Below, piece after piece: positions 1 to 54,477 of a stretch of 54,477 bases of DNA. A model generated the notes under the pieces. It saw nothing but the letters and a program-made list of their open reading frames with translations. It was not told where the DNA came from and did not search any database. The translations under genes and the position numbers were made by a program. Source of the stretch: Prevotella sp. (lineage in GTDB: Bacteria > Bacteroidota > Bacteroidia > Bacteroidales > Bacteroidaceae); NCBI GenBank assembly GCA_017413085.1, contig JAFPVC010000035.1, positions 1-54,477 of the forward strand. The letters are read 5' to 3'. Position 1 is the first letter of the stretch, and each line of letters begins with the position of its first letter.

Positions 1-23
1 TTCTTAATTCTTAATTCTTAAAC

Positions 24-404
24 TTACTTAGTGGCCTTCTTCTTATTAGCAACAGTCTTCTTCTTACCTTTGCGGGTGCGTGCATTGTTCTTTGTGCTCT
101 GACCACGAACGGGAAGACCGTTACGATGACGGATACCACGGTAGCAACCAATATCCATCAGGCGCTTGATGTTCAACTGAATCTCACTGCGGAGATCACC
201 TTCTACTTTGAATTCAGCACCGATGATTTCACGGATCTTGGCAGCCTCGTCGTCAGTCCAGTCACACACCTTTGTGTCACGGCTAACACCTGCTTTGTCC
301 AATATCTTTGCTGAACTACTTCGACCTATACCATAGATATAAGTCAATGCGATTTCGCCACGCTTATTCTGGGGCAAATCTACTCCAACAATTCTTATTG
401 CCAT
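24..404 (-). CDS. rpsM: 30S ribosomal protein S13
   Basis: S13 (uS13) sits in the head of the 30S subunit and contacts P-site tRNA and the 50S bridge. The 126-residue product starts [20 protein letters not shown] and has the typical basic tail ([17 protein letters not shown]). The frame stays open upstream to 467, but that part runs through a promoter and matches nothing in S13, so the ATG at 404 is chosen. The gene is first after its own promoter and probably leads rpsK, rpsD, rpoA and rplQ, which would lie beyond the left edge; that continuation is inferred from the usual order. Confidence 0.97.
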
Positions 405-464
405 AATTGTTTGAAAATGAATAAAAAAACTGTTAATTAACTTGTTGCGAACAATTCGGAAATG

Positions 465-496
465 CAAAGTTACACAATTATCCCCACACTCCCAAA
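465..496 (-). promoter_or_regulatory. Promoter for rpsM and downstream genes
   Basis: On the minus strand there is a TAACTTTG box (465-472) and a TTTG box (493-496) with 20 bp between them, an excellent match to the Bacteroidetes housekeeping promoter. The expected start point leaves about 50 nt of leader before the rpsM ATG at 404. This splits the alpha-operon genes from the spc cluster transcriptionally, or boosts them. Confidence 0.8.
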
Positions 497-538
497 TTTT
501 TTAACATTTGGTAGTTAACTTTTAACTTTTAATAAAAT

Positions 539-655
539 TTAACCCTGACGAACTTTGAACTTAGGGTTCTTCTTGTTGATTACGAAAAGACGACCCTTGC
601 GGCGTACGATTACGCAGTCTGGGGTGCGCTTCTTCAGTGATGTTCTTGTTTTCAT
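539..655 (-). CDS. rpmJ: 50S ribosomal protein L36 (zinc-free form)
   Basis: A 38-residue protein starting [10 protein letters not shown] and ending NPKFKVRQG, lying between rpsM and infA as usual in Bacteroidetes. L36 (bL36) is a small 50S protein that is often a zinc ribbon. In this copy only one cysteine (C14) of the usual C-x2-C...C...H set remains; the other ligand positions are T, N and F, so it should not bind zinc. The start at 655 gives the standard N-terminus. Confidence 0.95.
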
Positions 656-750
656 CGTTTGTTTTTTAAATTATATATAAGTACTTATTAAATAATTGTC
701 TGTCACAGATAAACACATTACACCGCAAACGCCGTTGCAGCTTAGAGGCT

Positions 751-969
751 TTATTTGTAGCGGAAACTTATACGTCCCTTCGTCAAGTCATACGGACTCA
801 TCTCCACCTTCACCTTATCGCCAGGCAGTATCTTGATGTAGTGCATACGCATCTTACCCGAGATATGCGCAATAATCTCAACTCCGTTCTCCAACTCCAC
901 GCGGAACATAGCGTTGCTCAACGCCTCCTTGATAACTCCGTCTTGTTCTATAGCAGATTGCTTTGCCAT
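751..969 (-). CDS. infA: Translation initiation factor IF-1
   Basis: A 72-residue single OB-fold protein ([20 protein letters not shown]...), full length for IF-1. It binds the 30S A site during initiation and helps IF-2 and IF-3. The core [24 protein letters not shown] region is typical. It lies 75 bp downstream of map and 95 bp upstream of rpmJ, the usual Bacteroidetes order. No separate promoter is evident, so it is probably read with the spc cluster. Confidence 0.97.
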
Positions 970-1044
970 AAATTTCTTTTTTGCTCTTTTTATTATTACG
1001 TTATGTAGAAACTAATTACGTAGTGTAGAAACTATCTGATTATA

Positions 1045-1839
1045 TTATATTGTAAAAATCTTTTCTATCTCTTCAAATGACGAGAGTATTTCAGCCTTGC
1101 CCTTGCACACAGCAATAGTGTGTTCATAATGCGCAGCAGGTTTCTTGTCTCGTGTGCAGACTGACCACTTATCTTGCATCAGCCAGATTTTTCTGTCACC
1201 CATAGTTATCATAGGTTCAATGGCAATGCACATACCAGCCTTTAGTTTGGCACCGTTACCACGTCTGCCGTAGTTTGGCACCTGCGGATCCTCATGCATC
1301 TTCTTTCCGATGCCGTGACCACACAACTCTCTCACCACCCCATATCCTTTAGCCTCGCAGTAGTCCTGTACAGCCTGCCCGATGTCACCGAGGTGTCCAC
1401 CATGAACAGCCTTCTCAATTCCAACATAAAGGCTCTCTTTCGTAGTGCGCAACAATTGCCGCACCTCATCACTTATCTCTCCAACCGGAAATGTATAGGC
1501 AGAATCACCATTCCAACCATTCAGCAGCGTGCCGCAGTCTATCGAAATGATGTCGCCGTCCTTCAATATTTTGTCTTCGCTCGGCACACCGTGCACAACA
1601 CACTCGTTAACCGAGGTACAAATACTCGCCGGAAACTCTGGCCCGTATGGGTTAGGAAAACCGAGAAATGTCGGTGTTGCCCCATGGTCACGGATGAACT
1701 CATCGGCAATCTTATTCAGCTGTGCCGTGGAAACACCCGGTTTAATGTGCTTGGCGAGTTCACCAAGCGTGCTGCCAACCAGCTGGTTGGCAGCTCGCAT
1801 CAGTGATATCTCTTCTTCTGTCTTCAGATATATAGCCAT
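1045..1839 (-). CDS. map: Type I methionine aminopeptidase
   Basis: A 264-residue cytoplasmic metalloprotease that removes the initiator methionine from new proteins. The pita-bread fold signature is visible: VVHGVPSEDKILKDGDIISI and DCGTLLNGWNGDSAYTF (metal Asp), CGHGIGKKMHEDPQVPNYG (metal and catalytic His), AIEPMITMG (metal Glu) and YEHTIAVCKG near the C-terminus. It follows secY directly, as in other Bacteroidetes where adk is elsewhere. The start at 1839 (MAIYLKTEEEISLMR) matches type I enzymes. Confidence 0.97.
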   Translation of the reverse strand: MAIYLKTEEEISLMRAANQLVGSTLGELAKHIKPGVSTAQLNKIADEFIRDHGATPTFLGFPNPYGPEFPASICTSVNECVVHGVPSEDKILKDGDIISIDCGTLLNGWNGDSAYTFPVGEISDEVRQLLRTTKESLYVGIEKAVHGGHLGDIGQAVQDYCEAKGYGVVRELCGHGIGKKMHEDPQVPNYGRRGNGAKLKAGMCIAIEPMITMGDRKIWLMQDKWSVCTRDKKPAAHYEHTIAVCKGKAEILSSFEEIEKIFTI

Positions 1840-1890
1840 CTCAGTATTGAATATCCAATCTCTTCAGACTTATTTATCTCAAAACAGGTA

Positions 1891-3234
1891 TTAGTATGCG
1901 CTGACACCAGCACCCTGCGGACGGGTATGGCCAGAGTTCAGCAAACCGTCATAGTGACGCATCATCAAGTGTGACTCAATCTGCTGCAGCGTATCGATAA
2001 CCACACCGACAAGAATGAGCAACGACGTTCCGCCGAAGAACTGAGCAAATCCCTGCTGCACGTTGAACAAGCCGGCCAAGGCAGGCATGACAGCGATGAA
2101 GGCAATGAACAGCGAACCAGGCAATGTCAGGCGAGACATAATCTCCTCAATATGGTCAGCTGTATCCTTACCAGGCTTAACACCGGGAATGAAACCATTG
2201 TTACGCTTCATGTCCTCGGCCATCTGTGTCGGGTTCAGAGTAATTGCAGTATAGAAATATGTGAATGCCACGATGAGCAATACATATACTATATTGTAAA
2301 GCAGACTGCGGTTATCAAGCAGCGAACGAGTGAACCAACTGAGGTTATCGCTGCTGTACTGTACGATAGCCAAAGGAATGAACATCAGCGCCTGAGCGAA
2401 GATGATAGGCATCACATTTGCAGCAAACAACTTCAGCGGTATGTACTGACGCGCACCACCCAACTGCTGGTTACCCACCAGTTTCTTAGCATACTGTACA
2501 GGCACCTTACGAGTAGCCTGAGTAAGCATGATGGCTGCGCACACCACTGCGTACAATATCAGAATCTCAACGATGAACATCACGAGACCACCACCAGTGA
2601 TAGCCGTGAAACGGCTCGTAACCTCCTGAATGAAGGCCTGTGGCAGACGTGCAATGATACCTATCATAATGATAAGTGAGATACCATTGCCCACGCCCTT
2701 GTCCGTAATGCGCTCACCCAACCAAAGGATGAACATTGATCCAGCCGCAAGGATTATTGTTGCAGGAATCATAAATTCTGACCATGTCAGCCCTGAAGCC
2801 AAAGCACCCGGCGACTGCATCTTGAGGTTCATGAGGTAAGACGGAGCCTGGAAGAGCAGGATAGCCACTGTCAGGTAGCGAGTATACTGCATAATCTTCT
2901 TACGTCCGCTCTCGCCCTCACGCTGCATCTTCTGGAAAGAAGGTACAGCGATGGCCACGAGCTGCATTACGATGGATGCCGAGATGTAGGGCATAATACC
3001 CAACGCAAAAATAGAAGCGTTGGAGAATGCACCACCAGAGAACATGTCGAGGAGTGACATCAAACCACCAGCCGTCTGCTGCTGCAGCTTTTCGAGGTTT
3101 CCCGGATTGATACCCGGCAAAACCACGAAAGAGCCAAAGCGGTAGATAGCGACAAAGAGGATTGTGATGAGGAGGCGTATGCGCAAATCCTCAACCTTCC
3201 AACAGTTCTTCAGTGTCTCTATAAATTTCTTCAT
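1891..3234 (-). CDS. secY: Preprotein translocase subunit SecY
   Basis: The channel subunit of the SecYEG translocon in the inner membrane. It has 447 residues and about ten hydrophobic segments. The start, MKKFIETLKNCWKVEDLRIR, is a typical SecY N-terminus; the plug-region motif (VLPGINPG) and conserved cytoplasmic loop residues (QREGESGRKKIMQYTRYL) are present. It lies 58 bp downstream of rplO, in the standard spc position, and is followed by map. Confidence 0.97.
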   Translation of the reverse strand: MKKFIETLKNCWKVEDLRIRLLITILFVAIYRFGSFVVLPGINPGNLEKLQQQTAGGLMSLLDMFSGGAFSNASIFALGIMPYISASIVMQLVAIAVPSFQKMQREGESGRKKIMQYTRYLTVAILLFQAPSYLMNLKMQSPGALASGLTWSEFMIPATIILAAGSMFILWLGERITDKGVGNGISLIIMIGIIARLPQAFIQEVTSRFTAITGGGLVMFIVEILILYAVVCAAIMLTQATRKVPVQYAKKLVGNQQLGGARQYIPLKLFAANVMPIIFAQALMFIPLAIVQYSSDNLSWFTRSLLDNRSLLYNIVYVLLIVAFTYFYTAITLNPTQMAEDMKRNNGFIPGVKPGKDTADHIEEIMSRLTLPGSLFIAFIAVMPALAGLFNVQQGFAQFFGGTSLLILVGVVIDTLQQIESHLMMRHYDGLLNSGHTRPQGAGVSAY

Positions 3235-3292
3235 TACGAGAGTGTTTACTTTAATAGTAAAACAATTGTATTCTTACCTTGCGGATAGCGGT

Positions 3293-3739
3293 TTAGAGAA
3301 CCTTAGCCTCGCCACCGGCAGCCTTGATGGCTTCCTCAGCCTTCTTAGAGAAGGCATTAGCCTCGACGGTAAGCTTAGCTGTGAGTTCACCGTTAGCGAG
3401 CACCTTAACGAGCTCCTTGCCGTTAGTCAGGCCAGCGTCAACCAGTTCTGCCACGCCGATCTTCTCGAGATTCTTGCGCTCAGCAAGTTTCTGCAGAGTA
3501 GAAAGGTTAACAGCGAAATACTCCTTGTGGTTGATGTTCTTGAATCCGAACTTAGGCACGCGGCGCTGCAGAGGCATCTGTCCGCCCTCGAAACCAATCT
3601 TCTTCTTATAGCCTGAACGAGCCTTAGCACCCTTGTGACCACGAGTAGAGGTACCACCCAGTCCTGAACCAGGACCGCGACCGATACGACGACGTGAATG
3701 GGTAGAGCCGGCAGCCGGCTTCAAATTATTCAATTTCAT
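3293..3739 (-). CDS. rplO: 50S ribosomal protein L15
   Basis: uL15, a late-assembly 50S protein of 148 residues. The basic glycine-rich N-terminus (MKLNNLKPAAGSTHSRRRIG, then GPGSGLGGTSTRGHKGAKAR) is diagnostic. The C-terminal part contains the usual KLTVEANAFSKKAEEAIKAAGG element. It lies between rpmD and secY in the spc order. Confidence 0.97.
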   Translation of the reverse strand: MKLNNLKPAAGSTHSRRRIGRGPGSGLGGTSTRGHKGAKARSGYKKKIGFEGGQMPLQRRVPKFGFKNINHKEYFAVNLSTLQKLAERKNLEKIGVAELVDAGLTNGKELVKVLANGELTAKLTVEANAFSKKAEEAIKAAGGEAKVL

Positions 3740-3766
3740 AATCGTTTCAGTTTTTTTGTGTTATTA

Positions 3767-3943
3767 TTACTCTACTATTGTGGTGAGGTGATGTACCTTG
3801 CGTATCATACCACGGATTGACGGAGTGTCCTCAACCTCGATAACCTGTGAGATTTTGCGGAGACCCAGTGCAAGAAGGGTACGCTTCTGGTCTGCAGAAG
3901 CACCGATGCGGCTCTTAATCTGCTTAACTTTTATTGTTGCCAT
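3767..3943 (-). CDS. rpmD: 50S ribosomal protein L30
   Basis: A 58-residue protein read directly from the sequence: it starts MATIKVKQIKSRIGASADQK and ends with the VHHLTTIVE element and a TAA stop at 3767-3769. This is uL30, a small 50S protein. It fills the gap between rpsE and rplO exactly where rpmD is expected in the spc order. Confidence 0.95.
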   Translation of the reverse strand: MATIKVKQIKSRIGASADQKRTLLALGLRKISQVIEVEDTPSIRGMIRKVHHLTTIVE

Positions 3944-3963
3944 TGTGTAATCCTCCTTTTATA

Positions 3964-4473
3964 TTAACCGTTAAATACCTTATTCATGCTAATTCCACGC
4001 TCATGAGCCACTGTGTAAGCGTCACGCATCAGCGAGAGAGCCTTTATAGTAGCCTTGACGAGGTTGTGAGGGTTAGAAGAACCCTTTGACTTAGCGAGTA
4101 CATCGTTAATGCCAGCACTCTCGAGCACGGCACGCATAGCACCACCGCATACCATTCCGGTACCAGCAGCAGCCGGCTTAAGGAATACCTGTGCGCCACC
4201 GAAGCTAACCTCCATCTCATGAGGAATAGTGCCCTTGAGCACAGGAACCTTGATGAGGTTCTTCTTGGCAGCGTCTGTAGCCTTGGCGATAGCCTGCTGA
4301 ACCTCGCCAGCCTTACCCAGGCCCCATCCGATAGTACCATTACCGTCACCTACAACGACAATAGCAGCGAACGTGAAGGTGCGACCACCCTTAGTTACCT
4401 TGGTAACGCGGTTGATGGCAACCAGTTTGTCTTTCAACTCTGATTCTGTATTTACTTTCTTATCCATTGCCAT
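3964..4473 (-). CDS. rpsE: 30S ribosomal protein S5
   Basis: uS5, a 30S protein near the mRNA entry site that affects decoding accuracy. The product has 169 residues with the S5 signature [20 protein letters not shown] and the C-terminal domain [21 protein letters not shown] second ATG two codons in (MDKKVN) is an equally plausible start. It lies 8 bp downstream of rplR and 20 bp upstream of rpmD. Confidence 0.97.
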
Positions 4474-4481
4474 ATAATCGT

Positions 4482-4826
4482 TTAGAAGTTAAGACCACCC
4501 TCACGAGCTGCGTCGGCAAGAGCCTTCACGCGGCCATGATAGAGGTAGCCGTTACGGTCAAACACTACTGATTCAACGCCAGCAGCCTTAGCCTTCTCAG
4601 CGAGCAAGGCACCTACCTTCTGAGCCTGCTCAATCTTGGGCATAGCCTCAAGACCGATAGAAGAAGCCGCAGCGAGGGTTGTACCATTGACGTCGTTGAT
4701 CACCTGAGCGTAAATCTGCTTGTTAGAACGGAACACAGAGAGACGTGGACGCTCAGCCGTGCCGTTTACATTCTTACGAACTCTATATTTGATTTTGATT
4801 CGTCTTTCTTGTTTCTTTGTTGTCAT
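4482..4826 (-). CDS. rplR: 50S ribosomal protein L18
   Basis: uL18, a 5S rRNA-binding protein of the central protuberance. The 114-residue product has the basic N-terminus ([20 protein letters not shown]), [20 protein letters not shown] and the C-terminal [20 protein letters not shown] signature. It sits between rplF and rpsE. Confidence 0.97.
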
Positions 4827-4844
4827 AGTCGTAATATTTTAAAA

Positions 4845-5411
4845 TTACTTAGCTGAAGCTGACTTACCAGACTTTCTGCGGATAACCTCGCCCTGGAACA
4901 GGATACCCTTACCCTTATAAGGCTCTGGCTTACGGAAAGAACGGATCTTAGCACAAATGAGTCCGATGAGTTGCTTGTCGCAAGACTCAAGTATGAGCAG
5001 CGGGTTCTGGTTACGCTCTGACTTGGTCTCCACCTTCACCTCTTTAGGAAGTTCGATGAAGATTGGGTGAGTGTAGCCGAGTGCAAACTCGATGAGGTTG
5101 CCCTTGTTTGACACGCGGTAACCTACACCAACGAGTTCGAGCACCTTCTTGTAGCCCTCGCTCACGCCAACGACCATGTTGTTGACGAGTGAACGGTAGA
5201 GACCGTGGAAAGCATTCTTCTGCTTGTAGTTTACCGGGCTGTTCTCGTCAACCTCGAAAGTAATCTGACCATCTTCAACCTTTACTTTAATAGACGGGTC
5301 AACCTTCTGTGAAAGCTCACCCTTAGGACCCTTTACGGTAACTACGTTGTCCTTGAAGTCAACGTTTACTCCTGAAGGGATACTAATTGGCAATTTTCCT
5401 ATTCTTGACAT
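4845..5411 (-). CDS. rplF: 50S ribosomal protein L6
   Basis: uL6, a two-domain 50S protein near the factor-binding site. With the start at 5411 it has 188 residues beginning MSRIGKLPISIPSGV. The frame is open further up to 5462, but those extra residues overlap rpsH and match no L6. The C-terminal signature RKPEPYKGKGILFQGEVIRR is present. It lies 19 bp downstream of rpsH. Confidence 0.97.
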   Translation of the reverse strand: MSRIGKLPISIPSGVNVDFKDNVVTVKGPKGELSQKVDPSIKVKVEDGQITFEVDENSPVNYKQKNAFHGLYRSLVNNMVVGVSEGYKKVLELVGVGYRVSNKGNLIEFALGYTHPIFIELPKEVKVETKSERNQNPLLILESCDKQLIGLICAKIRSFRKPEPYKGKGILFQGEVIRRKSGKSASAK

Positions 5412-5430
5412 TGTTATATTCCTCCAATAA

Positions 5431-5826
5431 TTAATAAACGTAGCAAAGAACCTCGCCGCCAATCTTCAGCTCTGCAGCCTCCTTGTTGGTCATCACGCCC
5501 TTAGAGGTAGAGAGAATGGCGATACCGAGTCCGTTAATAACACGCGGCATGTCCTTGTAGCCAGTATACTGGCGAAGACCTGGTGTAGAAACGCGCTTAA
5601 GCGACTTAATTGCGTTCTTCTTTGTAATCGGGTCATACTTCAGCGCAACCTTGATGCTGCCCTGCGGACCCTCCTCGATGAACTTGTAGTTCAAGATGTA
5701 ACCTTTCTCGAAGAGAATCTTGGTGATTTCCTTCTTCAGGTTAGACGCAGGAACCTCCACAATACGGTGATGAGCCATGATTGCGTTCCTGAGTCGTGTC
5801 AGATAATCTGCTATTGGATCTGTCAT
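5431..5826 (-). CDS. rpsH: 30S ribosomal protein S8
   Basis: uS8, a primary 16S-binding protein of the 30S platform, 131 residues (MTDPIADYLTRLRNAIMAHH...GGEVLCYVY). In gamma-proteobacteria S8 is the autogenous repressor of the spc operon. Here rpsH is preceded by the largest gap in the cluster (164 bp to rpsN), which contains a bulged hairpin listed separately. Confidence 0.97.
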   Translation of the reverse strand: MTDPIADYLTRLRNAIMAHHRIVEVPASNLKKEITKILFEKGYILNYKFIEEGPQGSIKVALKYDPITKKNAIKSLKRVSTPGLRQYTGYKDMPRVINGLGIAILSTSKGVMTNKEAAELKIGGEVLCYVY

Positions 5827-5837
5827 AAAAAAATTAG

Positions 5838-5883
5838 TTAATTAATCGGGACACCATTGCCGGAGCCCGACAATATTAATTAA
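5838..5883 (-). promoter_or_regulatory. Candidate mRNA hairpin upstream of rpsH
   Basis: On the transcript, TTAATTAAT (5875-5883) plus CGGG (5866-5869), split by a 5-nt bulge, can pair without mismatch with CCCGATTAATTAA (5838-5850). An overlapping alternative pairs ATTGTCGG with CCGGCAAT around a 3-nt loop. The two folds exclude each other. The element ends 11 nt before the rpsH ATG. A role in translational control is inference; it could also be a processing site. Confidence 0.45.
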
Positions 5884-5990
5884 ATAGAAAATCTTGTTTT
5901 TCTTTGTCAGGCGGTAAGGTTTCACGCAGCACCATCATTCAAAAATGACATACCTGCGCTCCTTAGAGCCTTAATTTTAGGCTTTGCTTC

Positions 5991-6293
5991 TTACCAGCTT
6001 GCCTTCTTAACTCCCGGGATGAGACCAGCCGAAGCCATTTCGCGGAACTGGATACGAGAGATGCCGAACTGACGAATATATCCCTTCGGACGACCTGTCA
6101 CCTTGCAGCGGTTGTGCAGACGGATAGGGTTGGCGTTCTTTGGGATAGCCTGCAGTGCACGTGCAGCCTCGTAGCGCTCTGCTGCGTCGTCAGATGTTGC
6201 GATGACCTTCTTGAGTGCGGCACGCTTCTCTGCGTAGCGGGCAACGAGCTTGGCGCGCTTCACCTCGCGAGCCTTCATTGATTCTTTTGCCAT
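5991..6293 (-). CDS. rpsN: 30S ribosomal protein S14 (zinc-independent form)
   Basis: uS14 of the 30S head, 100 residues, starting [20 protein letters not shown]. The RNA-binding core ([20 protein letters not shown]) contains a single cysteine and no C-x2-C pairs, so this is the long, zinc-free form. It lies 21 bp downstream of rplE in the standard order, with a 164-bp gap to rpsH. Confidence 0.97.
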
Positions 6294-6314
6294 AGTCTAA
6301 TATTCTAAAATCTA

Positions 6315-6860
6315 TTAAGCGTTCTTGAATGGAAGACCAAAGCCCTTGAGCAGTGCGAAGCCCTCCTCGTCGGTCTTAGCCGTAGTAACGAAGGTGATGT
6401 TCATACCCTGGATGCGGTCGATAGAATCGATGTTGATCTCAGGGAAGATGATCTGCTCCTGTATGCCGAGGGTGTAGTTACCGCGGCCGTCGAGGCGCGA
6501 CTGAATACCCTTGAAGTCACGGATACGTGGCAGGGCAACGCGCACGAGACGCTCGAGGAACTCATACATGCGCTCACGGCGCAGTGTAACCATCACACCG
6601 ATAGGCATCTTCTTACGCAACTTGAAGTTAGCGATGTCCTTCTTAGAGTAAGTAGCCACGGCCTTCTGACCAGTGATGGCTGTTACCTCGTTGATGGCCA
6701 CATCGATAATCTTCTTGTCCTGTGTGGCATCGCCGAGACCCATGTTCACGACGATTTTCTTCAGTACAGGTATCTGCATTGCAGAAGAGTAGTTGAACTG
6801 CTTCTGCAGGTCAGGAGCGATAGTCTCCTTGTAAACTTTCTTTAACTGTGCTGTATCCAT
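6315..6860 (-). CDS. rplE: 50S ribosomal protein L5
   Basis: uL5 binds 5S rRNA and contacts the 30S head. The product has 181 residues including [12 protein letters not shown], the signature [20 protein letters not shown] and the C-terminal [20 protein letters not shown]. Its first base overlaps the last base of rplX, so the two are probably translationally coupled. Confidence 0.97.
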
Positions 6861-7177
6861 TACTTGATTTCCTCCCCTGACTTTTTAGCGATACGGATTA
6901 CGTTCTTACCCTCGTGCTTGATGCTTACGCGGGTAGCCTTTCCGCTCTTAGGATCAATGAGGCTCAGGTTTGAGATGTGAATAGGAGCCTCCTGCTTAAC
7001 GATACCACCCTGAGGATTCTGAGCTGAAGGCTTCTGGCTCTTAGAGACCATGTTGATGCCCTCTACGATAGCACGCTGCTCTTCAACGAGAACCTTCTGC
7101 ACCTTACCGGTCTTGCCTTTGTCGCGACCGGTGAGTACGATGACGTTATCGCCTTTTCTTATATGCAACTTAATCAT
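6860..7177 (-). CDS. rplX: 50S ribosomal protein L24
   Basis: uL24, an early 50S assembly initiator. The 105-residue product begins [20 protein letters not shown] and carries the KOW motif ([20 protein letters not shown]). It lies between rplN and rplE and shares one base with rplE. Confidence 0.97.
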
Positions 7178-7211
7178 TTTATCTAAATTACTTTAAATGA
7201 GTGGGTAAAAA

Positions 7212-7577
7212 CTAAAGTACCTCTGGTGCGAGCGAAACCACCTTCATGTTAACGGCGCGGAGCTCACGAGCAACAGGGCCGAAGATACGGCTACCGCGGA
7301 GCTCACCGGCGTTATTGAGGAGGACACAAGCATTGTCGTCGAAGCGGATATACGAACCGTCAGCGCGGCGTATTTCCTTCTTCGTACGTACGATGAGTGC
7401 CTTTGACACTGCACCTTTCTTCAGGTCACTTGACGGGATGACGTTCTTGACGGCCACCACGATGACATCGCCTACGCTGGCATAGCGGCGGCGAGTACCG
7501 CCGAGCACGCGGATGCAGAGAGCCTCGCGTGCGCCGCTGTTGTCACAAACTGTAAGTCTTGATTCTGCCTGTATCAT
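7212..7577 (-). CDS. rplN: 50S ribosomal protein L14
   Basis: uL14, at the 50S-30S interface. The 121-residue product begins [20 protein letters not shown], with [20 protein letters not shown] and the C-terminal [13 protein letters not shown] signature. It lies 5 bp downstream of rpsQ. Confidence 0.97.
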
Positions 7578-7582
7578 TTTCT

Positions 7583-7849
7583 TTACTTAGCTTTTTCAAT
7601 TATTGAAACTAATCTCCACCTCTTAGTCTTAGAGAGCGGACGTGTCTCCATGATGAGGACGGTGTCACCAACGTTAGCCTCATTCTTCTCGTCGTGTGCA
7701 TGATACTTCTTAGTCTTCTGCACGAACTTTCCGTAGATTGGGTGCTTCTCTTTGAACTTAGAGGCAATAACAATGGTTTTATCCATTTTGTTGCTGGTAA
7801 CTACACCCTGTCTTGTTTTTCTTAAATTACGTGTTTCCATCTGGACCAT
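7583..7849 (-). CDS. rpsQ: 30S ribosomal protein S17
   Basis: uS17, a primary 16S-binding OB-fold protein. The frame begins [20 protein letters not shown]; the internal ATG at 7840 (METRNLRK) gives the more usual N-terminus, so the first three residues are uncertain. The signature [20 protein letters not shown] is intact. It lies 3 bp downstream of rpmC. Confidence 0.96.
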
Positions 7850-7852
7850 TTG

Positions 7853-8047
7853 TTATTTGTTAAGTTCACGTGAACGGAGTTCTGTCTTCATACGTGCGAT
7901 GTCACGACGGGCAGCCTTAATCTGTGATGGATTCTCGAGTGGAGAAATCTGGTGGTTCAGCTTCAGTGTGTCGAGCGCTGCCTGGGCATTCTCCAACTTC
8001 TCTACCAAGTCCTTGGTTTCGAGTTCTTTTATTTCTGCAATCTTCAT
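7853..8047 (-). CDS. rpmC: 50S ribosomal protein L29
   Basis: uL29, a small two-helix 50S protein near the polypeptide exit. The 64-residue product begins MKIAEIKELETKDLVEKLEN and contains the signature ENPSQIKAARRDIARMKTEL. It lies 3 bp from rplP and from rpsQ, so the three genes are tightly coupled. Confidence 0.97.
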   Translation of the reverse strand: MKIAEIKELETKDLVEKLENAQAALDTLKLNHQISPLENPSQIKAARRDIARMKTELRSRELNK

Positions 8048-8050
8048 AGT

Positions 8051-8479
8051 TTAAGCTTTTAAGTCGTAATCACGACGTACAACAAACTTTGTCTTAACCG
8101 GCAGTTTCTGCGCTCCGAGACGCAGGGCCTCCTTAGCGACGGCGAAAGGCACGCCTTCCACCTCGAAGAGGATACGGCCCGGTGTAACGGGAGCGACCCA
8201 TCCTGCAGGATCACCTTTACCCTTACCCATACGCACGTCAGCAGGCTTGCGTGTGATTGGTTTGTCAGGGAAGATACGAATCCACACCTGACCCTCACGG
8301 TTCATGTAGCGGTTGATTGCCACACGGGCAGCCTCTATCTGTCGGCTGTCGATCCACTTCGGCTCAAGGGTCTTGATGCCGAACGAACCGAAAGCGAGCT
8401 GTGTACCGCGGTGGGCGTTGCCTTTGTTGCCACGACCATCCTGCGGTCTTCTATATTTTACTCTTTTTGGCTGTAACAT
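8051..8479 (-). CDS. rplP: 50S ribosomal protein L16
   Basis: uL16 organises the A-site region of the 50S subunit. The 142-residue product begins [20 protein letters not shown], with [20 protein letters not shown]-type core residues ([20 protein letters not shown]) as expected. It lies 30 bp downstream of rpsC. Confidence 0.97.
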
Positions 8480-8509
8480 AGTAGCTTCTTAATGTTTGCT
8501 TTGTTAAGT

Positions 8510-9235
8510 TTACTTGTTTCTCTTACGGTCTCTGCGTCCGCCGTTGCGTCCGCCGGCATTGCGTCCAGCAGCCTGCTTCTCCTGTGAGAAGTTAGGAGCG
8601 AGGTCGCGCTTGCCATAGACCTCTCCGCGGCAGATCCACACCTTGATACCGAGGATGCCGACCTTGGTGAGAGCCTCAGTCTTGCAGTAATCAATGTCGG
8701 CGCGGAATGTGTGCAGCGGTGTGCGTCCTTCCTTGAGCATCTCAGAGCGTGCGATCTCGGCACCGTTCAGACGGCCAGAGATAAGCACCTTGATACCCTC
8801 AGCGCCGGCGCGCATGGTGTTCTGGATAGCCATTTTGATAGCGCGGCGGTAAGCAATCTTGCCCTCTACCTGGCGAGCGATAGAGTTAGCGACGAGATTA
8901 GCGTCGAGATCCGGCTTCTTAATTTCGTAGATATTAATCTGGATGTCCTTCTTGTAGAGTTTCTTGAGCTCTTCCTTGAGTTTCTCGACATCCTGACCTC
9001 CCTTACCAATGACGATACCCGGACGGGCAGTGCAGATGGTGATGGTGACGCGCTTCAGCGTGCGCTCGATGACGATGCGTGAAACGCTGGCCTTAGCGAG
9101 ACGCTCGTTCAAGTACTTACGGATTTTCTGGTCCTCCACGAGGTTGTCTCCGAAGCTCTTGCCACCGAACCAGTTTGAATCCCAACCACGGACGATGCCG
9201 AGACGGTTGGCTATTGGATTAACTTTCTGTCCCAT
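8510..9235 (-). CDS. rpsC: 30S ribosomal protein S3
   Basis: uS3 lines the mRNA entry channel of the 30S subunit. The 241-residue product has the KH domain motif [20 protein letters not shown], the C-terminal domain signature [20 protein letters not shown] and a basic, glycine- and arginine-rich tail ([18 protein letters not shown]). It lies between rplV and rplP. Confidence 0.97.
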
Positions 9236-9247
9236 TCTGTTACTTAT

Positions 9248-9649
9248 TTAATCTTCATTAGTTTTGGTATCTACAAACAGCGTCACGTGGTTTGAACGCT
9301 TACGTATGCGGTAGCCGCGGCCCTGAGGTGCGGGGCGCATGCGCTTCATTGTCACGCCTTCGTCAACGAAGACCTTAGAGATATAGAGTTCGCCGTCTTC
9401 TGCCTTGCGGTCATTCTTAACTTCCCAGTTAGCGATGGCAGAGCGGAGCAGCTTCTCAACGTCGGCAGCAGCCTGTTTCTTCGAGAAGCGCAGTACGCCG
9501 AGGGCGCGGTTCACCTCCAAGCCACGAATCATGTCTACGACGTAGCGCATCTTACGTGGAGAGGAAGGCACACCAACGAGCTTGGCGAAGTATTGGTTCT
9601 TCCTGGCCTGCTTCTGAGCCTCGGCCATGTTATGTTTTCTAGCTCCCAT
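9248..9649 (-). CDS. rplV: 50S ribosomal protein L22
   Basis: uL22 lines the exit tunnel. The 133-residue product contains [20 protein letters not shown] and the tunnel hairpin region ([20 protein letters not shown]). The start at 9649 ([12 protein letters not shown]) gives a Bacteroidetes-like N-terminus; a second ATG lies seven codons in. It lies 37 bp downstream of rpsS. Confidence 0.96.
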
Positions 9650-9686
9650 TTTATGCTATTAATGATTAATGGTTAGGTGCCTGTCT

Positions 9687-9953
9687 TTATTTCTTGTTAC
9701 CGGCATGGCCACCGAAGCGACGTGTGGGTGAGAACTCACCGAGCTTGTGTCCTACCATGTTCTCGGTCACGTAGACAGGAATGAATTTATTACCGTTATG
9801 AACAGCTACTGTATGACCCACGAAATCAGGAGAAATTACAGAAGCCCTGGCCCAAGTCTTTACGACTGTCTTCTTGCCGCTCTCGTTCATGGCGAGAATC
9901 TTCTTCTCAAGGGCGACGTTGATGTATGGACCTTTTTTAAGTGAACGACTCAT
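9687..9953 (-). CDS. rpsS: 30S ribosomal protein S19
   Basis: uS19 of the 30S head, 88 residues ([20 protein letters not shown]...). The signature [20 protein letters not shown] is intact. It lies 22 bp downstream of rplB in the S10 order. Confidence 0.97.
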
Positions 9954-9975
9954 AATTTTACTTTACTTTTGTGGA

Positions 9976-10806
9976 TTACTTCTTCTTGTTAGCTCTCTCG
10001 ATAATGTACTTGTTAGACTGCTTCTTCGGTGCGCGTGTCTTGAGACCCTTAGCGTACAAGCCCTTGCGTGAGCGTGGGTGTCCGCCTGACTGACGTCCTT
10101 CACCACCACCCATTGGGTGATCTACTGGGTTCATAACAACACCGCGGTTGTGCGGACGACGGCCGAGCCAGCGAGAGCGGCCTGCCTTACCTGACTGCTC
10201 AAGAGCGTGGTCAGAGTTGCCTACGGCACCAACCGTTGCCTTGCAGGCAGAGAGCACCTTGCGGGTCTCACCTGAAGGAAGCTTGATAACACAGTAACTG
10301 CCTTCACGAGAAGTCAACTGAGCAAAATTACCAGCCGAACGAACGAGCAGAGCTCCCTGACCGGGGCGCAGCTCAATGTTGTGGATAACGGTACCTACCG
10401 GGATGTTGGCCAGCGGGAGGGCGTTGCCTACTTCTGGCGCAGCCTCTGAGCCGGACATTACGGTAGCACCCACCTGAAGTCCGTTAGGAGCGATAATGTA
10501 ACGTTTTTCACCGTCAACGTAGTACAACAGGGCGATGCGAGCCGAGCGGTTCGGATCATACTCTATTGACTTTACTACAGCTGGAACACCATCCTTCTCT
10601 CGCTTGAAGTCGATGAGACGATACTTCTGCTTGTGGCCACCGCCAATGTAACGGACGGTCATCTTACCGGTGTTGTTTCGGCCGCCGGTAGACTTCTTGC
10701 CGTAAACGAGAGACTTCTCTGGCACGGATGCAGTAATTTCCTCGAACGTGCCAATAACTTTGTGTCTTTGACCAGGTGTAACTGGTTTAAATTTACGTAC
10801 TGCCAT
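9976..10806 (-). CDS. rplB: 50S ribosomal protein L2
   Basis: uL2, essential for subunit joining and the peptidyl transferase centre. The 276-residue product begins [20 protein letters not shown]. The conserved C-terminal motif [20 protein letters not shown] includes the histidine near the catalytic centre. It lies 8 bp downstream of rplW. Confidence 0.97.
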
Positions 10807-10814
10807 TTCTTATT

Positions 10815-11108
10815 TTAAATATTGCTGTAAAAATCTATTTCCTCGCCAGCCTTCAGGGTGACGATAGCTTTCTTGAAGGCGTTACGCTGGCCCTTGATGA
10901 GACCAGCCTTGGTGTAACGAGAAGAACGCTTACCAGCGTAGTTCATCGTGTTCACGTCTTCAACAGTAACATTGTAGCGATCCTCAACCTCCTTCTTAAT
11001 CTGGAGCTTGTTAGCCTCCGGCTTCACGATGAAGCCGTAGCGGTTAGGGCGCTTCTCTGTAATCTTGGTCATCTTCTCAGTGACCACAGGTTTGATGATA
11101 AATGCCAT
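10815..11108 (-). CDS. rplW: 50S ribosomal protein L23
   Basis: uL23 sits at the tunnel exit and docks trigger factor and SRP. The 97-residue product (MAFIIKPVVTEKMTKITEKR...) contains RYGFIVKPEANKLQIKKEVE, the typical core. It lies between rplD and rplB. Confidence 0.97.
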   Translation of the reverse strand: MAFIIKPVVTEKMTKITEKRPNRYGFIVKPEANKLQIKKEVEDRYNVTVEDVNTMNYAGKRSSRYTKAGLIKGQRNAFKKAIVTLKAGEEIDFYSNI

Positions 11109-11131
11109 AATTCTTTATCTCCTTCTTAAGT

Positions 11132-11761
11132 TTACTTGGTTAAAATCTCGTCGATTGTCTTGACTGCGCTCTCGCACATAACGACAACGTCAGCGTTCAT
11201 CGTCTTGTAGGCGTTGAGCTTTGCTGCTCCCATCACCTCGGCCTTCTGCAGGTTGCGTGCTGAGAGGTAGACGTTCTTGTTATCCTCAGGCATGAGGAAG
11301 AGCACTTTCTTGCCCTCGGCCTTCAGGTTCTTCACTACGTCAAGGAACTGCTTTGTCTTCGGAGTCTCGAAGCTGAAGTCCTCAACTACGATGATGCCGT
11401 TCTCCTGAGCCTTGTATGTGAGTGCGCTCTTGCGTGCGAGCTGCTTTGTCTTAAGGTTGAGCTTTGTGCGATAGTCGCGTGGCTTAGGACCGAAAACGCG
11501 TGCACCGCCCACGAGTACTGGTGAGTTGATGTCACCGCGACGTGCGCCGCCGCCACCCTTCTGACGTCCGAGCTTACGGGTTGAACCTGACATCTCGCTG
11601 CGCTCCTTGGCCTTTGCTGTGCCCTGGCGCTGGTTGCCGAGATACTGCTTAACATCGAGGTAAAGAACGTGGTCGTTTGGCTCGATGGCATATATGGCAT
11701 CATTCAGTGTGACCTTGCGTCCGGTCTCCTGACCCTGTATATTCAATACACTTACTTCCAT
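11132..11761 (-). CDS. rplD: 50S ribosomal protein L4
   Basis: uL4 has a globular domain and a tunnel-lining loop ([20 protein letters not shown]). The product has 209 residues, beginning [20 protein letters not shown]. In E. coli L4 represses the S10 operon through its leader; whether the leader upstream of rplC here responds to L4 cannot be told. It lies 6 bp downstream of rplC. Confidence 0.97.
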
Positions 11762-11767
11762 TTTCCT

Positions 11768-12385
11768 TTACTTCTTGATTAAAACGGTTGAACCATTGTA
11801 TCCTGCCACAGAGCCCTTCACGATGATGAGGTTCTGCTCGGGGATAACCTTTAACACTTTGAGGTTCTGTGTAGTAACACGCTCGTTACCCATGTGGCCG
11901 CCCATGCGCATTCCCTTGAACACCTTTGCGGGATATGAGCAGGCGCCGATTGAACCTGGCTTACGCAGACGGTCATCCTGACCGTGTGTTGCCTGGCCTA
12001 CACCACCGAAACCATGACGCTTAACGACGCCCTGGAAGCCCTTACCCTTAGACGTTCCGACTACGTCGACGAAATCATTCTCTGCGAACAGTCCGTCAAC
12101 TGTGATTGTCTCTCCGAGGTTGTGCTCCTCGTCAAACTTGAACTCGGCCAAGTGCTGCTTCGGTGTTGTGCCCGCCTTCTTGAACACACCCATCATAGGT
12201 GCAGAAGTGCGCTTCTCCTTTGCTTCGCCGAAGCCAAGCTGCAGAGCCTCATAGCCGTCTTTCTCGACGGTCTTTACCTGAGTTACGACACAAGGACCAG
12301 CTTCGATAACAGTGCACGGTGTATTCTTACCGTCGGCACTGAAAACGGATGTCATTCCGATTTTTCTTCCAATTAATCCTGGCAT
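11768..12385 (-). CDS. rplC: 50S ribosomal protein L3
   Basis: uL3, an early assembly protein near the peptidyl transferase centre. The 205-residue product begins [20 protein letters not shown] and contains [19 protein letters not shown] and the conserved [20 protein letters not shown]. It is the first gene of the cluster in this window: the upstream 436 bp hold a promoter and leader but no rpsJ. Confidence 0.97.
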
Positions 12386-12527
12386 TTCTGTTTGTAATTA
12401 TATAAATAATGTGTAATACTAATCATACATACGCAAAAAAGCCACACAAAGACTTCTTCCTTATTGAAGTCTAAGGCGCTCAAATTCAGCAGGTTGATAG
12501 CAAAGAGCCAGCGCAATCCCACGTTTT
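12386..12527 (-). promoter_or_regulatory. Leader of the rplC operon with attenuator-like hairpin
   Basis: About 140 nt of untranslated leader lie between the promoter and the rplC ATG. On the transcript, AGACTTC and GAAGTCT (12466-12472 and 12450-12456) form a perfect 7-bp stem with a 9-nt loop, followed 9 nt later by a run of six U (around 12436-12441). Upstream, GCGCT and AGCGC elements could form a larger enclosing stem. This resembles a ribosomal-protein leader with a weak terminator; the ligand is unknown. Confidence 0.5.
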
Positions 12528-12534
12528 TGCAGTG

Positions 12535-12566
12535 CAAAGGTACTGCTTTTTCTGCTTTTACGCAAA
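12535..12566 (-). promoter_or_regulatory. Promoter of the rplC-led ribosomal protein operon
   Basis: A minus-strand TACCTTTG box (12535-12542) and a TTTG box (12563-12566) are separated by 20 bp, a near-ideal Bacteroidetes promoter. It is the only strong promoter seen upstream of rplC and should drive the large ribosomal protein cluster. Confidence 0.8.
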
Positions 12567-12592
12567 TATTTTAATAATTTTTAACCTTAGAA

Positions 12593-12691
12593 AGATTCTA
12601 AGGAATCTAAGGACTTTAGGGACTTTAAGGACCTTAGAGACCCTAACGACCTTAATGACCTTAGAGACCCTAATGACCTTAAAGAGCCTAA
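12593..12691. repeat. 9-bp degenerate tandem repeat, 11 units
   Basis: Eleven consecutive 9-mers fit the pattern RGACYYTAR (for example GGACTTTAG, GGACCTTAG, TGACCTTAA) without a gap. A related array lies at 15872-15952, on the other side of the neighbouring surface-protein gene. Reading frames through it give a meaningless three-residue repeat (TLx), so I do not call a gene. Confidence 0.85.
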
Positions 12692-12700
12692 AATCCAAAA

Positions 12701-12772
12701 CTCCCACAGATTTCCCAGATTACACAGACAGCCGGCTGGCTAATCTGCGAAACCCCGAGGAATCTGTGGGAG
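12701..12772. repeat. Inverted repeat, possible terminator
   Basis: CTCCCACAGATT (12701-12712) and AATCTGTGGGAG (12761-12772) are perfect 12-bp arms, with further inner pairing (AGATTA/TAATCT) and a GCCGGC-rich centre. It lies about 50 bp after the stop of the surface-protein gene and could end its transcript. Related CTCCCACAGATT elements occur at 41660-41820. With the promoter, leader and 9-bp array, this accounts for most of the gene-free 12386-12821. Confidence 0.7.
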
Positions 12773-12821
12773 AGTCTATTTAATTATTTGATGATACTAT
12801 TCCTGCAGAAACAGATGGCGA

Positions 12822-15686
12822 TTACTTATTACTTTCCAAGTAAATGACAACGATAGCGTAGGCGTCAGCCATTGTGATTTCGCCGTCATTGGTCATGTCA
12901 GCCAGAGTCACATCGAAGTTGGCTGGCTTAGTGGTAGCAAGATAATATGAAACCACTGCGTAGGCATCAGCCATTGTGATTTCGCCGTCATTGTTCACGT
13001 CACCCTTCATCTTGTCGAATATAGACTTGCCATTGCTGATTACAGCCGTAGAAGCTATCTTGCTGTTTACATATACGCCGTAACCAGAGCCAGATTGAGT
13101 GATATTGCCGTTTGTTGGCCTTGTCACGTAGATGTCAGCATCGCGTTGAACTCCCTTCAGACCAAGGAAAGCCCAAGTTTTACCCATTGCCTTGACAGCA
13201 CCACTGTTAGTAATCTTAAGTGTTCCGCCTTCGCCGTCGGCCGAATTTCTTCTACCCAAGCCGTAACTGGTATTCTGTTCATCACCGAAGCATACCTGTG
13301 CACCATTGATGGTGAGCGTAGTTCCATTAGCTAAGAATCCACCATAATTAGCACCCTTTGCTGTCAGCTGCGCACCCTTGATGGTGAGCGTTGCATTTTC
13401 ATTTAAATACAAACCATCATAACCAGAAGTATTTACTGTCAGTGTATTCTTATCACTTCCGTTAATTGTAGTAGAGCCGTACATGTCAAGAGCATAATTA
13501 TAATCTGTATTGATAGTGTTCGTTCCAGTCAGATTGATTATAGCTCCGCTGGCGGCATCACCCATTTTCAAATTGCCGCCACTAATTGTCGCATTATTCA
13601 GCGTCAGTGTCTTTGTAGAAGGAACATAAGACGCAACGGATTGCCCGCTAGCATAGTTTAGGAAAGGACTACCTATATATATCGGAGTAGAAGTAGAGGA
13701 AGCTACGCGGTTCAATGCAACCCCTGCAACCGTGACTCCAAGGCTTTCCTTGATAGAACTGAAGCTTACGCCGTATCTGTCTTTTACAGTCTCACCACCG
13801 TTCTTGCGTATTTCTTTATCAGCGAAATAAAGGCCCACTTTTTGTGCACTGTACCTGTTATTGTCAAAATCCATACCCGAAAGCGACAGTTCGCCCAAGT
13901 TGTGTATGGCTCCGCTTATTCCTGCAAAGTTATACTGATCGGTGTCTGACGAAGTCTTCTTTAGAACCAGTTTATCATTACTAGAACCATAATAACCATA
14001 CCTCGCCGCTTCGGTAATGATAGCATTGGTGGTATTAAGCGTAATTACACTTTTACCATAAACAGAGAAACAGTCACTTTCCGTTGACTTGATAGTCAAG
14101 TATCCCGAGCCGTTTATTACTGTGGTGTCTCTAAGCACGATACATTCGGCAGCAGAAGTAATACTGTTCGATCCTGTCAGGGTTACTATTAAGTTTTGAG
14201 CAGACGACTCAATAGCAGGCCTGCTGTTGCCATCTGGAGATTTTATTGTCACGTTATCCAGCCCCAGGGTTTTGGTATTCTGGTCATAAGAAAGTGTACC
14301 AGTAACACCATCGAATGTCATGTTATTGACGTTGATATTATTCAACTTATTACCTAATATAGTAACAGGATAGGTGGTGCTGTATTTTGATATCATTACG
14401 TAATTTGACAATTCGCTTGTTGTACCAAAGCCTTTAAGCGACTTGCGATAGCAGCATCCTTTTGGAAGTAACACATCGCTGCCACTCATGCTGCATTCAG
14501 AGAAACCATAAATGGCTTTTGCGTCTGTGTCGGTAGTTCTTGTTGTAGCTACGATGTTTGAACGGTATATACTGATAGTATCTATTTGGCTACTTGAATA
14601 GATTGAATTTTTTTGGGCTGTGACGTAGAAACCTACGTTGCTAAAGCTTAGCTGTTTTGCATTACTACCTGGCAACCATATGCCATAATAAGCATTACTT
14701 TCTCTGTTGCAGGTGATAGTTGCAATATCATTTGATGGATTATTGCCTTTAAACGTAATGCTTTTATTTGAGTATATAACATCTGAACCAGTATTGGTCA
14801 AAGTGTTGCTTCCACTGAACACTACGTTAAGGCCGTCCATACGGTTGCATATATTGTAACGATTGCTGCATGACTGTTTCACCCCTGTAAACGTCAGAGT
14901 TTTCGTTGACTTATCCCATGTTATTGTACCTTCAGTGTTTCCTGCAGGTTTTGCATTTGAACCGCTTATATCTTCACTACTATAATTTCTTACAATGTAA
15001 TTTCCCACGCACAGGTATGGATTAATAGTAACATCGCTGGCGGTAGCTCCGCTTGAAGTAACAACGTTTGTACCATTGAACTTGCATCCACCCTCGTAAA
15101 ATACATTATCATACAAATATACAGTATTCAAAGAACCAATGGCATTAGTGGAGGTTGTAGACTTTGCACGAATCTGGCAAGCATCTATGTAAAGTTTTTT
15201 ATTGGTATAGCTACCAAATGTTCCATGAATAGGGTATTGAGCTTGAATATCAGCAAACAGCCATAGCAAATTTACACTTATATCTCCGTCAACCCATATA
15301 CCGCTGTAACCATTCTCTGTATCTGTGCATTTAACATTGAGAGTCTGTCCGACCCAATAGCCTCTGATAGTAGTCTTTTTTTGCAATCTAAAGCCATTAC
15401 CGGCAGTACAGGTTATGCTACACGTACCTTTGACATAAATAGTTAAATTTTCAATTCCTTTATTAAACACAAAACTAGAGGAGCCATTGTACACTACGTC
15501 TTCAAGATACAGTTCATTAGTGTTGATATCACACCATATCTTACCGCTTGTCAGTCCCGTCGGTTTAATGTTATTGTAATTGTCCGTCGTCACCTGCTTA
15601 TCGCCTACCCATAGGTCGTAAGCGTGAACCATGTTAAGCGTTGCTCCTGCTACAAGGAGTAACAGCGAAGTAAATAATTTTTTCAT
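12822..15686 (-). CDS. Exported repeat protein with C-terminal dockerin-like domain
   Basis: A 954-residue protein starting at 15686 with a clear signal peptide (MKKLFTSLLLLVAGATLNMV, cleavage near AYA/HAYD). The frame is open 27 codons further up, but that part lacks a signal sequence and overlaps the promoter region. The body is made of repeated beta-rich segments (phrases such as GSNTLTNTGSDVIYS, LTIKGAQLTAKG) that look like a beta-helix or carbohydrate-binding repeat. The last 60 residues form a two-repeat dockerin-like module: GDVNNDGEITMADAYAVVSY and MTNDGEITMADAYAIVVIYL, with the Asp/Asn calcium-loop residues in place. It is probably a cell-surface or secreted adhesin or polysaccharide-binding protein; the ligand is unknown. 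Confidence 0.8.
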   Translation of the reverse strand: MKKLFTSLLLLVAGATLNMVHAYDLWVGDKQVTTDNYNNIKPTGLTSGKIWCDINTNELYLEDVVYNGSSSFVFNKGIENLTIYVKGTCSITCTAGNGFRLQKKTTIRGYWVGQTLNVKCTDTENGYSGIWVDGDISVNLLWLFADIQAQYPIHGTFGSYTNKKLYIDACQIRAKSTTSTNAIGSLNTVYLYDNVFYEGGCKFNGTNVVTSSGATASDVTINPYLCVGNYIVRNYSSEDISGSNAKPAGNTEGTITWDKSTKTLTFTGVKQSCSNRYNICNRMDGLNVVFSGSNTLTNTGSDVIYSNKSITFKGNNPSNDIATITCNRESNAYYGIWLPGSNAKQLSFSNVGFYVTAQKNSIYSSSQIDTISIYRSNIVATTRTTDTDAKAIYGFSECSMSGSDVLLPKGCCYRKSLKGFGTTSELSNYVMISKYSTTYPVTILGNKLNNINVNNMTFDGVTGTLSYDQNTKTLGLDNVTIKSPDGNSRPAIESSAQNLIVTLTGSNSITSAAECIVLRDTTVINGSGYLTIKSTESDCFSVYGKSVITLNTTNAIITEAARYGYYGSSNDKLVLKKTSSDTDQYNFAGISGAIHNLGELSLSGMDFDNNRYSAQKVGLYFADKEIRKNGGETVKDRYGVSFSSIKESLGVTVAGVALNRVASSTSTPIYIGSPFLNYASGQSVASYVPSTKTLTLNNATISGGNLKMGDAASGAIINLTGTNTINTDYNYALDMYGSTTINGSDKNTLTVNTSGYDGLYLNENATLTIKGAQLTAKGANYGGFLANGTTLTINGAQVCFGDEQNTSYGLGRRNSADGEGGTLKITNSGAVKAMGKTWAFLGLKGVQRDADIYVTRPTNGNITQSGSGYGVYVNSKIASTAVISNGKSIFDKMKGDVNNDGEITMADAYAVVSYYLATTKPANFDVTLADMTNDGEITMADAYAIVVIYLESNK

Positions 15687-15787
15687 AGGCCATGAAACTT
15701 TGGTTAGTTTGTTACTAATTATTAATATTTTATCTATTATCATAAGATTTATCTTTGCTCTATACACACTTTTTGCATATTCAAGTG

Positions 15788-15820
15788 CAAAATTACAAAA
15801 AATATGTTAAACTGAACAAA
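15788..15820 (-). promoter_or_regulatory. Promoter of the dockerin-bearing surface protein
   Basis: A minus-strand TAATTTTG box (15788-15795) and TTTG (15817-15820) are spaced by 21 bp. The expected leader is about 95 nt before the ATG at 15686. Confidence 0.6.
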
Positions 15821-15871
15821 TTTTCGGTTTTGATTAACATTTATTAACACAATATTCATCTACGAGACCAA

Positions 15872-15952
15872 GGATTCTAAAGAATTTAGGGTCGGAAAGG
15901 ACCTTAGAGACTTTAAGTACTTTAGGGACTTTAAAGACCCTAAAAAAACTAA
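15872..15952. repeat. 9-bp degenerate tandem repeat, 9 units
   Basis: Nine consecutive 9-mers (GGATTCTAA, AGAATTTAG, GGTCGGAAA, GGACCTTAG, AGACTTTAA and so on) belong to the same family as the array at 12593-12691. The two arrays flank the surface-protein gene in the same orientation. Confidence 0.8.
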
Positions 15953-15966
15953 CGATTACAAGGGCG

Positions 15967-16054
15967 TCGTAATTGGGGCCTGATTACAGTGTAATTGAGG
16001 CTTGATTACAGTGTAATTGAGGCCTAATTACAGTGTAATTGGGGCCTGATTACA
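15967..16054. repeat. 22-bp palindromic tandem repeat, 4 units
   Basis: Four head-to-tail 22-bp units share GTGTAATT at one end and GGCCTGATTACA at the other. Each unit is itself an imperfect palindrome around GGCCT, with TGTAAT at one end and ATTACA at the other. There is no spacer between units, so this is not a CRISPR array. A divergent five-unit array is found at 40307-40416. With the 9-bp array and two promoters it fills the gene-free 15687-16205. Confidence 0.88.
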
Positions 16055-16147
16055 ACACCCCTTGTAAGTAGCTGATAATTAGCGGGGTTAAAAAATCGCA
16101 ACAATCGCACATAATAGGCAAAGTGAATGAACAATTTTGTTATTTGC

Positions 16148-16178
16148 TTTGACGGTCGAGGGAAAAATATTACCTTTG
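16148..16178 (+). promoter_or_regulatory. Promoter of the acyl-activating fusion gene
   Basis: TTTG (16148-16151) and TACCTTTG (16171-16178) are separated by 19 bp. The start codon at 16206 follows about 20 nt after the expected transcription start. This also argues against the longer open frame that begins at 16137. Confidence 0.75.
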
Positions 16179-16205
16179 CAACCGAAAAATTGTAAAACCG
16201 AAGAT

Positions 16206-18737
16206 ATGATTACAATACGCGACTACAAAAAGACGGCTATCATTACGCCGCAGAGCGAAATCAGTTACACAGAACTGATGCAACACATATTGCAGTATGG
16301 CACGCGCCTCACGGCCGACAGCGGTTTCAAGGCTGTGGTGCTGAGCGAGAACCGCGAGGAATGGATATACGCCTTCTTCGCCATCTGGCAGAAGAAAGGA
16401 ATAGCAGTGCCTGTAGACGCTACGTCGACGGCTGCCGACGTGGCCTACATACTCAACGACTGCCGACCGGACTACATCTTCGTGTCGGAAGGCATGCGCA
16501 AGCTGGCAGAAGAAGCCATAAGCAAGGCCGGCGTAGAGATTGAGGTGTTGCCGATAGAGACAGGAGCATACAACAGCGAGGCACCCGAAGCAACCGAACT
16601 GACATTCACCTCTGCCGACTCTGGACAGAACATCGCCCTTATCATCTACACCTCGGGCACCACCGGCTCGCCGAAAGGCGTGATGCTGTCATACGACAAC
16701 CTGGAGGCCAACATACGAGGCGTGGCCGACGAAGTGCCTATCTTCAACGGCGAGAGACGCACGCTCATACTGCTGCCCCTGCACCATGTGCTGCCGCTGA
16801 TGGGCACCGTGATAGCACCTATCACGCGCGGATGCGGCGTGGCGATATGCCCGTCGCTGTCGGGACCCGACATCATGGCCATGCTCGAGCGCGGACAGAT
16901 AGCCATCATGGTGGGCGTGCCGCGCCTGTGGCAGACGCTCTATCAGGGCATAATGAAGAAGATTGACGCTTCACCCATCGCGCGTACATTATTTAATATA
17001 TGCAAGAAAGTGCAGAACCGCCGTCTGTCGCGCACCGTCTTCAGTGCCGTACACAAGAAGATGGGCGGCCACCTGGACTACTGCGTCTGCGGCGGCGCAG
17101 CCCTCGACCGCGAAATAGGCGACGGACTGAAGGCACTGGGACTGGAGGTGCTCGAAGGCTACGGCATGACCGAGATGGCACCTATCATCGCCTTCACACG
17201 CCCGGGCGACTACATACCGGGATGCGCCGGACTGCCCCTGCCGTCGGTAGAGTGCAAGATAGTAGACGGCGAGCTGCTCTGCAAGGGCAAGAACCTGATG
17301 ATGGGCTACTACAACCGCCCCGAAGAGACCGCTGAAGTGATAGACAAAGACGGATTCCTGCACACGGGCGACCTTGCCGAACTTGACGAGAAGGGACGCG
17401 TATACATCACGGGACGCTCAAAGGAAATCATAGTGCTGTCGAACGGCAAGAACGTGCAGCCAAACGAGATAGAATACAAGCTGGAGAAATATGCCGCACA
17501 GGTGAAGGAAGCCGCTGTGACTCAGGACGGCGACCTGCTGCGCGCCATCATCGTGCCGCAGGAACAGTGGCTCGGCTCGAAGACAGACGCCGAGGCAGAA
17601 GATGCACTTAAGCGCGAGGTGCTGGAGCCATACAACCTGACCGTGGCAAACTACAAGAAACTGATGTCGGTAAAGGTTTACCGAGGCGACCTGCCACGCA
17701 CGAAGCTGGAGAAGCTGCAGCGATACAAGCTGAAGGACATTCTGAATGAGGGAAATGAGAAGAAAGAAGAAAGCGGAATGCAGAATGTAGAAAGTGGAGT
17801 ACATTCCGCCGAACAATCAAATCCTGTTCTGGATGATATAATAAGGTATATAGAGCGCGAGAAGAAGATGAAGGCCACTGCACAGTCGCACATCGAGACA
17901 GACCTGGCTTTCGACTCACTCGACAAGGTGAACCTGCAGGACTACATAGAAGAACGCTTCGGCGTCACAGTCAATGCCGACGACATGGCCTCGTTCAAGA
18001 ACGTGGGACTGCTGGCCGAAACCATAGACAAGCAGAAGCAGGGCGGCGAACACGCTGACGAAACAATAAAAGACCACAAGAGCCTGCTGTCGCCATCCAC
18101 AGTAAAGGGACAGGGCGAGGCACTGCCCACATCTGCCTTTACCCATCCGCTGATAGCCAAGGCATTTGCCGGTTTCTGCCGCATGCACAACAGCCTGAAG
18201 GTAACCGGACAGGAGAACATACCACAGGCCGGGCCGTTCATACTAGCCCCCAACCACCAGAGCTTCCTTGACGGCCCGCTGGCCATGGCCGGAATAAAAT
18301 GGGGCAGCATAAAAGACTATTACTTCTATGCCACCGAAGAACACGTGCAGGGCAACCTGCGCCGCTGGTTTGCCGCACACCACAATATAATACTGATGGA
18401 GCGCCGCAACCTGAAAAACTCGATAGTGAAGATGGCCGAGGTGCTTCGCGCCGGGAAGAACATCGTAATCTTCCCCGAAGGCCGCCGCACAAACACTGGC
18501 GACCTGGGCGTATTCAAGAAGACATTCGCAATACTCTCTCAGGAACTCAACGTGCCAATACTGCCCGTCTGCATACGCGGAGCATACGACGCACTGCCGC
18601 GCGAGCGCAACTTCCCATCGACGGCACACATAGAGATAGAATACCTGCCGATGGTGCAACCCACAGAGGGTGCCACCCCCGAGGAACTCTCCGAAGTGGT
18701 GAAGCAGCGCATACAGTCGGCACTCAACCGCGCGTAA
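16206..18737 (+). CDS. Acyl-activating enzyme / ACP / acyltransferase fusion
   Basis: An 843-residue three-domain lipid enzyme. Residues 1-515 are an AMP-forming acyl-CoA or acyl-ACP synthetase: P-loop YTSGTTGSPKGVM near 147, EGYGMTEMAP, and HTGDLAELDEKGRVYITGRS; the C-terminal lysine region is RTKLEKLQRYK. Residues 535-615 are an acyl carrier protein with the attachment serine in LAFDSLDKV (near 569). Residues 650-843 are a PlsC-type acyltransferase with NHQSFLDG (the NHx4D motif, near 683) and FPEGRRTNTG. The layout resembles E. coli Aas with an ACP inserted, so it may activate fatty acids, load its own ACP and acylate a lysophospholipid; the substrate is inference. The linker at 17773-17809 contains a repeat-like inverted sequence. 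The tail overlaps the convergent AraC-type gene by 14 bp. Confidence 0.85.
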   Translation: MITIRDYKKTAIITPQSEISYTELMQHILQYGTRLTADSGFKAVVLSENREEWIYAFFAIWQKKGIAVPVDATSTAADVAYILNDCRPDYIFVSEGMRKLAEEAISKAGVEIEVLPIETGAYNSEAPEATELTFTSADSGQNIALIIYTSGTTGSPKGVMLSYDNLEANIRGVADEVPIFNGERRTLILLPLHHVLPLMGTVIAPITRGCGVAICPSLSGPDIMAMLERGQIAIMVGVPRLWQTLYQGIMKKIDASPIARTLFNICKKVQNRRLSRTVFSAVHKKMGGHLDYCVCGGAALDREIGDGLKALGLEVLEGYGMTEMAPIIAFTRPGDYIPGCAGLPLPSVECKIVDGELLCKGKNLMMGYYNRPEETAEVIDKDGFLHTGDLAELDEKGRVYITGRSKEIIVLSNGKNVQPNEIEYKLEKYAAQVKEAAVTQDGDLLRAIIVPQEQWLGSKTDAEAEDALKREVLEPYNLTVANYKKLMSVKVYRGDLPRTKLEKLQRYKLKDILNEGNEKKEESGMQNVESGVHSAEQSNPVLDDIIRYIEREKKMKATAQSHIETDLAFDSLDKVNLQDYIEERFGVTVNADDMASFKNVGLLAETIDKQKQGGEHADETIKDHKSLLSPSTVKGQGEALPTSAFTHPLIAKAFAGFCRMHNSLKVTGQENIPQAGPFILAPNHQSFLDGPLAMAGIKWGSIKDYYFYATEEHVQGNLRRWFAAHHNIILMERRNLKNSIVKMAEVLRAGKNIVIFPEGRRTNTGDLGVFKKTFAILSQELNVPILPVCIRGAYDALPRERNFPSTAHIEIEYLPMVQPTEGATPEELSEVVKQRIQSALNRA

Positions 18738-19284
18738 GCATCAGGCGATAGTCAACGGGCGTCATGCCCACGGCATCCTGAATGCGGCGCTGCAACGTGC
18801 GCACGCTGGCAAACCCTGCCTCCTCAGCTATCACGGCTATGGTATAGTTCTGATGCTCACGCAGCAGACGCAGGGCATGCAGCGTGCGCAAGTTGTCTAT
18901 ATAGGCATCGGGCGTGCGGTGGATGGACTGGTGGCGGAAGAGCTTGTTAAGCCGCTCGCGGCTCACTCCGAGCAGTTCGGCGAGGGCCTGGGAATCGAAA
19001 GCAGGGTCGGAGTAAGCCCGCTGCTCCTCCACACGCAGTTCAATCATGGCCATGAGCTGGCCGTCGTCCTGCAGGTCGGCATTGCGCTGGCGCTCGATGT
19101 TGCCCTCCAGAATCTCGCGCGCCACCTCAGTGCGGCGGCGCAGTTCCACGTTTTCCTCCAACTGTTCCGTAAGGTCGAGGTTACGCCCTACGAGGCGAAT
19201 CAGCTCATCCTTCAGCCTTTCCACCTCAGCGCGCAGAGCAGCGTTTTCCTCCTGCAGTTGTTTCAGTTCGCTGTTCATGGCCAC
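18724..19284 (-). CDS. AraC-type regulator with N-terminal coiled coil
   Basis: 186 residues. Residues 1-75 form a long coiled coil (LKQLQEENAALRAEVERLKD and heptads after it). Residues 105-185 form an AraC-like double helix-turn-helix: FDSQALAELLGVSRERLNKL and TIAVIAEEAGFASVRTLQRR, ending in GMTPVDYRLM. The usual sugar-binding cupin is missing, so the input is probably protein-protein contact. It starts 2 bp after the STAS gene and is the third gene of an operon with the phosphatase/kinase protein, which makes it the likely output of that partner-switch module (inference). A start two codons later (MNSELK) is possible. Confidence 0.85.
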   Translation of the reverse strand: MAMNSELKQLQEENAALRAEVERLKDELIRLVGRNLDLTEQLEENVELRRRTEVAREILEGNIERQRNADLQDDGQLMAMIELRVEEQRAYSDPAFDSQALAELLGVSRERLNKLFRHQSIHRTPDAYIDNLRTLHALRLLREHQNYTIAVIAEEAGFASVRTLQRRIQDAVGMTPVDYRLMLTRG

Positions 19285-19286
19285 AG

Positions 19287-19589
19287 TCAGATTATGGTAA
19301 ACAATTGAGTAAATCCTATTTCGTCAAACACATGGCGCAGAGCATCGCTCAGCCCGCAGATTGTCACCTTGTTGCCGGTCTTGCGAGCATTCTTCGCAAC
19401 ACCGAGAAACAGTCTGAGACCGCTTGACGAGATATACTCCAGAGCCGAGCAGTCGAGCGTCACGTCACGTCCGCTATGCTGGCTGAGCACCTGCATGTCC
19501 TTCTCTGTCTGTGCCGAAGCAGCGGTATCGAGACGACCCTCGAAACCCATTGTCACGTGGTCGCCTTCATCCTTGAATGTTGTTTTCAT
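19287..19589 (-). CDS. STAS-domain anti-sigma-factor-antagonist-like protein
   Basis: A 100-residue single STAS domain of the SpoIIAA/RsbV type (MKTTFKDEGDHVTMGFEGRL...). The phosphorylation-site region LDCSALEYISSSGLRLFLGV carries the conserved serine. In known partner switches such a protein is phosphorylated by an RsbW-like kinase and dephosphorylated by a PP2C/SpoIIE phosphatase; both activities are encoded by the gene it overlaps by 23 bp upstream. No sigma factor lies nearby. Confidence 0.92.
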   Translation of the reverse strand: MKTTFKDEGDHVTMGFEGRLDTAASAQTEKDMQVLSQHSGRDVTLDCSALEYISSSGLRLFLGVAKNARKTGNKVTICGLSDALRHVFDEIGFTQLFTII

Positions 19590-21825
19590 CTTTCAGTATT
19601 TTTGTTAGAGTCAGTATGTTCTTGTTGTCAGAGCGTGCGTAAGTCACGCTGTCCATGTATCGGCGTATGAGGTGAATGCCCAGTCCGCCAATGCCGCGTT
19701 CCTCAGCACCAAGCGAAGTGTCGGGCTCAGGCTGTTGGGTAGGGTCAAAGGGCTTGCCGCTGTCAGAGATGACGAAAGACAGCTCGCCGCTGCCTATATG
19801 CGCCTCAACGTCAACGCAGCCCTTCGTGTCAGGTGGATAAGCATAGTTCATCACGTTGACCACAGCCTCCTCCACGGCCAGATTCACCTGCATCGTAGCA
19901 ACGGGATCGAGATGTGCGCTGTCGCAAGCCTCCTCCACAAAGTCAGACAGCTGTGGCGTGTGACTGACATCATTGGGAAGAGTCAGGTGCGACACGCTAC
20001 CACAATCCTGCGGCTCATATTTTATAGCGAGCATGGTCAGGTCGTCGCTCTGTTCGGTATCGCCCACGAAGTCACTCACCTCGGCAGTCATCCTTTCTAT
20101 GATGGCAGACGGCTCTCCCCCACCCTGCAATACCTGCATCATGCGCTCCGCACCAAACAGTTCGTGATGCGAGTTCTCAGCCTCCGTGAGTCCGTCGGTG
20201 AAGAGAAACAGAGTGGAATGCGGCGGCAGCGTGACCTGCTGAGCACGGTACGGCCAGTCGGGCATGGCACCTACGGGCAGCGTAGAAGGCATCGGCGGCA
20301 GTTCCTCCGTGGCATTGCCACTGATGAGGATGGTAGGCTTATGGCCGGCATTGCAGTAAGTCAGGCAGCCAGTGGCCATGTCAAGCACACCCGTGCACAG
20401 AGTAATGAATATGTTGTAGTCGTTGTCGCGCGTCAGTGCATTGTTCATCTGAACAGCAATTTGCTCCGGCTTCTGCTCACGCGCGGACAGCATACGGAAA
20501 GTAGCCTGAGCCATAGCCATCACCATGGCGGCAGGAACGCCCTTGCCTGCCACGTCGCCTATGCAGAAGTAGAGGCAGCCGTCGTGCACGGCATAGTCGT
20601 AGAAGTCGCCCCCCACGGCGCGTGCCGGTTTCAGCATGGCGCAGACGGTGGCGTTGATGTCATGACTAACGGCAGTCGACTTCGGCAGCATGGCCTGCTG
20701 TATGCGGTGAGCTACGGCCAGTTCGCCGGTAATGCGTTTCTGCTCGTCGTCGGCCTTGTAGAGACGCTGCAGGCTGTGAATGGAGCGCACCATGATATAG
20801 CCAAGCAGCATAAGACCGGCAAGCGACAGCAGCAGCAACATGAAACTCATGCGGCGCAAGCCTGCATAAATCTCGTTGTCGGCACACACCACGGCCATAG
20901 ACCACCCGGGCTGTTCATCGTCCTGCAGCGTGGAGTCGCGTGCAATGGGTGCAAAGAAGATATAGTTTTTCTGTCCGTTGTCGTCTGTCACCGATGTCTG
21001 TCCTGAAGCCCCCTGCATCATCTGACGGTTCACGTTTCTTATCGAAGTGTCGTTCATCGAACCCGTGACCTGCTGTATAGTGTGCTGCATGACCAGACTC
21101 TCCACTGGGCAAGCCATCAATTTGCCGGTGCGTGAAATCACCACATTATAGGAAGATGGGTAGATGTGACGCGCATTCAGAATCTGCGAAAGCCAGTTAA
21201 GCGACAGGTCTACGCCGAACACCGCCACCGTGCGGCCGCTTGCATCATGCACGGGCAGAGTGTATGTGACAAGCATCTCCTTTGCTCCTGCATCGTCGAG
21301 GTATGGCTCAGTCCAGTATGGACGGTTGGTCTGCATGGAATGAGAGTACCAGTCAGCATGGAGGTAGTCATGGTTGCTGCCGCCTATCTGCATAGTGACT
21401 ATAGAATCGTTGGCAGTGCGCTTGACGTAAGGCTCAAACCACCGTCCATGCTCAGGGTAATAGCCGGCAACAAAGCCCATGCCGCACCCCACGATATTAG
21501 GGTTGTTGGCCAGCAAGTGGCGCATGGCATCATACAGCAGGGATGGATTGCCGAGCCTTTCCTCAAGCATCCAAACAGTGGAACGTGCAGCTGTCTCGGC
21601 AGCGCGCGTCACCTTTTCCGCCTCAAGGTTCTTTGCTGTCAGTTCACTCTCGGCACGGTGTTCCACCTCCTGACGTATGGCCTCGCGTGCACACCAATAC
21701 TGCACCGCACTGACAGTTTCCATCAGCACGGCGGCAGTAATCAGCACGGCAAGTGCCGACCGCGTCTGAACGGAGTGCCGCCACTTGTCCAGTACTTCAA
21801 CTATGTTCTGTCCACGCAGTGTCAT
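19567..21825 (-). CDS. Membrane sensor with SpoIIE phosphatase and RsbW-like kinase domains
   Basis: 752 residues. A membrane segment near 22-42 and a second near 325-345 enclose an extracytoplasmic dCache-like sensor (VVAGYYPEHGRWFEPYV-type region, PYWTEPYLDDAGAKEMLVTY, FGVDLSLNWLS). A PP2C/SpoIIE phosphatase follows (about 370-590) with metal-binding motifs GGDFYDY (near 404), GDVAGKGVPAAM and DGLTEAEN. A GHKL kinase domain (about 620-745) has the N-box LAVEEAVVNVMNYAYPP and the glycine-rich GIGGLGIHLIRRYMDS. Phosphatase and kinase for the STAS partner are therefore in one chain, presumably set by an external ligand. It lies 36 bp downstream of nadA and may also be read from the nadA promoter. 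Confidence 0.9.
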   Translation of the reverse strand: MTLRGQNIVEVLDKWRHSVQTRSALAVLITAAVLMETVSAVQYWCAREAIRQEVEHRAESELTAKNLEAEKVTRAAETAARSTVWMLEERLGNPSLLYDAMRHLLANNPNIVGCGMGFVAGYYPEHGRWFEPYVKRTANDSIVTMQIGGSNHDYLHADWYSHSMQTNRPYWTEPYLDDAGAKEMLVTYTLPVHDASGRTVAVFGVDLSLNWLSQILNARHIYPSSYNVVISRTGKLMACPVESLVMQHTIQQVTGSMNDTSIRNVNRQMMQGASGQTSVTDDNGQKNYIFFAPIARDSTLQDDEQPGWSMAVVCADNEIYAGLRRMSFMLLLLSLAGLMLLGYIMVRSIHSLQRLYKADDEQKRITGELAVAHRIQQAMLPKSTAVSHDINATVCAMLKPARAVGGDFYDYAVHDGCLYFCIGDVAGKGVPAAMVMAMAQATFRMLSAREQKPEQIAVQMNNALTRDNDYNIFITLCTGVLDMATGCLTYCNAGHKPTILISGNATEELPPMPSTLPVGAMPDWPYRAQQVTLPPHSTLFLFTDGLTEAENSHHELFGAERMMQVLQGGGEPSAIIERMTAEVSDFVGDTEQSDDLTMLAIKYEPQDCGSVSHLTLPNDVSHTPQLSDFVEEACDSAHLDPVATMQVNLAVEEAVVNVMNYAYPPDTKGCVDVEAHIGSGELSFVISDSGKPFDPTQQPEPDTSLGAEERGIGGLGIHLIRRYMDSVTYARSDNKNILTLTKILKDENNIQG

Positions 21826-21861
21826 TGCTGCATTGATATAATCAGCAAAGTCAGTGAAGAA

Positions 21862-22812
21862 TCAGCTCATCTGGAGCATGCGCTCTATGGGCTTCACGGC
21901 ATCCTTGGCAATGTCGGCAGGCACGGTAACCTCAGGTTTGCCGTCGCGCAGGCAGTCGCGGAGCTTTATGAGGGTATTGAGTTTCATATACTGGCACTCG
22001 TTACACTGGCAGCCTACCGTTCCCTCGCTCACCTCTGGCGGCACGGGCAGGAACTCACAGTCGGGGCATGTGCGCTGCAGCTCATGCAGTATGCCAGCCT
22101 CAGTGGCCACGATGTATTTCTGCGGTTCGTGCTGCTGAGCATAGTGGAGCATGTCGGCGGTAGACCCCTTCACGTCGGCCATGGCAAGCACGGGAGCCTT
22201 GCACTCAAGGTGAGCCATCACCACGGCATCGGGATTCTCCTGCTTCATCTTAGCAATGGCAGCCACGGAGAAACGCTCATGAACGTGGCAGCCACCCTGC
22301 CACAGTTCCATTTCGCGACCTGTGACGCTGTTGATATATGAGCCAAGGTTGTAGTCGGGACCGAAGAGAATCTTAGCATCCATAGGTAACTGGTCTATCA
22401 CCTTCTTGGCATTGCCCGACGTCACCACCACATCGGTCAGAGCCTTAGTGGCGGCGGTGGTGTTGACATACTGCACCACCATATAGCCTGGGTGTTCTTC
22501 CTTCCAACGGCGCAAATCATCGGCATTGCATGAGTCAGCCAGCGAGCAGCCAGCCTCAGGGTCAGGCACCAGCACCGTCTTCTCAGGCGAGAGCAGTTTG
22601 CACGTCTCAGCCATGAAATGCACACCGCACATCACGATGATGTCGGCATCGGTGTTGGCAGCCTTGCGTGCCAGTGCCAGTGAATCGCCAACGAAGTCGG
22701 CACACTCCTGTATATCGCCCGTAGTGTAGTAGTGGGCAAGCACCACGGCGTTTTTTTCCTTGCAGAGGCGGCGTATCTCCGCCTGTAACTGCTTTGTCTC
22801 TGTCTTTTCCAT
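21862..22812 (-). CDS. nadA: Quinolinate synthase A
   Basis: 316 residues. NadA condenses iminoaspartate with dihydroxyacetone phosphate to quinolinate, the second step of de novo NAD synthesis; it is a cytoplasmic [4Fe-4S] enzyme. Visible features are VLAHYYTTGDIQECADFVGD near the N-terminus, VMCGVHFMAETCKLLSPEK with a cluster cysteine, and RTCPDCEFLPVPP and CQCNEC near the C-terminus. nadB and nadC are not in the window. It has its own promoter and is followed after 36 bp by the partner-switch operon. Confidence 0.96.
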   Translation of the reverse strand: MEKTETKQLQAEIRRLCKEKNAVVLAHYYTTGDIQECADFVGDSLALARKAANTDADIIVMCGVHFMAETCKLLSPEKTVLVPDPEAGCSLADSCNADDLRRWKEEHPGYMVVQYVNTTAATKALTDVVVTSGNAKKVIDQLPMDAKILFGPDYNLGSYINSVTGREMELWQGGCHVHERFSVAAIAKMKQENPDAVVMAHLECKAPVLAMADVKGSTADMLHYAQQHEPQKYIVATEAGILHELQRTCPDCEFLPVPPEVSEGTVGCQCNECQYMKLNTLIKLRDCLRDGKPEVTVPADIAKDAVKPIERMLQMS

Positions 22813-22852
22813 TTATCTTGTCAAACTTGTCTATTAACTATGATTCCAACTG

Positions 22853-22882
22853 CAAATTTACATATTTTTTTTCAAATACAAA
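22853..22882 (-). promoter_or_regulatory. Promoter of nadA
   Basis: A minus-strand TAAATTTG box (22853-22860) and TTTG (22879-22882) lie 18 bp apart. The expected leader is about 30-40 nt before the ATG at 22812. Confidence 0.65.
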
Positions 22883-22913
22883 TTATGAGCGCTAAAAAAT
22901 GTAACAGAGCACA

Positions 22914-25900
22914 TCAAACTTTCACCTCAACCATGCTGCGCCCCTCGCCGCGCTTCACCACCTGAATCTGCGTAGGGATACGCTCATTGAGTTCCTCGCG
23001 GTGTGAGATGATACCCACGCGGCGGTTGGTCTGCCCCGCTATCTCCTGCAGTTTCTCAAGCGTCTGCATGACTGAGTCAAGGCTCTTTTCATCGAGAGTG
23101 CCGAAGCCTTCGTCTATAAAGAGAATATTTACATTCATGTCGGGACGGTTGAGCGACGACAGGGCAAGCGACAAGGCAAGCGACACCATAAACCTCTCGC
23201 CACCCGACAACACCGTGACACTGCGCACCTGATTCTTATTGTACCGATCGAGCACAAGAACGCTGAGCTGCTCGTTGTCGCGGCTGCACGTAAGGCAGTA
23301 GCGGTCGGTTATGCGGCTGAGATAGATGTTGGCATTGTTGAGCAAAGGACGCAGTATATAAGTTTGCACGAGCGTGCGGAAACGCGTGCCACCAAATATA
23401 CCGTCCAACCTGTCCCAACGAGTGAAACTCTGCTTGGCGACATCAAGACGCTTCCCTATATCGGCAAGACGGCTGACATTAGTCTGATGCATATCGAGAC
23501 GACTTTTAGCTTGGTTAAGTATAGAGAGAGCCTCGTCGCGCTGCACCTTGACGGCAGCTATACCCTCTTCAAGTTGCTGACGCTCGGGCAACTCTGCACG
23601 GTCATTTACGTTCAGAGCCTTGAGAGCGGCATCAATCACCCTCTGCGCATCGGCTGCGGCATCGCTGCGCGATTTTATTTGTCGGTCGGTGTCACTGACG
23701 AAAGTGCGCGCCGCCACAACCTGCTGCTCCTGACTGCAAAGTTGCTGCAACATTTCCTCAGTCTTACCTGTCAATCGGTAGTAGTCAGCAAGTTGCGAAG
23801 ATGTTTCAACCGTCAAACGCCGACAGTCGTTTATCTTTGACACAATGGCAGACACCTTTCCATGCAGGCCATTCCACTCCGTCTGAATATCCCTGCAAGG
23901 ATAAGGCTTCGGTTCAGTGCATGGACTCCAGCCAGCGCATAATCGCAGGATTTCCTGCTGTAGCTGTGCCACCGAGCGCAATAAGGCATCCGTTTTTCCG
24001 TGTTCCGTAGTTTCCGTGTTCAATCTCTTCTGATGATCAGAGAACGCCTTGGCATCCTGACTGAGACGCCTGCGCAGGGAAGCAGTATCGCTGAGCCAGT
24101 CGGCAGAGTAGTCCTTGAGCATAGCGTCAATCTCAGCCTTGCCTTCAGCAATCTCACCAAGCAGTGCCAGCCTCTCCTTGTCAATGCGGGCTATGGCCTC
24201 GGCATTTGCCTTGACAGCATTATCAGCATTTGCCCTTATACGCTCCGCCTTCACCCTGACATCGTCGAAGGGTTTTCTCTCCTGCAACAGCCTGTTTATC
24301 TCGCCTTGCAGTTTCTCCGCCCTTTGCAGAGTCTCCTTCAACAGTGCGAGTTCTTTCTCCACGGACTGCACGGCATTGGCAACCTGCTGGTCGAGCGGTT
24401 CGGCTGTATTCAAGCCTACGGCCACAGCATCGGCATTTATCTTTCCCAAAGCGTCAGTGTTCTTCTTCTCAACACGTTTCAGATGTTTCAACTTGTTCTG
24501 ATGAGCGGCATCCATCTTCATATAATCATCCTTACATTTCTCCTGCTGCCGTGTCGCAAGCACCAAAGCATCAGCAGCCATGCGCCGTTCCTCCTCAAGC
24601 GGAGTGAGCATACCCTTGAAATCACTGTCAAGGTGCAGGTGGTCTATATGCTGACCACACAGCGGACAGTTGGCAGTATGCTCCTCGGCTATGCGGTGAC
24701 GCAGGTTCACCAACGTATCCTTCACGCTCATCTGCATCGTGGTCAGACGCTTCTCTGCAGCCTCAGCCTCTTTTTTCCTTGCCAGCATCAAGGCATTCGC
24801 CTTATCAAAATCCTCTTTTAATGCCTTCAGACTGTCTGCCTCGACATTAATCTCACGACTCAATGCTTCTGCCTCCTTCTGCTCTACGAGCAATGCTTCA
24901 TAGGCCTGGCGTATCTCTTTAAGCACACTCAAAAACTTGCTCTTCTGCATCACCTGCTCATTAACTGACGGCACATTCAACTTGGCACGCTGCTGAGTCA
25001 GTGCATTTATCTGCTCATCCTTGACCTTAACAGCATTGGCAGCCTCACCGGCCTTTGTCTCTGCCTCACTCTTTGCCTTAGCCAGTTCACTGGTTTTCTG
25101 CTGTTCTGCACTCAGCGTAGCCGCAATAGTCTTGGAATTTTCTACCTTATTAATATACTGACTTATCTTTAAGTCAACCTCGCCAGCCTTCACATACAGA
25201 GCCTCATGCACCTGCTGCTTGGCAATCCACTCCTTTGTCTGCCGTATGGATTCGCTCAGTGCTTCAGCCTTAATGCGGCGGTAGGCGGCATCGGCCGTGA
25301 GCAGACGAAAAGACGTCTGCAACCGTGCAAGGCTCGTTTTTGCTTCTGCCTCTTCCTTGCGGGTGCGCAGAAGCACGGCGAGAGACTGTCGCTGCGTGGT
25401 GGTGGCATCCCATTCCGTAAACAGAGCCTTGTCGTGCTGATACCTCTCACCAGCCACAATGGCCTGCAATCTCTGAAGTTCACTCTTCGCTTCATTCTGG
25501 GATTTCTCTGCAGCCAGTGCCGTATTGACATGACGCAGACGTTCTTCCTCTGCCTTCAGTTTCTTGTCAAGGTTTTCCTGACGCTGTTTACACTCGTTCT
25601 GCTCTTTAGTCAACCGCACGACCTCTTCATCAGGCAGTGTGTGTGCCTTCTCCGTGTCATACTCCTTCTGCACGATGTCAAGGTTCTTCTGCGCCTTCTT
25701 GAACAGACTGTGTATAGCCTCGCCGTATGCAGTGAAGTGCTGGGTGTTGGTGAGTTGCTCCAGTATGGCCTCACGCTCCTTCTTGTCGCCTGTAAGGAAA
25801 TTAGCAAACTGTCCCTGCGCCAGCATGGCCATGCGTCCGAACTGCTGAAAGTCGAGGCCGACGGCATTGCGTATAGTCTGTTCCACGGAATCCTTCGTCC

Positions 25901-26363
25901 AGTCGCCGTCACCTACACACATCTCCCACTTAGGCGCACGATGCTTCAATGGGCGCAAGCCCGTCACCTTATCTTTCTTGCCAAGCGTCATGCCAAGCGA
26001 CAGCCTGACCCTGTAAGTCACGCCGTCATTACCATCAAACACGACCTCGCTGTAACTCTCGTCCTTGTCTGATATGCCAAGACGAGTGTATTGCTCGATG
26101 CTCGCCACCTTAATCACCTCGCCCTCGGTGTCGGTAAATGCATTATCTCTCATGTTGGCAACGCCAGCCGTACGAGGTGTCTTCTTATACAGAGCCATTG
26201 ATATGCCGTCGAGAATTACCGACTTACCCGCACCCGTATCGCCGGAAATCAGGAAGACAGGCGACGGCTCGCCCGTGACGGCATCGTTGAGTCCGTTGTC
26301 GAAGTCAATGTCGGCACGCTCGATAGAAGCAATGTTGCGTATGTGTAGTTCCTTCAGTTTCAT
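22914..26363 (-). CDS. sbcC: Exonuclease SbcCD, ATPase subunit SbcC
   Basis: 1149 residues, an SMC-like Rad50 family protein. Walker A is SGDTGAGKSVILDGISMALY (near 40). Long coiled coils run on both sides of the zinc-hook motif ANCPLCGQHI (near 570). The signature VLSGGERFMVSLALSLALSS and Walker B NILFIDEGFGTLDEKS are near the C-terminus. With SbcD it forms the Mre11-Rad50-type nuclease that cuts hairpins and processes DNA ends and palindromes. It overlaps sbcD by 4 bp (ATGA). That is relevant here because the genome is rich in palindromic repeats. Confidence 0.96.
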   Translation of the reverse strand: MKLKELHIRNIASIERADIDFDNGLNDAVTGEPSPVFLISGDTGAGKSVILDGISMALYKKTPRTAGVANMRDNAFTDTEGEVIKVASIEQYTRLGISDKDESYSEVVFDGNDGVTYRVRLSLGMTLGKKDKVTGLRPLKHRAPKWEMCVGDGDWTKDSVEQTIRNAVGLDFQQFGRMAMLAQGQFANFLTGDKKEREAILEQLTNTQHFTAYGEAIHSLFKKAQKNLDIVQKEYDTEKAHTLPDEEVVRLTKEQNECKQRQENLDKKLKAEEERLRHVNTALAAEKSQNEAKSELQRLQAIVAGERYQHDKALFTEWDATTTQRQSLAVLLRTRKEEAEAKTSLARLQTSFRLLTADAAYRRIKAEALSESIRQTKEWIAKQQVHEALYVKAGEVDLKISQYINKVENSKTIAATLSAEQQKTSELAKAKSEAETKAGEAANAVKVKDEQINALTQQRAKLNVPSVNEQVMQKSKFLSVLKEIRQAYEALLVEQKEAEALSREINVEADSLKALKEDFDKANALMLARKKEAEAAEKRLTTMQMSVKDTLVNLRHRIAEEHTANCPLCGQHIDHLHLDSDFKGMLTPLEEERRMAADALVLATRQQEKCKDDYMKMDAAHQNKLKHLKRVEKKNTDALGKINADAVAVGLNTAEPLDQQVANAVQSVEKELALLKETLQRAEKLQGEINRLLQERKPFDDVRVKAERIRANADNAVKANAEAIARIDKERLALLGEIAEGKAEIDAMLKDYSADWLSDTASLRRRLSQDAKAFSDHQKRLNTETTEHGKTDALLRSVAQLQQEILRLCAGWSPCTEPKPYPCRDIQTEWNGLHGKVSAIVSKINDCRRLTVETSSQLADYYRLTGKTEEMLQQLCSQEQQVVAARTFVSDTDRQIKSRSDAAADAQRVIDAALKALNVNDRAELPERQQLEEGIAAVKVQRDEALSILNQAKSRLDMHQTNVSRLADIGKRLDVAKQSFTRWDRLDGIFGGTRFRTLVQTYILRPLLNNANIYLSRITDRYCLTCSRDNEQLSVLVLDRYNKNQVRSVTVLSGGERFMVSLALSLALSSLNRPDMNVNILFIDEGFGTLDEKSLDSVMQTLEKLQEIAGQTNRRVGIISHREELNERIPTQIQVVKRGEGRSMVEVKV

Positions 26364-27631
26364 GGTATTTCGGGATTATTATTTCTCTTCTTTGCACTTG
26401 CGTCTTCGCTGAGCAGCAGCATCTCCGCCCTTACCTCCTCAAAAGCCTGGCGCACATCGTCGAGGTCAAGGCCTGGATACTGGTCGCTGGTGCGCTCTAT
26501 GAATGTCATAGGGTCGGTCATCTGCTGCAGTTCGGCCACTTCAAACACCTGTTCCTCCTCTTCGTGTTGCGCACTATCGGGTGCACCGGTCCATATCACC
26601 TTGGGGTTATACCGCCACTCATCATGCGTAAGTTCAAGTATGTCATAGACCATCTGGTTGAAGTTGGATGGCAGGTCGGCACTGTGCTTGAAGCGGAAAC
26701 GCAGATAGCCACGCCCGCCCTGACAGATGAACTGGCTCAGAGTGTCAAGAGCCTCATCAGCAGACGAGAACGAAGAGCCGTCAGTGGGCAGAGTGTAGAA
26801 ATGCCGCAGTTCATCGATGCGCAGTTGACGCACGTTCACCTCGCCGCCGTGGCGGTCTATGCTTACCATGCTGACGGTATGGGGATAGTTCTCGTCGCAG
26901 CTCACATGGAGCGCACTGCCCGAATAGCGTATGACTGGCGCCGGATACATAGCGGTCTCAATCATGGCATCCTCCTGTCGGCCTATGGTCTGAGGCTTGT
27001 GTATGTGACCAAGCGCAAGATAGTCAAAGCCGTCGCCCATATCGCCGGCATCAAGCGTACGCAGGTGGCCAAGGTCGAAGTCGTGGCCAGTGATGTCAAG
27101 TCCCGTCACTGCCTGGTGCGCCATCATCACCACAGGCAACCCGTCTATGTTGTCGGCAGCCACCTTGTCAAGTATTGACTGTATCACCTCGCGCCGTCCG
27201 CCTGTCATATATGGCAAGGCAACGATGAAACCACTGTCGAGACGTATGATGTATTGCCGCTGCCAGCCGTCAATGCCATTAACGGCATTGGCTGCCGGCG
27301 GTATGCCGACAAGATGAGTGTTGGCCAACTGCCATACGGCACTGTCGGCCTGTATGCGTGAGGCGGAGTCATGGTTTCCGGCTGTAATGACAATGTGCAT
27401 TGCAGGGCACAGGCTATGCAGTCGAACAAAGTAATCAGTAAATGTTTTTCTGACGGCAGCCGACGGTTGCTGAATGTCAAACACGTCGCCACTCACGAGC
27501 AGTGCGTCGGGCTGTTCATTGCGGCACCATTCCTCCAGCTGACTGAAGAAATGGGCATGTTCGTCGCTGCGGTCATAGTTCTGGTATATAATCTGCCCAA
27601 GATGCAGGTCGGCAGTATGCAGTATTTTCAT
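26360..27631 (-). CDS. sbcD: Exonuclease SbcCD, nuclease subunit SbcD
   Basis: 423 residues, a Mre11-type metallophosphoesterase. Motifs in order are ILHTADLHLGQ, VSGDVFDIQQPS, TAGNHDSASR, MMAHQAVTG and ALGHIHKPQTIG. The C-terminal third is the capping or ATPase-contact region and ends with a poorly conserved tail. It is the first gene of an sbcD-sbcC operon with its own promoter, divergent from uxuA. Confidence 0.96.
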   Translation of the reverse strand: MKILHTADLHLGQIIYQNYDRSDEHAHFFSQLEEWCRNEQPDALLVSGDVFDIQQPSAAVRKTFTDYFVRLHSLCPAMHIVITAGNHDSASRIQADSAVWQLANTHLVGIPPAANAVNGIDGWQRQYIIRLDSGFIVALPYMTGGRREVIQSILDKVAADNIDGLPVVMMAHQAVTGLDITGHDFDLGHLRTLDAGDMGDGFDYLALGHIHKPQTIGRQEDAMIETAMYPAPVIRYSGSALHVSCDENYPHTVSMVSIDRHGGEVNVRQLRIDELRHFYTLPTDGSSFSSADEALDTLSQFICQGGRGYLRFRFKHSADLPSNFNQMVYDILELTHDEWRYNPKVIWTGAPDSAQHEEEEQVFEVAELQQMTDPMTFIERTSDQYPGLDLDDVRQAFEEVRAEMLLLSEDASAKKRNNNPEIP

Positions 27632-27660
27632 AGGACGGGATAGATATAAGATTGATGATG

Positions 27661-27692
27661 CAAAGTTACATTTTTACAATGGAATATGCAAA
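27661..27692 (-). promoter_or_regulatory. Promoter of sbcDC
   Basis: A minus-strand TAACTTTG (27661-27668) and TTTG (27689-27692) lie 20 bp apart. The expected start is about 20 nt upstream of the sbcD ATG. Confidence 0.75.
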
Positions 27693-27774
27693 TGTTAGTT
27701 GCATTATTTCACCCATACAGAAGGGATATCTTCTTCAAAAAAGGTTAAAAAGGCGTTTTATTACAGTGAAAGCG

Positions 27775-27805
27775 TTGTCAATGTCAACATTATTTGTTAC
27801 CTTTG
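27775..27805 (+). promoter_or_regulatory. Promoter of uxuA
   Basis: TTG (27775-27777) and TACCTTTG (27798-27805) lie 20 bp apart, about 55 bp before the uxuA ATG. No clear operator palindrome was seen next to it. Confidence 0.75.
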
Positions 27806-27860
27806 CAAAAACATACTAATAATACAATTAAAACAAAACACAAAACATTATAAATAAAAA

Positions 27861-29114
27861 ATGGAAAGAACATGGCGTTGGTTTGGCAAGAAGGATAAGA
27901 TTACACTTGCCATGCTGAAACAAATTGGTGTGGAGGGCATCGTGACTGCCCTGCATGATGTACCTCTTGGCGAGGTGTGGACCCGCGAGAAGATTCACGA
28001 ACTGAAAGAGTACATCGAGAGTTATGGAATGCGCTGGAGCGTGGTGGAGAGTCTGCCAGTGGTGGAGACCATCAAATATGGCGGACCTGACCGCGACCAC
28101 CAGATTGAGGTATATAAGGAGAGCCTGCGAAACCTCTCGGCTGAGGGCATACACTGCATCTGCTACAACTTCATGCCTGTGCTCGACTGGGCACGCACGG
28201 ACCTCTTCCACGAGAATCCTAACGGTTCTACCAACCTTTACTTCAACTATGCTGAGTTTGCTTACTTCGACATCTACATCCTGAAGCGTGACGGTGCGCG
28301 TGAGGAATGGGCGAAGTTCGAGTTCCCTGCAGGTGTGGGCCAGGGCCGCAACGTGCTGGCAGAGTGCGACAAGCTTGCCAAGACCATGACACCTGAGATG
28401 GAGCACAAGCTGGTGGAGAACATCATCATCAAGACACAGGGCTTCGTATCGGGCAACTTCAGCGAGAACGACGAGGCACCTATACAGAAGTTCCGCGACT
28501 TCCTCGACCTCTACAAGGGTATCGACAAGGCACAGCTCCGCGAGAACATGAAGTATTTCCTCGAGGCCATCATGCCTACCTGTGAGGAATACAACATGAA
28601 CATGTGCGTGCATCCCGACGATCCGCCAATCGAGGTTCTCGGCCTGCCACGCATCGTGCGCACAGAGGAGGACATACAGTGGTTCCTCAATGCTGTGCCA
28701 AACAAGCACAACGGTCTCACCTTCTGTGCAGGTTCGCTGTCTGCCGGTGCATACAACAACGTGGTGGAGATGGCAAAGAAATTCGCTTCACGCACTCACT
28801 TCGTGCATCTGCGCTCATGCCACATCTTCCCCAACGGCGACTTCACCGAGGCTTCACACCTTGGCGGACGTGCCGACATCATCGAACTGTGCCGCATATT
28901 CGAGAAGGAGAACCCGCAACTGCCTATGCGTGTGGACCACGGCATGACATTCACCGATGAGCCGGGAGGCATCATGGACGAGTCAAGCCACGGACACAAC
29001 GCCGGCTACACACTGCTCGGACGCATGTTCGCACTGGGACAGGTGCAGGGCATCATCGCCACCGTTGACAGGGAACTGGGCATAGAGTACAAACAGCCGG
29101 GATTCTTTGATTAA
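27861..29114 (+). CDS. uxuA: Mannonate dehydratase
   Basis: 417 residues, a TIM-barrel metalloenzyme that dehydrates D-mannonate to 2-keto-3-deoxygluconate in glucuronate breakdown. Start MERTWRWFGKKDKITLAMLK and the conserved segments CYNFMPVLDWARTDL, MCVHPDDPPIEVLGLPRIV, FCAGSLSAG, HLRSCHIFPNGDFTEASHLG and RVDHGMTF are all typical of UxuA. It is followed by the oxidoreductase gene that makes its substrate; the two together cover fructuronate to ketodeoxygluconate. Confidence 0.96.
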   Translation: MERTWRWFGKKDKITLAMLKQIGVEGIVTALHDVPLGEVWTREKIHELKEYIESYGMRWSVVESLPVVETIKYGGPDRDHQIEVYKESLRNLSAEGIHCICYNFMPVLDWARTDLFHENPNGSTNLYFNYAEFAYFDIYILKRDGAREEWAKFEFPAGVGQGRNVLAECDKLAKTMTPEMEHKLVENIIIKTQGFVSGNFSENDEAPIQKFRDFLDLYKGIDKAQLRENMKYFLEAIMPTCEEYNMNMCVHPDDPPIEVLGLPRIVRTEEDIQWFLNAVPNKHNGLTFCAGSLSAGAYNNVVEMAKKFASRTHFVHLRSCHIFPNGDFTEASHLGGRADIIELCRIFEKENPQLPMRVDHGMTFTDEPGGIMDESSHGHNAGYTLLGRMFALGQVQGIIATVDRELGIEYKQPGFFD

Positions 29115-29175
29115 TTTAAAATGATTATCGTCATATCGTAATCCCGAAATAACGTTATAACGAGCAAATCGTCAT

Positions 29176-29207
29176 TACGAAATAACGAAATATCGAAATA
29201 ACGAAAC
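29176..29207. repeat. 8-bp tandem repeat between uxuA and uxuB
   Basis: Four units (TACGAAAT, AACGAAAT, ATCGAAAT, AACGAAAC) with an 8-bp period occupy the space before the oxidoreductase start; a further CCCGAAATAACG lies just upstream. The period is the same as in the TTCAATTC arrays elsewhere in the window. Confidence 0.7.
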
Positions 29208-29221
29208 AACAAAAGACAACA

Positions 29222-30808
29222 ATGAAACTTAACGATATTTTCAGCGGACAGTTTAATGCCGCTGAGTGGGAAGCCAAAGGCTACGAGCTTCCAAAGTTTG
29301 ATATCAAAGCAGTGCGCGAGAAAACCGCAAAGGAACCTACATGGGTGCACTTCGGCGGCGGCAACATCTTCCGCGCTTTCCCTGCCGCCATCCTCAACGA
29401 TGCACTGAACACGGGCAAGTATGATCGCGGCGTTATCGTGGCAGAGACCTTCGACTTCGAGGTGGTTGACAAGGCATACACACCTTATAATAACCTCTCG
29501 CTCCTCGTGAGCCTGCAGTCATCGGGCACCATTGAGAAGAAGGTCATCGCATCTGTTACCGAAGCCCTCAAGGCCGACCCGCAGTTTGATGACTGGAAGC
29601 GCCTCGTGGAGATATTCAAGAACCCGTCGCTCCAGATGATTTCATTCACCATCACCGAGAAGGGCTATACATACAATGAGGCTGACCTCGCCCGCGGACT
29701 TGCACCTGTGTTTGCCATGGGCAAGGTGTGCGCACTGCTCCTGGAGCGCTTCAACGCCGGCAAGCTGCCACTCACCATCCAGAGCATGGACAACTGCTCG
29801 CACAACGGCGACAAGGTGAAGGCTGGCGTCTTTGCATACGCTGAGCGATGGGTGAATGACGGACTGGTGCCTGCTGCCTTCCTCGACTATCTGAAGGACG
29901 AGACGAAGATTACCTTCCCATGGTCAATGATTGACAAAATCACTCCGCGCCCACACGAGAAGGTTAAGGAGATGCTGGCTCAGGACGGCTTCGAGGACAA
30001 TGACTACATTGAGACGGAGAAGCACACCTTCACCGCTCCTTTCGTGAACGCAGAGGAAGTGCAGTACCTCGTCATCGAAGACAGCTACACCAACGGACGT
30101 CCGCCGCTCGACCTCGGCGGTGCTCTCTATACCACACGCGAAACTGTCGATAAGGTGGAGACCATGAAGGTGACCACCTGTCTGAACCCGCTCCACACCG
30201 CCATGGCGCTTTACGGCTGCATGCTGGGCTACACGCTGATTTCTGCTGAGATGGCAGACGACGACATACGCTCTTTCATCCAGAAGATTGGCTACATGGA
30301 GGCAATGCCGGTGGTTACCGACCCAGGCGTGCTCAACCCATACGAGTTCATCGGCGCCGTCATCAACCGCCGTCTGCCTAACCCGTTCATGCCTGACGCC
30401 CCGCAGCGCATCGCCATGGACACCAGCCAGAAACTGCCTATCCGCTTCGGCGAGACACTGAAGAAGTACATCGCCCGCGGACTCGACAAGTCTAACCTCG
30501 TGCTCATCCCTCTCACACTGGCAGGCTACGCACGCTACCTGAAGGGAATCAAGGACGACGGTACTCCATTCGAGCCTTCACCCGATCCGCTGTTGGCAGA
30601 GATGCAGGCCATCGTGGCACCTCTCGAGGTGGGCAAGGCCGATCAGGACTACTCATGCCTGAAGCAGCTCTACAGCCGTGCCGACGTCTTCGGCGTAAAC
30701 CTCTACGAGGCCGGACTGGGCGAACAGGTAGAGGGCATGGTCAAGGAACTCTATGCCGGCAACGGTGCCGTTCGCAAGACCCTGCACAAGTACGTTTCTG
30801 CAAGATAA
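29222..30808 (+). CDS. uxuB: Fructuronate reductase / mannitol dehydrogenase family protein
   Basis: 528 residues of the polyol-specific long-chain dehydrogenase family. The Rossmann region is WVHFGGGNIFRAFPAAILND; the conserved motif SMDNCSHNGDKVKAGVFAYA and the C-terminal-domain residues KVTTCLNPLHTAMALYGCML are in place. Next to uxuA, the most likely reaction is NADH-dependent reduction of fructuronate to mannonate; tagaturonate reductase or mannitol dehydrogenase cannot be excluded. It is slightly longer than the E. coli enzyme. It is probably cotranscribed with uxuA across a 107-bp gap. Confidence 0.88.
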   Translation: MKLNDIFSGQFNAAEWEAKGYELPKFDIKAVREKTAKEPTWVHFGGGNIFRAFPAAILNDALNTGKYDRGVIVAETFDFEVVDKAYTPYNNLSLLVSLQSSGTIEKKVIASVTEALKADPQFDDWKRLVEIFKNPSLQMISFTITEKGYTYNEADLARGLAPVFAMGKVCALLLERFNAGKLPLTIQSMDNCSHNGDKVKAGVFAYAERWVNDGLVPAAFLDYLKDETKITFPWSMIDKITPRPHEKVKEMLAQDGFEDNDYIETEKHTFTAPFVNAEEVQYLVIEDSYTNGRPPLDLGGALYTTRETVDKVETMKVTTCLNPLHTAMALYGCMLGYTLISAEMADDDIRSFIQKIGYMEAMPVVTDPGVLNPYEFIGAVINRRLPNPFMPDAPQRIAMDTSQKLPIRFGETLKKYIARGLDKSNLVLIPLTLAGYARYLKGIKDDGTPFEPSPDPLLAEMQAIVAPLEVGKADQDYSCLKQLYSRADVFGVNLYEAGLGEQVEGMVKELYAGNGAVRKTLHKYVSAR

Positions 30809-30823
30809 ACAAAGATAAAAGAT

Positions 30824-31019
30824 GTGGTATATACGCTTATGCCCATCATCTGCGACATCTCGCTGAAGAAAGGCATACGCCTGGAGCGTCCCTGCGCCGT
30901 GGCATCCGTGGCATCGCAGGTGGGCATAGTACCTGCTCAACCACTCGTTTATGATGCCTGGCCTGGTTAGTGTTACCGTCAGCATCGTGGGACTTATCAT
31001 CACGACGCTGGTGTATTGA
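30824..31019 (+). pseudogene. Remnant of a Dcu-type C4-dicarboxylate transporter
   Basis: The frame at 30824 reads VVYTLMPIICDISLKKGIRL, then ERPCAVASVASQVGIVPAQP, closely matching the conserved Dcu stretch (PIIYDVAIKN, RPERPMAASS, SQMGI). It stops soon after; a different frame then reads MMPGLVSVTVSIVGLIITTL before TGA at 31017-31019, like the next Dcu membrane segment. The middle is deleted and the frame shifted, so fewer than 70 of about 430 residues remain. Intact Dcu carriers exchange fumarate, aspartate and succinate in anaerobes. Confidence 0.7.
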
Positions 31020-31038
31020 TATTTATAATTCACAATGC

Positions 31039-31092
31039 AAAATGCACAATTCACAATTACCATGCGGTACCTAATTGTGAATTGTGCATTTT
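31039..31092. terminator. Perfect 21-bp inverted repeat, likely bidirectional terminator
   Basis: Arms 31039-31059 and 31072-31092 are perfectly complementary around a 12-nt loop; the sequence is AT-rich with a run of T after the right arm. It lies between the end of the uxu/dcu stretch and the convergent NrdJ-like gene, where a bidirectional terminator is expected. The words AATTGTGAATTGTGCAT and their relatives recur just downstream (31095-31130), so it may also be a repeat element. Confidence 0.6.
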
Positions 31093-31135
31093 TAATTATG
31101 AATTATGCATTATGCATTGTGCATTATCATAACGT

Positions 31136-31603
31136 TCAGTCGCAGTATTTCTTCAGTGCCCTGGCCACGCCGTTTGCCCATGTATCGATACCGCCGTCCA
31201 TGTCGAGCGACGACACCAGCTTCACCACGTGCTCTATAGGCATACCATAGCGCAGCACGCCCGATATGAGCTTGGCATAGTTCCAGTATTCCTTTTTGAA
31301 TTTCTCAGACAGTCCCTCCATCGTGGTCTTGTAGCCGCGCTTGTTCACAAACTGGAAATCATAGCGTTTCGTACCGTCGGGGAGCACACATTTTATTATC
31401 TTGCCAGAGTTGACACTCTTTGGCAGTATCAGTCCGTCTTCATCGTCTTGCAGACCAGTGAATATCTCGTATGGCCGCCCATCGAGCAGTCCCACGAAAG
31501 CCAGCCATTTCTCTTTCTCATTCTGAAAGCGCACCACGTCACACTCCAGCACCTCGGGGCGGCGTTCTGTGGGGCAGGAAACCAAATTATCGTTCTCGTT
31601 CAT
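31136..31603 (-). CDS. Stand-alone NrdJ C-terminal (TSCPD-like) domain protein
   Basis: 155 residues (MNENDNLVSCPTERRPEVLE...). The segments DVVRFQNEKEKWLAFVGLLD, GRPYEIFTGL and AKLISGVLRYGMPIEHVVKL resemble the C-terminal region of B12-dependent (class II) ribonucleotide reductases, the domain related to TSCPD and to the split subunit NrdJb. No catalytic alpha subunit lies next to it. It has its own strong promoter and an intact frame, so it looks like a working small protein, not debris. It may help re-reduce or regulate a reductase encoded elsewhere; this is inference. Confidence 0.65.
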   Translation of the reverse strand: MNENDNLVSCPTERRPEVLECDVVRFQNEKEKWLAFVGLLDGRPYEIFTGLQDDEDGLILPKSVNSGKIIKCVLPDGTKRYDFQFVNKRGYKTTMEGLSEKFKKEYWNYAKLISGVLRYGMPIEHVVKLVSSLDMDGGIDTWANGVARALKKYCD

Positions 31604-31659
31604 AGCCTATTAAAACATTTGCATTATGAATTAAGGATTATCCGTTATTGTTCTCACCG

Positions 31660-31691
31660 CAAAGTTACGAAAATAATCCCGAACCGCCAAA
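31660..31691 (-). promoter_or_regulatory. Promoter of the NrdJ-like small protein
   Basis: A minus-strand TAACTTTG (31660-31667) and TTTG (31688-31691) lie 20 bp apart. It is back to back with the plus-strand promoter at 31717-31747. Confidence 0.78.
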
Positions 31692-31716
31692 TATAAGAAA
31701 AAAAATAAGGAAAAAG

Positions 31717-31747
31717 TTGCACGTTTAAAATATTATCATTAAATTTG
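31717..31747 (+). promoter_or_regulatory. Promoter of the TPR/caspase/TIR/RyR operon
   Basis: TTG (31717-31719) and TAAATTTG (31740-31747) lie 20 bp apart. It would give a leader of about 325 nt before the first gene at 32081, unusually long for this window. A second promoter closer to the gene was not recognised. Confidence 0.65.
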
Positions 31748-32080
31748 CAACGACATACTTGAAAAAGAGCGTTCCGCACGCTTCATTCTCATACAACGAA
31801 AATCGCCAATTTTCAAACTAATAGAGAAGGATGAAGAAAAAGGATTCGCCCTATCTTGTATATGCACGTATGCGTACGGCAAGATTGTCTCCACATAAGA
31901 CAGACACCCACGCCGTATAGCTCGAGCATATACGGCGTGGGTGAAGCAGTTTATATTTATTTCTCTATATGGTGTTTGGCGATGCCAGTTGTAAGGTGGA
32001 TAGAGACGTTCATCCCGCTTTTTCATACCTATAAACAAAACTACTCAAATAACGACTGACACCTAAATGCCTGTAATACC
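31748..32080 (+). other. Long leader region of the TPR/caspase/TIR/RyR operon
   Basis: The 333 bases between promoter and first gene hold no convincing coding region; an antisense frame of 99 codons over the same stretch has no recognisable features. The main structure is the 15-bp-stem hairpin at 31905-31943. The stretch could be a regulated leader or a small RNA of about 190 nt ending at the hairpin. Confidence 0.4.
31905..31943 (+). terminator. Strong hairpin in the operon leader
   Basis: CACCCACGCCGTATA (31905-31919) pairs perfectly with TATACGGCGTGGGTG (31929-31943); the 9-nt loop contains the palindrome GCTCGAGC, so the stem nearly closes. It is GC-rich against an AT-rich background and is followed only by a mixed stretch (AAGCAGTTTATATTTATTT), so termination would be partial. 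An attenuator or a stable 3' end of a small RNA are the main options. Confidence 0.5.
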
Positions 32081-34216
32081 ATGAAGAAGAAACTCTGCAT
32101 ACTTACGTTGATGTCGGCCATGGCTGTCACCATTGCTGCTCAGACATGCCAGAAAGGTATGGTCAGAACAGCAGGAAGCAGTGCGCCCAGCGGCAAAGCA
32201 GTGAAAGGCAAGCGACTTGGAGCCGTCATAATAGAAGTGGATGGAGGCAAAGAGGTGATGAGCGACGAAACAGGACAATTCACACTTGTGATACCCCGCA
32301 AGACATATTTCCTTAAAAATGTAATAAAGCAGGGATACAGGCTACTTGATGACGAAGTACTGACGCGGCAGTATTTCTACAGTGAAAACGTGCATGAAAT
32401 AGTAATGGTAAACATAGCCCAGTCTGCAGAAGCCAGATTGTCACAAATGCAAAGGAGCACAGCCACAATGCAAAAGCAACTGAAACTGCAGCAAGACGAA
32501 ATAACACGGATGCGCAACGAGAAACAAATCAATGAAGAGGAATACAGGCGCAGACTTGCAGAACTAACGGAGAACAATGAGAAAATACAGAGCAGAGCAG
32601 ACGAACTGGCAGAGCATCTCAGCAGGATAGACTATGACCGCATTGACGAACAGGAAAGCGAGGTGCTTAGACTCATAGATGACGGAATGCTTGACAGTGC
32701 AGACTCCTTACTGCACGCCATGTGTGACATACATGCAGCCGTGAACAACCACCGTGAGACTATGGAACAGCTGAACAGGGATAAGGCCAAGCATCCAGAC
32801 CGTGTCGACCAGTACGGAAGAAAGATAAGACGACAGCAGGAAAGGGGTGAAACACTCGCCGCACTCTGTCTCGACCACTACAGTATTGCACAACTGCGTT
32901 TTGACACCCATAGTGCAGAGGACTATATTGAACTGCGAGCATCTATCGACACTTCTGAAATAAAGTGGCAGATGGATGCGGCTGCTTTCCATACCAGAGA
33001 AAAGCATATCGCCAAGGCGATGAATATATATACACGCCTAATATCATGGCTGCGACCCAGCGCAGTGGCGGAGCCATCACGCTGGGATGCTGCACTCAGC
33101 GCAGTGCTTAACAACATGGCCATACTGCACAACGACAGAGGCGAGACGGCAGAGGCAGAGCAACTGTATCGCGAGGCTCTATCAATACGCCAGAGACTGG
33201 CCATGACTGCCAACGAAGTTTACGCCCCATACGTAGCACAGACGCAAAACAATCTGGCTGTATTGTTTCAGACCACAGACAAAACCAAACAGGCAGAGAA
33301 ACTGCTTACGGCAGCACTGGCCACACGCAGGACGCTGGCAGAGAGCAACCCTGTAAAGTATGGTGCAGACAAAGCGGTAACAATGGTTAATCTGGCCGCT
33401 GTATATGCAGAGCAGAGACAACATGAGCGCAGTGCAGCACTGTACTTGGAAGCACTTGACACATACAATCAACTTATACACAACGGCTTCAGTGCGTATG
33501 AGGCAGACCGTGCAGCTGTGCTCAACAATCTGGCCGTCATCTGCCGCATACGTGGAGACTTGAAACAGAGCGAGAAATACTGGTGGGATGCCCTAACGGC
33601 CTACTGCCACCTGACGCAGCGTAACCACCAGCGACACTACTCACATCTGCAGAGCACGCTTGGCAATCTGCTTGACATATATGATGCAAACAACTGTGAG
33701 TGCCTTGAGAAACGACTTACCGTATACAGACTGCTCGCAGGAAACCTGCCTGCCGACTATGCCCCTACTGCCGCACAACTGATGAACACGCTGGCAGACT
33801 GCTATGACCGTGAGCTGAATACTGAAAAAAGCAAAGAACTATATACCGAGGCTCTGACAACGTATGAGAAACTGGCAAAGAACAATGCGCCCAAATACAC
33901 GCCATACGTGGCGCGCCAGTTGGGCAACCTATCATTCCACCACCTGCTGACGGGAAAGTTTGACATAGCCGAGGAATATGCACGGCGCGGATTACAGACA
34001 GACCCTGCAAAGACTTTCATACAGGCAAACCTCGCAGCAGCATTGTTGCTCCGTGGCAAATATACCGAAGCTGAGAGCATCTATTCTGCATACAAAGACG
34101 AACTGCGCTCATCATTCTTAGAAGACCTACAGACATTTGCAGAGCGCGGAATCATACCTGACGAGAGAAAGACAGACGTAGAAAAAATAAAGAACCTACT
34201 AAGAGATAATTATTAA
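32081..34216 (+). CDS. Exported TPR protein with N-terminal Ig-like domain
   Basis: 711 residues, with a signal peptide (MKKKLCILTLMSAMAVTIAA, cut before QTCQ). Residues about 45-100 resemble a carboxypeptidase-regulatory-like Ig fold (GAVIIEVDGGKEVMSDETGQ, FTLVIPRKT). A long coiled coil follows (about 110-260). The C-terminal 400 residues are tetratricopeptide repeats of the NB-ARC/kinesin-light-chain style: LNNMAILHNDRGETAEAEQL, NLAVLFQTTDKTKQAEKLLT, NLAAVYAEQRQHERSAALYL, NLAVICRIRGDLKQSEKYW. It is the first of five genes with gaps of 15-45 bp, so it is probably the scaffold or sensor of an envelope complex. No enzymatic motif was seen. Confidence 0.85.
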   Translation: MKKKLCILTLMSAMAVTIAAQTCQKGMVRTAGSSAPSGKAVKGKRLGAVIIEVDGGKEVMSDETGQFTLVIPRKTYFLKNVIKQGYRLLDDEVLTRQYFYSENVHEIVMVNIAQSAEARLSQMQRSTATMQKQLKLQQDEITRMRNEKQINEEEYRRRLAELTENNEKIQSRADELAEHLSRIDYDRIDEQESEVLRLIDDGMLDSADSLLHAMCDIHAAVNNHRETMEQLNRDKAKHPDRVDQYGRKIRRQQERGETLAALCLDHYSIAQLRFDTHSAEDYIELRASIDTSEIKWQMDAAAFHTREKHIAKAMNIYTRLISWLRPSAVAEPSRWDAALSAVLNNMAILHNDRGETAEAEQLYREALSIRQRLAMTANEVYAPYVAQTQNNLAVLFQTTDKTKQAEKLLTAALATRRTLAESNPVKYGADKAVTMVNLAAVYAEQRQHERSAALYLEALDTYNQLIHNGFSAYEADRAAVLNNLAVICRIRGDLKQSEKYWWDALTAYCHLTQRNHQRHYSHLQSTLGNLLDIYDANNCECLEKRLTVYRLLAGNLPADYAPTAAQLMNTLADCYDRELNTEKSKELYTEALTTYEKLAKNNAPKYTPYVARQLGNLSFHHLLTGKFDIAEEYARRGLQTDPAKTFIQANLAAALLLRGKYTEAESIYSAYKDELRSSFLEDLQTFAERGIIPDERKTDVEKIKNLLRDNY

Positions 34217-34242
34217 CTATTTACCCTAAAAACATCAAAGCT

Positions 34243-35070
34243 ATGAAGAAAACATTTTTAACCCTATTCACGGCAATAGCCGCCACGATGGCAGGCTTTG
34301 CACAGGAAACAGCAGACAGCACAAGTTTCATAACCCTGAACGACATGGTGAAGCGCGAGGCCGCGACCAAGGCACAGCAGGAGAACCAGGCTTTCCATGA
34401 AAAACTGTGGGACCGTCGCTCATACCTCAACATATCATACGTATCGGCCACGCTGAAGTCATCTGAGTTGCCCACAGTAGGCGGCACATACTCTGGGGAA
34501 TACAAAAGCAACGGAGGAGTGAACCTGCAATACGGTCACACCTACGACTTCCACCAGAAGCCTATTGCCGACATGGTATTTATCGGCCTCAACTACACAG
34601 GCATCGATCTCAGCTACGCAAGTTACAGTGCAGACGTACCATCGCCATACTATCAGCCTGGTACCAACACGCCCAATAACGCACCGTGGCATAACAAGAA
34701 ACAGACCATAGACTATGGCATGGCTTTGGGACCTGCCGTCACGGTCTACCCCTTTACGACGCTTGGCAACAAGCATACCGACAAGATACGCTTCCAACTG
34801 TATTTCCAAGTAGGCTACAATGCCAGCCTTACCATACTGCAGGACGGTATAGTAGAGCAGTCGAAGAACAAGACAAAAGATATGTATGCCTTCGCACACG
34901 GTCTGTCCACGAAGTTCGGCTTCAGCCTTACATGGGATTTCGTGGGCTTGGGCTACGAGATATGGAATGCGCCGTCATACAAGAACATATATTTTGACGA
35001 CCTTGTTGACACTGGCAAGATGAAGACCAAGGTAAAGTCAAACCGCGTGTTCCTACAGTTCAGATTCTAA
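34243..35070 (+). CDS. Exported beta-barrel-like outer membrane protein
   Basis: 275 residues with a signal peptide (MKKTFLTLFTAIAATMAGFA, cut near AQE). A short coiled part (about 30-65) is followed by alternating aromatic/hydrophobic strands (YLNISYVSATLKSS, MVFIGLNYTGIDLSYASYSA, IRFQLYFQVGYNASLTI, FGFSLTWDFVGLGYEIWN) and a C-terminal aromatic residue (VFLQFRF), all typical of outer-membrane barrels. It lies 26 bp after the TPR gene and 15 bp before the caspase gene. A porin-like or anchoring role within the operon is inference; no named family was recognised. Confidence 0.72.
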   Translation: MKKTFLTLFTAIAATMAGFAQETADSTSFITLNDMVKREAATKAQQENQAFHEKLWDRRSYLNISYVSATLKSSELPTVGGTYSGEYKSNGGVNLQYGHTYDFHQKPIADMVFIGLNYTGIDLSYASYSADVPSPYYQPGTNTPNNAPWHNKKQTIDYGMALGPAVTVYPFTTLGNKHTDKIRFQLYFQVGYNASLTILQDGIVEQSKNKTKDMYAFAHGLSTKFGFSLTWDFVGLGYEIWNAPSYKNIYFDDLVDTGKMKTKVKSNRVFLQFRF

Positions 35071-35085
35071 TCAAACAAGACAAGC

Positions 35086-36600
35086 ATGACAAGATTACTA
35101 ATAACAATTCTTACCGTTGCGTTGCTTAATATAAGCGACGCAACGGCACAGGAACATGCCAAGGGCAAGTGTACGAACGACATAACGTGGACTTATGACG
35201 GTCAGACACTTACGCTTACCAACGTGTCAGACCCGTTGGAACTTGCAGACATACCCGACTATAATGCCGAGGGCGATGTAGCGCCGTGGGTAAAGCGCGG
35301 CCTGCGCATAAAGAAAATACGCATAGGGCGTCACATACGCCGCATAGGCACTTTCGCCTTTGCCAACTGCACACTGTTGGAGGACGTGGAACTAGAAATA
35401 GAACACAATTTACGTCAGATAGGCATGGGGGCATTCCTTAACTGCACCAGCCTGTTCAGTTTCCCTTTCACATCGTCACTGACCAAAATTGAGAAAATCG
35501 CTTTTGCCAACTGCCAATCGCTGCGCTCACTGAAACTGCAGGGCAGCACGAAGGTTGAAGACTATGCCTTTCTGTCATGCAGCAACATCAGCCAGCTTGA
35601 CCTTTCCAACGGCGTGCTACTTGGCAAGATGGTCTTTGCCAGAGAAACGACTGTGGGAGGTGTAAAGAAATACGACTACTTCAACGGAATGATACGCAAC
35701 CTGCCCACCACTGTCACGCCTTCAAATAGCAAGGCATACGGCATTGACGACAATACAGTGAGAATGTTTATTGCAAGAAAGGACAAGCAGACAGAAGAAG
35801 ACACGGAAACACAGCCGACATCATCAGTAGACATCAATCTTCCTGAAGCAAACATGTCCCGCCCTAATTACTATGCGCTCATAATAGGCAATGAGGACTA
35901 CCGTTTTGCGCCTAAGGTGCCATTTGCGAAAAGGGATGCACAGGTGTTTGCAGAGTATTGTGAAAAAACGCTTGGCATTCCTTCACGTAATATCCATATG
36001 TTGGAAAATGCCACCAAGCACATGCTGCTGGAACAGGAACTGAATGATTGGTTGCAGAGTATCAGCACGCGAGAACAGAAGCAGTTGATAGTCTATTATG
36101 CCGGCCACGGCGTACCTGATATGGAAGACAACAACAAGTCGTATATTTTGCCGGTAGATGTCTACTCTACAAAGCCGCGCTATGGCATTGCCCTTGATGA
36201 ATTCTATGACAAGTTAGGCGAATTAGGATTCGCTGATGTAACAGTGTTCATAGATGCTTGCTTCAGTGGTGTTGACAGGAACCATGCTTCAGTAAACAGC
36301 GGTGAACGCGGCACAGAAGTGGAAGCCGAGGATTCCCGTCCAACAAAGGGCAACATGGTGGTGTTCTGTGCAGCCCAGGGCAATGAAACTGCCCAGGGAT
36401 ACTATGAGCGCGGCCACGGACTGTTTACCTACTACCTGCTCAAGGAACTGAAACAGTCGAAAGGCAGCATCTCATACTCTAAACTGGCCGAAAGCATCAA
36501 CCGTAACGTAAGAGACACTGCACCTACCCTCGACTTGAAGAAAGGACAGACGCCAACGGTAAAAACCTCTGGCAAATCACTCAGAGACCGATATTTCTGA
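35086..36600 (+). CDS. Exported leucine-rich-repeat / caspase-like protease
   Basis: 504 residues. A signal peptide (MTRLLITILTVALLNISDAT, cut near AQE) is followed by BspA-type LRR_5 repeats (about 75-205: IRRIGTFAFANCTLLEDVEL, IEKIAFANCQSLRSLKL, VEDYAFLSCSNISQLDLS), an acidic linker and a C14 caspase/metacaspase domain (about 260-500). The catalytic pair is clear: His341 in VYYAGHGVP and Cys392 in FIDACFSG. The start of the fold, YYALIIGNEDYRFAPKVPFA, is also typical. Bacterial caspase-like proteases commonly act in the cytoplasm as defence effectors; an exported one with an LRR recognition domain is unusual. It is the third gene of the operon. Confidence 0.88.
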   Translation: MTRLLITILTVALLNISDATAQEHAKGKCTNDITWTYDGQTLTLTNVSDPLELADIPDYNAEGDVAPWVKRGLRIKKIRIGRHIRRIGTFAFANCTLLEDVELEIEHNLRQIGMGAFLNCTSLFSFPFTSSLTKIEKIAFANCQSLRSLKLQGSTKVEDYAFLSCSNISQLDLSNGVLLGKMVFARETTVGGVKKYDYFNGMIRNLPTTVTPSNSKAYGIDDNTVRMFIARKDKQTEEDTETQPTSSVDINLPEANMSRPNYYALIIGNEDYRFAPKVPFAKRDAQVFAEYCEKTLGIPSRNIHMLENATKHMLLEQELNDWLQSISTREQKQLIVYYAGHGVPDMEDNNKSYILPVDVYSTKPRYGIALDEFYDKLGELGFADVTVFIDACFSGVDRNHASVNSGERGTEVEAEDSRPTKGNMVVFCAAQGNETAQGYYERGHGLFTYYLLKELKQSKGSISYSKLAESINRNVRDTAPTLDLKKGQTPTVKTSGKSLRDRYF

Positions 36601-36636
36601 TAGAAACGACAAAAGCTACCACACACGCCACTACTC

Positions 36637-37779
36637 ATGGAACCAACACATCAGGAGTATAAATACTTCGCATTTATCAGTTACAACTCCAAGGATATGG
36701 AGTGGGGCAAGCGCATACAGCGAAAACTGGAGCACTACCGCATGCCGGCCACTCTGTGCAGCGAACGCGGATGGAAACGCAAACCCATTTCGCCAATATT
36801 CTTTGCACCCACGGATATTCAGGGAGGAGGACTGAGTGCCGAACTGCAAGCGCGTCTGCGTGCTTCTCGCAACCTCATTGTGGTCTGCTCGCCCAATTCT
36901 GCAAAATCTGAATGGGTTGGCAAGGAGATTGAATTCTTCCACAACCTGGGACGCACCGACCACCTGCATTTCTTCATCGTTGACGGTATTCCTCACAGCG
37001 GCAACAGCGACACCGAATGTTTCAACCCCGTAGTTAAAAAGTTGGGCATTCCCGAGATTCTGGGCAACAACATACATGAGAAGATATACCGCTGGCCGTG
37101 GCTGAACAAAGAGCGTGCCTATGTGCAGCTCATCTCAAAACTACTCGGCGTGGAGTTCGACTCCATCTGGCAGCGCCACAAGCGTATGTTGGCACAACAA
37201 CTGGTGGCCTGCGTCATAGGCTTTCTATGCGTGATTGCAGCACTTGTCGCAGTATGGGCGAAGAACCAACCTGTCGACGTGAGCGTAACACTGCACGAGC
37301 AACTGCCGATAAACACAGTACTTCCTCCACTGCACGACGCTGTGGTCACTCTACATCTTGACAAGGAAAAGAAAACCGACACGATACGCAGCAATGGCCA
37401 CTGTGCAGTATTTGCCAACATCCCACAAAGGTATCTTGGCAAGGAAGTCCGGGTAACGGTGAACTGTGCAGACTTCCTTACGACTGACACCACCCTGCTC
37501 ATGTCGCGCAACATGAAGGCCGGCATAAAGCGCAATCCTGCCATATATGGCAACATACTCTTCACACTGTGGGATACGCGCAGGGGGAAGCCTATTGCGA
37601 ATGCAACCGTCACGGTGGCAGGGCGCAATGTGCAGACCGACAGCCGTGGACGCGTCAGAATGCAGATACCTACGGACAGTCAGCAGACCTCATATAAGGT
37701 CAAGTTCGCCCGCCCACTTTATCATGACACTGTCAACATGCCGTGCGGAGAGAACGACGTAATAAGAACTGACGACTGA
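36637..37779 (+). CDS. TIR-domain protein with membrane anchor and Ig-like outer domain
   Basis: 380 residues. The TIR domain covers about 1-170: FAFISYNSKDMEWGKRIQRK at strand A, IFFAPTDIQGGGLSAELQA, and SPNSAKSEWVGKEIEFFHN, where Glu97 occupies the place of the catalytic glutamate of NAD-cleaving TIRs. A single membrane helix follows (about 188-207, LVACVIGFLCVIAALVAVWA). The rest (about 210-380) is beta-rich and ends with a carboxypeptidase-regulatory-like Ig domain (GKPIANATVTVAGRNVQTDS). TIR would be cytoplasmic and the Ig part periplasmic, a transmembrane-receptor topology. It lies 36 bp after the caspase gene. Confidence 0.85.
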   Translation: MEPTHQEYKYFAFISYNSKDMEWGKRIQRKLEHYRMPATLCSERGWKRKPISPIFFAPTDIQGGGLSAELQARLRASRNLIVVCSPNSAKSEWVGKEIEFFHNLGRTDHLHFFIVDGIPHSGNSDTECFNPVVKKLGIPEILGNNIHEKIYRWPWLNKERAYVQLISKLLGVEFDSIWQRHKRMLAQQLVACVIGFLCVIAALVAVWAKNQPVDVSVTLHEQLPINTVLPPLHDAVVTLHLDKEKKTDTIRSNGHCAVFANIPQRYLGKEVRVTVNCADFLTTDTTLLMSRNMKAGIKRNPAIYGNILFTLWDTRRGKPIANATVTVAGRNVQTDSRGRVRMQIPTDSQQTSYKVKFARPLYHDTVNMPCGENDVIRTDD

Positions 37780-37824
37780 GCTGATGCAAGCATACAACAA
37801 AAACAAATTCAAAACGACATCATT

Positions 37825-40143
37825 ATGAACTGGGCATCATGCATCATTATTTCTGCGCAACCCACAGCAACGCAGCTGCTTTCTGCGTCACGCCTTGCCA
37901 CTTCTCTGTGGTGGCTGCTCTCGTGCATAACCCTGCTGATTGTGCTGAGTTTTCTATACAAGCCTGTCAGCGTGGAGACAAAACGCAGGTTATGGTCGTT
38001 TGTTGACCGCTCACTGATGCCTGCGTTCGCCGTGCTGTGGACAATGGGTTTCGTGATATATGCCATAGGTTCGTGGATGCCCGAACTTAGTGATACCGGT
38101 GATTTCTGGGCAGTTGTACCGTTTGCGATTATCGATGCCACGCGCATGTTTATTTTCTCAAGCGACCTGCCTGCCGTCAACCCCATACTGAAGCAAGACG
38201 TGCTTTACATGGGACTGTTCAGCGCAGTGCATTTCGCAGCCTCGTTCTTCAGCCTTATCTTCGTGTTGCGTCACTTCGGTTTCTATCTCATTGAAAAGTT
38301 GCGTGTATGGCTGGCAGGAGTACGTTCTTTGCTACCAAGGTGGTTCTTCGGACGCAGGGGACGTAAACTTTATGTAATCTACGGCACAGACAGCCGCTCA
38401 CTTATGATGGCCGACAGCATAAGGCGCAGTGTTACGGATGCCGATATCGCCGTGGTGCAGAATGCCGGTGATGACGACGTGCACGATGCCGCCATGGGCA
38501 TATCGCGCATACTTGGCAGAGCCAGTCTGAAAAACAGTCTGACCGACAGTCTCAGGGGGATGGGCTATCTCATAATGTTCACGAAACACAACCTTACAAA
38601 CGGCATGTTCGAAAATGGTTCACGCATAATACGCGACACACTGGAGCTGACTTCGCTGGAGCGCATCATGCGGAACTCAAAGGAAGAACTGCTTCTGTTC
38701 TTCCTCGGCGAGGATGAAGAAGAGAACTTGAGCGCGGCGGTGAACATCCTCAAGGACTCTGTCTTGCTGCGCATTGCCGACAGGCAACCCGTCAGGGTGT
38801 TCTGCCGTGCGCACCGCAATTGCGTAAACCGCGTCGCAGAAGACAGAAGCCCTCACGAGAATGTGACCATAAGGCTGGTCGACGCTGCCGACATCAGCAT
38901 AGAGATGCTCAAGCAGTCTGCCGAGAGCCATCCAGTAAATTATGTCAGCGTGGAAGCTGACGGCACCGTATCGTCATTGTTTCATGCACTGATCATAGGC
39001 TGCGGCGACACTGGACAAACTGCGGTACGGTTCCTTTATGAATTTGGAGCGTTCGTTGCCACGGGCAGCACCGACGCCGACATACAAAGATCCCCGTTCC
39101 GCTGTGACGTGGTAGACAAGGACATGCACACTCTGGCACCTCTGATGATGGAAGACATGCCGGCCATGGACATGTCTGTTGAAGACGGCTCGCTGGTAGT
39201 ACTTCACGACATAGACACTGGCGACAAGTTGTTTTCTGACTGTCTGCGCAAATGGATATGCACACTTAACTACGTGGTGATTGCCACTGAGGACAATGAA
39301 CGAAACATGATGCTGGCCGTGCGCATACTGCGCCTCGCCATGAGATACCGCAGGGGAATGGATTACTTACGCATAAACGTACGCATAACACGGGATGCCG
39401 ACGGTCATCTGCATGATGCAGCCGACCACTGGAACCGGCTTGTAAAGGCAGAAATGCATGCTGTCGATGGCACAGGCCACTGCCACCAGAGAATAATAGA
39501 GAGCGACTGCCGCCCCGACGGACCGATTGTGCTGTTTGGCTACGACAGGGAAATCTACACCTACGACCACGTGGTGAAAGACAAAGTGCGCATCCGCGCA
39601 AAAAAATACAAGCAGCATTACGATGAAACGGTGAACGCACTGCTGCGCCAGTCAGGCGAAACGGAAAACAAGGTAGTGAGCTGGGACACCGAGCAAGCAT
39701 CACTGATGCAGTTGACAGACGAGTGGCGAGGCTATTCGCCTACATATTCGGCGGTAATGCGCTTGAGACGCATACAGTCGCAGAACATGCAGAACAGTTT
39801 CCACATCCTGACCAAAAGGATGCTGATGCGGCGTGCACTGGGAAACGGCGAATATGAGCGGTTACTTACTGCGCCGCCACAGCGCAAGCACGGCACAGTG
39901 GAATATGAGCACAAGTCAGAAGACAGTGCTGCGATAAAGGCACTCCACACTCTAGCTCGCACCGAGCATCTCAGATGGGTGGCATCACATGAAGCCCTTG
40001 GATATCAAGACTATGCCACAGAGAAAGACAAAGATGAGGCGCGGCTGCTGCACGGCTGCATGAAACCATGGCACGAGCTTTCCGAACTAGTGCAAAGCTA
40101 TGATTACGATGTGGTTGACACATCATTAATACTTGACATTTAG
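37825..40143 (+). CDS. Membrane protein with Rossmann (TrkA_N-like) and RyR-like domains
   Basis: 772 residues. Three or four membrane segments lie in the first 160 residues (about 28-46, 64-84, 95-112 and 126-156). Two nucleotide-binding-like cores follow: KLYVIYGTDSRSLMMADSI (near 181) and ALIIGCGDTGQTAVRFLYEF (near 386), the latter a GxGxxG Rossmann motif as in TrkA/KTN potassium-channel regulators. The C-terminus (about 700-772) reads ALHTLARTEHLRWVASHEAL and LHGCMKPWHELSELVQSYDY, the pattern of the RyR domain found in bacterial conflict systems. It could be a ligand-gated channel or effector that responds to a nucleotide signal, for example from the upstream TIR protein (inference). It is the last gene of the operon. 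Confidence 0.78.
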   Translation: MNWASCIIISAQPTATQLLSASRLATSLWWLLSCITLLIVLSFLYKPVSVETKRRLWSFVDRSLMPAFAVLWTMGFVIYAIGSWMPELSDTGDFWAVVPFAIIDATRMFIFSSDLPAVNPILKQDVLYMGLFSAVHFAASFFSLIFVLRHFGFYLIEKLRVWLAGVRSLLPRWFFGRRGRKLYVIYGTDSRSLMMADSIRRSVTDADIAVVQNAGDDDVHDAAMGISRILGRASLKNSLTDSLRGMGYLIMFTKHNLTNGMFENGSRIIRDTLELTSLERIMRNSKEELLLFFLGEDEEENLSAAVNILKDSVLLRIADRQPVRVFCRAHRNCVNRVAEDRSPHENVTIRLVDAADISIEMLKQSAESHPVNYVSVEADGTVSSLFHALIIGCGDTGQTAVRFLYEFGAFVATGSTDADIQRSPFRCDVVDKDMHTLAPLMMEDMPAMDMSVEDGSLVVLHDIDTGDKLFSDCLRKWICTLNYVVIATEDNERNMMLAVRILRLAMRYRRGMDYLRINVRITRDADGHLHDAADHWNRLVKAEMHAVDGTGHCHQRIIESDCRPDGPIVLFGYDREIYTYDHVVKDKVRIRAKKYKQHYDETVNALLRQSGETENKVVSWDTEQASLMQLTDEWRGYSPTYSAVMRLRRIQSQNMQNSFHILTKRMLMRRALGNGEYERLLTAPPQRKHGTVEYEHKSEDSAAIKALHTLARTEHLRWVASHEALGYQDYATEKDKDEARLLHGCMKPWHELSELVQSYDYDVVDTSLILDI

Positions 40144-40156
40144 AACTTTTGAAAAA

Positions 40157-40184
40157 TGTCAGAAAAACTCACCGTTTTCTGACA
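40157..40184 (+). terminator. Terminator of the TPR/caspase/TIR/RyR operon
   Basis: TGTCAGAAAA (40157-40166) and TTTTCTGACA (40175-40184) are perfect 10-bp arms with an 8-nt loop, starting 13 bp after the stop codon of the last gene. There is no long U run after it. Confidence 0.6.
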
Positions 40185-40306
40185 CATTGATTTCTGCAAC
40201 CGCTGTTTCCTTGCGATATTCTGAAATAATCTCCCGACGGTTTCGTATGGCGCGAAATTCGCTGCATCGTAACACACTGATAATCAGTAACGGCATTTTC
40301 ATCGGA

Positions 40307-40416
40307 TTGTAAAAGCTATCTGATTACACTGTAATCGAGGCCTGATTACATCGTAATCGCACGTTAATTACAACGTAAAAGCAGCCTGATTGCAATGCAA
40401 TCAGGCTGCTTTTACT
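40307..40416. repeat. 22-bp palindromic tandem repeat, 5 units, with near-perfect 41-nt palindrome
   Basis: Five units keep an exact 22-bp period (units start at 40307, 40329, 40351, 40373 and 40395) and share CTGATTACA or close variants at one end and GTAAT or GTAAAA at the other. They belong to the family at 15967-16054. The last two units form a palindrome with 20-nt perfect arms (40375-40394 and 40396-40415) around one central base, a very stable hairpin. Confidence 0.85.
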
Positions 40417-40566
40417 ATTTATGCCGTCATAAAACGCTGTTCAAACTATGTTTTCTGCTTTCCATGCAGCATCTCGCCGCTCTGGTTTGCGTTTCGCAAC
40501 CGACATTTCTGAAATGACACTTTGCAAGAAAACCGTGCGTTTTTCTGACAATCTGTTTTTTCATTT

Positions 40567-40631
40567 CACAGATTTTCCATAGGCGAATAATCCGTGCAAT
40601 CCGTTGTTGAACCTCACACAGATTGAAAGGG
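40567..40631. repeat. Direct repeat, copy A
   Basis: A stretch with CACAGATTTTCCATAGGCG, AATAATCCG and TTGTTGAACCTCACACAGAT followed by GAAAGGG recurs at 41671-41726. Copy A has about nine extra bases in the middle (GCAATCCGT). The two copies lie in the same orientation on either side of the dockerin/FISUMP gene. Confidence 0.8.
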
Positions 40632-40678
40632 CATGGAAAACTTCAATCCTTCAATTCTTCAATCTTTCTACCGAGCCC

Positions 40679-41623
40679 TTACGGACAGACCGGACGCACA
40701 GTGATTGCCTCAAAACGGAAATGGGTTTTGATGTTGGTTGTATTCTCGCCGCTCGAGTCAAAGTACACGTACCACGCACTTTCCGGGTAGTTCTCGTAGA
40801 GCGAAGCCGACCAGTAAAAGCCGAACATGCGTGCGAATTCGCAGTACTTGTAGTAACGGTAACCGGCAGCAGGAAGAAAAATGTGAGTATCGCTGAGCGA
40901 ATACGCTGCTTCTGTTATGTTGTTGACACCGCTCTTCCTTTTACCCATATCTTTGTGGTCCTTGACCTTATAGACTATATAGCCTTTCACGCTCTTGTCG
41001 TTATAGCTCGCCGTCCACTCCCAATAACAACTATCCAACAGTGCCTTCAATTCATTGACTGTCGGCATGCGCCACGCGCCGCCCCAGTTCGCTGTTGCGG
41101 CATCGTCCTGAGATTCGAGGGTGAGTTTGTTGTCAACAGTGCCGTAAGTTTCGTCATTGTTGTACTTGTTATAGGTGTAGTTATTTCTACCATTGCCCCA
41201 TTTGTATGTATCCCAATCGTAATTGTTCTTCGGCTCCGTCTCACCCCATGCGAAGTAGTCGCCGTAATCCCAAGGATTATCTGCACCGACATTACATGTA
41301 GCCCACTTGACTGACAGACCGAGGTCAACGTATTCGTGGCCGTTGGCAGAAGAACCAGTACTGCCAGTAAGAAACATGTTTACAATCTGGTTGGCATCCG
41401 ACATGGTGATAGTGCCGTCGTTGTTCACGTCGCCAGCCGTCATGTTGAAGTCACTCGGCTTGGTGGTCGCAAGATAATAGTTCACCACCACGTTGGCATC
41501 CGACATCGTGACGGTGCCGTCGCCGTTCACGTCGCCCGGCATGGCCGACACATTCATGCTTAACGCAGTCGTCAGCACAAGGAAGAGGCCGAAGATTCTG
41601 TTTAGTTTGTTTTCTGTTTTCAT
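40679..41623 (-). CDS. Exported protein with N-terminal dockerin-like module and FISUMP-like domain
   Basis: 314 residues with a signal peptide (MKTENKLNRIFGLFLVLTTA, cut near VSA). Two dockerin-like repeats come first (about 30-90): GDVNGDGTVTMSDANVVVNY and GDVNNDGTITMSDANQIVNM, with calcium-loop Asp/Asn residues. The rest is a Fibrobacter-major-paralogue-like domain: YVDLGLSVKWATCNVGADNP, DYFAWGETEPKNNYDW, ANWGGAWRMPTVNELKALLD and a C-terminal RFEAITVRPVC. The linker YYLATTKPSDF is nearly the same as in the large dockerin protein at 12822-15686. It is probably a surface protein of unknown ligand. No Bacteroidetes-type promoter was recognised just upstream; the gene is bounded by direct repeats. 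Confidence 0.85.
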   Translation of the reverse strand: MKTENKLNRIFGLFLVLTTALSMNVSAMPGDVNGDGTVTMSDANVVVNYYLATTKPSDFNMTAGDVNNDGTITMSDANQIVNMFLTGSTGSSANGHEYVDLGLSVKWATCNVGADNPWDYGDYFAWGETEPKNNYDWDTYKWGNGRNNYTYNKYNNDETYGTVDNKLTLESQDDAATANWGGAWRMPTVNELKALLDSCYWEWTASYNDKSVKGYIVYKVKDHKDMGKRKSGVNNITEAAYSLSDTHIFLPAAGYRYYKYCEFARMFGFYWSASLYENYPESAWYVYFDSSGENTTNIKTHFRFEAITVRPVCP

Positions 41624-41670
41624 CTAGTCATTATATTGTATGTAATTAATCCTCTAACTCCCACAGATTC

Positions 41671-41726
41671 CACAGATTTCCCATAGGCGAATAATCCGTT
41701 GTTGAACCTCACACAGATTGAAAGGG
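41671..41726. repeat. Direct repeat, copy B
   Basis: The partner of 40567-40631, lacking about nine bases in the middle. It is immediately preceded by CTCCCACAGATT words that also form the hairpin at 41743-41819. These repeats occupy most of the gene-free 41624-41961. Confidence 0.8.
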
Positions 41727-41742
41727 ATTGTAAAGGATTATT

Positions 41743-41819
41743 TAACTCCCACAGATTTCGCAGATATAACTGATTGTTGGTAGCTTAATCTGTGTTATCT
41801 GCGGAATCTGTGGGAGTTA
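41743..41819. repeat. Long inverted repeat of the CTCCCACAGATT family
   Basis: Arms 41743-41766 and 41796-41819 are 24 nt with one mismatch that can wobble-pair on RNA, around a 29-nt loop that itself echoes the motif (TTAATCTGTG). It is related to the inverted repeat at 12701-12772. It may act as a terminator for the minus-strand nuclease gene that ends at 41962. Confidence 0.75.
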
Positions 41820-41961
41820 CATGTCTGCTTAGAGAGAAAAGGATTGAAAAGTTAAAGCACCTATCCGCATGGAAAACTTCAACTCTTCAATATTACATGG
41901 ACATTATATGTTTCAAAGAAACGTAAAGCGTCCGTTTAACTTTTACTTACAAACCGACATC

Positions 41962-42897
41962 TTACAAACTCTTTATTTCGTCAATCGTCAGTCCTGTAGC
42001 GGCGGCTATCTGTTCATCAGAAAGCACGCCCATCGCCTTCAACTTTCGCGCAGTATCAAGTTTCTCCTCTGCACGGCCTTCTGCACGACCCTCTGCACGG
42101 CCTTCTGCACGGCCTTTCTCCAAGCCTTTCTCCATTCCCCTGCGCTCACCCTTCAACTCGGCAGTCTCAAGGGTACTGGTGTAATCCCAGTATTCTTTCT
42201 GGCTTTCTTCATACTGGCGGCGCTCCGAAGGGTTGTATTTCGCTATCTCTGCCTGCTCGAAGAGTTTCGTGAAGACACGTTCCTGCAGCGCAGCGGGACG
42301 CTCAAGCAGGTTTGAAAGATTGTGAAGCACATACATCCACTTGTCAAACATGCTGCTGAGTTCATCAACCGTCTTCGTAAACTTGGGCATCTCAAGATAG
42401 ACAAACGTCAGTTTGTCGTAGAACACGTGGTTGTCCTCCACGTCCTTCAACTTTATCTCATGGCGATATTTCTCTGGTGGATATTCATTGTTGGGGAAGG
42501 TGAAGTTTAGTATGCCAACTGCATAGACATCGTCAAGGTGATAGTCCCACTTTCCCTTGGGTGCCTGCTCACGTATGGCTGCAGTGGCATAATATACGCT
42601 GCGGTCTTTGAAAAACACCTGCTCGGCTTTCTGCATCTCCACAATGAAGCGGCTGCCGTCGTCGGTTGTGCAATATACGTCGAACACCGAGCGGCGGTCA
42701 CCGTAGCCATCACCGAGGTGCTCGCCGTTGAGGTACTGCACGTCGGTAATCTCCCCCTTCACCGTTTCCTTGCTTTCGCCCATCAGGGCATTGAGAAAAC
42801 TGATGAGCAAATCCTTGTTCATCTCCGTACCGAAGAGTTTCTTGAAACCGAAATCGGTATATGGGTTTATGTAGCGCCCTGTGTCCGTCATGCTCAA
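41962..42897 (-). CDS. Rpn-type PD-(D/E)XK nuclease / putative transposase
   Basis: 311 residues. The N-terminal segment RYINPYTDFGFKKLFGTEMN is the hallmark of the PDDEXK transposase-like (Rpn/DUF4351-related) family; the nuclease core is SVFDVYCTTDDGSRFIVEMQ with the D...E-x-Q pattern. Members relate to E. coli RpnA, a recombination-promoting nuclease. Near the C-terminus a fourfold GRAE repeat (DNA 42066-42116, 12-bp period) joins the core to a short helical tail (LSDEQIAAATGLTIDEIKSL). It starts 6 bp after serS, so it is likely read on from serS. Confidence 0.88.
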   Translation of the reverse strand: MSMTDTGRYINPYTDFGFKKLFGTEMNKDLLISFLNALMGESKETVKGEITDVQYLNGEHLGDGYGDRRSVFDVYCTTDDGSRFIVEMQKAEQVFFKDRSVYYATAAIREQAPKGKWDYHLDDVYAVGILNFTFPNNEYPPEKYRHEIKLKDVEDNHVFYDKLTFVYLEMPKFTKTVDELSSMFDKWMYVLHNLSNLLERPAALQERVFTKLFEQAEIAKYNPSERRQYEESQKEYWDYTSTLETAELKGERRGMEKGLEKGRAEGRAEGRAEGRAEEKLDTARKLKAMGVLSDEQIAAATGLTIDEIKSL

Positions 42898-42903
42898 CTT
42901 TAG

Positions 42904-44220
42904 TTACTTTATCATGTCACAGCCCATGTATGGAACGAGGGCTGCAGGCACGCGGATGCCTTCCTCGGTCTGGTTGTTCTCAAGTATGGCGGCCACGATG
43001 CGCGGCAGTGCGAGTGCAGAACCATTGAGCGTGTGGCACAGCTCGGTCTTCTTCGTCTCGCTGTTGCGGTAGCGGCACTTCAGGCGGTTGGCCTGATAGG
43101 TGTCGAAGTTGCTGACTGACGATACCTCGAGCCAGCGGCCCTGTGCCTCTGAATAAACCTCGAAGTCGTAGCAGATAGACGACGTGAACGACTGGTCGCC
43201 GCCACAGAGCAACAATATGCGGTATGGCAGTTCGAGCTTCTTGAGCAGTCCCTCCACGTGTGCCAGCATCTCCTTGTGTGACTCCTTGGAGTGCTCCGGC
43301 TTGTCGATGCGCACAATCTCAATCTTGGAGAATTCATGCAGACGGTTCAGTCCGCGCACGTCCTTGCCGTATGAGCCGGCCTCGCGGCGGAAGCACTGAG
43401 TATAGGCGCAGTTCTTTATCGGCAGGTCTTTCTCGTCGAGGATGACATCGCGGTATATGTTTGTCACCGGTACCTCAGCGGTTGGGATGAGGTAGAGGTC
43501 GTCCACCTCGCAGTGGTACATCTGTCCCTCCTTGTCGGGCAGCTGACCTGTGCCGTAGCCAGAAGCCTGGTTTACCACTGTAGGCGGCATTATCTCGGTG
43601 TAGCCAGACTTGCGTGCCTCGTCGAGGAAGAAGTTGATGAGTGCGCGTTGCAGGCGTGCGCCCAATCCTACATATACGGGGAAGCCGGCACCAGTTATCT
43701 TGACGCCCAGGTCAAAATCGATGAGGTTGTATTTCTTTGCCAGTTCCCAGTGTGGCAGCTTGGCTTCGTCGTTGGCGGGGTTGGCAGTCCATGTGCCTAC
43801 GGTGTCGGTGCCGTCGCACTCTTTCTGGTTGCTCTTCACCACCACGTTGTCCTCAGCGCATGAGCCTTCAGGCACCTCGTCGTATGGTATGTTTGGAATC
43901 TGGCAGAGCAGGGTCTTCACCTCCTCTTCGGCGGCAGCCTTCACGTCTTCCAGTTCCTTTGACTTCTCTTTCAGCTGAGCCACAGCAGCCTTGGCCTTCT
44001 CTGCGGCCTCCTTATCGCCGGCCTTCATCAGCTTGCCGATTTCGGAGGCAGCCTTCTTCTGTTCAGCCAAGCAGGCATCGAGTTCCTGCTGTGCCTCACG
44101 GCGTTTCTTGTCAACAGCCAGCACACCGTCGATGGCCTCGGCGGCACCATTGAAGTGTTTCTTCTCCAGTCCCTTGATTACTCTTTCTTTCTCTTCTGTA
44201 ATGAGTTTAAGTGTAAGCAT
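42904..44220 (-). CDS. serS: Seryl-tRNA synthetase
   Basis: 438 residues, a class II synthetase charging tRNA-Ser. The N-terminal coiled-coil arm (about 30-110) is followed by the catalytic motifs: motif 2 YTQCFRREAGSYGKDVRGLN with HEFSKIE, and motif 3 LNGSALALPRIVAAILENNQ. The start at 44220 is MLTLKLITEEKERVIKGLEK. It lies 19 bp downstream of the ParE-type toxin gene with no clear promoter in the last 120 bp, so its transcription may depend on the toxin-antitoxin promoter or on one inside the toxin gene. Confidence 0.97.
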   Translation of the reverse strand: MLTLKLITEEKERVIKGLEKKHFNGAAEAIDGVLAVDKKRREAQQELDACLAEQKKAASEIGKLMKAGDKEAAEKAKAAVAQLKEKSKELEDVKAAAEEEVKTLLCQIPNIPYDEVPEGSCAEDNVVVKSNQKECDGTDTVGTWTANPANDEAKLPHWELAKKYNLIDFDLGVKITGAGFPVYVGLGARLQRALINFFLDEARKSGYTEIMPPTVVNQASGYGTGQLPDKEGQMYHCEVDDLYLIPTAEVPVTNIYRDVILDEKDLPIKNCAYTQCFRREAGSYGKDVRGLNRLHEFSKIEIVRIDKPEHSKESHKEMLAHVEGLLKKLELPYRILLLCGGDQSFTSSICYDFEVYSEAQGRWLEVSSVSNFDTYQANRLKCRYRNSETKKTELCHTLNGSALALPRIVAAILENNQTEEGIRVPAALVPYMGCDMIK

Positions 44221-44239
44221 TTTCTTATCGTTGTTATTC

Positions 44240-44551
44240 TTATTTTACTTCGTCTGTAAGTGATTGCGGCTCGCGTCTGGTATGCCAGAAAGCCACTATG
44301 TATACTGTATCCTTATCAATATAATATACAATTTTACTCAGCCCATTCACAGTCACACTACGATATGTTTTATTTCTGTGCGGCAATAACCGTTCTACCT
44401 GTCCAATCTCGGGCATGACTGCAAGCACATGCTCTTTCGCTGACACCATACCTGCGAATTTCTCTTTAGCACGTAGTCCAAAATTCTCTACGATATAGTA
44501 TGCAGTCTCTTCAAAGGACTTTTTAGCCTTCTCTGACCAAAAAACTGTCAT
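44240..44551 (-). CDS. ParE/RelE-family toxin
   Basis: 103 residues (MTVFWSEKAKKSFEETAYYI...). The fold pattern matches ParE/RelE: N-terminal WSEKAKKSFEETAYYIVENF, the central GQVERLLPHRNKTYRSVTVN and the C-terminal YYIDKDTVYIVAFWHTRREP. Such toxins inhibit gyrase (ParE) or cleave ribosome-bound mRNA (RelE); which applies here cannot be told. It overlaps the antitoxin gene by 4 bp. Confidence 0.88.
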   Translation of the reverse strand: MTVFWSEKAKKSFEETAYYIVENFGLRAKEKFAGMVSAKEHVLAVMPEIGQVERLLPHRNKTYRSVTVNGLSKIVYYIDKDTVYIVAFWHTRREPQSLTDEVK

Positions 44552-44805
44552 GCGATTTTACGGATTTGCGGTTTGCCAATTTCTTCAACAGCTTTGAATA
44601 CCTCTTCGCTGGTATAGTATCTGCCAGTTCTAAAGTCTTCTTCCCCCTCATCAATCATGGCGTTAATTTCATCCATGGTATATGGCGTGGGGTCCTCGTC
44701 TTCCATCGACTCCAAGGCCAACTCTGTAGAAAGCCATGCCATGTCTTCCTTCGTCAAGGTTCCGCAAAGGTAGTCACGCAAATTATTTAATGCAGTTTCA
44801 CTCAT
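44548..44805 (-). CDS. Antitoxin of the ParE-type pair
   Basis: 85 residues (MSETALNNLRDYLCGTLTKE...), acidic, with the motif PYTMDEINAMIDEGEEDFRT followed by TGRYYTSEEVFKAVEE, which resembles short antitoxins next to ParE in Bacteroidetes. No separate DNA-binding domain is obvious. It is upstream of and overlaps the toxin gene, the normal order. A promoter box lies about 30 bp before the start. Confidence 0.82.
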   Translation of the reverse strand: MSETALNNLRDYLCGTLTKEDMAWLSTELALESMEDEDPTPYTMDEINAMIDEGEEDFRTGRYYTSEEVFKAVEEIGKPQIRKIA

Positions 44806-44833
44806 AGACTGATTACGTTATGATGTTCATGTG

Positions 44834-44841
44834 CAAAGTTA
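44834..44841 (-). promoter_or_regulatory. Promoter -7 box of the toxin-antitoxin operon
   Basis: A minus-strand TAACTTTG. The upstream TTTG element is not clear at the usual distance, so this is a weaker call than the others. Confidence 0.5.
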
Positions 44842-44894
44842 CTCAATTTCTGTGAAATAACCGCATAAAATGATTAAAAAATCATTCCACACAG

Positions 44895-45443
44895 TCATTT
44901 TTCCATCTTCATCAGTGTGTTGTTTGCGGCGTGGCGCAAGTAAAGCGGCGCATCGGCATCATTAACCACTGCCTCTACACGCACAGCGAGCGCCTGCAGT
45001 TCGGTATCGCTGAATTGCCATCCTTTTGTCAGCAGCCGCGCCACGATGCAGTAGCCGTGCAACTGTGTCATTGCATCACCGTCAGCCGTCAGGTTCATTG
45101 CCAGTTCTGCAGCGTATGGCAGGTGCTGATACAGGTTCATGGAAGCTACCTCGGCTATCTCCTGTGTCTTGGTCTGGCCAATCCACTGCATTGCCATGTC
45201 ACGTGTAAGCATGTCGTGGGGCATAAGAAGCGTGGCCATTATCTTGCTCTCGCGCACGTCGTCATTCCACAATTCCGTAGCGGTGTCATAGTCCTTGCCA
45301 TACTCGTCGGCCAGTTCACGAAGATGTCCCAGTGACGCTCCCCAGTTCAGGTGATAGTCCATGCCTTTCTCGCGCAGCGACTGTGCCGTAACGCCGTTCA
45401 TCAGCAGTCGGAACTGCTGCCGTATTTCCTTTGCCTTGCTCAT
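44895..45443 (-). CDS. AlkD-like DNA alkylation repair protein
   Basis: 182 residues with the start at 45443 (MSKAKEIRQQFRLLMNGVTA); the seven codons upstream overlap the promoter side and look spurious. The segment LWNDDVRESKIMATLLMPHD and DMLTRDMAMQWIGQTKTQEI resemble the HEAT-like repeats of AlkD glycosylases, which remove bulky or cationic alkylated bases without base flipping. It is shorter than typical AlkD (about 230), so it may be a divergent or non-catalytic member. It has its own promoter, divergent from the helicase gene. Confidence 0.72.
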   Translation of the reverse strand: MSKAKEIRQQFRLLMNGVTAQSLREKGMDYHLNWGASLGHLRELADEYGKDYDTATELWNDDVRESKIMATLLMPHDMLTRDMAMQWIGQTKTQEIAEVASMNLYQHLPYAAELAMNLTADGDAMTQLHGYCIVARLLTKGWQFSDTELQALAVRVEAVVNDADAPLYLRHAANNTLMKMEK

Positions 45444-45477
45444 TGTTTTAAAAACGCAGTCCAATGACTGTCATCGG

Positions 45478-45508
45478 CAAAGGTAGTAATTTTATATCTT
45501 GCACGCAA
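45478..45508 (-). promoter_or_regulatory. Promoter of the AlkD-like gene
   Basis: A minus-strand TACCTTTG (45478-45485) and TTG (45506-45508) lie 20 bp apart. Confidence 0.7.
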
Positions 45509-45558
45509 GGAAATTGCTGAAAATATGAAGCTACACGATTGTTTTTCTGTGCTGCTGC

Positions 45559-45589
45559 TTGCGTAATCAACGGGAAATGATTAACTTTG
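45559..45589 (+). promoter_or_regulatory. Promoter of the Upf1/DNA2-like helicase gene
   Basis: TTG (45559-45561) and TAACTTTG (45582-45589) lie 20 bp apart, about 25 bp before the ATG at 45614. Confidence 0.72.
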
Positions 45590-45613
45590 TGGGTGATATA
45601 AGCCACCTTTATT

Positions 45614-47482
45614 ATGAATAACCCTACATTATACATACAACGACTCAAGCAGCTTCTGCTAATGGAACAAGAGGCTGAGCGCGAGGAGTTCCGCATACAG
45701 TCAGAGCGGATGCCGCTGGAACGCAAGATAAGGCGCGGCGTCTGCTGGTGGCCTGTCAGGGCAGGACGCTCTTACTATAACTCGCTCAACCAACTGGTGG
45801 TGGAAATAGAAAATCTGTCGCCGGCTGCCTCGGAAGACGATGAGACCGAGGCTGACACGCTGTTGGAGTACGGCAAACCTATACAGTTTTTCCAGCCACC
45901 GGCTGCCAAGGACGGCAAGACAAAATATCTGTCGTTTAACTCCACCATCAGTTATGTGGAGGGCAACCGCATGGTGGTGACGGTGCCGTCGGCAGACTGC
46001 ATAGCCGAACTGAGCACTGCGGAGAGACTCGGGCTGCAACTATACTTCGACGAGACAAGCTACCGCACCATGACACGCGCACTGGACGACGTGATAAACG
46101 GCAAAGGCAAGCGGATGCAGGAACTGCTAAAAGTGTTCGGCGGACTGCAAGCCACACGCCAGCTTACCATAAAGCCGATGTCGTTTCCGTGGCTCAACCC
46201 CACGCAGGAAAAGGCAGTCAACGAGGTGCTGCGTGCCAAGGACGTAGCCGTGGTGCACGGACCACCGGGGACGGGCAAGACCACCACGCTTGTCGAGGCT
46301 ATATATGAGACGCTGCACCGCGAAACACAGGTCTTGGTTTGCGCACAGAGCAACATGGCGGTAGACTGGATTTCAGAAAAGCTCGTTGACCACGGCGTGC
46401 CGGTGCTGCGCATAGGCAACCCCACACACGTAAACGACAAAATGCTGTCGTTTACATACGAAAGGAAGTTTGAGGCACATCCCGACTATCCCGAACTGTG
46501 GGCTGTGCGCCGCGACATACGGCAGGTGCATCAGCAGAAGCCATCAAACAAGCACCAACGGCTGGCAAGGCTGCGCGACCGGGCGCAGGAACTGGAGATG
46601 CGCATTAATGCCGACTTGTTCAATGAGGCACGCGTGGTGGCATGCACCCTCGTGGGGGCGGCTAACAAACTTATGGTGGGACAGAAATTCTCAACGCTCT
46701 TCATCGACGAGGCGGCACAGGCCCTTGAGCCAGCCTGCTGGATAGCCATACGGCGTGCCGGCAGGGTGATACTGGCCGGCGACCATCAGCAACTTCCGCC
46801 AACCATAAAATGCTATGAAGCCATGCGCGAGGGACTGGGGCGCACCCTGATGGAACGTATCGTGGAGGCGCAGCCGGAATGTGTGACGCTGCTCGGTGTG
46901 CAGTATCGCATGAACGATGCGATAATGAAGTTCTCGTCAGGCTGGTTCTACGAAGGAAAACTGCAGTCTGATCCAAGCGTGCGCCACCGCTCAGTACTTG
47001 ACTATGAAACTCCGATAGTGTGGATTGACAGCGAAGAACCAGAACAGTATGTCGGCGAGAACCACGGCAGGATAAACAAAGCCGAGGCCGACCTGTTGCT
47101 GCTCCACCTGCAGGGATACATAAACAAGGTGGGAATAAATCGTTTCCTTGAGGAAAGGATAGACGTGGGCATCATCTCGCCCTACCGCGTGCAGACGCAC
47201 TACCTGCGACAGCAGATACGCCAGCGCGAGGAATTCCGCCGCGTGCGCCACCTTATCACCGTAGGCACTGTCGACGGCTTTCAGGGACAGGAGCGCGACA
47301 TCATACTGATATCACTGGTGCGAAGCAACGAACACGGCCAGATAGGATTCCTCTCCGACCTGCGACGCATGAACGTGGCGATGACACGCGCAAGGATGAA
47401 ACTGCTCATCTTCGGCAACCGTGCCACACTCTCACACTGCAGTTTCTACCAGCGGCTGATAGAATACATCGACTCACTGTGA
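45614..47482 (+). CDS. Superfamily 1 (Upf1/DNA2/IGHMBP2-like) helicase
   Basis: 622 residues. After an N-terminal OB/stalk-like part (about 1-190) come the SF1 motifs: Q motif NPTQEKAVNEVL, motif I VVHGPPGTGKTTTLVEAIYE, motif Ia VLVCAQSNMAVDWI, motif II TLFIDEAAQALEPACWI, motif III ILAGDHQQLPPTI, motif IV-like VTLLGVQYRMNDAI, motif V GTVDGFQGQERDIILISLVR and motif VI MNVAMTRARMKLLIFGN. Family members translocate 5' to 3' on RNA or DNA; the bacterial role is unclear. It shares a divergent promoter region with the AlkD-like gene, which hints at a DNA-repair setting. Confidence 0.93.
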   Translation: MNNPTLYIQRLKQLLLMEQEAEREEFRIQSERMPLERKIRRGVCWWPVRAGRSYYNSLNQLVVEIENLSPAASEDDETEADTLLEYGKPIQFFQPPAAKDGKTKYLSFNSTISYVEGNRMVVTVPSADCIAELSTAERLGLQLYFDETSYRTMTRALDDVINGKGKRMQELLKVFGGLQATRQLTIKPMSFPWLNPTQEKAVNEVLRAKDVAVVHGPPGTGKTTTLVEAIYETLHRETQVLVCAQSNMAVDWISEKLVDHGVPVLRIGNPTHVNDKMLSFTYERKFEAHPDYPELWAVRRDIRQVHQQKPSNKHQRLARLRDRAQELEMRINADLFNEARVVACTLVGAANKLMVGQKFSTLFIDEAAQALEPACWIAIRRAGRVILAGDHQQLPPTIKCYEAMREGLGRTLMERIVEAQPECVTLLGVQYRMNDAIMKFSSGWFYEGKLQSDPSVRHRSVLDYETPIVWIDSEEPEQYVGENHGRINKAEADLLLLHLQGYINKVGINRFLEERIDVGIISPYRVQTHYLRQQIRQREEFRRVRHLITVGTVDGFQGQERDIILISLVRSNEHGQIGFLSDLRRMNVAMTRARMKLLIFGNRATLSHCSFYQRLIEYIDSL

Positions 47483-47506
47483 TTAAAGGCTGGTTCTACC
47501 CCCCAT

Positions 47507-48661
47507 CTAAACCTCAATGCGGAAGGTGGTGCCTGCGCCTACCTCTGAGCGCAGTACATAGATGCGCCCGTGGTGATACTCCTCTATTATTCGGCGAGCA
47601 AGCGAAAGGCCAAGCCCCCAGCCACGTTTCTTCGTGGTGAAGCCCGGGCGGAACACATTCTTTATATTGCCGCGCTCAATGCCCTTGCCAGTGTCGGAAA
47701 CATCTATTATGCAACGGCTGCCCGACTGCCGCGCCGTAATGGTGATGCTGCCCGAGCCGCTCATGGCATCAACGGCATTCTTGCAAAGGTTCTCAAACAC
47801 CCACTCAAACAACTGGCGGTTTACCATAACTTTACAGTCGGGGTCGCTCATGCTGAACGTGATGCTGACGTGCTGCGACGTTCGGCGGTTCATGTATTCA
47901 ACCACATTCTGCAGTATGTCGTGCAGGCTGACATCGGTGCGCTCAGGTGCAGAGCCTATCTTTGAAAACCTGTCGGCTATCAGCTGCAAGCGCTTCACGT
48001 CCTTGTCCATTTCGGGTATCAGCGTGTCGTCGGGATACGTCTCATGCAGTATCTCCGTCCATGCCATCAAACTTGAGATAGGCGTGCCGAGCTGATGCGC
48101 AGTCTCTTTCGACAGTCCCACCCACACCTTGTTCTGCTCTGCCCGCTTTGAGGTCAGAAGGGCAAAGATGGCAACCACCACAAACAGCATCACCACTCCC
48201 AACTGTATATAAGGATACCATGCCAGCCGCGTAAGCAGCAGCGAGTCGTCGTAGCACACAAGCAGGTAGTCGTCCCTCCCCTCGCCTATCTGCACGCGTA
48301 TGGCCTGCTGGCGCCCAAGCATACGCCGGGCTGTCTGTGCAGCCTCAGCGGTAGAATCGGCTCCGGTGGCACCATGCAGCTTGACATTACGGTAGGTCTG
48401 CACCTCGCCTGCGGCATCAACCACGATTACGGGTATGGTGTTGTTCTGCTCTATCACCTTCAACACAAGGTTCAGGTCAGTCTCCTCGTCAGCCTGGCTA
48501 AGGGTGTGCATTGCCTCAGCCCATATTTCCATGCGCTGCCGTTCCTCGCGTGCCAAGTCGCGCACGAGGAAATGGCTCACCACGAGCGATGCCGCCGCAA
48601 TAAGCACGGCGGCGCCCACGAGAGCGATCTTTACCTGCCGTATCTTGTCGGTCCAGACCAT
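47507..48661 (-). CDS. Membrane sensor histidine kinase (orphan)
   Basis: 384 residues. Two membrane helices (about 11-31 and 151-170) enclose a roughly 115-residue periplasmic sensor. The HisKA box is GLSKETAHQLGTPISSLMAW with His189; the GHKL ATPase domain has WVFENLCKNAVDAMSGSGSI (N-box), DVSDTGKGIERGNIKNVFRP (G1) and KKRGWGLGLSLARRIIEEYH (G2). No response regulator lies next to it. Its first base overlaps the last base of the exported-protein gene upstream, suggesting that protein is a co-expressed partner. Confidence 0.93.
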   Translation of the reverse strand: MVWTDKIRQVKIALVGAAVLIAAASLVVSHFLVRDLAREERQRMEIWAEAMHTLSQADEETDLNLVLKVIEQNNTIPVIVVDAAGEVQTYRNVKLHGATGADSTAEAAQTARRMLGRQQAIRVQIGEGRDDYLLVCYDDSLLLTRLAWYPYIQLGVVMLFVVVAIFALLTSKRAEQNKVWVGLSKETAHQLGTPISSLMAWTEILHETYPDDTLIPEMDKDVKRLQLIADRFSKIGSAPERTDVSLHDILQNVVEYMNRRTSQHVSITFSMSDPDCKVMVNRQLFEWVFENLCKNAVDAMSGSGSITITARQSGSRCIIDVSDTGKGIERGNIKNVFRPGFTTKKRGWGLGLSLARRIIEEYHHGRIYVLRSEVGAGTTFRIEV

Positions 48662-49185
48662 CAGTCGTAACGCTTCTTGCGCTCCTCCATGGTGTTATAA
48701 GTGTCGGTATATATCACTGACAGCGTGAAAGCCGTGTTAGGGTCAATCTGCAGGACTACGCTGCCATAGTCCATTGTCATGCCGTATTTTGGCAGTGTCT
48801 TCATGTCGCCAGGCTCGTTCACCACCTCGCCCTCAGAACAATATTGCTCCGTGACGGCCTGCTTCATAGCCTCGTAGAACGGGAGGAACTCGCCCAGCTC
48901 CTTTATCTCGGCAAACGTAAGGCGCACGCTCGTCACCTGATTGGTGTGCAAGCCATAGTGTATGTTGAGCTTCACGGGCGTATCATTGAACGTGCCTACC
49001 ATGTAACGGTTTCCACGCGGTATAATCTTGTTTTCAGTATATGGCCTGAAGCCCTTCTGCTGCATGGCCACGGCAAAGCTGTCGACCGACTGTCCCAGCG
49101 AGACTTCCATAAACTCCATGTGTCTCTCAGCGTATGTGGCCACTGCGGCAAACAGTGTCAAGAACAATAATAGCGTTTTCTTCAT
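48661..49185 (-). CDS. Exported hypothetical protein upstream of the sensor kinase
   Basis: 174 residues with a signal peptide (MKKTLLLFLTLFAAVATYAE). The mature part is mixed alpha/beta (MEFMEVSLGQSVDSFAVAMQ, VKLNIHYGLHTNQVTSVRLT) with no family I can name. Its stop overlaps the start of the kinase by one base, so it could be a periplasmic modulator of the kinase; that is inference. Confidence 0.75.
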   Translation of the reverse strand: MKKTLLLFLTLFAAVATYAERHMEFMEVSLGQSVDSFAVAMQQKGFRPYTENKIIPRGNRYMVGTFNDTPVKLNIHYGLHTNQVTSVRLTFAEIKELGEFLPFYEAMKQAVTEQYCSEGEVVNEPGDMKTLPKYGMTMDYGSVVLQIDPNTAFTLSVIYTDTYNTMEERKKRYD

Positions 49186-49194
49186 GTCACATCA

Positions 49195-49250
49195 AAGAAT
49201 TGAAAAATTGAAGAATTAAAGAATTGAAGAGTTGAAAAATTGAAATTATG
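49195..49250. repeat. 8-bp tandem repeat (AAGAATTG family), 7 units
   Basis: AAGAATTG, AAAAATTG, AAGAATTA, AAGAATTG, AAGAGTTG, AAAAATTG and AAATTATG follow one another with an 8-bp period, between the DnaJ-like gene and the exported-protein gene. This is the reverse complement family of the TTCAATTC array at 53766-53829. Confidence 0.85.
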
Positions 49251-49262
49251 AATTATGAATTA

Positions 49263-50084
49263 CTACATCCCCCGCGCCTTGAATATCCGTTCCTTTGCAT
49301 CGTTGATTTCCTGAAACTTGCGCTTGGCATTCTCCTGCACGTCCTTTCCCAGTGTCGACACGCGGTCGGGGTGATACTGCAGAGCCATCTTGCGGTAGGC
49401 GCGGCGCACCTCGTCGTCGGTAGCCTGCGGCGACACTCCCAGCACGCGGTAGGCATCGTCAAGCGTGCCGCCGCCAAGCGAGAGCAGCTGCTCCACCACC
49501 GACGCATCCATCCCGAGGGCATGTGCCACGTCTTTCATGGCCTTCACCTCGGCGGGGTCTATCCTGCCGTCGGCCTTGGCTATCCCGGCAAGCAGCGCCA
49601 TGAGCTGCAGGCACTGCTCCTGCGTCAGTGCAAACGTGACGTTGCGGCACGACTGCACCACCCTGCGCCGCCACGCCTCTGCCGTCAGCTGCTTTCGCTC
49701 CTGGAATATGGTGAGCAGGCGCTCGCCGCACGCCCGTGCCGTGGCCGCGTCGAAGTTCTGCCGCAGGAACGCGCGCACCACCTCCATCTCCGAGTGCATG
49801 ATGCGCCCGTCGGCGGCTATGACGTGGGCCGTCATCTCAAGCAGGCTGTTTAGGAAGAGCGTGCGCGGACTATCCGTGGCGCTGCCCGCCTGCCGGTGCC
49901 CATACGGGCGGTTGCCGCCGTATGCGTGGTATTCCCGGTTGCGAGCATACTGGCTGCTGCTGTATTCGCTGCCGCTTATGCCGCTGCCTATACGCTGTAT
50001 TACTGCGCCTATGAAATAACCTGCTACCGCCCCGAAGAAGCCTCCGAGGCTGAAGCCCACGGCAGCGCAAATCCACTTTATCAT
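49263..50084 (-). CDS. TerB/DnaJ-domain membrane-anchored co-chaperone (DjlA-like)
   Basis: 273 residues. A glycine-rich membrane anchor (about 5-30, [20 protein letters not shown]) is followed by a TerB/DjlA_N-like helical domain (about 78-195: [20 protein letters not shown] and [20 protein letters not shown]) and a C-terminal J domain (about 205-273: [20 protein letters not shown] and [16 protein letters not shown] with the HPD motif). It probably stimulates DnaK at the membrane. It lies 50 bp beyond the terminator-like hairpin downstream of HU. Confidence 0.92.
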
Positions 50085-50132
50085 TGTCTGTCTGTGTGTA
50101 TATATGTGGTATGGTGAACCGACGGCAAACGG

Positions 50133-50180
50133 AAACGCCCCGACCGTGCCGTACCAGGCGTACGGTTCGGTGGGGCGTTT
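50133..50180. terminator. Terminator after the HU gene
   Basis: Arms 50133-50154 and 50160-50180 are GC-rich and nearly fully complementary (AAACGCCCC pairs with GGGGCGTTT) around a 5-nt loop. It is flanked on the plus strand by TTTTAGTCTTTTAGTC and a T run, and so could terminate in either direction; HU (minus strand) is the natural client. Confidence 0.75.
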
Positions 50181-50226
50181 TAGTCTTTTAGTCTTTTTTT
50201 ACTAACTCTAAAATAGACTCTTACGA

Positions 50227-50487
50227 TTAGATGAGGCCTGCTCCTGCCTTGAACTTGGCAACCTTCTTGGCGGCAATCTTAATCTGCTCGCCCGTGCGTG
50301 GGTTCTTGCCGGTGCGTGCGGCGCGCTCAGCAACGCTGAATGTACCGAAACCGATGAGCTGCACGGCGTCACCACCCTGCAGTGCCTCCTTGATTGACTC
50401 GAGCGCAGCCTCGAGAACTGCCTTTGCCTCTACCTGAGAAACCTCTGCCTTCTCAGCGATTTTCTTTACAAGTTCTGTCTTGTTCAT
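50227..50487 (-). CDS. hup: HU-type DNA-binding protein
   Basis: An 86-residue nucleoid protein ([20 protein letters not shown]...). The arm signature [20 protein letters not shown] with [10 protein letters not shown] is typical of HU/IHF; as a single gene at this length HU is the better call. It has its own promoter and terminator, so it is a single-gene unit. Confidence 0.95.
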
Positions 50488-50531
50488 TGTTTAATAGTTT
50501 AAATTAGTACTAATTGAAATAGTTCTGGATG

Positions 50532-50561
50532 CAAAGTTAATTATTTTCCTTTAATTTCCAA
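50532..50561 (-). promoter_or_regulatory. Promoter of the HU gene
   Basis: A minus-strand TAACTTTG (50532-50539) and TTG (50559-50561) lie 19 bp apart, about 45 bp before the ATG. Confidence 0.75.
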
Positions 50562-50763
50562 GCATTTTTACAAAAAAAAACAATGTTTTCAGCAAAAATA
50601 GTGTTTTTTTTATCTTATTTTAGCATAAACGCCTGTTTTTTCCGCCGCAAACTGCTTGTTTTATCGGTTATTAGCCCTATCCTTGCCGTTATGCCATTTC
50701 TTACTCCATGCCTTACGCTGTGCAGCATGATCAGAGTCACTGAGCGTGACGGGACTGTTCAGA

Positions 50764-53586
50764 TTATCGAACGAATTTACGACTGCCGATGATGTTGAGG
50801 CCACGGCCAGCAGTGCGAATACGCTGACCAAGCGCGTTGTATATCTTGCCATGATATGCGTTTGCGTTTACGCTAAGTATGTCTTCGTTTTCGTCTTCGT
50901 TTTCGTTTCCATCAGCCTTCACCTGCACGACACCTGTAACGCTGTCTATGTAGTCAGGCAGATAGAAACTGAGGTGCGGCGGTTGGTTATAAGCTGATGT
51001 CTGCCATACAGTAGCCATGCGATACTGATGGTCGTGCATCAAGCACGGCACACGATAGTCTGACTCATACGGAGTAGAGAATATCCACAGGTGTGAGCGT
51101 GTGGCGTTGTCGTAGTATATCTGTTCCTCACGCCAGTCGCCGAAGATGTCGGCCTGCAGACATGGGGTATATTTAATAAGGTTCACGCCGGCACCATATT
51201 TTGTCCGCATGTTCACCAACGATGCGGCACTCTCTGTCCTGCTGCGCCATTTGGTTATCTCGCCCTTCTCTGTCAGTTCCTCCTGCAGGTCACCATCCCA
51301 ATATGTACGGAAGTTGATGGTTGGTCTCTTTGTTGATATCTGGTTGCCCTCGCAGTCATACACATTGGTGTCCGTGCCCCAGTATTCACATCCGCGCACG
51401 GTAGGGTCAACGTCTGCACACATGCCGCGTCCCACGTCGGTACCGAGGAAAAGACCTGACAGATGCTCGCCCGTCATGGCGTCGCGCATCTCTATGCCGT
51501 ATTCTGCCGTTGTCTCCTCGTGTACCATCATCACCTCAAGTCCGGGGCGGTCAGGCATCAGGTCGCCTACGTGCAGGGCATCGCCGTGCCCCAGTCCCGT
51601 GCGGTAGAGCAGGTAGCCGTCGTCGTCAATGGCACACGAACCGTATATTATCTCGTCGCGACCGTCGCCGTCAACGTCAGCCACGCTGAGGCCGTGGGCA
51701 CCCTCACCGAACGCTCCGTAACCGCCATTGGTGGAAGAATGTAGCCAGCGTGTCTGCAGTTGCCAGCCATCAAAATCCACAGCCCACAGGAATGCCGCCG
51801 TATAATAACCGCGACACATCACGAGTGAGGGGTGCTCGCCATCAAGATAAGCCACACATGCCAGATAGCGCTCAGAACGGTTGCCGTAGGTATCGCCCCA
51901 TGTCACTGTGTCGCGAGGTGGATTATAACGGCAGGTAGCCAGTTCCTCTCCTGTCTCTCCGCTAAATACGGTCAGGTATTCCGGCCCTGTTTGTATCATG
52001 CCCGACTTGTTGCTGATTACCGCACGATAGTCAGCCTCAGGGTCGTCAGTACCCATAATGACAGCCTTGCCCTTGCCGTCAATGGTGCCGGGGGCAGTCT
52101 TGCATGCCACCTCTGCCTTGCCGTCGCCGTCGAGGTCATAAACCATCAGTTGCGTATAGTGCGCTCCGGCACGTATATTCTTGCCCAGGTTGATGCGCCA
52201 GAGCTTCGTGCCGTCCATGCGGTAGGCATCAATCAGCACCGGACCCGTATATCCACTCAGCGAGTTGTCCTTCTGTCCAGCCCCGCCTTTGTCGTTTACC
52301 ATTTCAGGGTTGGTTCCGTCCCAGTTGGTATTGGAAGGATCCCACTTCATTATCACCTCGTATTCGTGGTCGCCGTCAACGTCTGCCACCATGCAGTCGC
52401 CTGGCACATACATGTATTCGCCACTCTCCGTGGTGCCGTTGGCAGGCAGGTCAACGGGAATATCGAGATATCCTTTTGCAAGGTTGAGTGCTGTCGTTGT
52501 CTCACATGCAGCAGCATCCGTCTGTGAAATGCTCTCCACGGTGTAAACCGACGTTACCGTACCGCTCTTATCAAGCCAGTTAGTCTTGTCTGTAAGTGGC
52601 TCGGCGTTTAGCTTTGTGCCATTGCGATAGACGTTGAAGGCTATGTCTGCCGGGTCATTGATAAGCCAACGCCAGTTTACGAGCACGCCAGTAGAAGCCT
52701 TCGTGGCTACTGCTCCGCGCGAAAGTGCTTCAGGGTTGAGCACGTACGGGCGTCCTTTGTAAGGCAGGTTTAGAGGTATCTCCACTTTTTCCTCCGCCGT
52801 AAGTGAAGAGTGCAGCCCTTCCTTCGTAGCGGCAGCACGCAGGCGCACTGAGTGATTGAGTGTTACAGGACCACTGTAAGCGCGTGCATAGTCCCACACG
52901 GTGCCGTGATCTACCGTGGCATACCATATCTGTGCACCCTCTGTGACGCAGGTGATGGTGGCGGTATTGCCACTTACACTTATCACGGGTGTAGCCACAT
53001 ACTCCTGCGAACGTTCCTGAAACACGCCTATCTCATTAATTATTACGCCGCCGCTGTTTGTGAATTGCACGTCGCCATCAGCCGCAACGACAAGCGTAAA
53101 TGTCTTGAATGCATTGTTGGTGTATGTGCCACTGCCATAGTCGCCCGTCAGGTTATTCACGGCAGAGATGCCGTTCATTGCCGTTGATGACGAGCGCAGG
53201 GATATTTTCAGTATCTGGTCTTTCTTCAGATTCTTGATGGTAAAGGGTTGGGTGGCCTGTGTCTGCAAGCCGTTGCCGTCTTTTCCCCGGTCGTAACACA
53301 ACAGAAGATTGCCGGCAGTTATGCCTTTGCCTACATACAGGCCGTCGGTTTCTGTTATAACCACGCCACTGGCTTTTAGCAGGTTGCCGTCAGTTGTTGT
53401 GACGTTCTGATAGCGTCCGCCCTTACTGTTTAACTTCCAGTTGGTAGCGTCCGCCGCCATGTTTGCCACGCTGACATCGCTGAACGAATGTAGATTCCAT
53501 ATACGGATGGTATCGAGCACGTCTTGAGCAGACAATGATGCAACGTAAAAGATTAGAGCTGTAGCAATAAGTAAATATCTTTTCAT
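50764..53586 (-). CDS. Exported rhamnogalacturonan lyase-like enzyme (PL11 type)
   Basis: 940 residues with a signal peptide (MKRYLLIATALIFYVASLSA). Residues about 25-190 are a beta-rich N-terminal domain; about 195-270 looks like a chitobiase-type C-terminal or Ig module (TEGAQIWYATVDHGTVWDYA). From about 275 to 880 runs a PL11 beta-propeller: RGAVATKASTGVLVNWRWLI, repeated calcium loops VADVDGDHEYEVIMKWDPSN, VYDLDGDGKAEVACKTAPGT and VADVDGDGRDEIIYGS, and CLQADIFGDWREEQIYY. Such enzymes cut the rhamnogalacturonan-I backbone of pectin. Before the end is a NENEDENED stretch encoded by hexamer repeats, then a sorting-signal-like tail (KIYNALGQRI...IIGSRKFVR). Pectin lysis fits with uxuAB in this window. 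Confidence 0.9.
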   Translation of the reverse strand: MKRYLLIATALIFYVASLSAQDVLDTIRIWNLHSFSDVSVANMAADATNWKLNSKGGRYQNVTTTDGNLLKASGVVITETDGLYVGKGITAGNLLLCYDRGKDGNGLQTQATQPFTIKNLKKDQILKISLRSSSTAMNGISAVNNLTGDYGSGTYTNNAFKTFTLVVAADGDVQFTNSGGVIINEIGVFQERSQEYVATPVISVSGNTATITCVTEGAQIWYATVDHGTVWDYARAYSGPVTLNHSVRLRAAATKEGLHSSLTAEEKVEIPLNLPYKGRPYVLNPEALSRGAVATKASTGVLVNWRWLINDPADIAFNVYRNGTKLNAEPLTDKTNWLDKSGTVTSVYTVESISQTDAAACETTTALNLAKGYLDIPVDLPANGTTESGEYMYVPGDCMVADVDGDHEYEVIMKWDPSNTNWDGTNPEMVNDKGGAGQKDNSLSGYTGPVLIDAYRMDGTKLWRINLGKNIRAGAHYTQLMVYDLDGDGKAEVACKTAPGTIDGKGKAVIMGTDDPEADYRAVISNKSGMIQTGPEYLTVFSGETGEELATCRYNPPRDTVTWGDTYGNRSERYLACVAYLDGEHPSLVMCRGYYTAAFLWAVDFDGWQLQTRWLHSSTNGGYGAFGEGAHGLSVADVDGDGRDEIIYGSCAIDDDGYLLYRTGLGHGDALHVGDLMPDRPGLEVMMVHEETTAEYGIEMRDAMTGEHLSGLFLGTDVGRGMCADVDPTVRGCEYWGTDTNVYDCEGNQISTKRPTINFRTYWDGDLQEELTEKGEITKWRSRTESAASLVNMRTKYGAGVNLIKYTPCLQADIFGDWREEQIYYDNATRSHLWIFSTPYESDYRVPCLMHDHQYRMATVWQTSAYNQPPHLSFYLPDYIDSVTGVVQVKADGNENEDENEDILSVNANAYHGKIYNALGQRIRTAGRGLNIIGSRKFVR
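50881..50910. repeat. GAAAAC/GAAGAC hexamer repeat inside the lyase gene
   Basis: Read on the minus strand, hexamers of the type AACGAA and GACGAA encode the NENEDENED spacer before the C-terminal tail of the lyase. The same hexamers occur at 54285-54338 and 54445-54477 at the ends of other genes. Confidence 0.8.
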
Positions 53587-53614
53587 TAATTTGATTTTAA
53601 GGACTATCCAAGTG

Positions 53615-53645
53615 CAAAGGTATACAAAAAAAGTATAACTTGCAA
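53615..53645 (-). promoter_or_regulatory. Promoter of the pectin lyase gene
   Basis: A minus-strand TACCTTTG (53615-53622) and TTG (53643-53645) lie 20 bp apart, about 25 bp before the ATG at 53586. It is back to back with the plus-strand promoter at 53663-53693. Confidence 0.75.
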
Positions 53646-53662
53646 GAAGACATCTGAAAAAT

Positions 53663-53693
53663 TTTGTCGTTTCGGAAATCTTTCGTAACTTTG
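53663..53693 (+). promoter_or_regulatory. Promoter of the acidic hypothetical protein gene
   Basis: TTTG (53663-53666) and TAACTTTG (53686-53693) lie 19 bp apart. The leader of about 150 nt to the ATG at 53847 consists almost entirely of the 8-bp repeat tracts. Confidence 0.75.
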
Positions 53694-53699
53694 CACTTG

Positions 53700-53829
53700 G
53701 AAAGATTGAAGCAAAGATTGAAGGATTAAAAAATTGAAAGATTGAAGTTAATACCGCATGGCAACTTCAATTCTTCAACTCTTCAATTCTTCAATTCTTT
53801 AATTCTTCAATTCTTCAATCCTTCAATCC
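53700..53829. repeat. Inverted pair of 8-bp tandem repeat tracts
   Basis: 53700-53748 carries GAAAGATT/GAAGATTG-type words; 53766-53829 carries eight TTCAATTC-type units (TTCAATTC, TTCAACTC, TTTAATTC, TTCAATCC and so on) with an 8-bp period. The two tracts are roughly complementary and flank ACCGCATGGCAAC, so the transcript could fold into a long imperfect hairpin. The words GCATGG(A)AAACTTCAA also occur at 40632-40645 and 41867-41883. Confidence 0.82.
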
Positions 53830-53846
53830 TTAATCTAACACCCGAC

Positions 53847-54356
53847 ATGACAAAGACTGAAGATACAACCACAGAGGCCGCACAACCGCAATATAACGGC
53901 AACGACGCACACGACACCTTCATGAGAATAATGAAGGCAGGCGGAGCCACGCCCGAACAAATGGAGGACGGCAGATACCGCTTCAACTACCGCGACGAGG
54001 TAATCGTGGCAGAGGTGCCCGAGGGCGGCATGCTGATGCGCCTGTTTGACTACAACTGGCACAGCGTGAGCCGCTGGGATGCCGAGGAGGTGACAAGGCT
54101 GCAGAAACTGATCAACCGAGTGAACTCCGTAAGCCGCGCACGCATGGTGTATAACTTTGACGACGACGACGAAATGACCATCAGCAGCATAATAGTGGCA
54201 CCGCTAACGGGCATGATAGAGAGCACAGAGGCTTATTTCTCAGCACAGCTCGACGCTCTGCTTGACCTTCATTCCCTGATTAAAGACGAAAACGAAAACG
54301 AAAACGAAGACGAAAACGGGAACGGAAACGAAGAGGAGGAAGGCGATGCAGAATAA
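53847..54356 (+). CDS. Acidic hypothetical protein (possibly YbjN-like)
   Basis: 169 residues starting MTKTEDTTTEAAQPQYNGND at 53847. The frame is open upstream to 53742, but those residues only translate the repeat tract, so the later ATG is chosen. The core (YRFNYRDEVIVAEVPEGGML, NSVSRARMVYNFDDDDEMTI, SSIIVAPLTGMIESTEAYFS) resembles the chaperone-like YbjN/T3SS-chaperone fold, but this is a weak impression. The C-terminus is a very acidic tail (DENENENEDENGNGNEEEE) encoded by hexamer repeats. It overlaps the next gene by 11 bp. Confidence 0.7.
   Translation: MTKTEDTTTEAAQPQYNGNDAHDTFMRIMKAGGATPEQMEDGRYRFNYRDEVIVAEVPEGGMLMRLFDYNWHSVSRWDAEEVTRLQKLINRVNSVSRARMVYNFDDDDEMTISSIIVAPLTGMIESTEAYFSAQLDALLDLHSLIKDENENENEDENGNGNEEEEGDAE
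54285..54338. repeat. AACGAA/GACGAA hexamer repeat at the end of a gene
   Basis: Nine consecutive hexamers (GACGAA, AACGAA x3, GACGAA, AACGGG, AACGGA, AACGAA, GAGGAG) encode the DENENENEDENGNGNEEE tail of the acidic protein. The same hexamer family is found in the C-terminal part of the lyase gene and in the partial gene at the window end. Confidence 0.85.
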
Positions 54357-54477
54357 CTATGTGGTGATAATGCTGGGATTCATGGTCCTGGGATGGGTAT
54401 TGATGCAGTGGCTATGGCCTCTCCTGCTCAAGTCGCTCAGGCTAAACAACGAAAACAAAAACGAAAACAAAAACAAA
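54346..54477 (+). CDS. Small membrane protein, cut by the window end
   Basis: At least 44 residues, MQNNYVVIMLGFMVLGWVLM then a further hydrophobic stretch (QWLWPLLLKSLRL) and a polar tail NNENKNENKNK encoded by AACGAAAACAAA-type repeats. One membrane helix is evident. The start overlaps the acidic protein gene by 11 bp, so the two are translationally coupled. No stop codon is reached; the function is unknown. Confidence 0.6.
   Translation, partial: MQNNYVVIMLGFMVLGWVLMQWLWPLLLKSLRLNNENKNENKNK

Follow-up and report, generated by a model that had tools for sequence, protein, structure and literature searches.

We report a five-gene operon of Prevotella sp. whose products may constitute an envelope-anchored nucleotide signalling system, in which a TIR protein would supply the messenger, the RyR domain of the last gene product would receive it, and an outer-membrane barrel together with an LRR-caspase would form an add-on. 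We favour this reading tentatively and rate its chances as somewhat short of even. The operon lies in a window of 54,477 nucleotides, which is the whole stretch of DNA analysed and corresponds to contig C26 of a genome assembly of 2.83 Mb in 62 contigs that is about 79% complete.

The initial annotation had placed five same-strand genes at 32081-40143, and five + strand open reading frames were found there, separated by gaps of 26, 15, 36 and 45 bp (Table 1). It had also noted a hairpin 13 bp 3' of the gene 5 stop codon, which is present at that distance and lacks a T-run. The single promoter that it proposed, on the other hand, was not borne out: the + strand 5' of gene 1 is without TTTG-N17-23-TAnnTTTG and carries a lone TAAATTTG at 31740-31747. 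The leader between this box and gene 1 contains a perfect 15-bp inverted repeat (31905-31943), which is possibly an attenuator. Products of genes 1-3 had been described as bearing signal peptides and those of genes 4 and 5 as membrane proteins. Inspection by eye found signal-peptide-like N-termini in the first three, and hydropathy gave one membrane segment in gene 4 and three separate hydrophobic stretches towards the N-terminal end of gene 5, in agreement with both descriptions. For genes 2 and 5, Pfam returned no match that passed its cut-off, and searches of NCBIfam and PHROGs were negative at the thresholds applied. Another Prevotellaceae genome (L057 = L069) contains counterparts of all five genes, 52-72% identical and in unchanged order, with different neighbours and different spacing; because it is repeated there beside other neighbours, the five-gene order stands above chance.

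Table 1. Features of the operon and its 3' flank, in positions of the window.
Feature	Position	Strand	Basis
Gene 1, TPR protein, 711 aa	32081..34216	+	ORF, Pfam
Gene 2, 8-stranded outer-membrane-type barrel, 275 aa	34243..35070	+	ORF, model, fold matches
Gene 3, LRR_5 + caspase-fold (C14) protease, 504 aa	35086..36600	+	ORF, Pfam, alignment
BspA-type LRR_5 region of gene 3, residues 74-186	35305..35643	+	Pfam
Peptidase_C14 domain of gene 3, residues 263-494	35872..36567	+	Pfam
Gene 4, TIR domain + membrane segment, 380 aa	36637..37779	+	ORF, Pfam, hydropathy; topology inferred
Catalytic-type Glu97 codon of the gene 4 TIR	36925..36927	+	invariant 6/6
Gene 5, membrane + tandem Rossmann-like + RyR protein, 772 aa	37825..40143	+	ORF, profile, model
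RyR domain of gene 5, residues 701-769	39925..40131	+	profile match, alignment
Hairpin TGTCAGAAAA/TTTTCTGACA 3' of operon, no T-run	40157..40184	+	arms 40157-40166, 40175-40184

Gene 5 is sporadic. At E 0.001, with some matches partial, it was found in 5/60 mixed relatives, 15/393 genomes of the order and 18/299 genomes of the genus. A contig scan yielded 142 gene-5 relatives, the best 80 of which were used; nearly all of these loci are labelled Bacteroidales or its families (the others being three Bacillota and one Flavobacteriales, all MAGs). One locus without a gene-5 model (L109) was dropped, leaving 79 loci counted from the best 80 of 142, with a crude gene finder and some short contigs. 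Several contigs are entered twice (L057 = L069, L008 = L095, L061 = L120 and others), and duplicates under G handles were kept out of the 79.

The proposal that the five genes form a single system held in part. The full set occurs in 9/80 loci (best 80 of 142, window included), and its pieces also occur apart. The full sets are those of the window, L069, L072, L073, L074, L077, L078, L084 and L147, with a gene-5 identity of 27-52%. Gene order is alike in the window and L069; gene 5 comes first in L072, L074, L077, L078 and L084, the arrangement is divergent in L073, and TIR leads in L147. Linkage therefore outlives arrangement. An extra RyR gene of 97-100 aa accompanies seven of the nine full sets. 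Partial sets were seen as well: L070 has gene 5, TPR, barrel and caspase without TIR, and TPR and TIR adjoin gene 5 without barrel or caspase in L071, L076, L088, L094, L095 and L127, among others.

The association of TIR with gene 5 is the firmest bond in the set. Within 7.5 kb of gene 5, in the 79 loci from the best 80 of 142, a TIR gene is found in 49, another RyR gene in 49 and either of the two in 59, a gene-1-family TPR gene in 26, the barrel in nine and the caspase in nine; TIR is absent over this distance in 30/79, some of them on short contigs. The number of TIR genes per 10 kb is 1.07, 0.63, 0.27 and 0.15 at 0-2.5, 2.5-5, 5-7.5 and 7.5-10 kb from gene 5, a sevenfold drop between the nearest and the farthest interval. 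Within the genus, gene-4 matches occur in 11/18 genomes with gene 5 versus 18/281 without it (Fisher p 2e-8), and the barrel in 4/18 versus 19/281 (p 0.04), in tests that ignore relatedness and assume identical sets of 299 genomes in both samples. On a gene-5 tree built by a quick method, the full set takes five changes, at least four of them on starred branches, and TIR absence takes 21, at least 16 of them on starred branches, with 44/500 shuffles as low. The TIR bond is therefore not the heritage of one clade, yet it is labile. Co-occurrence, TIR density and tree mapping together rule out that five unrelated genes merely lie side by side. Since the same parts stay together in some relatives, the operon appears to be a genuine system for signalling or defence.

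The signalling core would begin with genes 1 and 4. The product of gene 1 has a signal peptide (by inspection), an N domain, a stretch that appears coiled-coil-like by eye, and TPR matches from about residue 341 (TPR_10, 3.7e-24). In gene 4, the first ~180 residues match TIR_2 (1.1e-9) and ThsB_TIR (1.9e-6, 28.6 bits against a cut-off of 21.2). The TIR part is followed by a single membrane segment at residues 189-207 (hydropathy), and the last ~170 residues are predicted, on the inferred topology, to lie in the periplasm; this C-terminal half gave a weak CarboxypepD_reg match in Pfam, below cut-off. Glu97 of the TIR domain sits where it had been assigned, and a catalytic-type glutamate is invariant there in 6/6 sequences. 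Seven plasmid records matched gene 4 over about half its length, that is, the TIR part, at 24-33% identity. The window genome encodes a second TIR gene far from the operon (G000:C4:157816-158100), which is closer to the TIR_2 model than gene 4 is (3.0e-20 against 1.4e-9).

The candidate receptor is the C-terminal RyR domain of gene 5. The earlier assignment of this domain is supported by a profile built from 18 relatives, which matches R12 structures near its end, at positions 660-744 of 749 (6uhi, an RyR1 chimera, 2e-12; 3nrt, from B. thetaiotaomicron, 6.1e-6); when the gene 5 sequence was scanned singly against Pfam, no family was matched at E up to 1. RyR/RyDEP domains were recently reported to bind 2'/3'cADPR, and in the phage protein RyDEP the residues H75, W78, H100 and D117 hold 3'cADPR, H75 and D117 being the catalytic pair (preprint PMC13232231, in the excerpts available). 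Among 54 aligned relatives of gene 5, E714, H715, W718 and D760 are present in 54/54 and H743 in 53/54, and H715, W718, H743 and D760 pair by eye with the four RyDEP residues as given in those excerpts. In alignments A1 and A2, the relatives' proteins end one residue short.

Because the His/Asp pair of RyDEP is kept as H715 and D760, in 54/54 relatives, the RyR domain of gene 5 could be a hydrolase. It might in that case be an off-switch, hydrolysing or soaking up the TIR product, with the TIR protein (through NAD+ loss) or the caspase as the effector; the separate small RyR gene in 7/9 full sets also speaks for such a role. We regard this explanation as unlikely. Catalytic residues alone do not imply hydrolysis, since most tested RyDEP homologues bind (6/8 bound signals) whereas cleavage is reported for the founding protein alone, as far as the excerpts of PMC13232231 go. 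Furthermore, a hydrolase needs no fusion to a large membrane-Rossmann protein.

That protein was modelled with AF2 at a mean pLDDT of 88.7 and a pTM of 0.83. The modelled membrane part (residues 21-167) consists of helices at 21-45 and 50-83, a short one at 94-110 and a long one at 126-167; two Rossmann-like domains (~181-384 and 386-571), a helical part and the RyR domain follow. In the second Rossmann domain, the GxGxxG glycines G392 and G397 are found in 54/54 relatives and G394 in 40/54. In Foldseek a single PDB entry reached an E of 0.001 or less, and this top match is hSlo1, the human BK channel (E 4.7e-4, prob 1.00, 738 columns, TM-score 0.30); generic Rossmann tandems could explain the match. 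The suggestion that gene 5 is a channel drew some support here, as the membrane part is weakly channel-like in the AF2 model, and its short helix, flanked by two long ones, might act as a pore helix, with F109 (54/54) at its end and D114 (48/54) after it. A TVGYG-like K+ filter is absent from the 54-relative alignment. Comparison of gene 5 with TrkA and Kch profiles by hhalign gave probabilities of 1% or less throughout, with weak profiles of four rows each, one of the Kch rows being in the wrong frame and one a duplicate. Because this comparison gave nothing, the channel is a structural hint only.

Relatives of the core are found beside other regulatory and proteolytic genes. At L197:442-4465 and L068:10879-12421, a gene that looks sigma-factor-like by eye is followed by one for a protein with a C39-like peptidase and a C-terminal RyR domain (RyR 1.1e-28 in L197 and 2.3e-28 in L068), adjoining TPR/TIR in L197 or gene 5 in L068; neither of the two sigma-factor-like proteins tried matched a sigma family in Pfam. 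The pair is possibly a messenger-controlled sigma switch. A PrsW intramembrane protease lies by gene 5 or TIR, with a cluster in seven loci (representative 2.4e-38; Pfam on two), and an M48 protease by gene 5 or TPR-TIR, likewise with a cluster in seven loci (representative 3.2e-16). PrsW genes were located at L128:9141-9860 and L198:437-1153. A DUF4062 protein adjoins gene 5 in L061/L120 (Pfam on L061), and a large protein of DUF4062 type is seen by eye in L065; DUF4062 is a TIR-like NADase family, Swarozyc, according to the available part of PMC13174449. These neighbourhoods suggest several RyR-bearing outputs fed by NADases.

Such neighbours, and the exported look of three of the five products, also fit a role in envelope stress or contact signalling to gene expression rather than immunity, in which the messenger would act on sigma-controlling RyR proteins and intramembrane proteases. 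We think this improbable for the operon as it stands, because the sigma-like, C39-like/RyR, PrsW and M48 genes are all absent from it in the window, and so sporadic a gene (18/299 congeneric genomes) would be odd for housekeeping regulation. A TIR-to-RyR system at the envelope, with immunity among its conceivable purposes, is still the reading that we prefer. An anti-phage role of the operon, predicted from family resemblance and sporadic presence, is possible.

The surroundings of gene 5 add little to this prediction. A defence-island scan drew on 206 clusters of proteins of 130-700 aa encoded less than 4 kb away from gene 5, tracked families excluded, from which 79 representatives were picked by hand. 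These matched 17 PADLOC families at 1e-5, each from one member and with several names repeated, and their Pfam families were mostly housekeeping among the matches listed (25/101 families). Because the non-family neighbours are mostly housekeeping, the defence-island argument is weak, and we count it as neutral or against. A check for a phage or plasmid origin gave no support for one: no relatives of gene 5 were found in viral contigs (29 stretches fitted the pattern, none encoding a relative) or in plasmids and phages at the limits used.

Genes 2 and 3 are a different matter. The model of gene 2 is an 8-stranded barrel (pLDDT 76.6) whose best fold matches include OmpX, OprG and OmpW, and the protein ends in QFRF, an aromatic end expected of an outer-membrane barrel with eight strands. 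Gene 3 has a signal peptide by inspection and matches LRR_5 (6.5e-21) and Peptidase_C14 (1.8e-19) in Pfam. Its His341 and Cys392 were located as the initial annotation had them; His341 (YYAGHG), Asp390 and Cys392 (DACFSG) are invariant in 10/10 sequences, so that the His-Cys dyad of the C14 caspase fold is kept.

Barrel and caspase also occur separately from the rest, as do TPR with TIR, and gene 5, and an indivisible five-gene system is thereby ruled out. The set consists of three units: barrel and LRR-caspase as a portable pair, TPR and TIR as a second, and gene 5 as a third. Among 299 genomes of the genus, gene 2 is present in 23, a full-length gene-3 relative in 17 (all with gene 2) and gene 4 in 29; six weak gene-2 matches of the 23 genomes are without a full-length gene-3 relative. 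In the 17 genomes with both barrel and caspase, the pair adjoins gene 5 in the window and in G566 only. G541 has TPR-barrel-caspase with TIR 30 kb off and gene 5 on a separate contig, and in G659 the pair and gene 5 are on different contigs. Fourteen loci of 4-19 kb found by tblastn (L181-L190, L201-L204) contain barrel and LRR-caspase without gene 1, 4 or 5. Their neighbours are a ~300 aa protein in 14/14, a ~175 aa protein in 13/14 and a CHASE2 relative in 5/14; by Pfam, on one protein each, the first matches DUF4384 at 7.5e-6, just below cut-off, and the last CHASE2 at 1.6e-21. The lone pair is a second, TIR-free exported caspase unit, export being judged by inspection. In L179 and L204, long spurious ORFs masked barrel and caspase, which were recovered by tblastn. 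For the second unit, TPR and TIR stand together in L191, L194, L195, L196, L197 and L200, six loci whose genomes gave no match to gene 5, and TIR stands alone in two further ones (L192, L193).

From the 14 lone pairs with neighbours of their own, and from the 2/17 genomes of the genus in which the pair adjoins gene 5, it might be argued that barrel and LRR-caspase are an unrelated envelope unit merely travelling with the TIR-RyR genes, which we hold to be very unlikely, because the ten caspases of TPR-barrel-caspase sets (including TIR-less L070) are split from 13 stand-alone ones on one branch of the gene-3 tree (100/99), a grouping for which 0/500 shuffles were as low, and all ten, as well as that of G541, adjoin a gene-1-family TPR gene. 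The branch and the constant TPR neighbour therefore point to a lasting bond and not to repeated hitch-hiking.

Among known systems, the operon is perhaps best seen as a variant of TIR nucleotide signalling that resembles Thoeris in logic. Thoeris combines a ThsB TIR with a nucleotide-activated effector, and in both cases the TIR is expected to make an ADPR-type signal for the protein of an adjoining gene; in the operon, however, the TIR is transmembrane, the receptor would be an RyR domain, and partners are exported. At E up to 1, ThsA models found no match in any product of the operon, and ThsB models match among the five weakly, over ~38 residues. Because no ThsA-type effector is found among the five proteins, we do not file the operon as Thoeris. 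Type IV Thoeris, reportedly from work by Rousset in 2025, is said to pair a TIR with a caspase-like protease that is cytoplasmic. Both systems thus contain a TIR and a caspase-fold protease, whereas the protease of the operon has LRRs, an export signal (by inspection) and an outer-membrane barrel as its partner.

A survey of nucleotide-centred conflict systems, reportedly by Burroughs in 2015, may already refer to bacterial RyR proteins of this kind. The initial annotation knew of no described system with this set of genes, and the open-licence literature that we searched likewise yields no TIR-RyR-caspase operon. By word search, RyR is not mentioned in PMC7159879 or PMC9503650, ryanodine appears in PMC8195603 in the references only, and the available part of PMC7016017 has nothing on bacterial RyR. 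RyDEP, as far as PMC13232231 was available, shares with gene 5 the RyR/R12 fold, the four ligand residues and the link to TIR-derived cADPR; it is a phage anti-defence protein, whereas gene 5 is bacterial, membrane-bound and adjoins a TIR gene. BK/Slo1 and bacterial RCK channels have, like gene 5, membrane helices and then two Rossmann domains, and they provide its best structural match, but gene 5 differs in having no sequence kinship that we could find, no K+ filter and an additional RyR domain. The Swarozyc DUF4062 NADases, from the portion of PMC13174449 at hand, are a family that adjoins gene 5 in L061/L120 but is absent from the window.

Taken in sequence, the envelope-anchored pathway would run as follows. 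Sensing of an event at the envelope would fall to the exported TPR protein and to the periplasmic half of gene 4, upon which the cytoplasmic TIR domain, judging from its family and Glu97, would turn NAD+ into an ADP-ribose-type messenger. This messenger would bind the C-terminal RyR domain of gene 5, as the four conserved ligand residues lead us to expect, and binding may alter the membrane part of gene 5, most likely, going by the model, by opening a pore. Barrel and LRR-caspase, from their linkage, would be an outer-membrane and periplasmic add-on that reports to the pathway or executes for it. Most other full sets add a stand-alone RyR protein of 97-100 aa, which might limit the response by binding the messenger or by destroying it. 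A more specific version, which we consider rather doubtful though worth stating, is that a cADPR isomer from the envelope-triggered TIR opens an RyR-gated, BK-like channel formed by gene 5, with the barrel and the exported LRR-caspase sensing or executing.

If the broader reading is true, the operon would provide a new receptor class for TIR-made nucleotides, an RyR domain on a membrane Rossmann protein, and would place TIR signalling at the cell envelope and not in the cytoplasm. It would also make the question of whether ADP-ribose signals are read by RyR domains testable in a compact model. The barrel and LRR-caspase pair, present in 17/299 genomes of the genus and exported as judged by inspection, is itself without a described role in the literature searched. 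Should gene 5 turn out to be an RyR-gated channel, bacteria would have in this operon a counterpart to the cADPR-RyR axis of animals.
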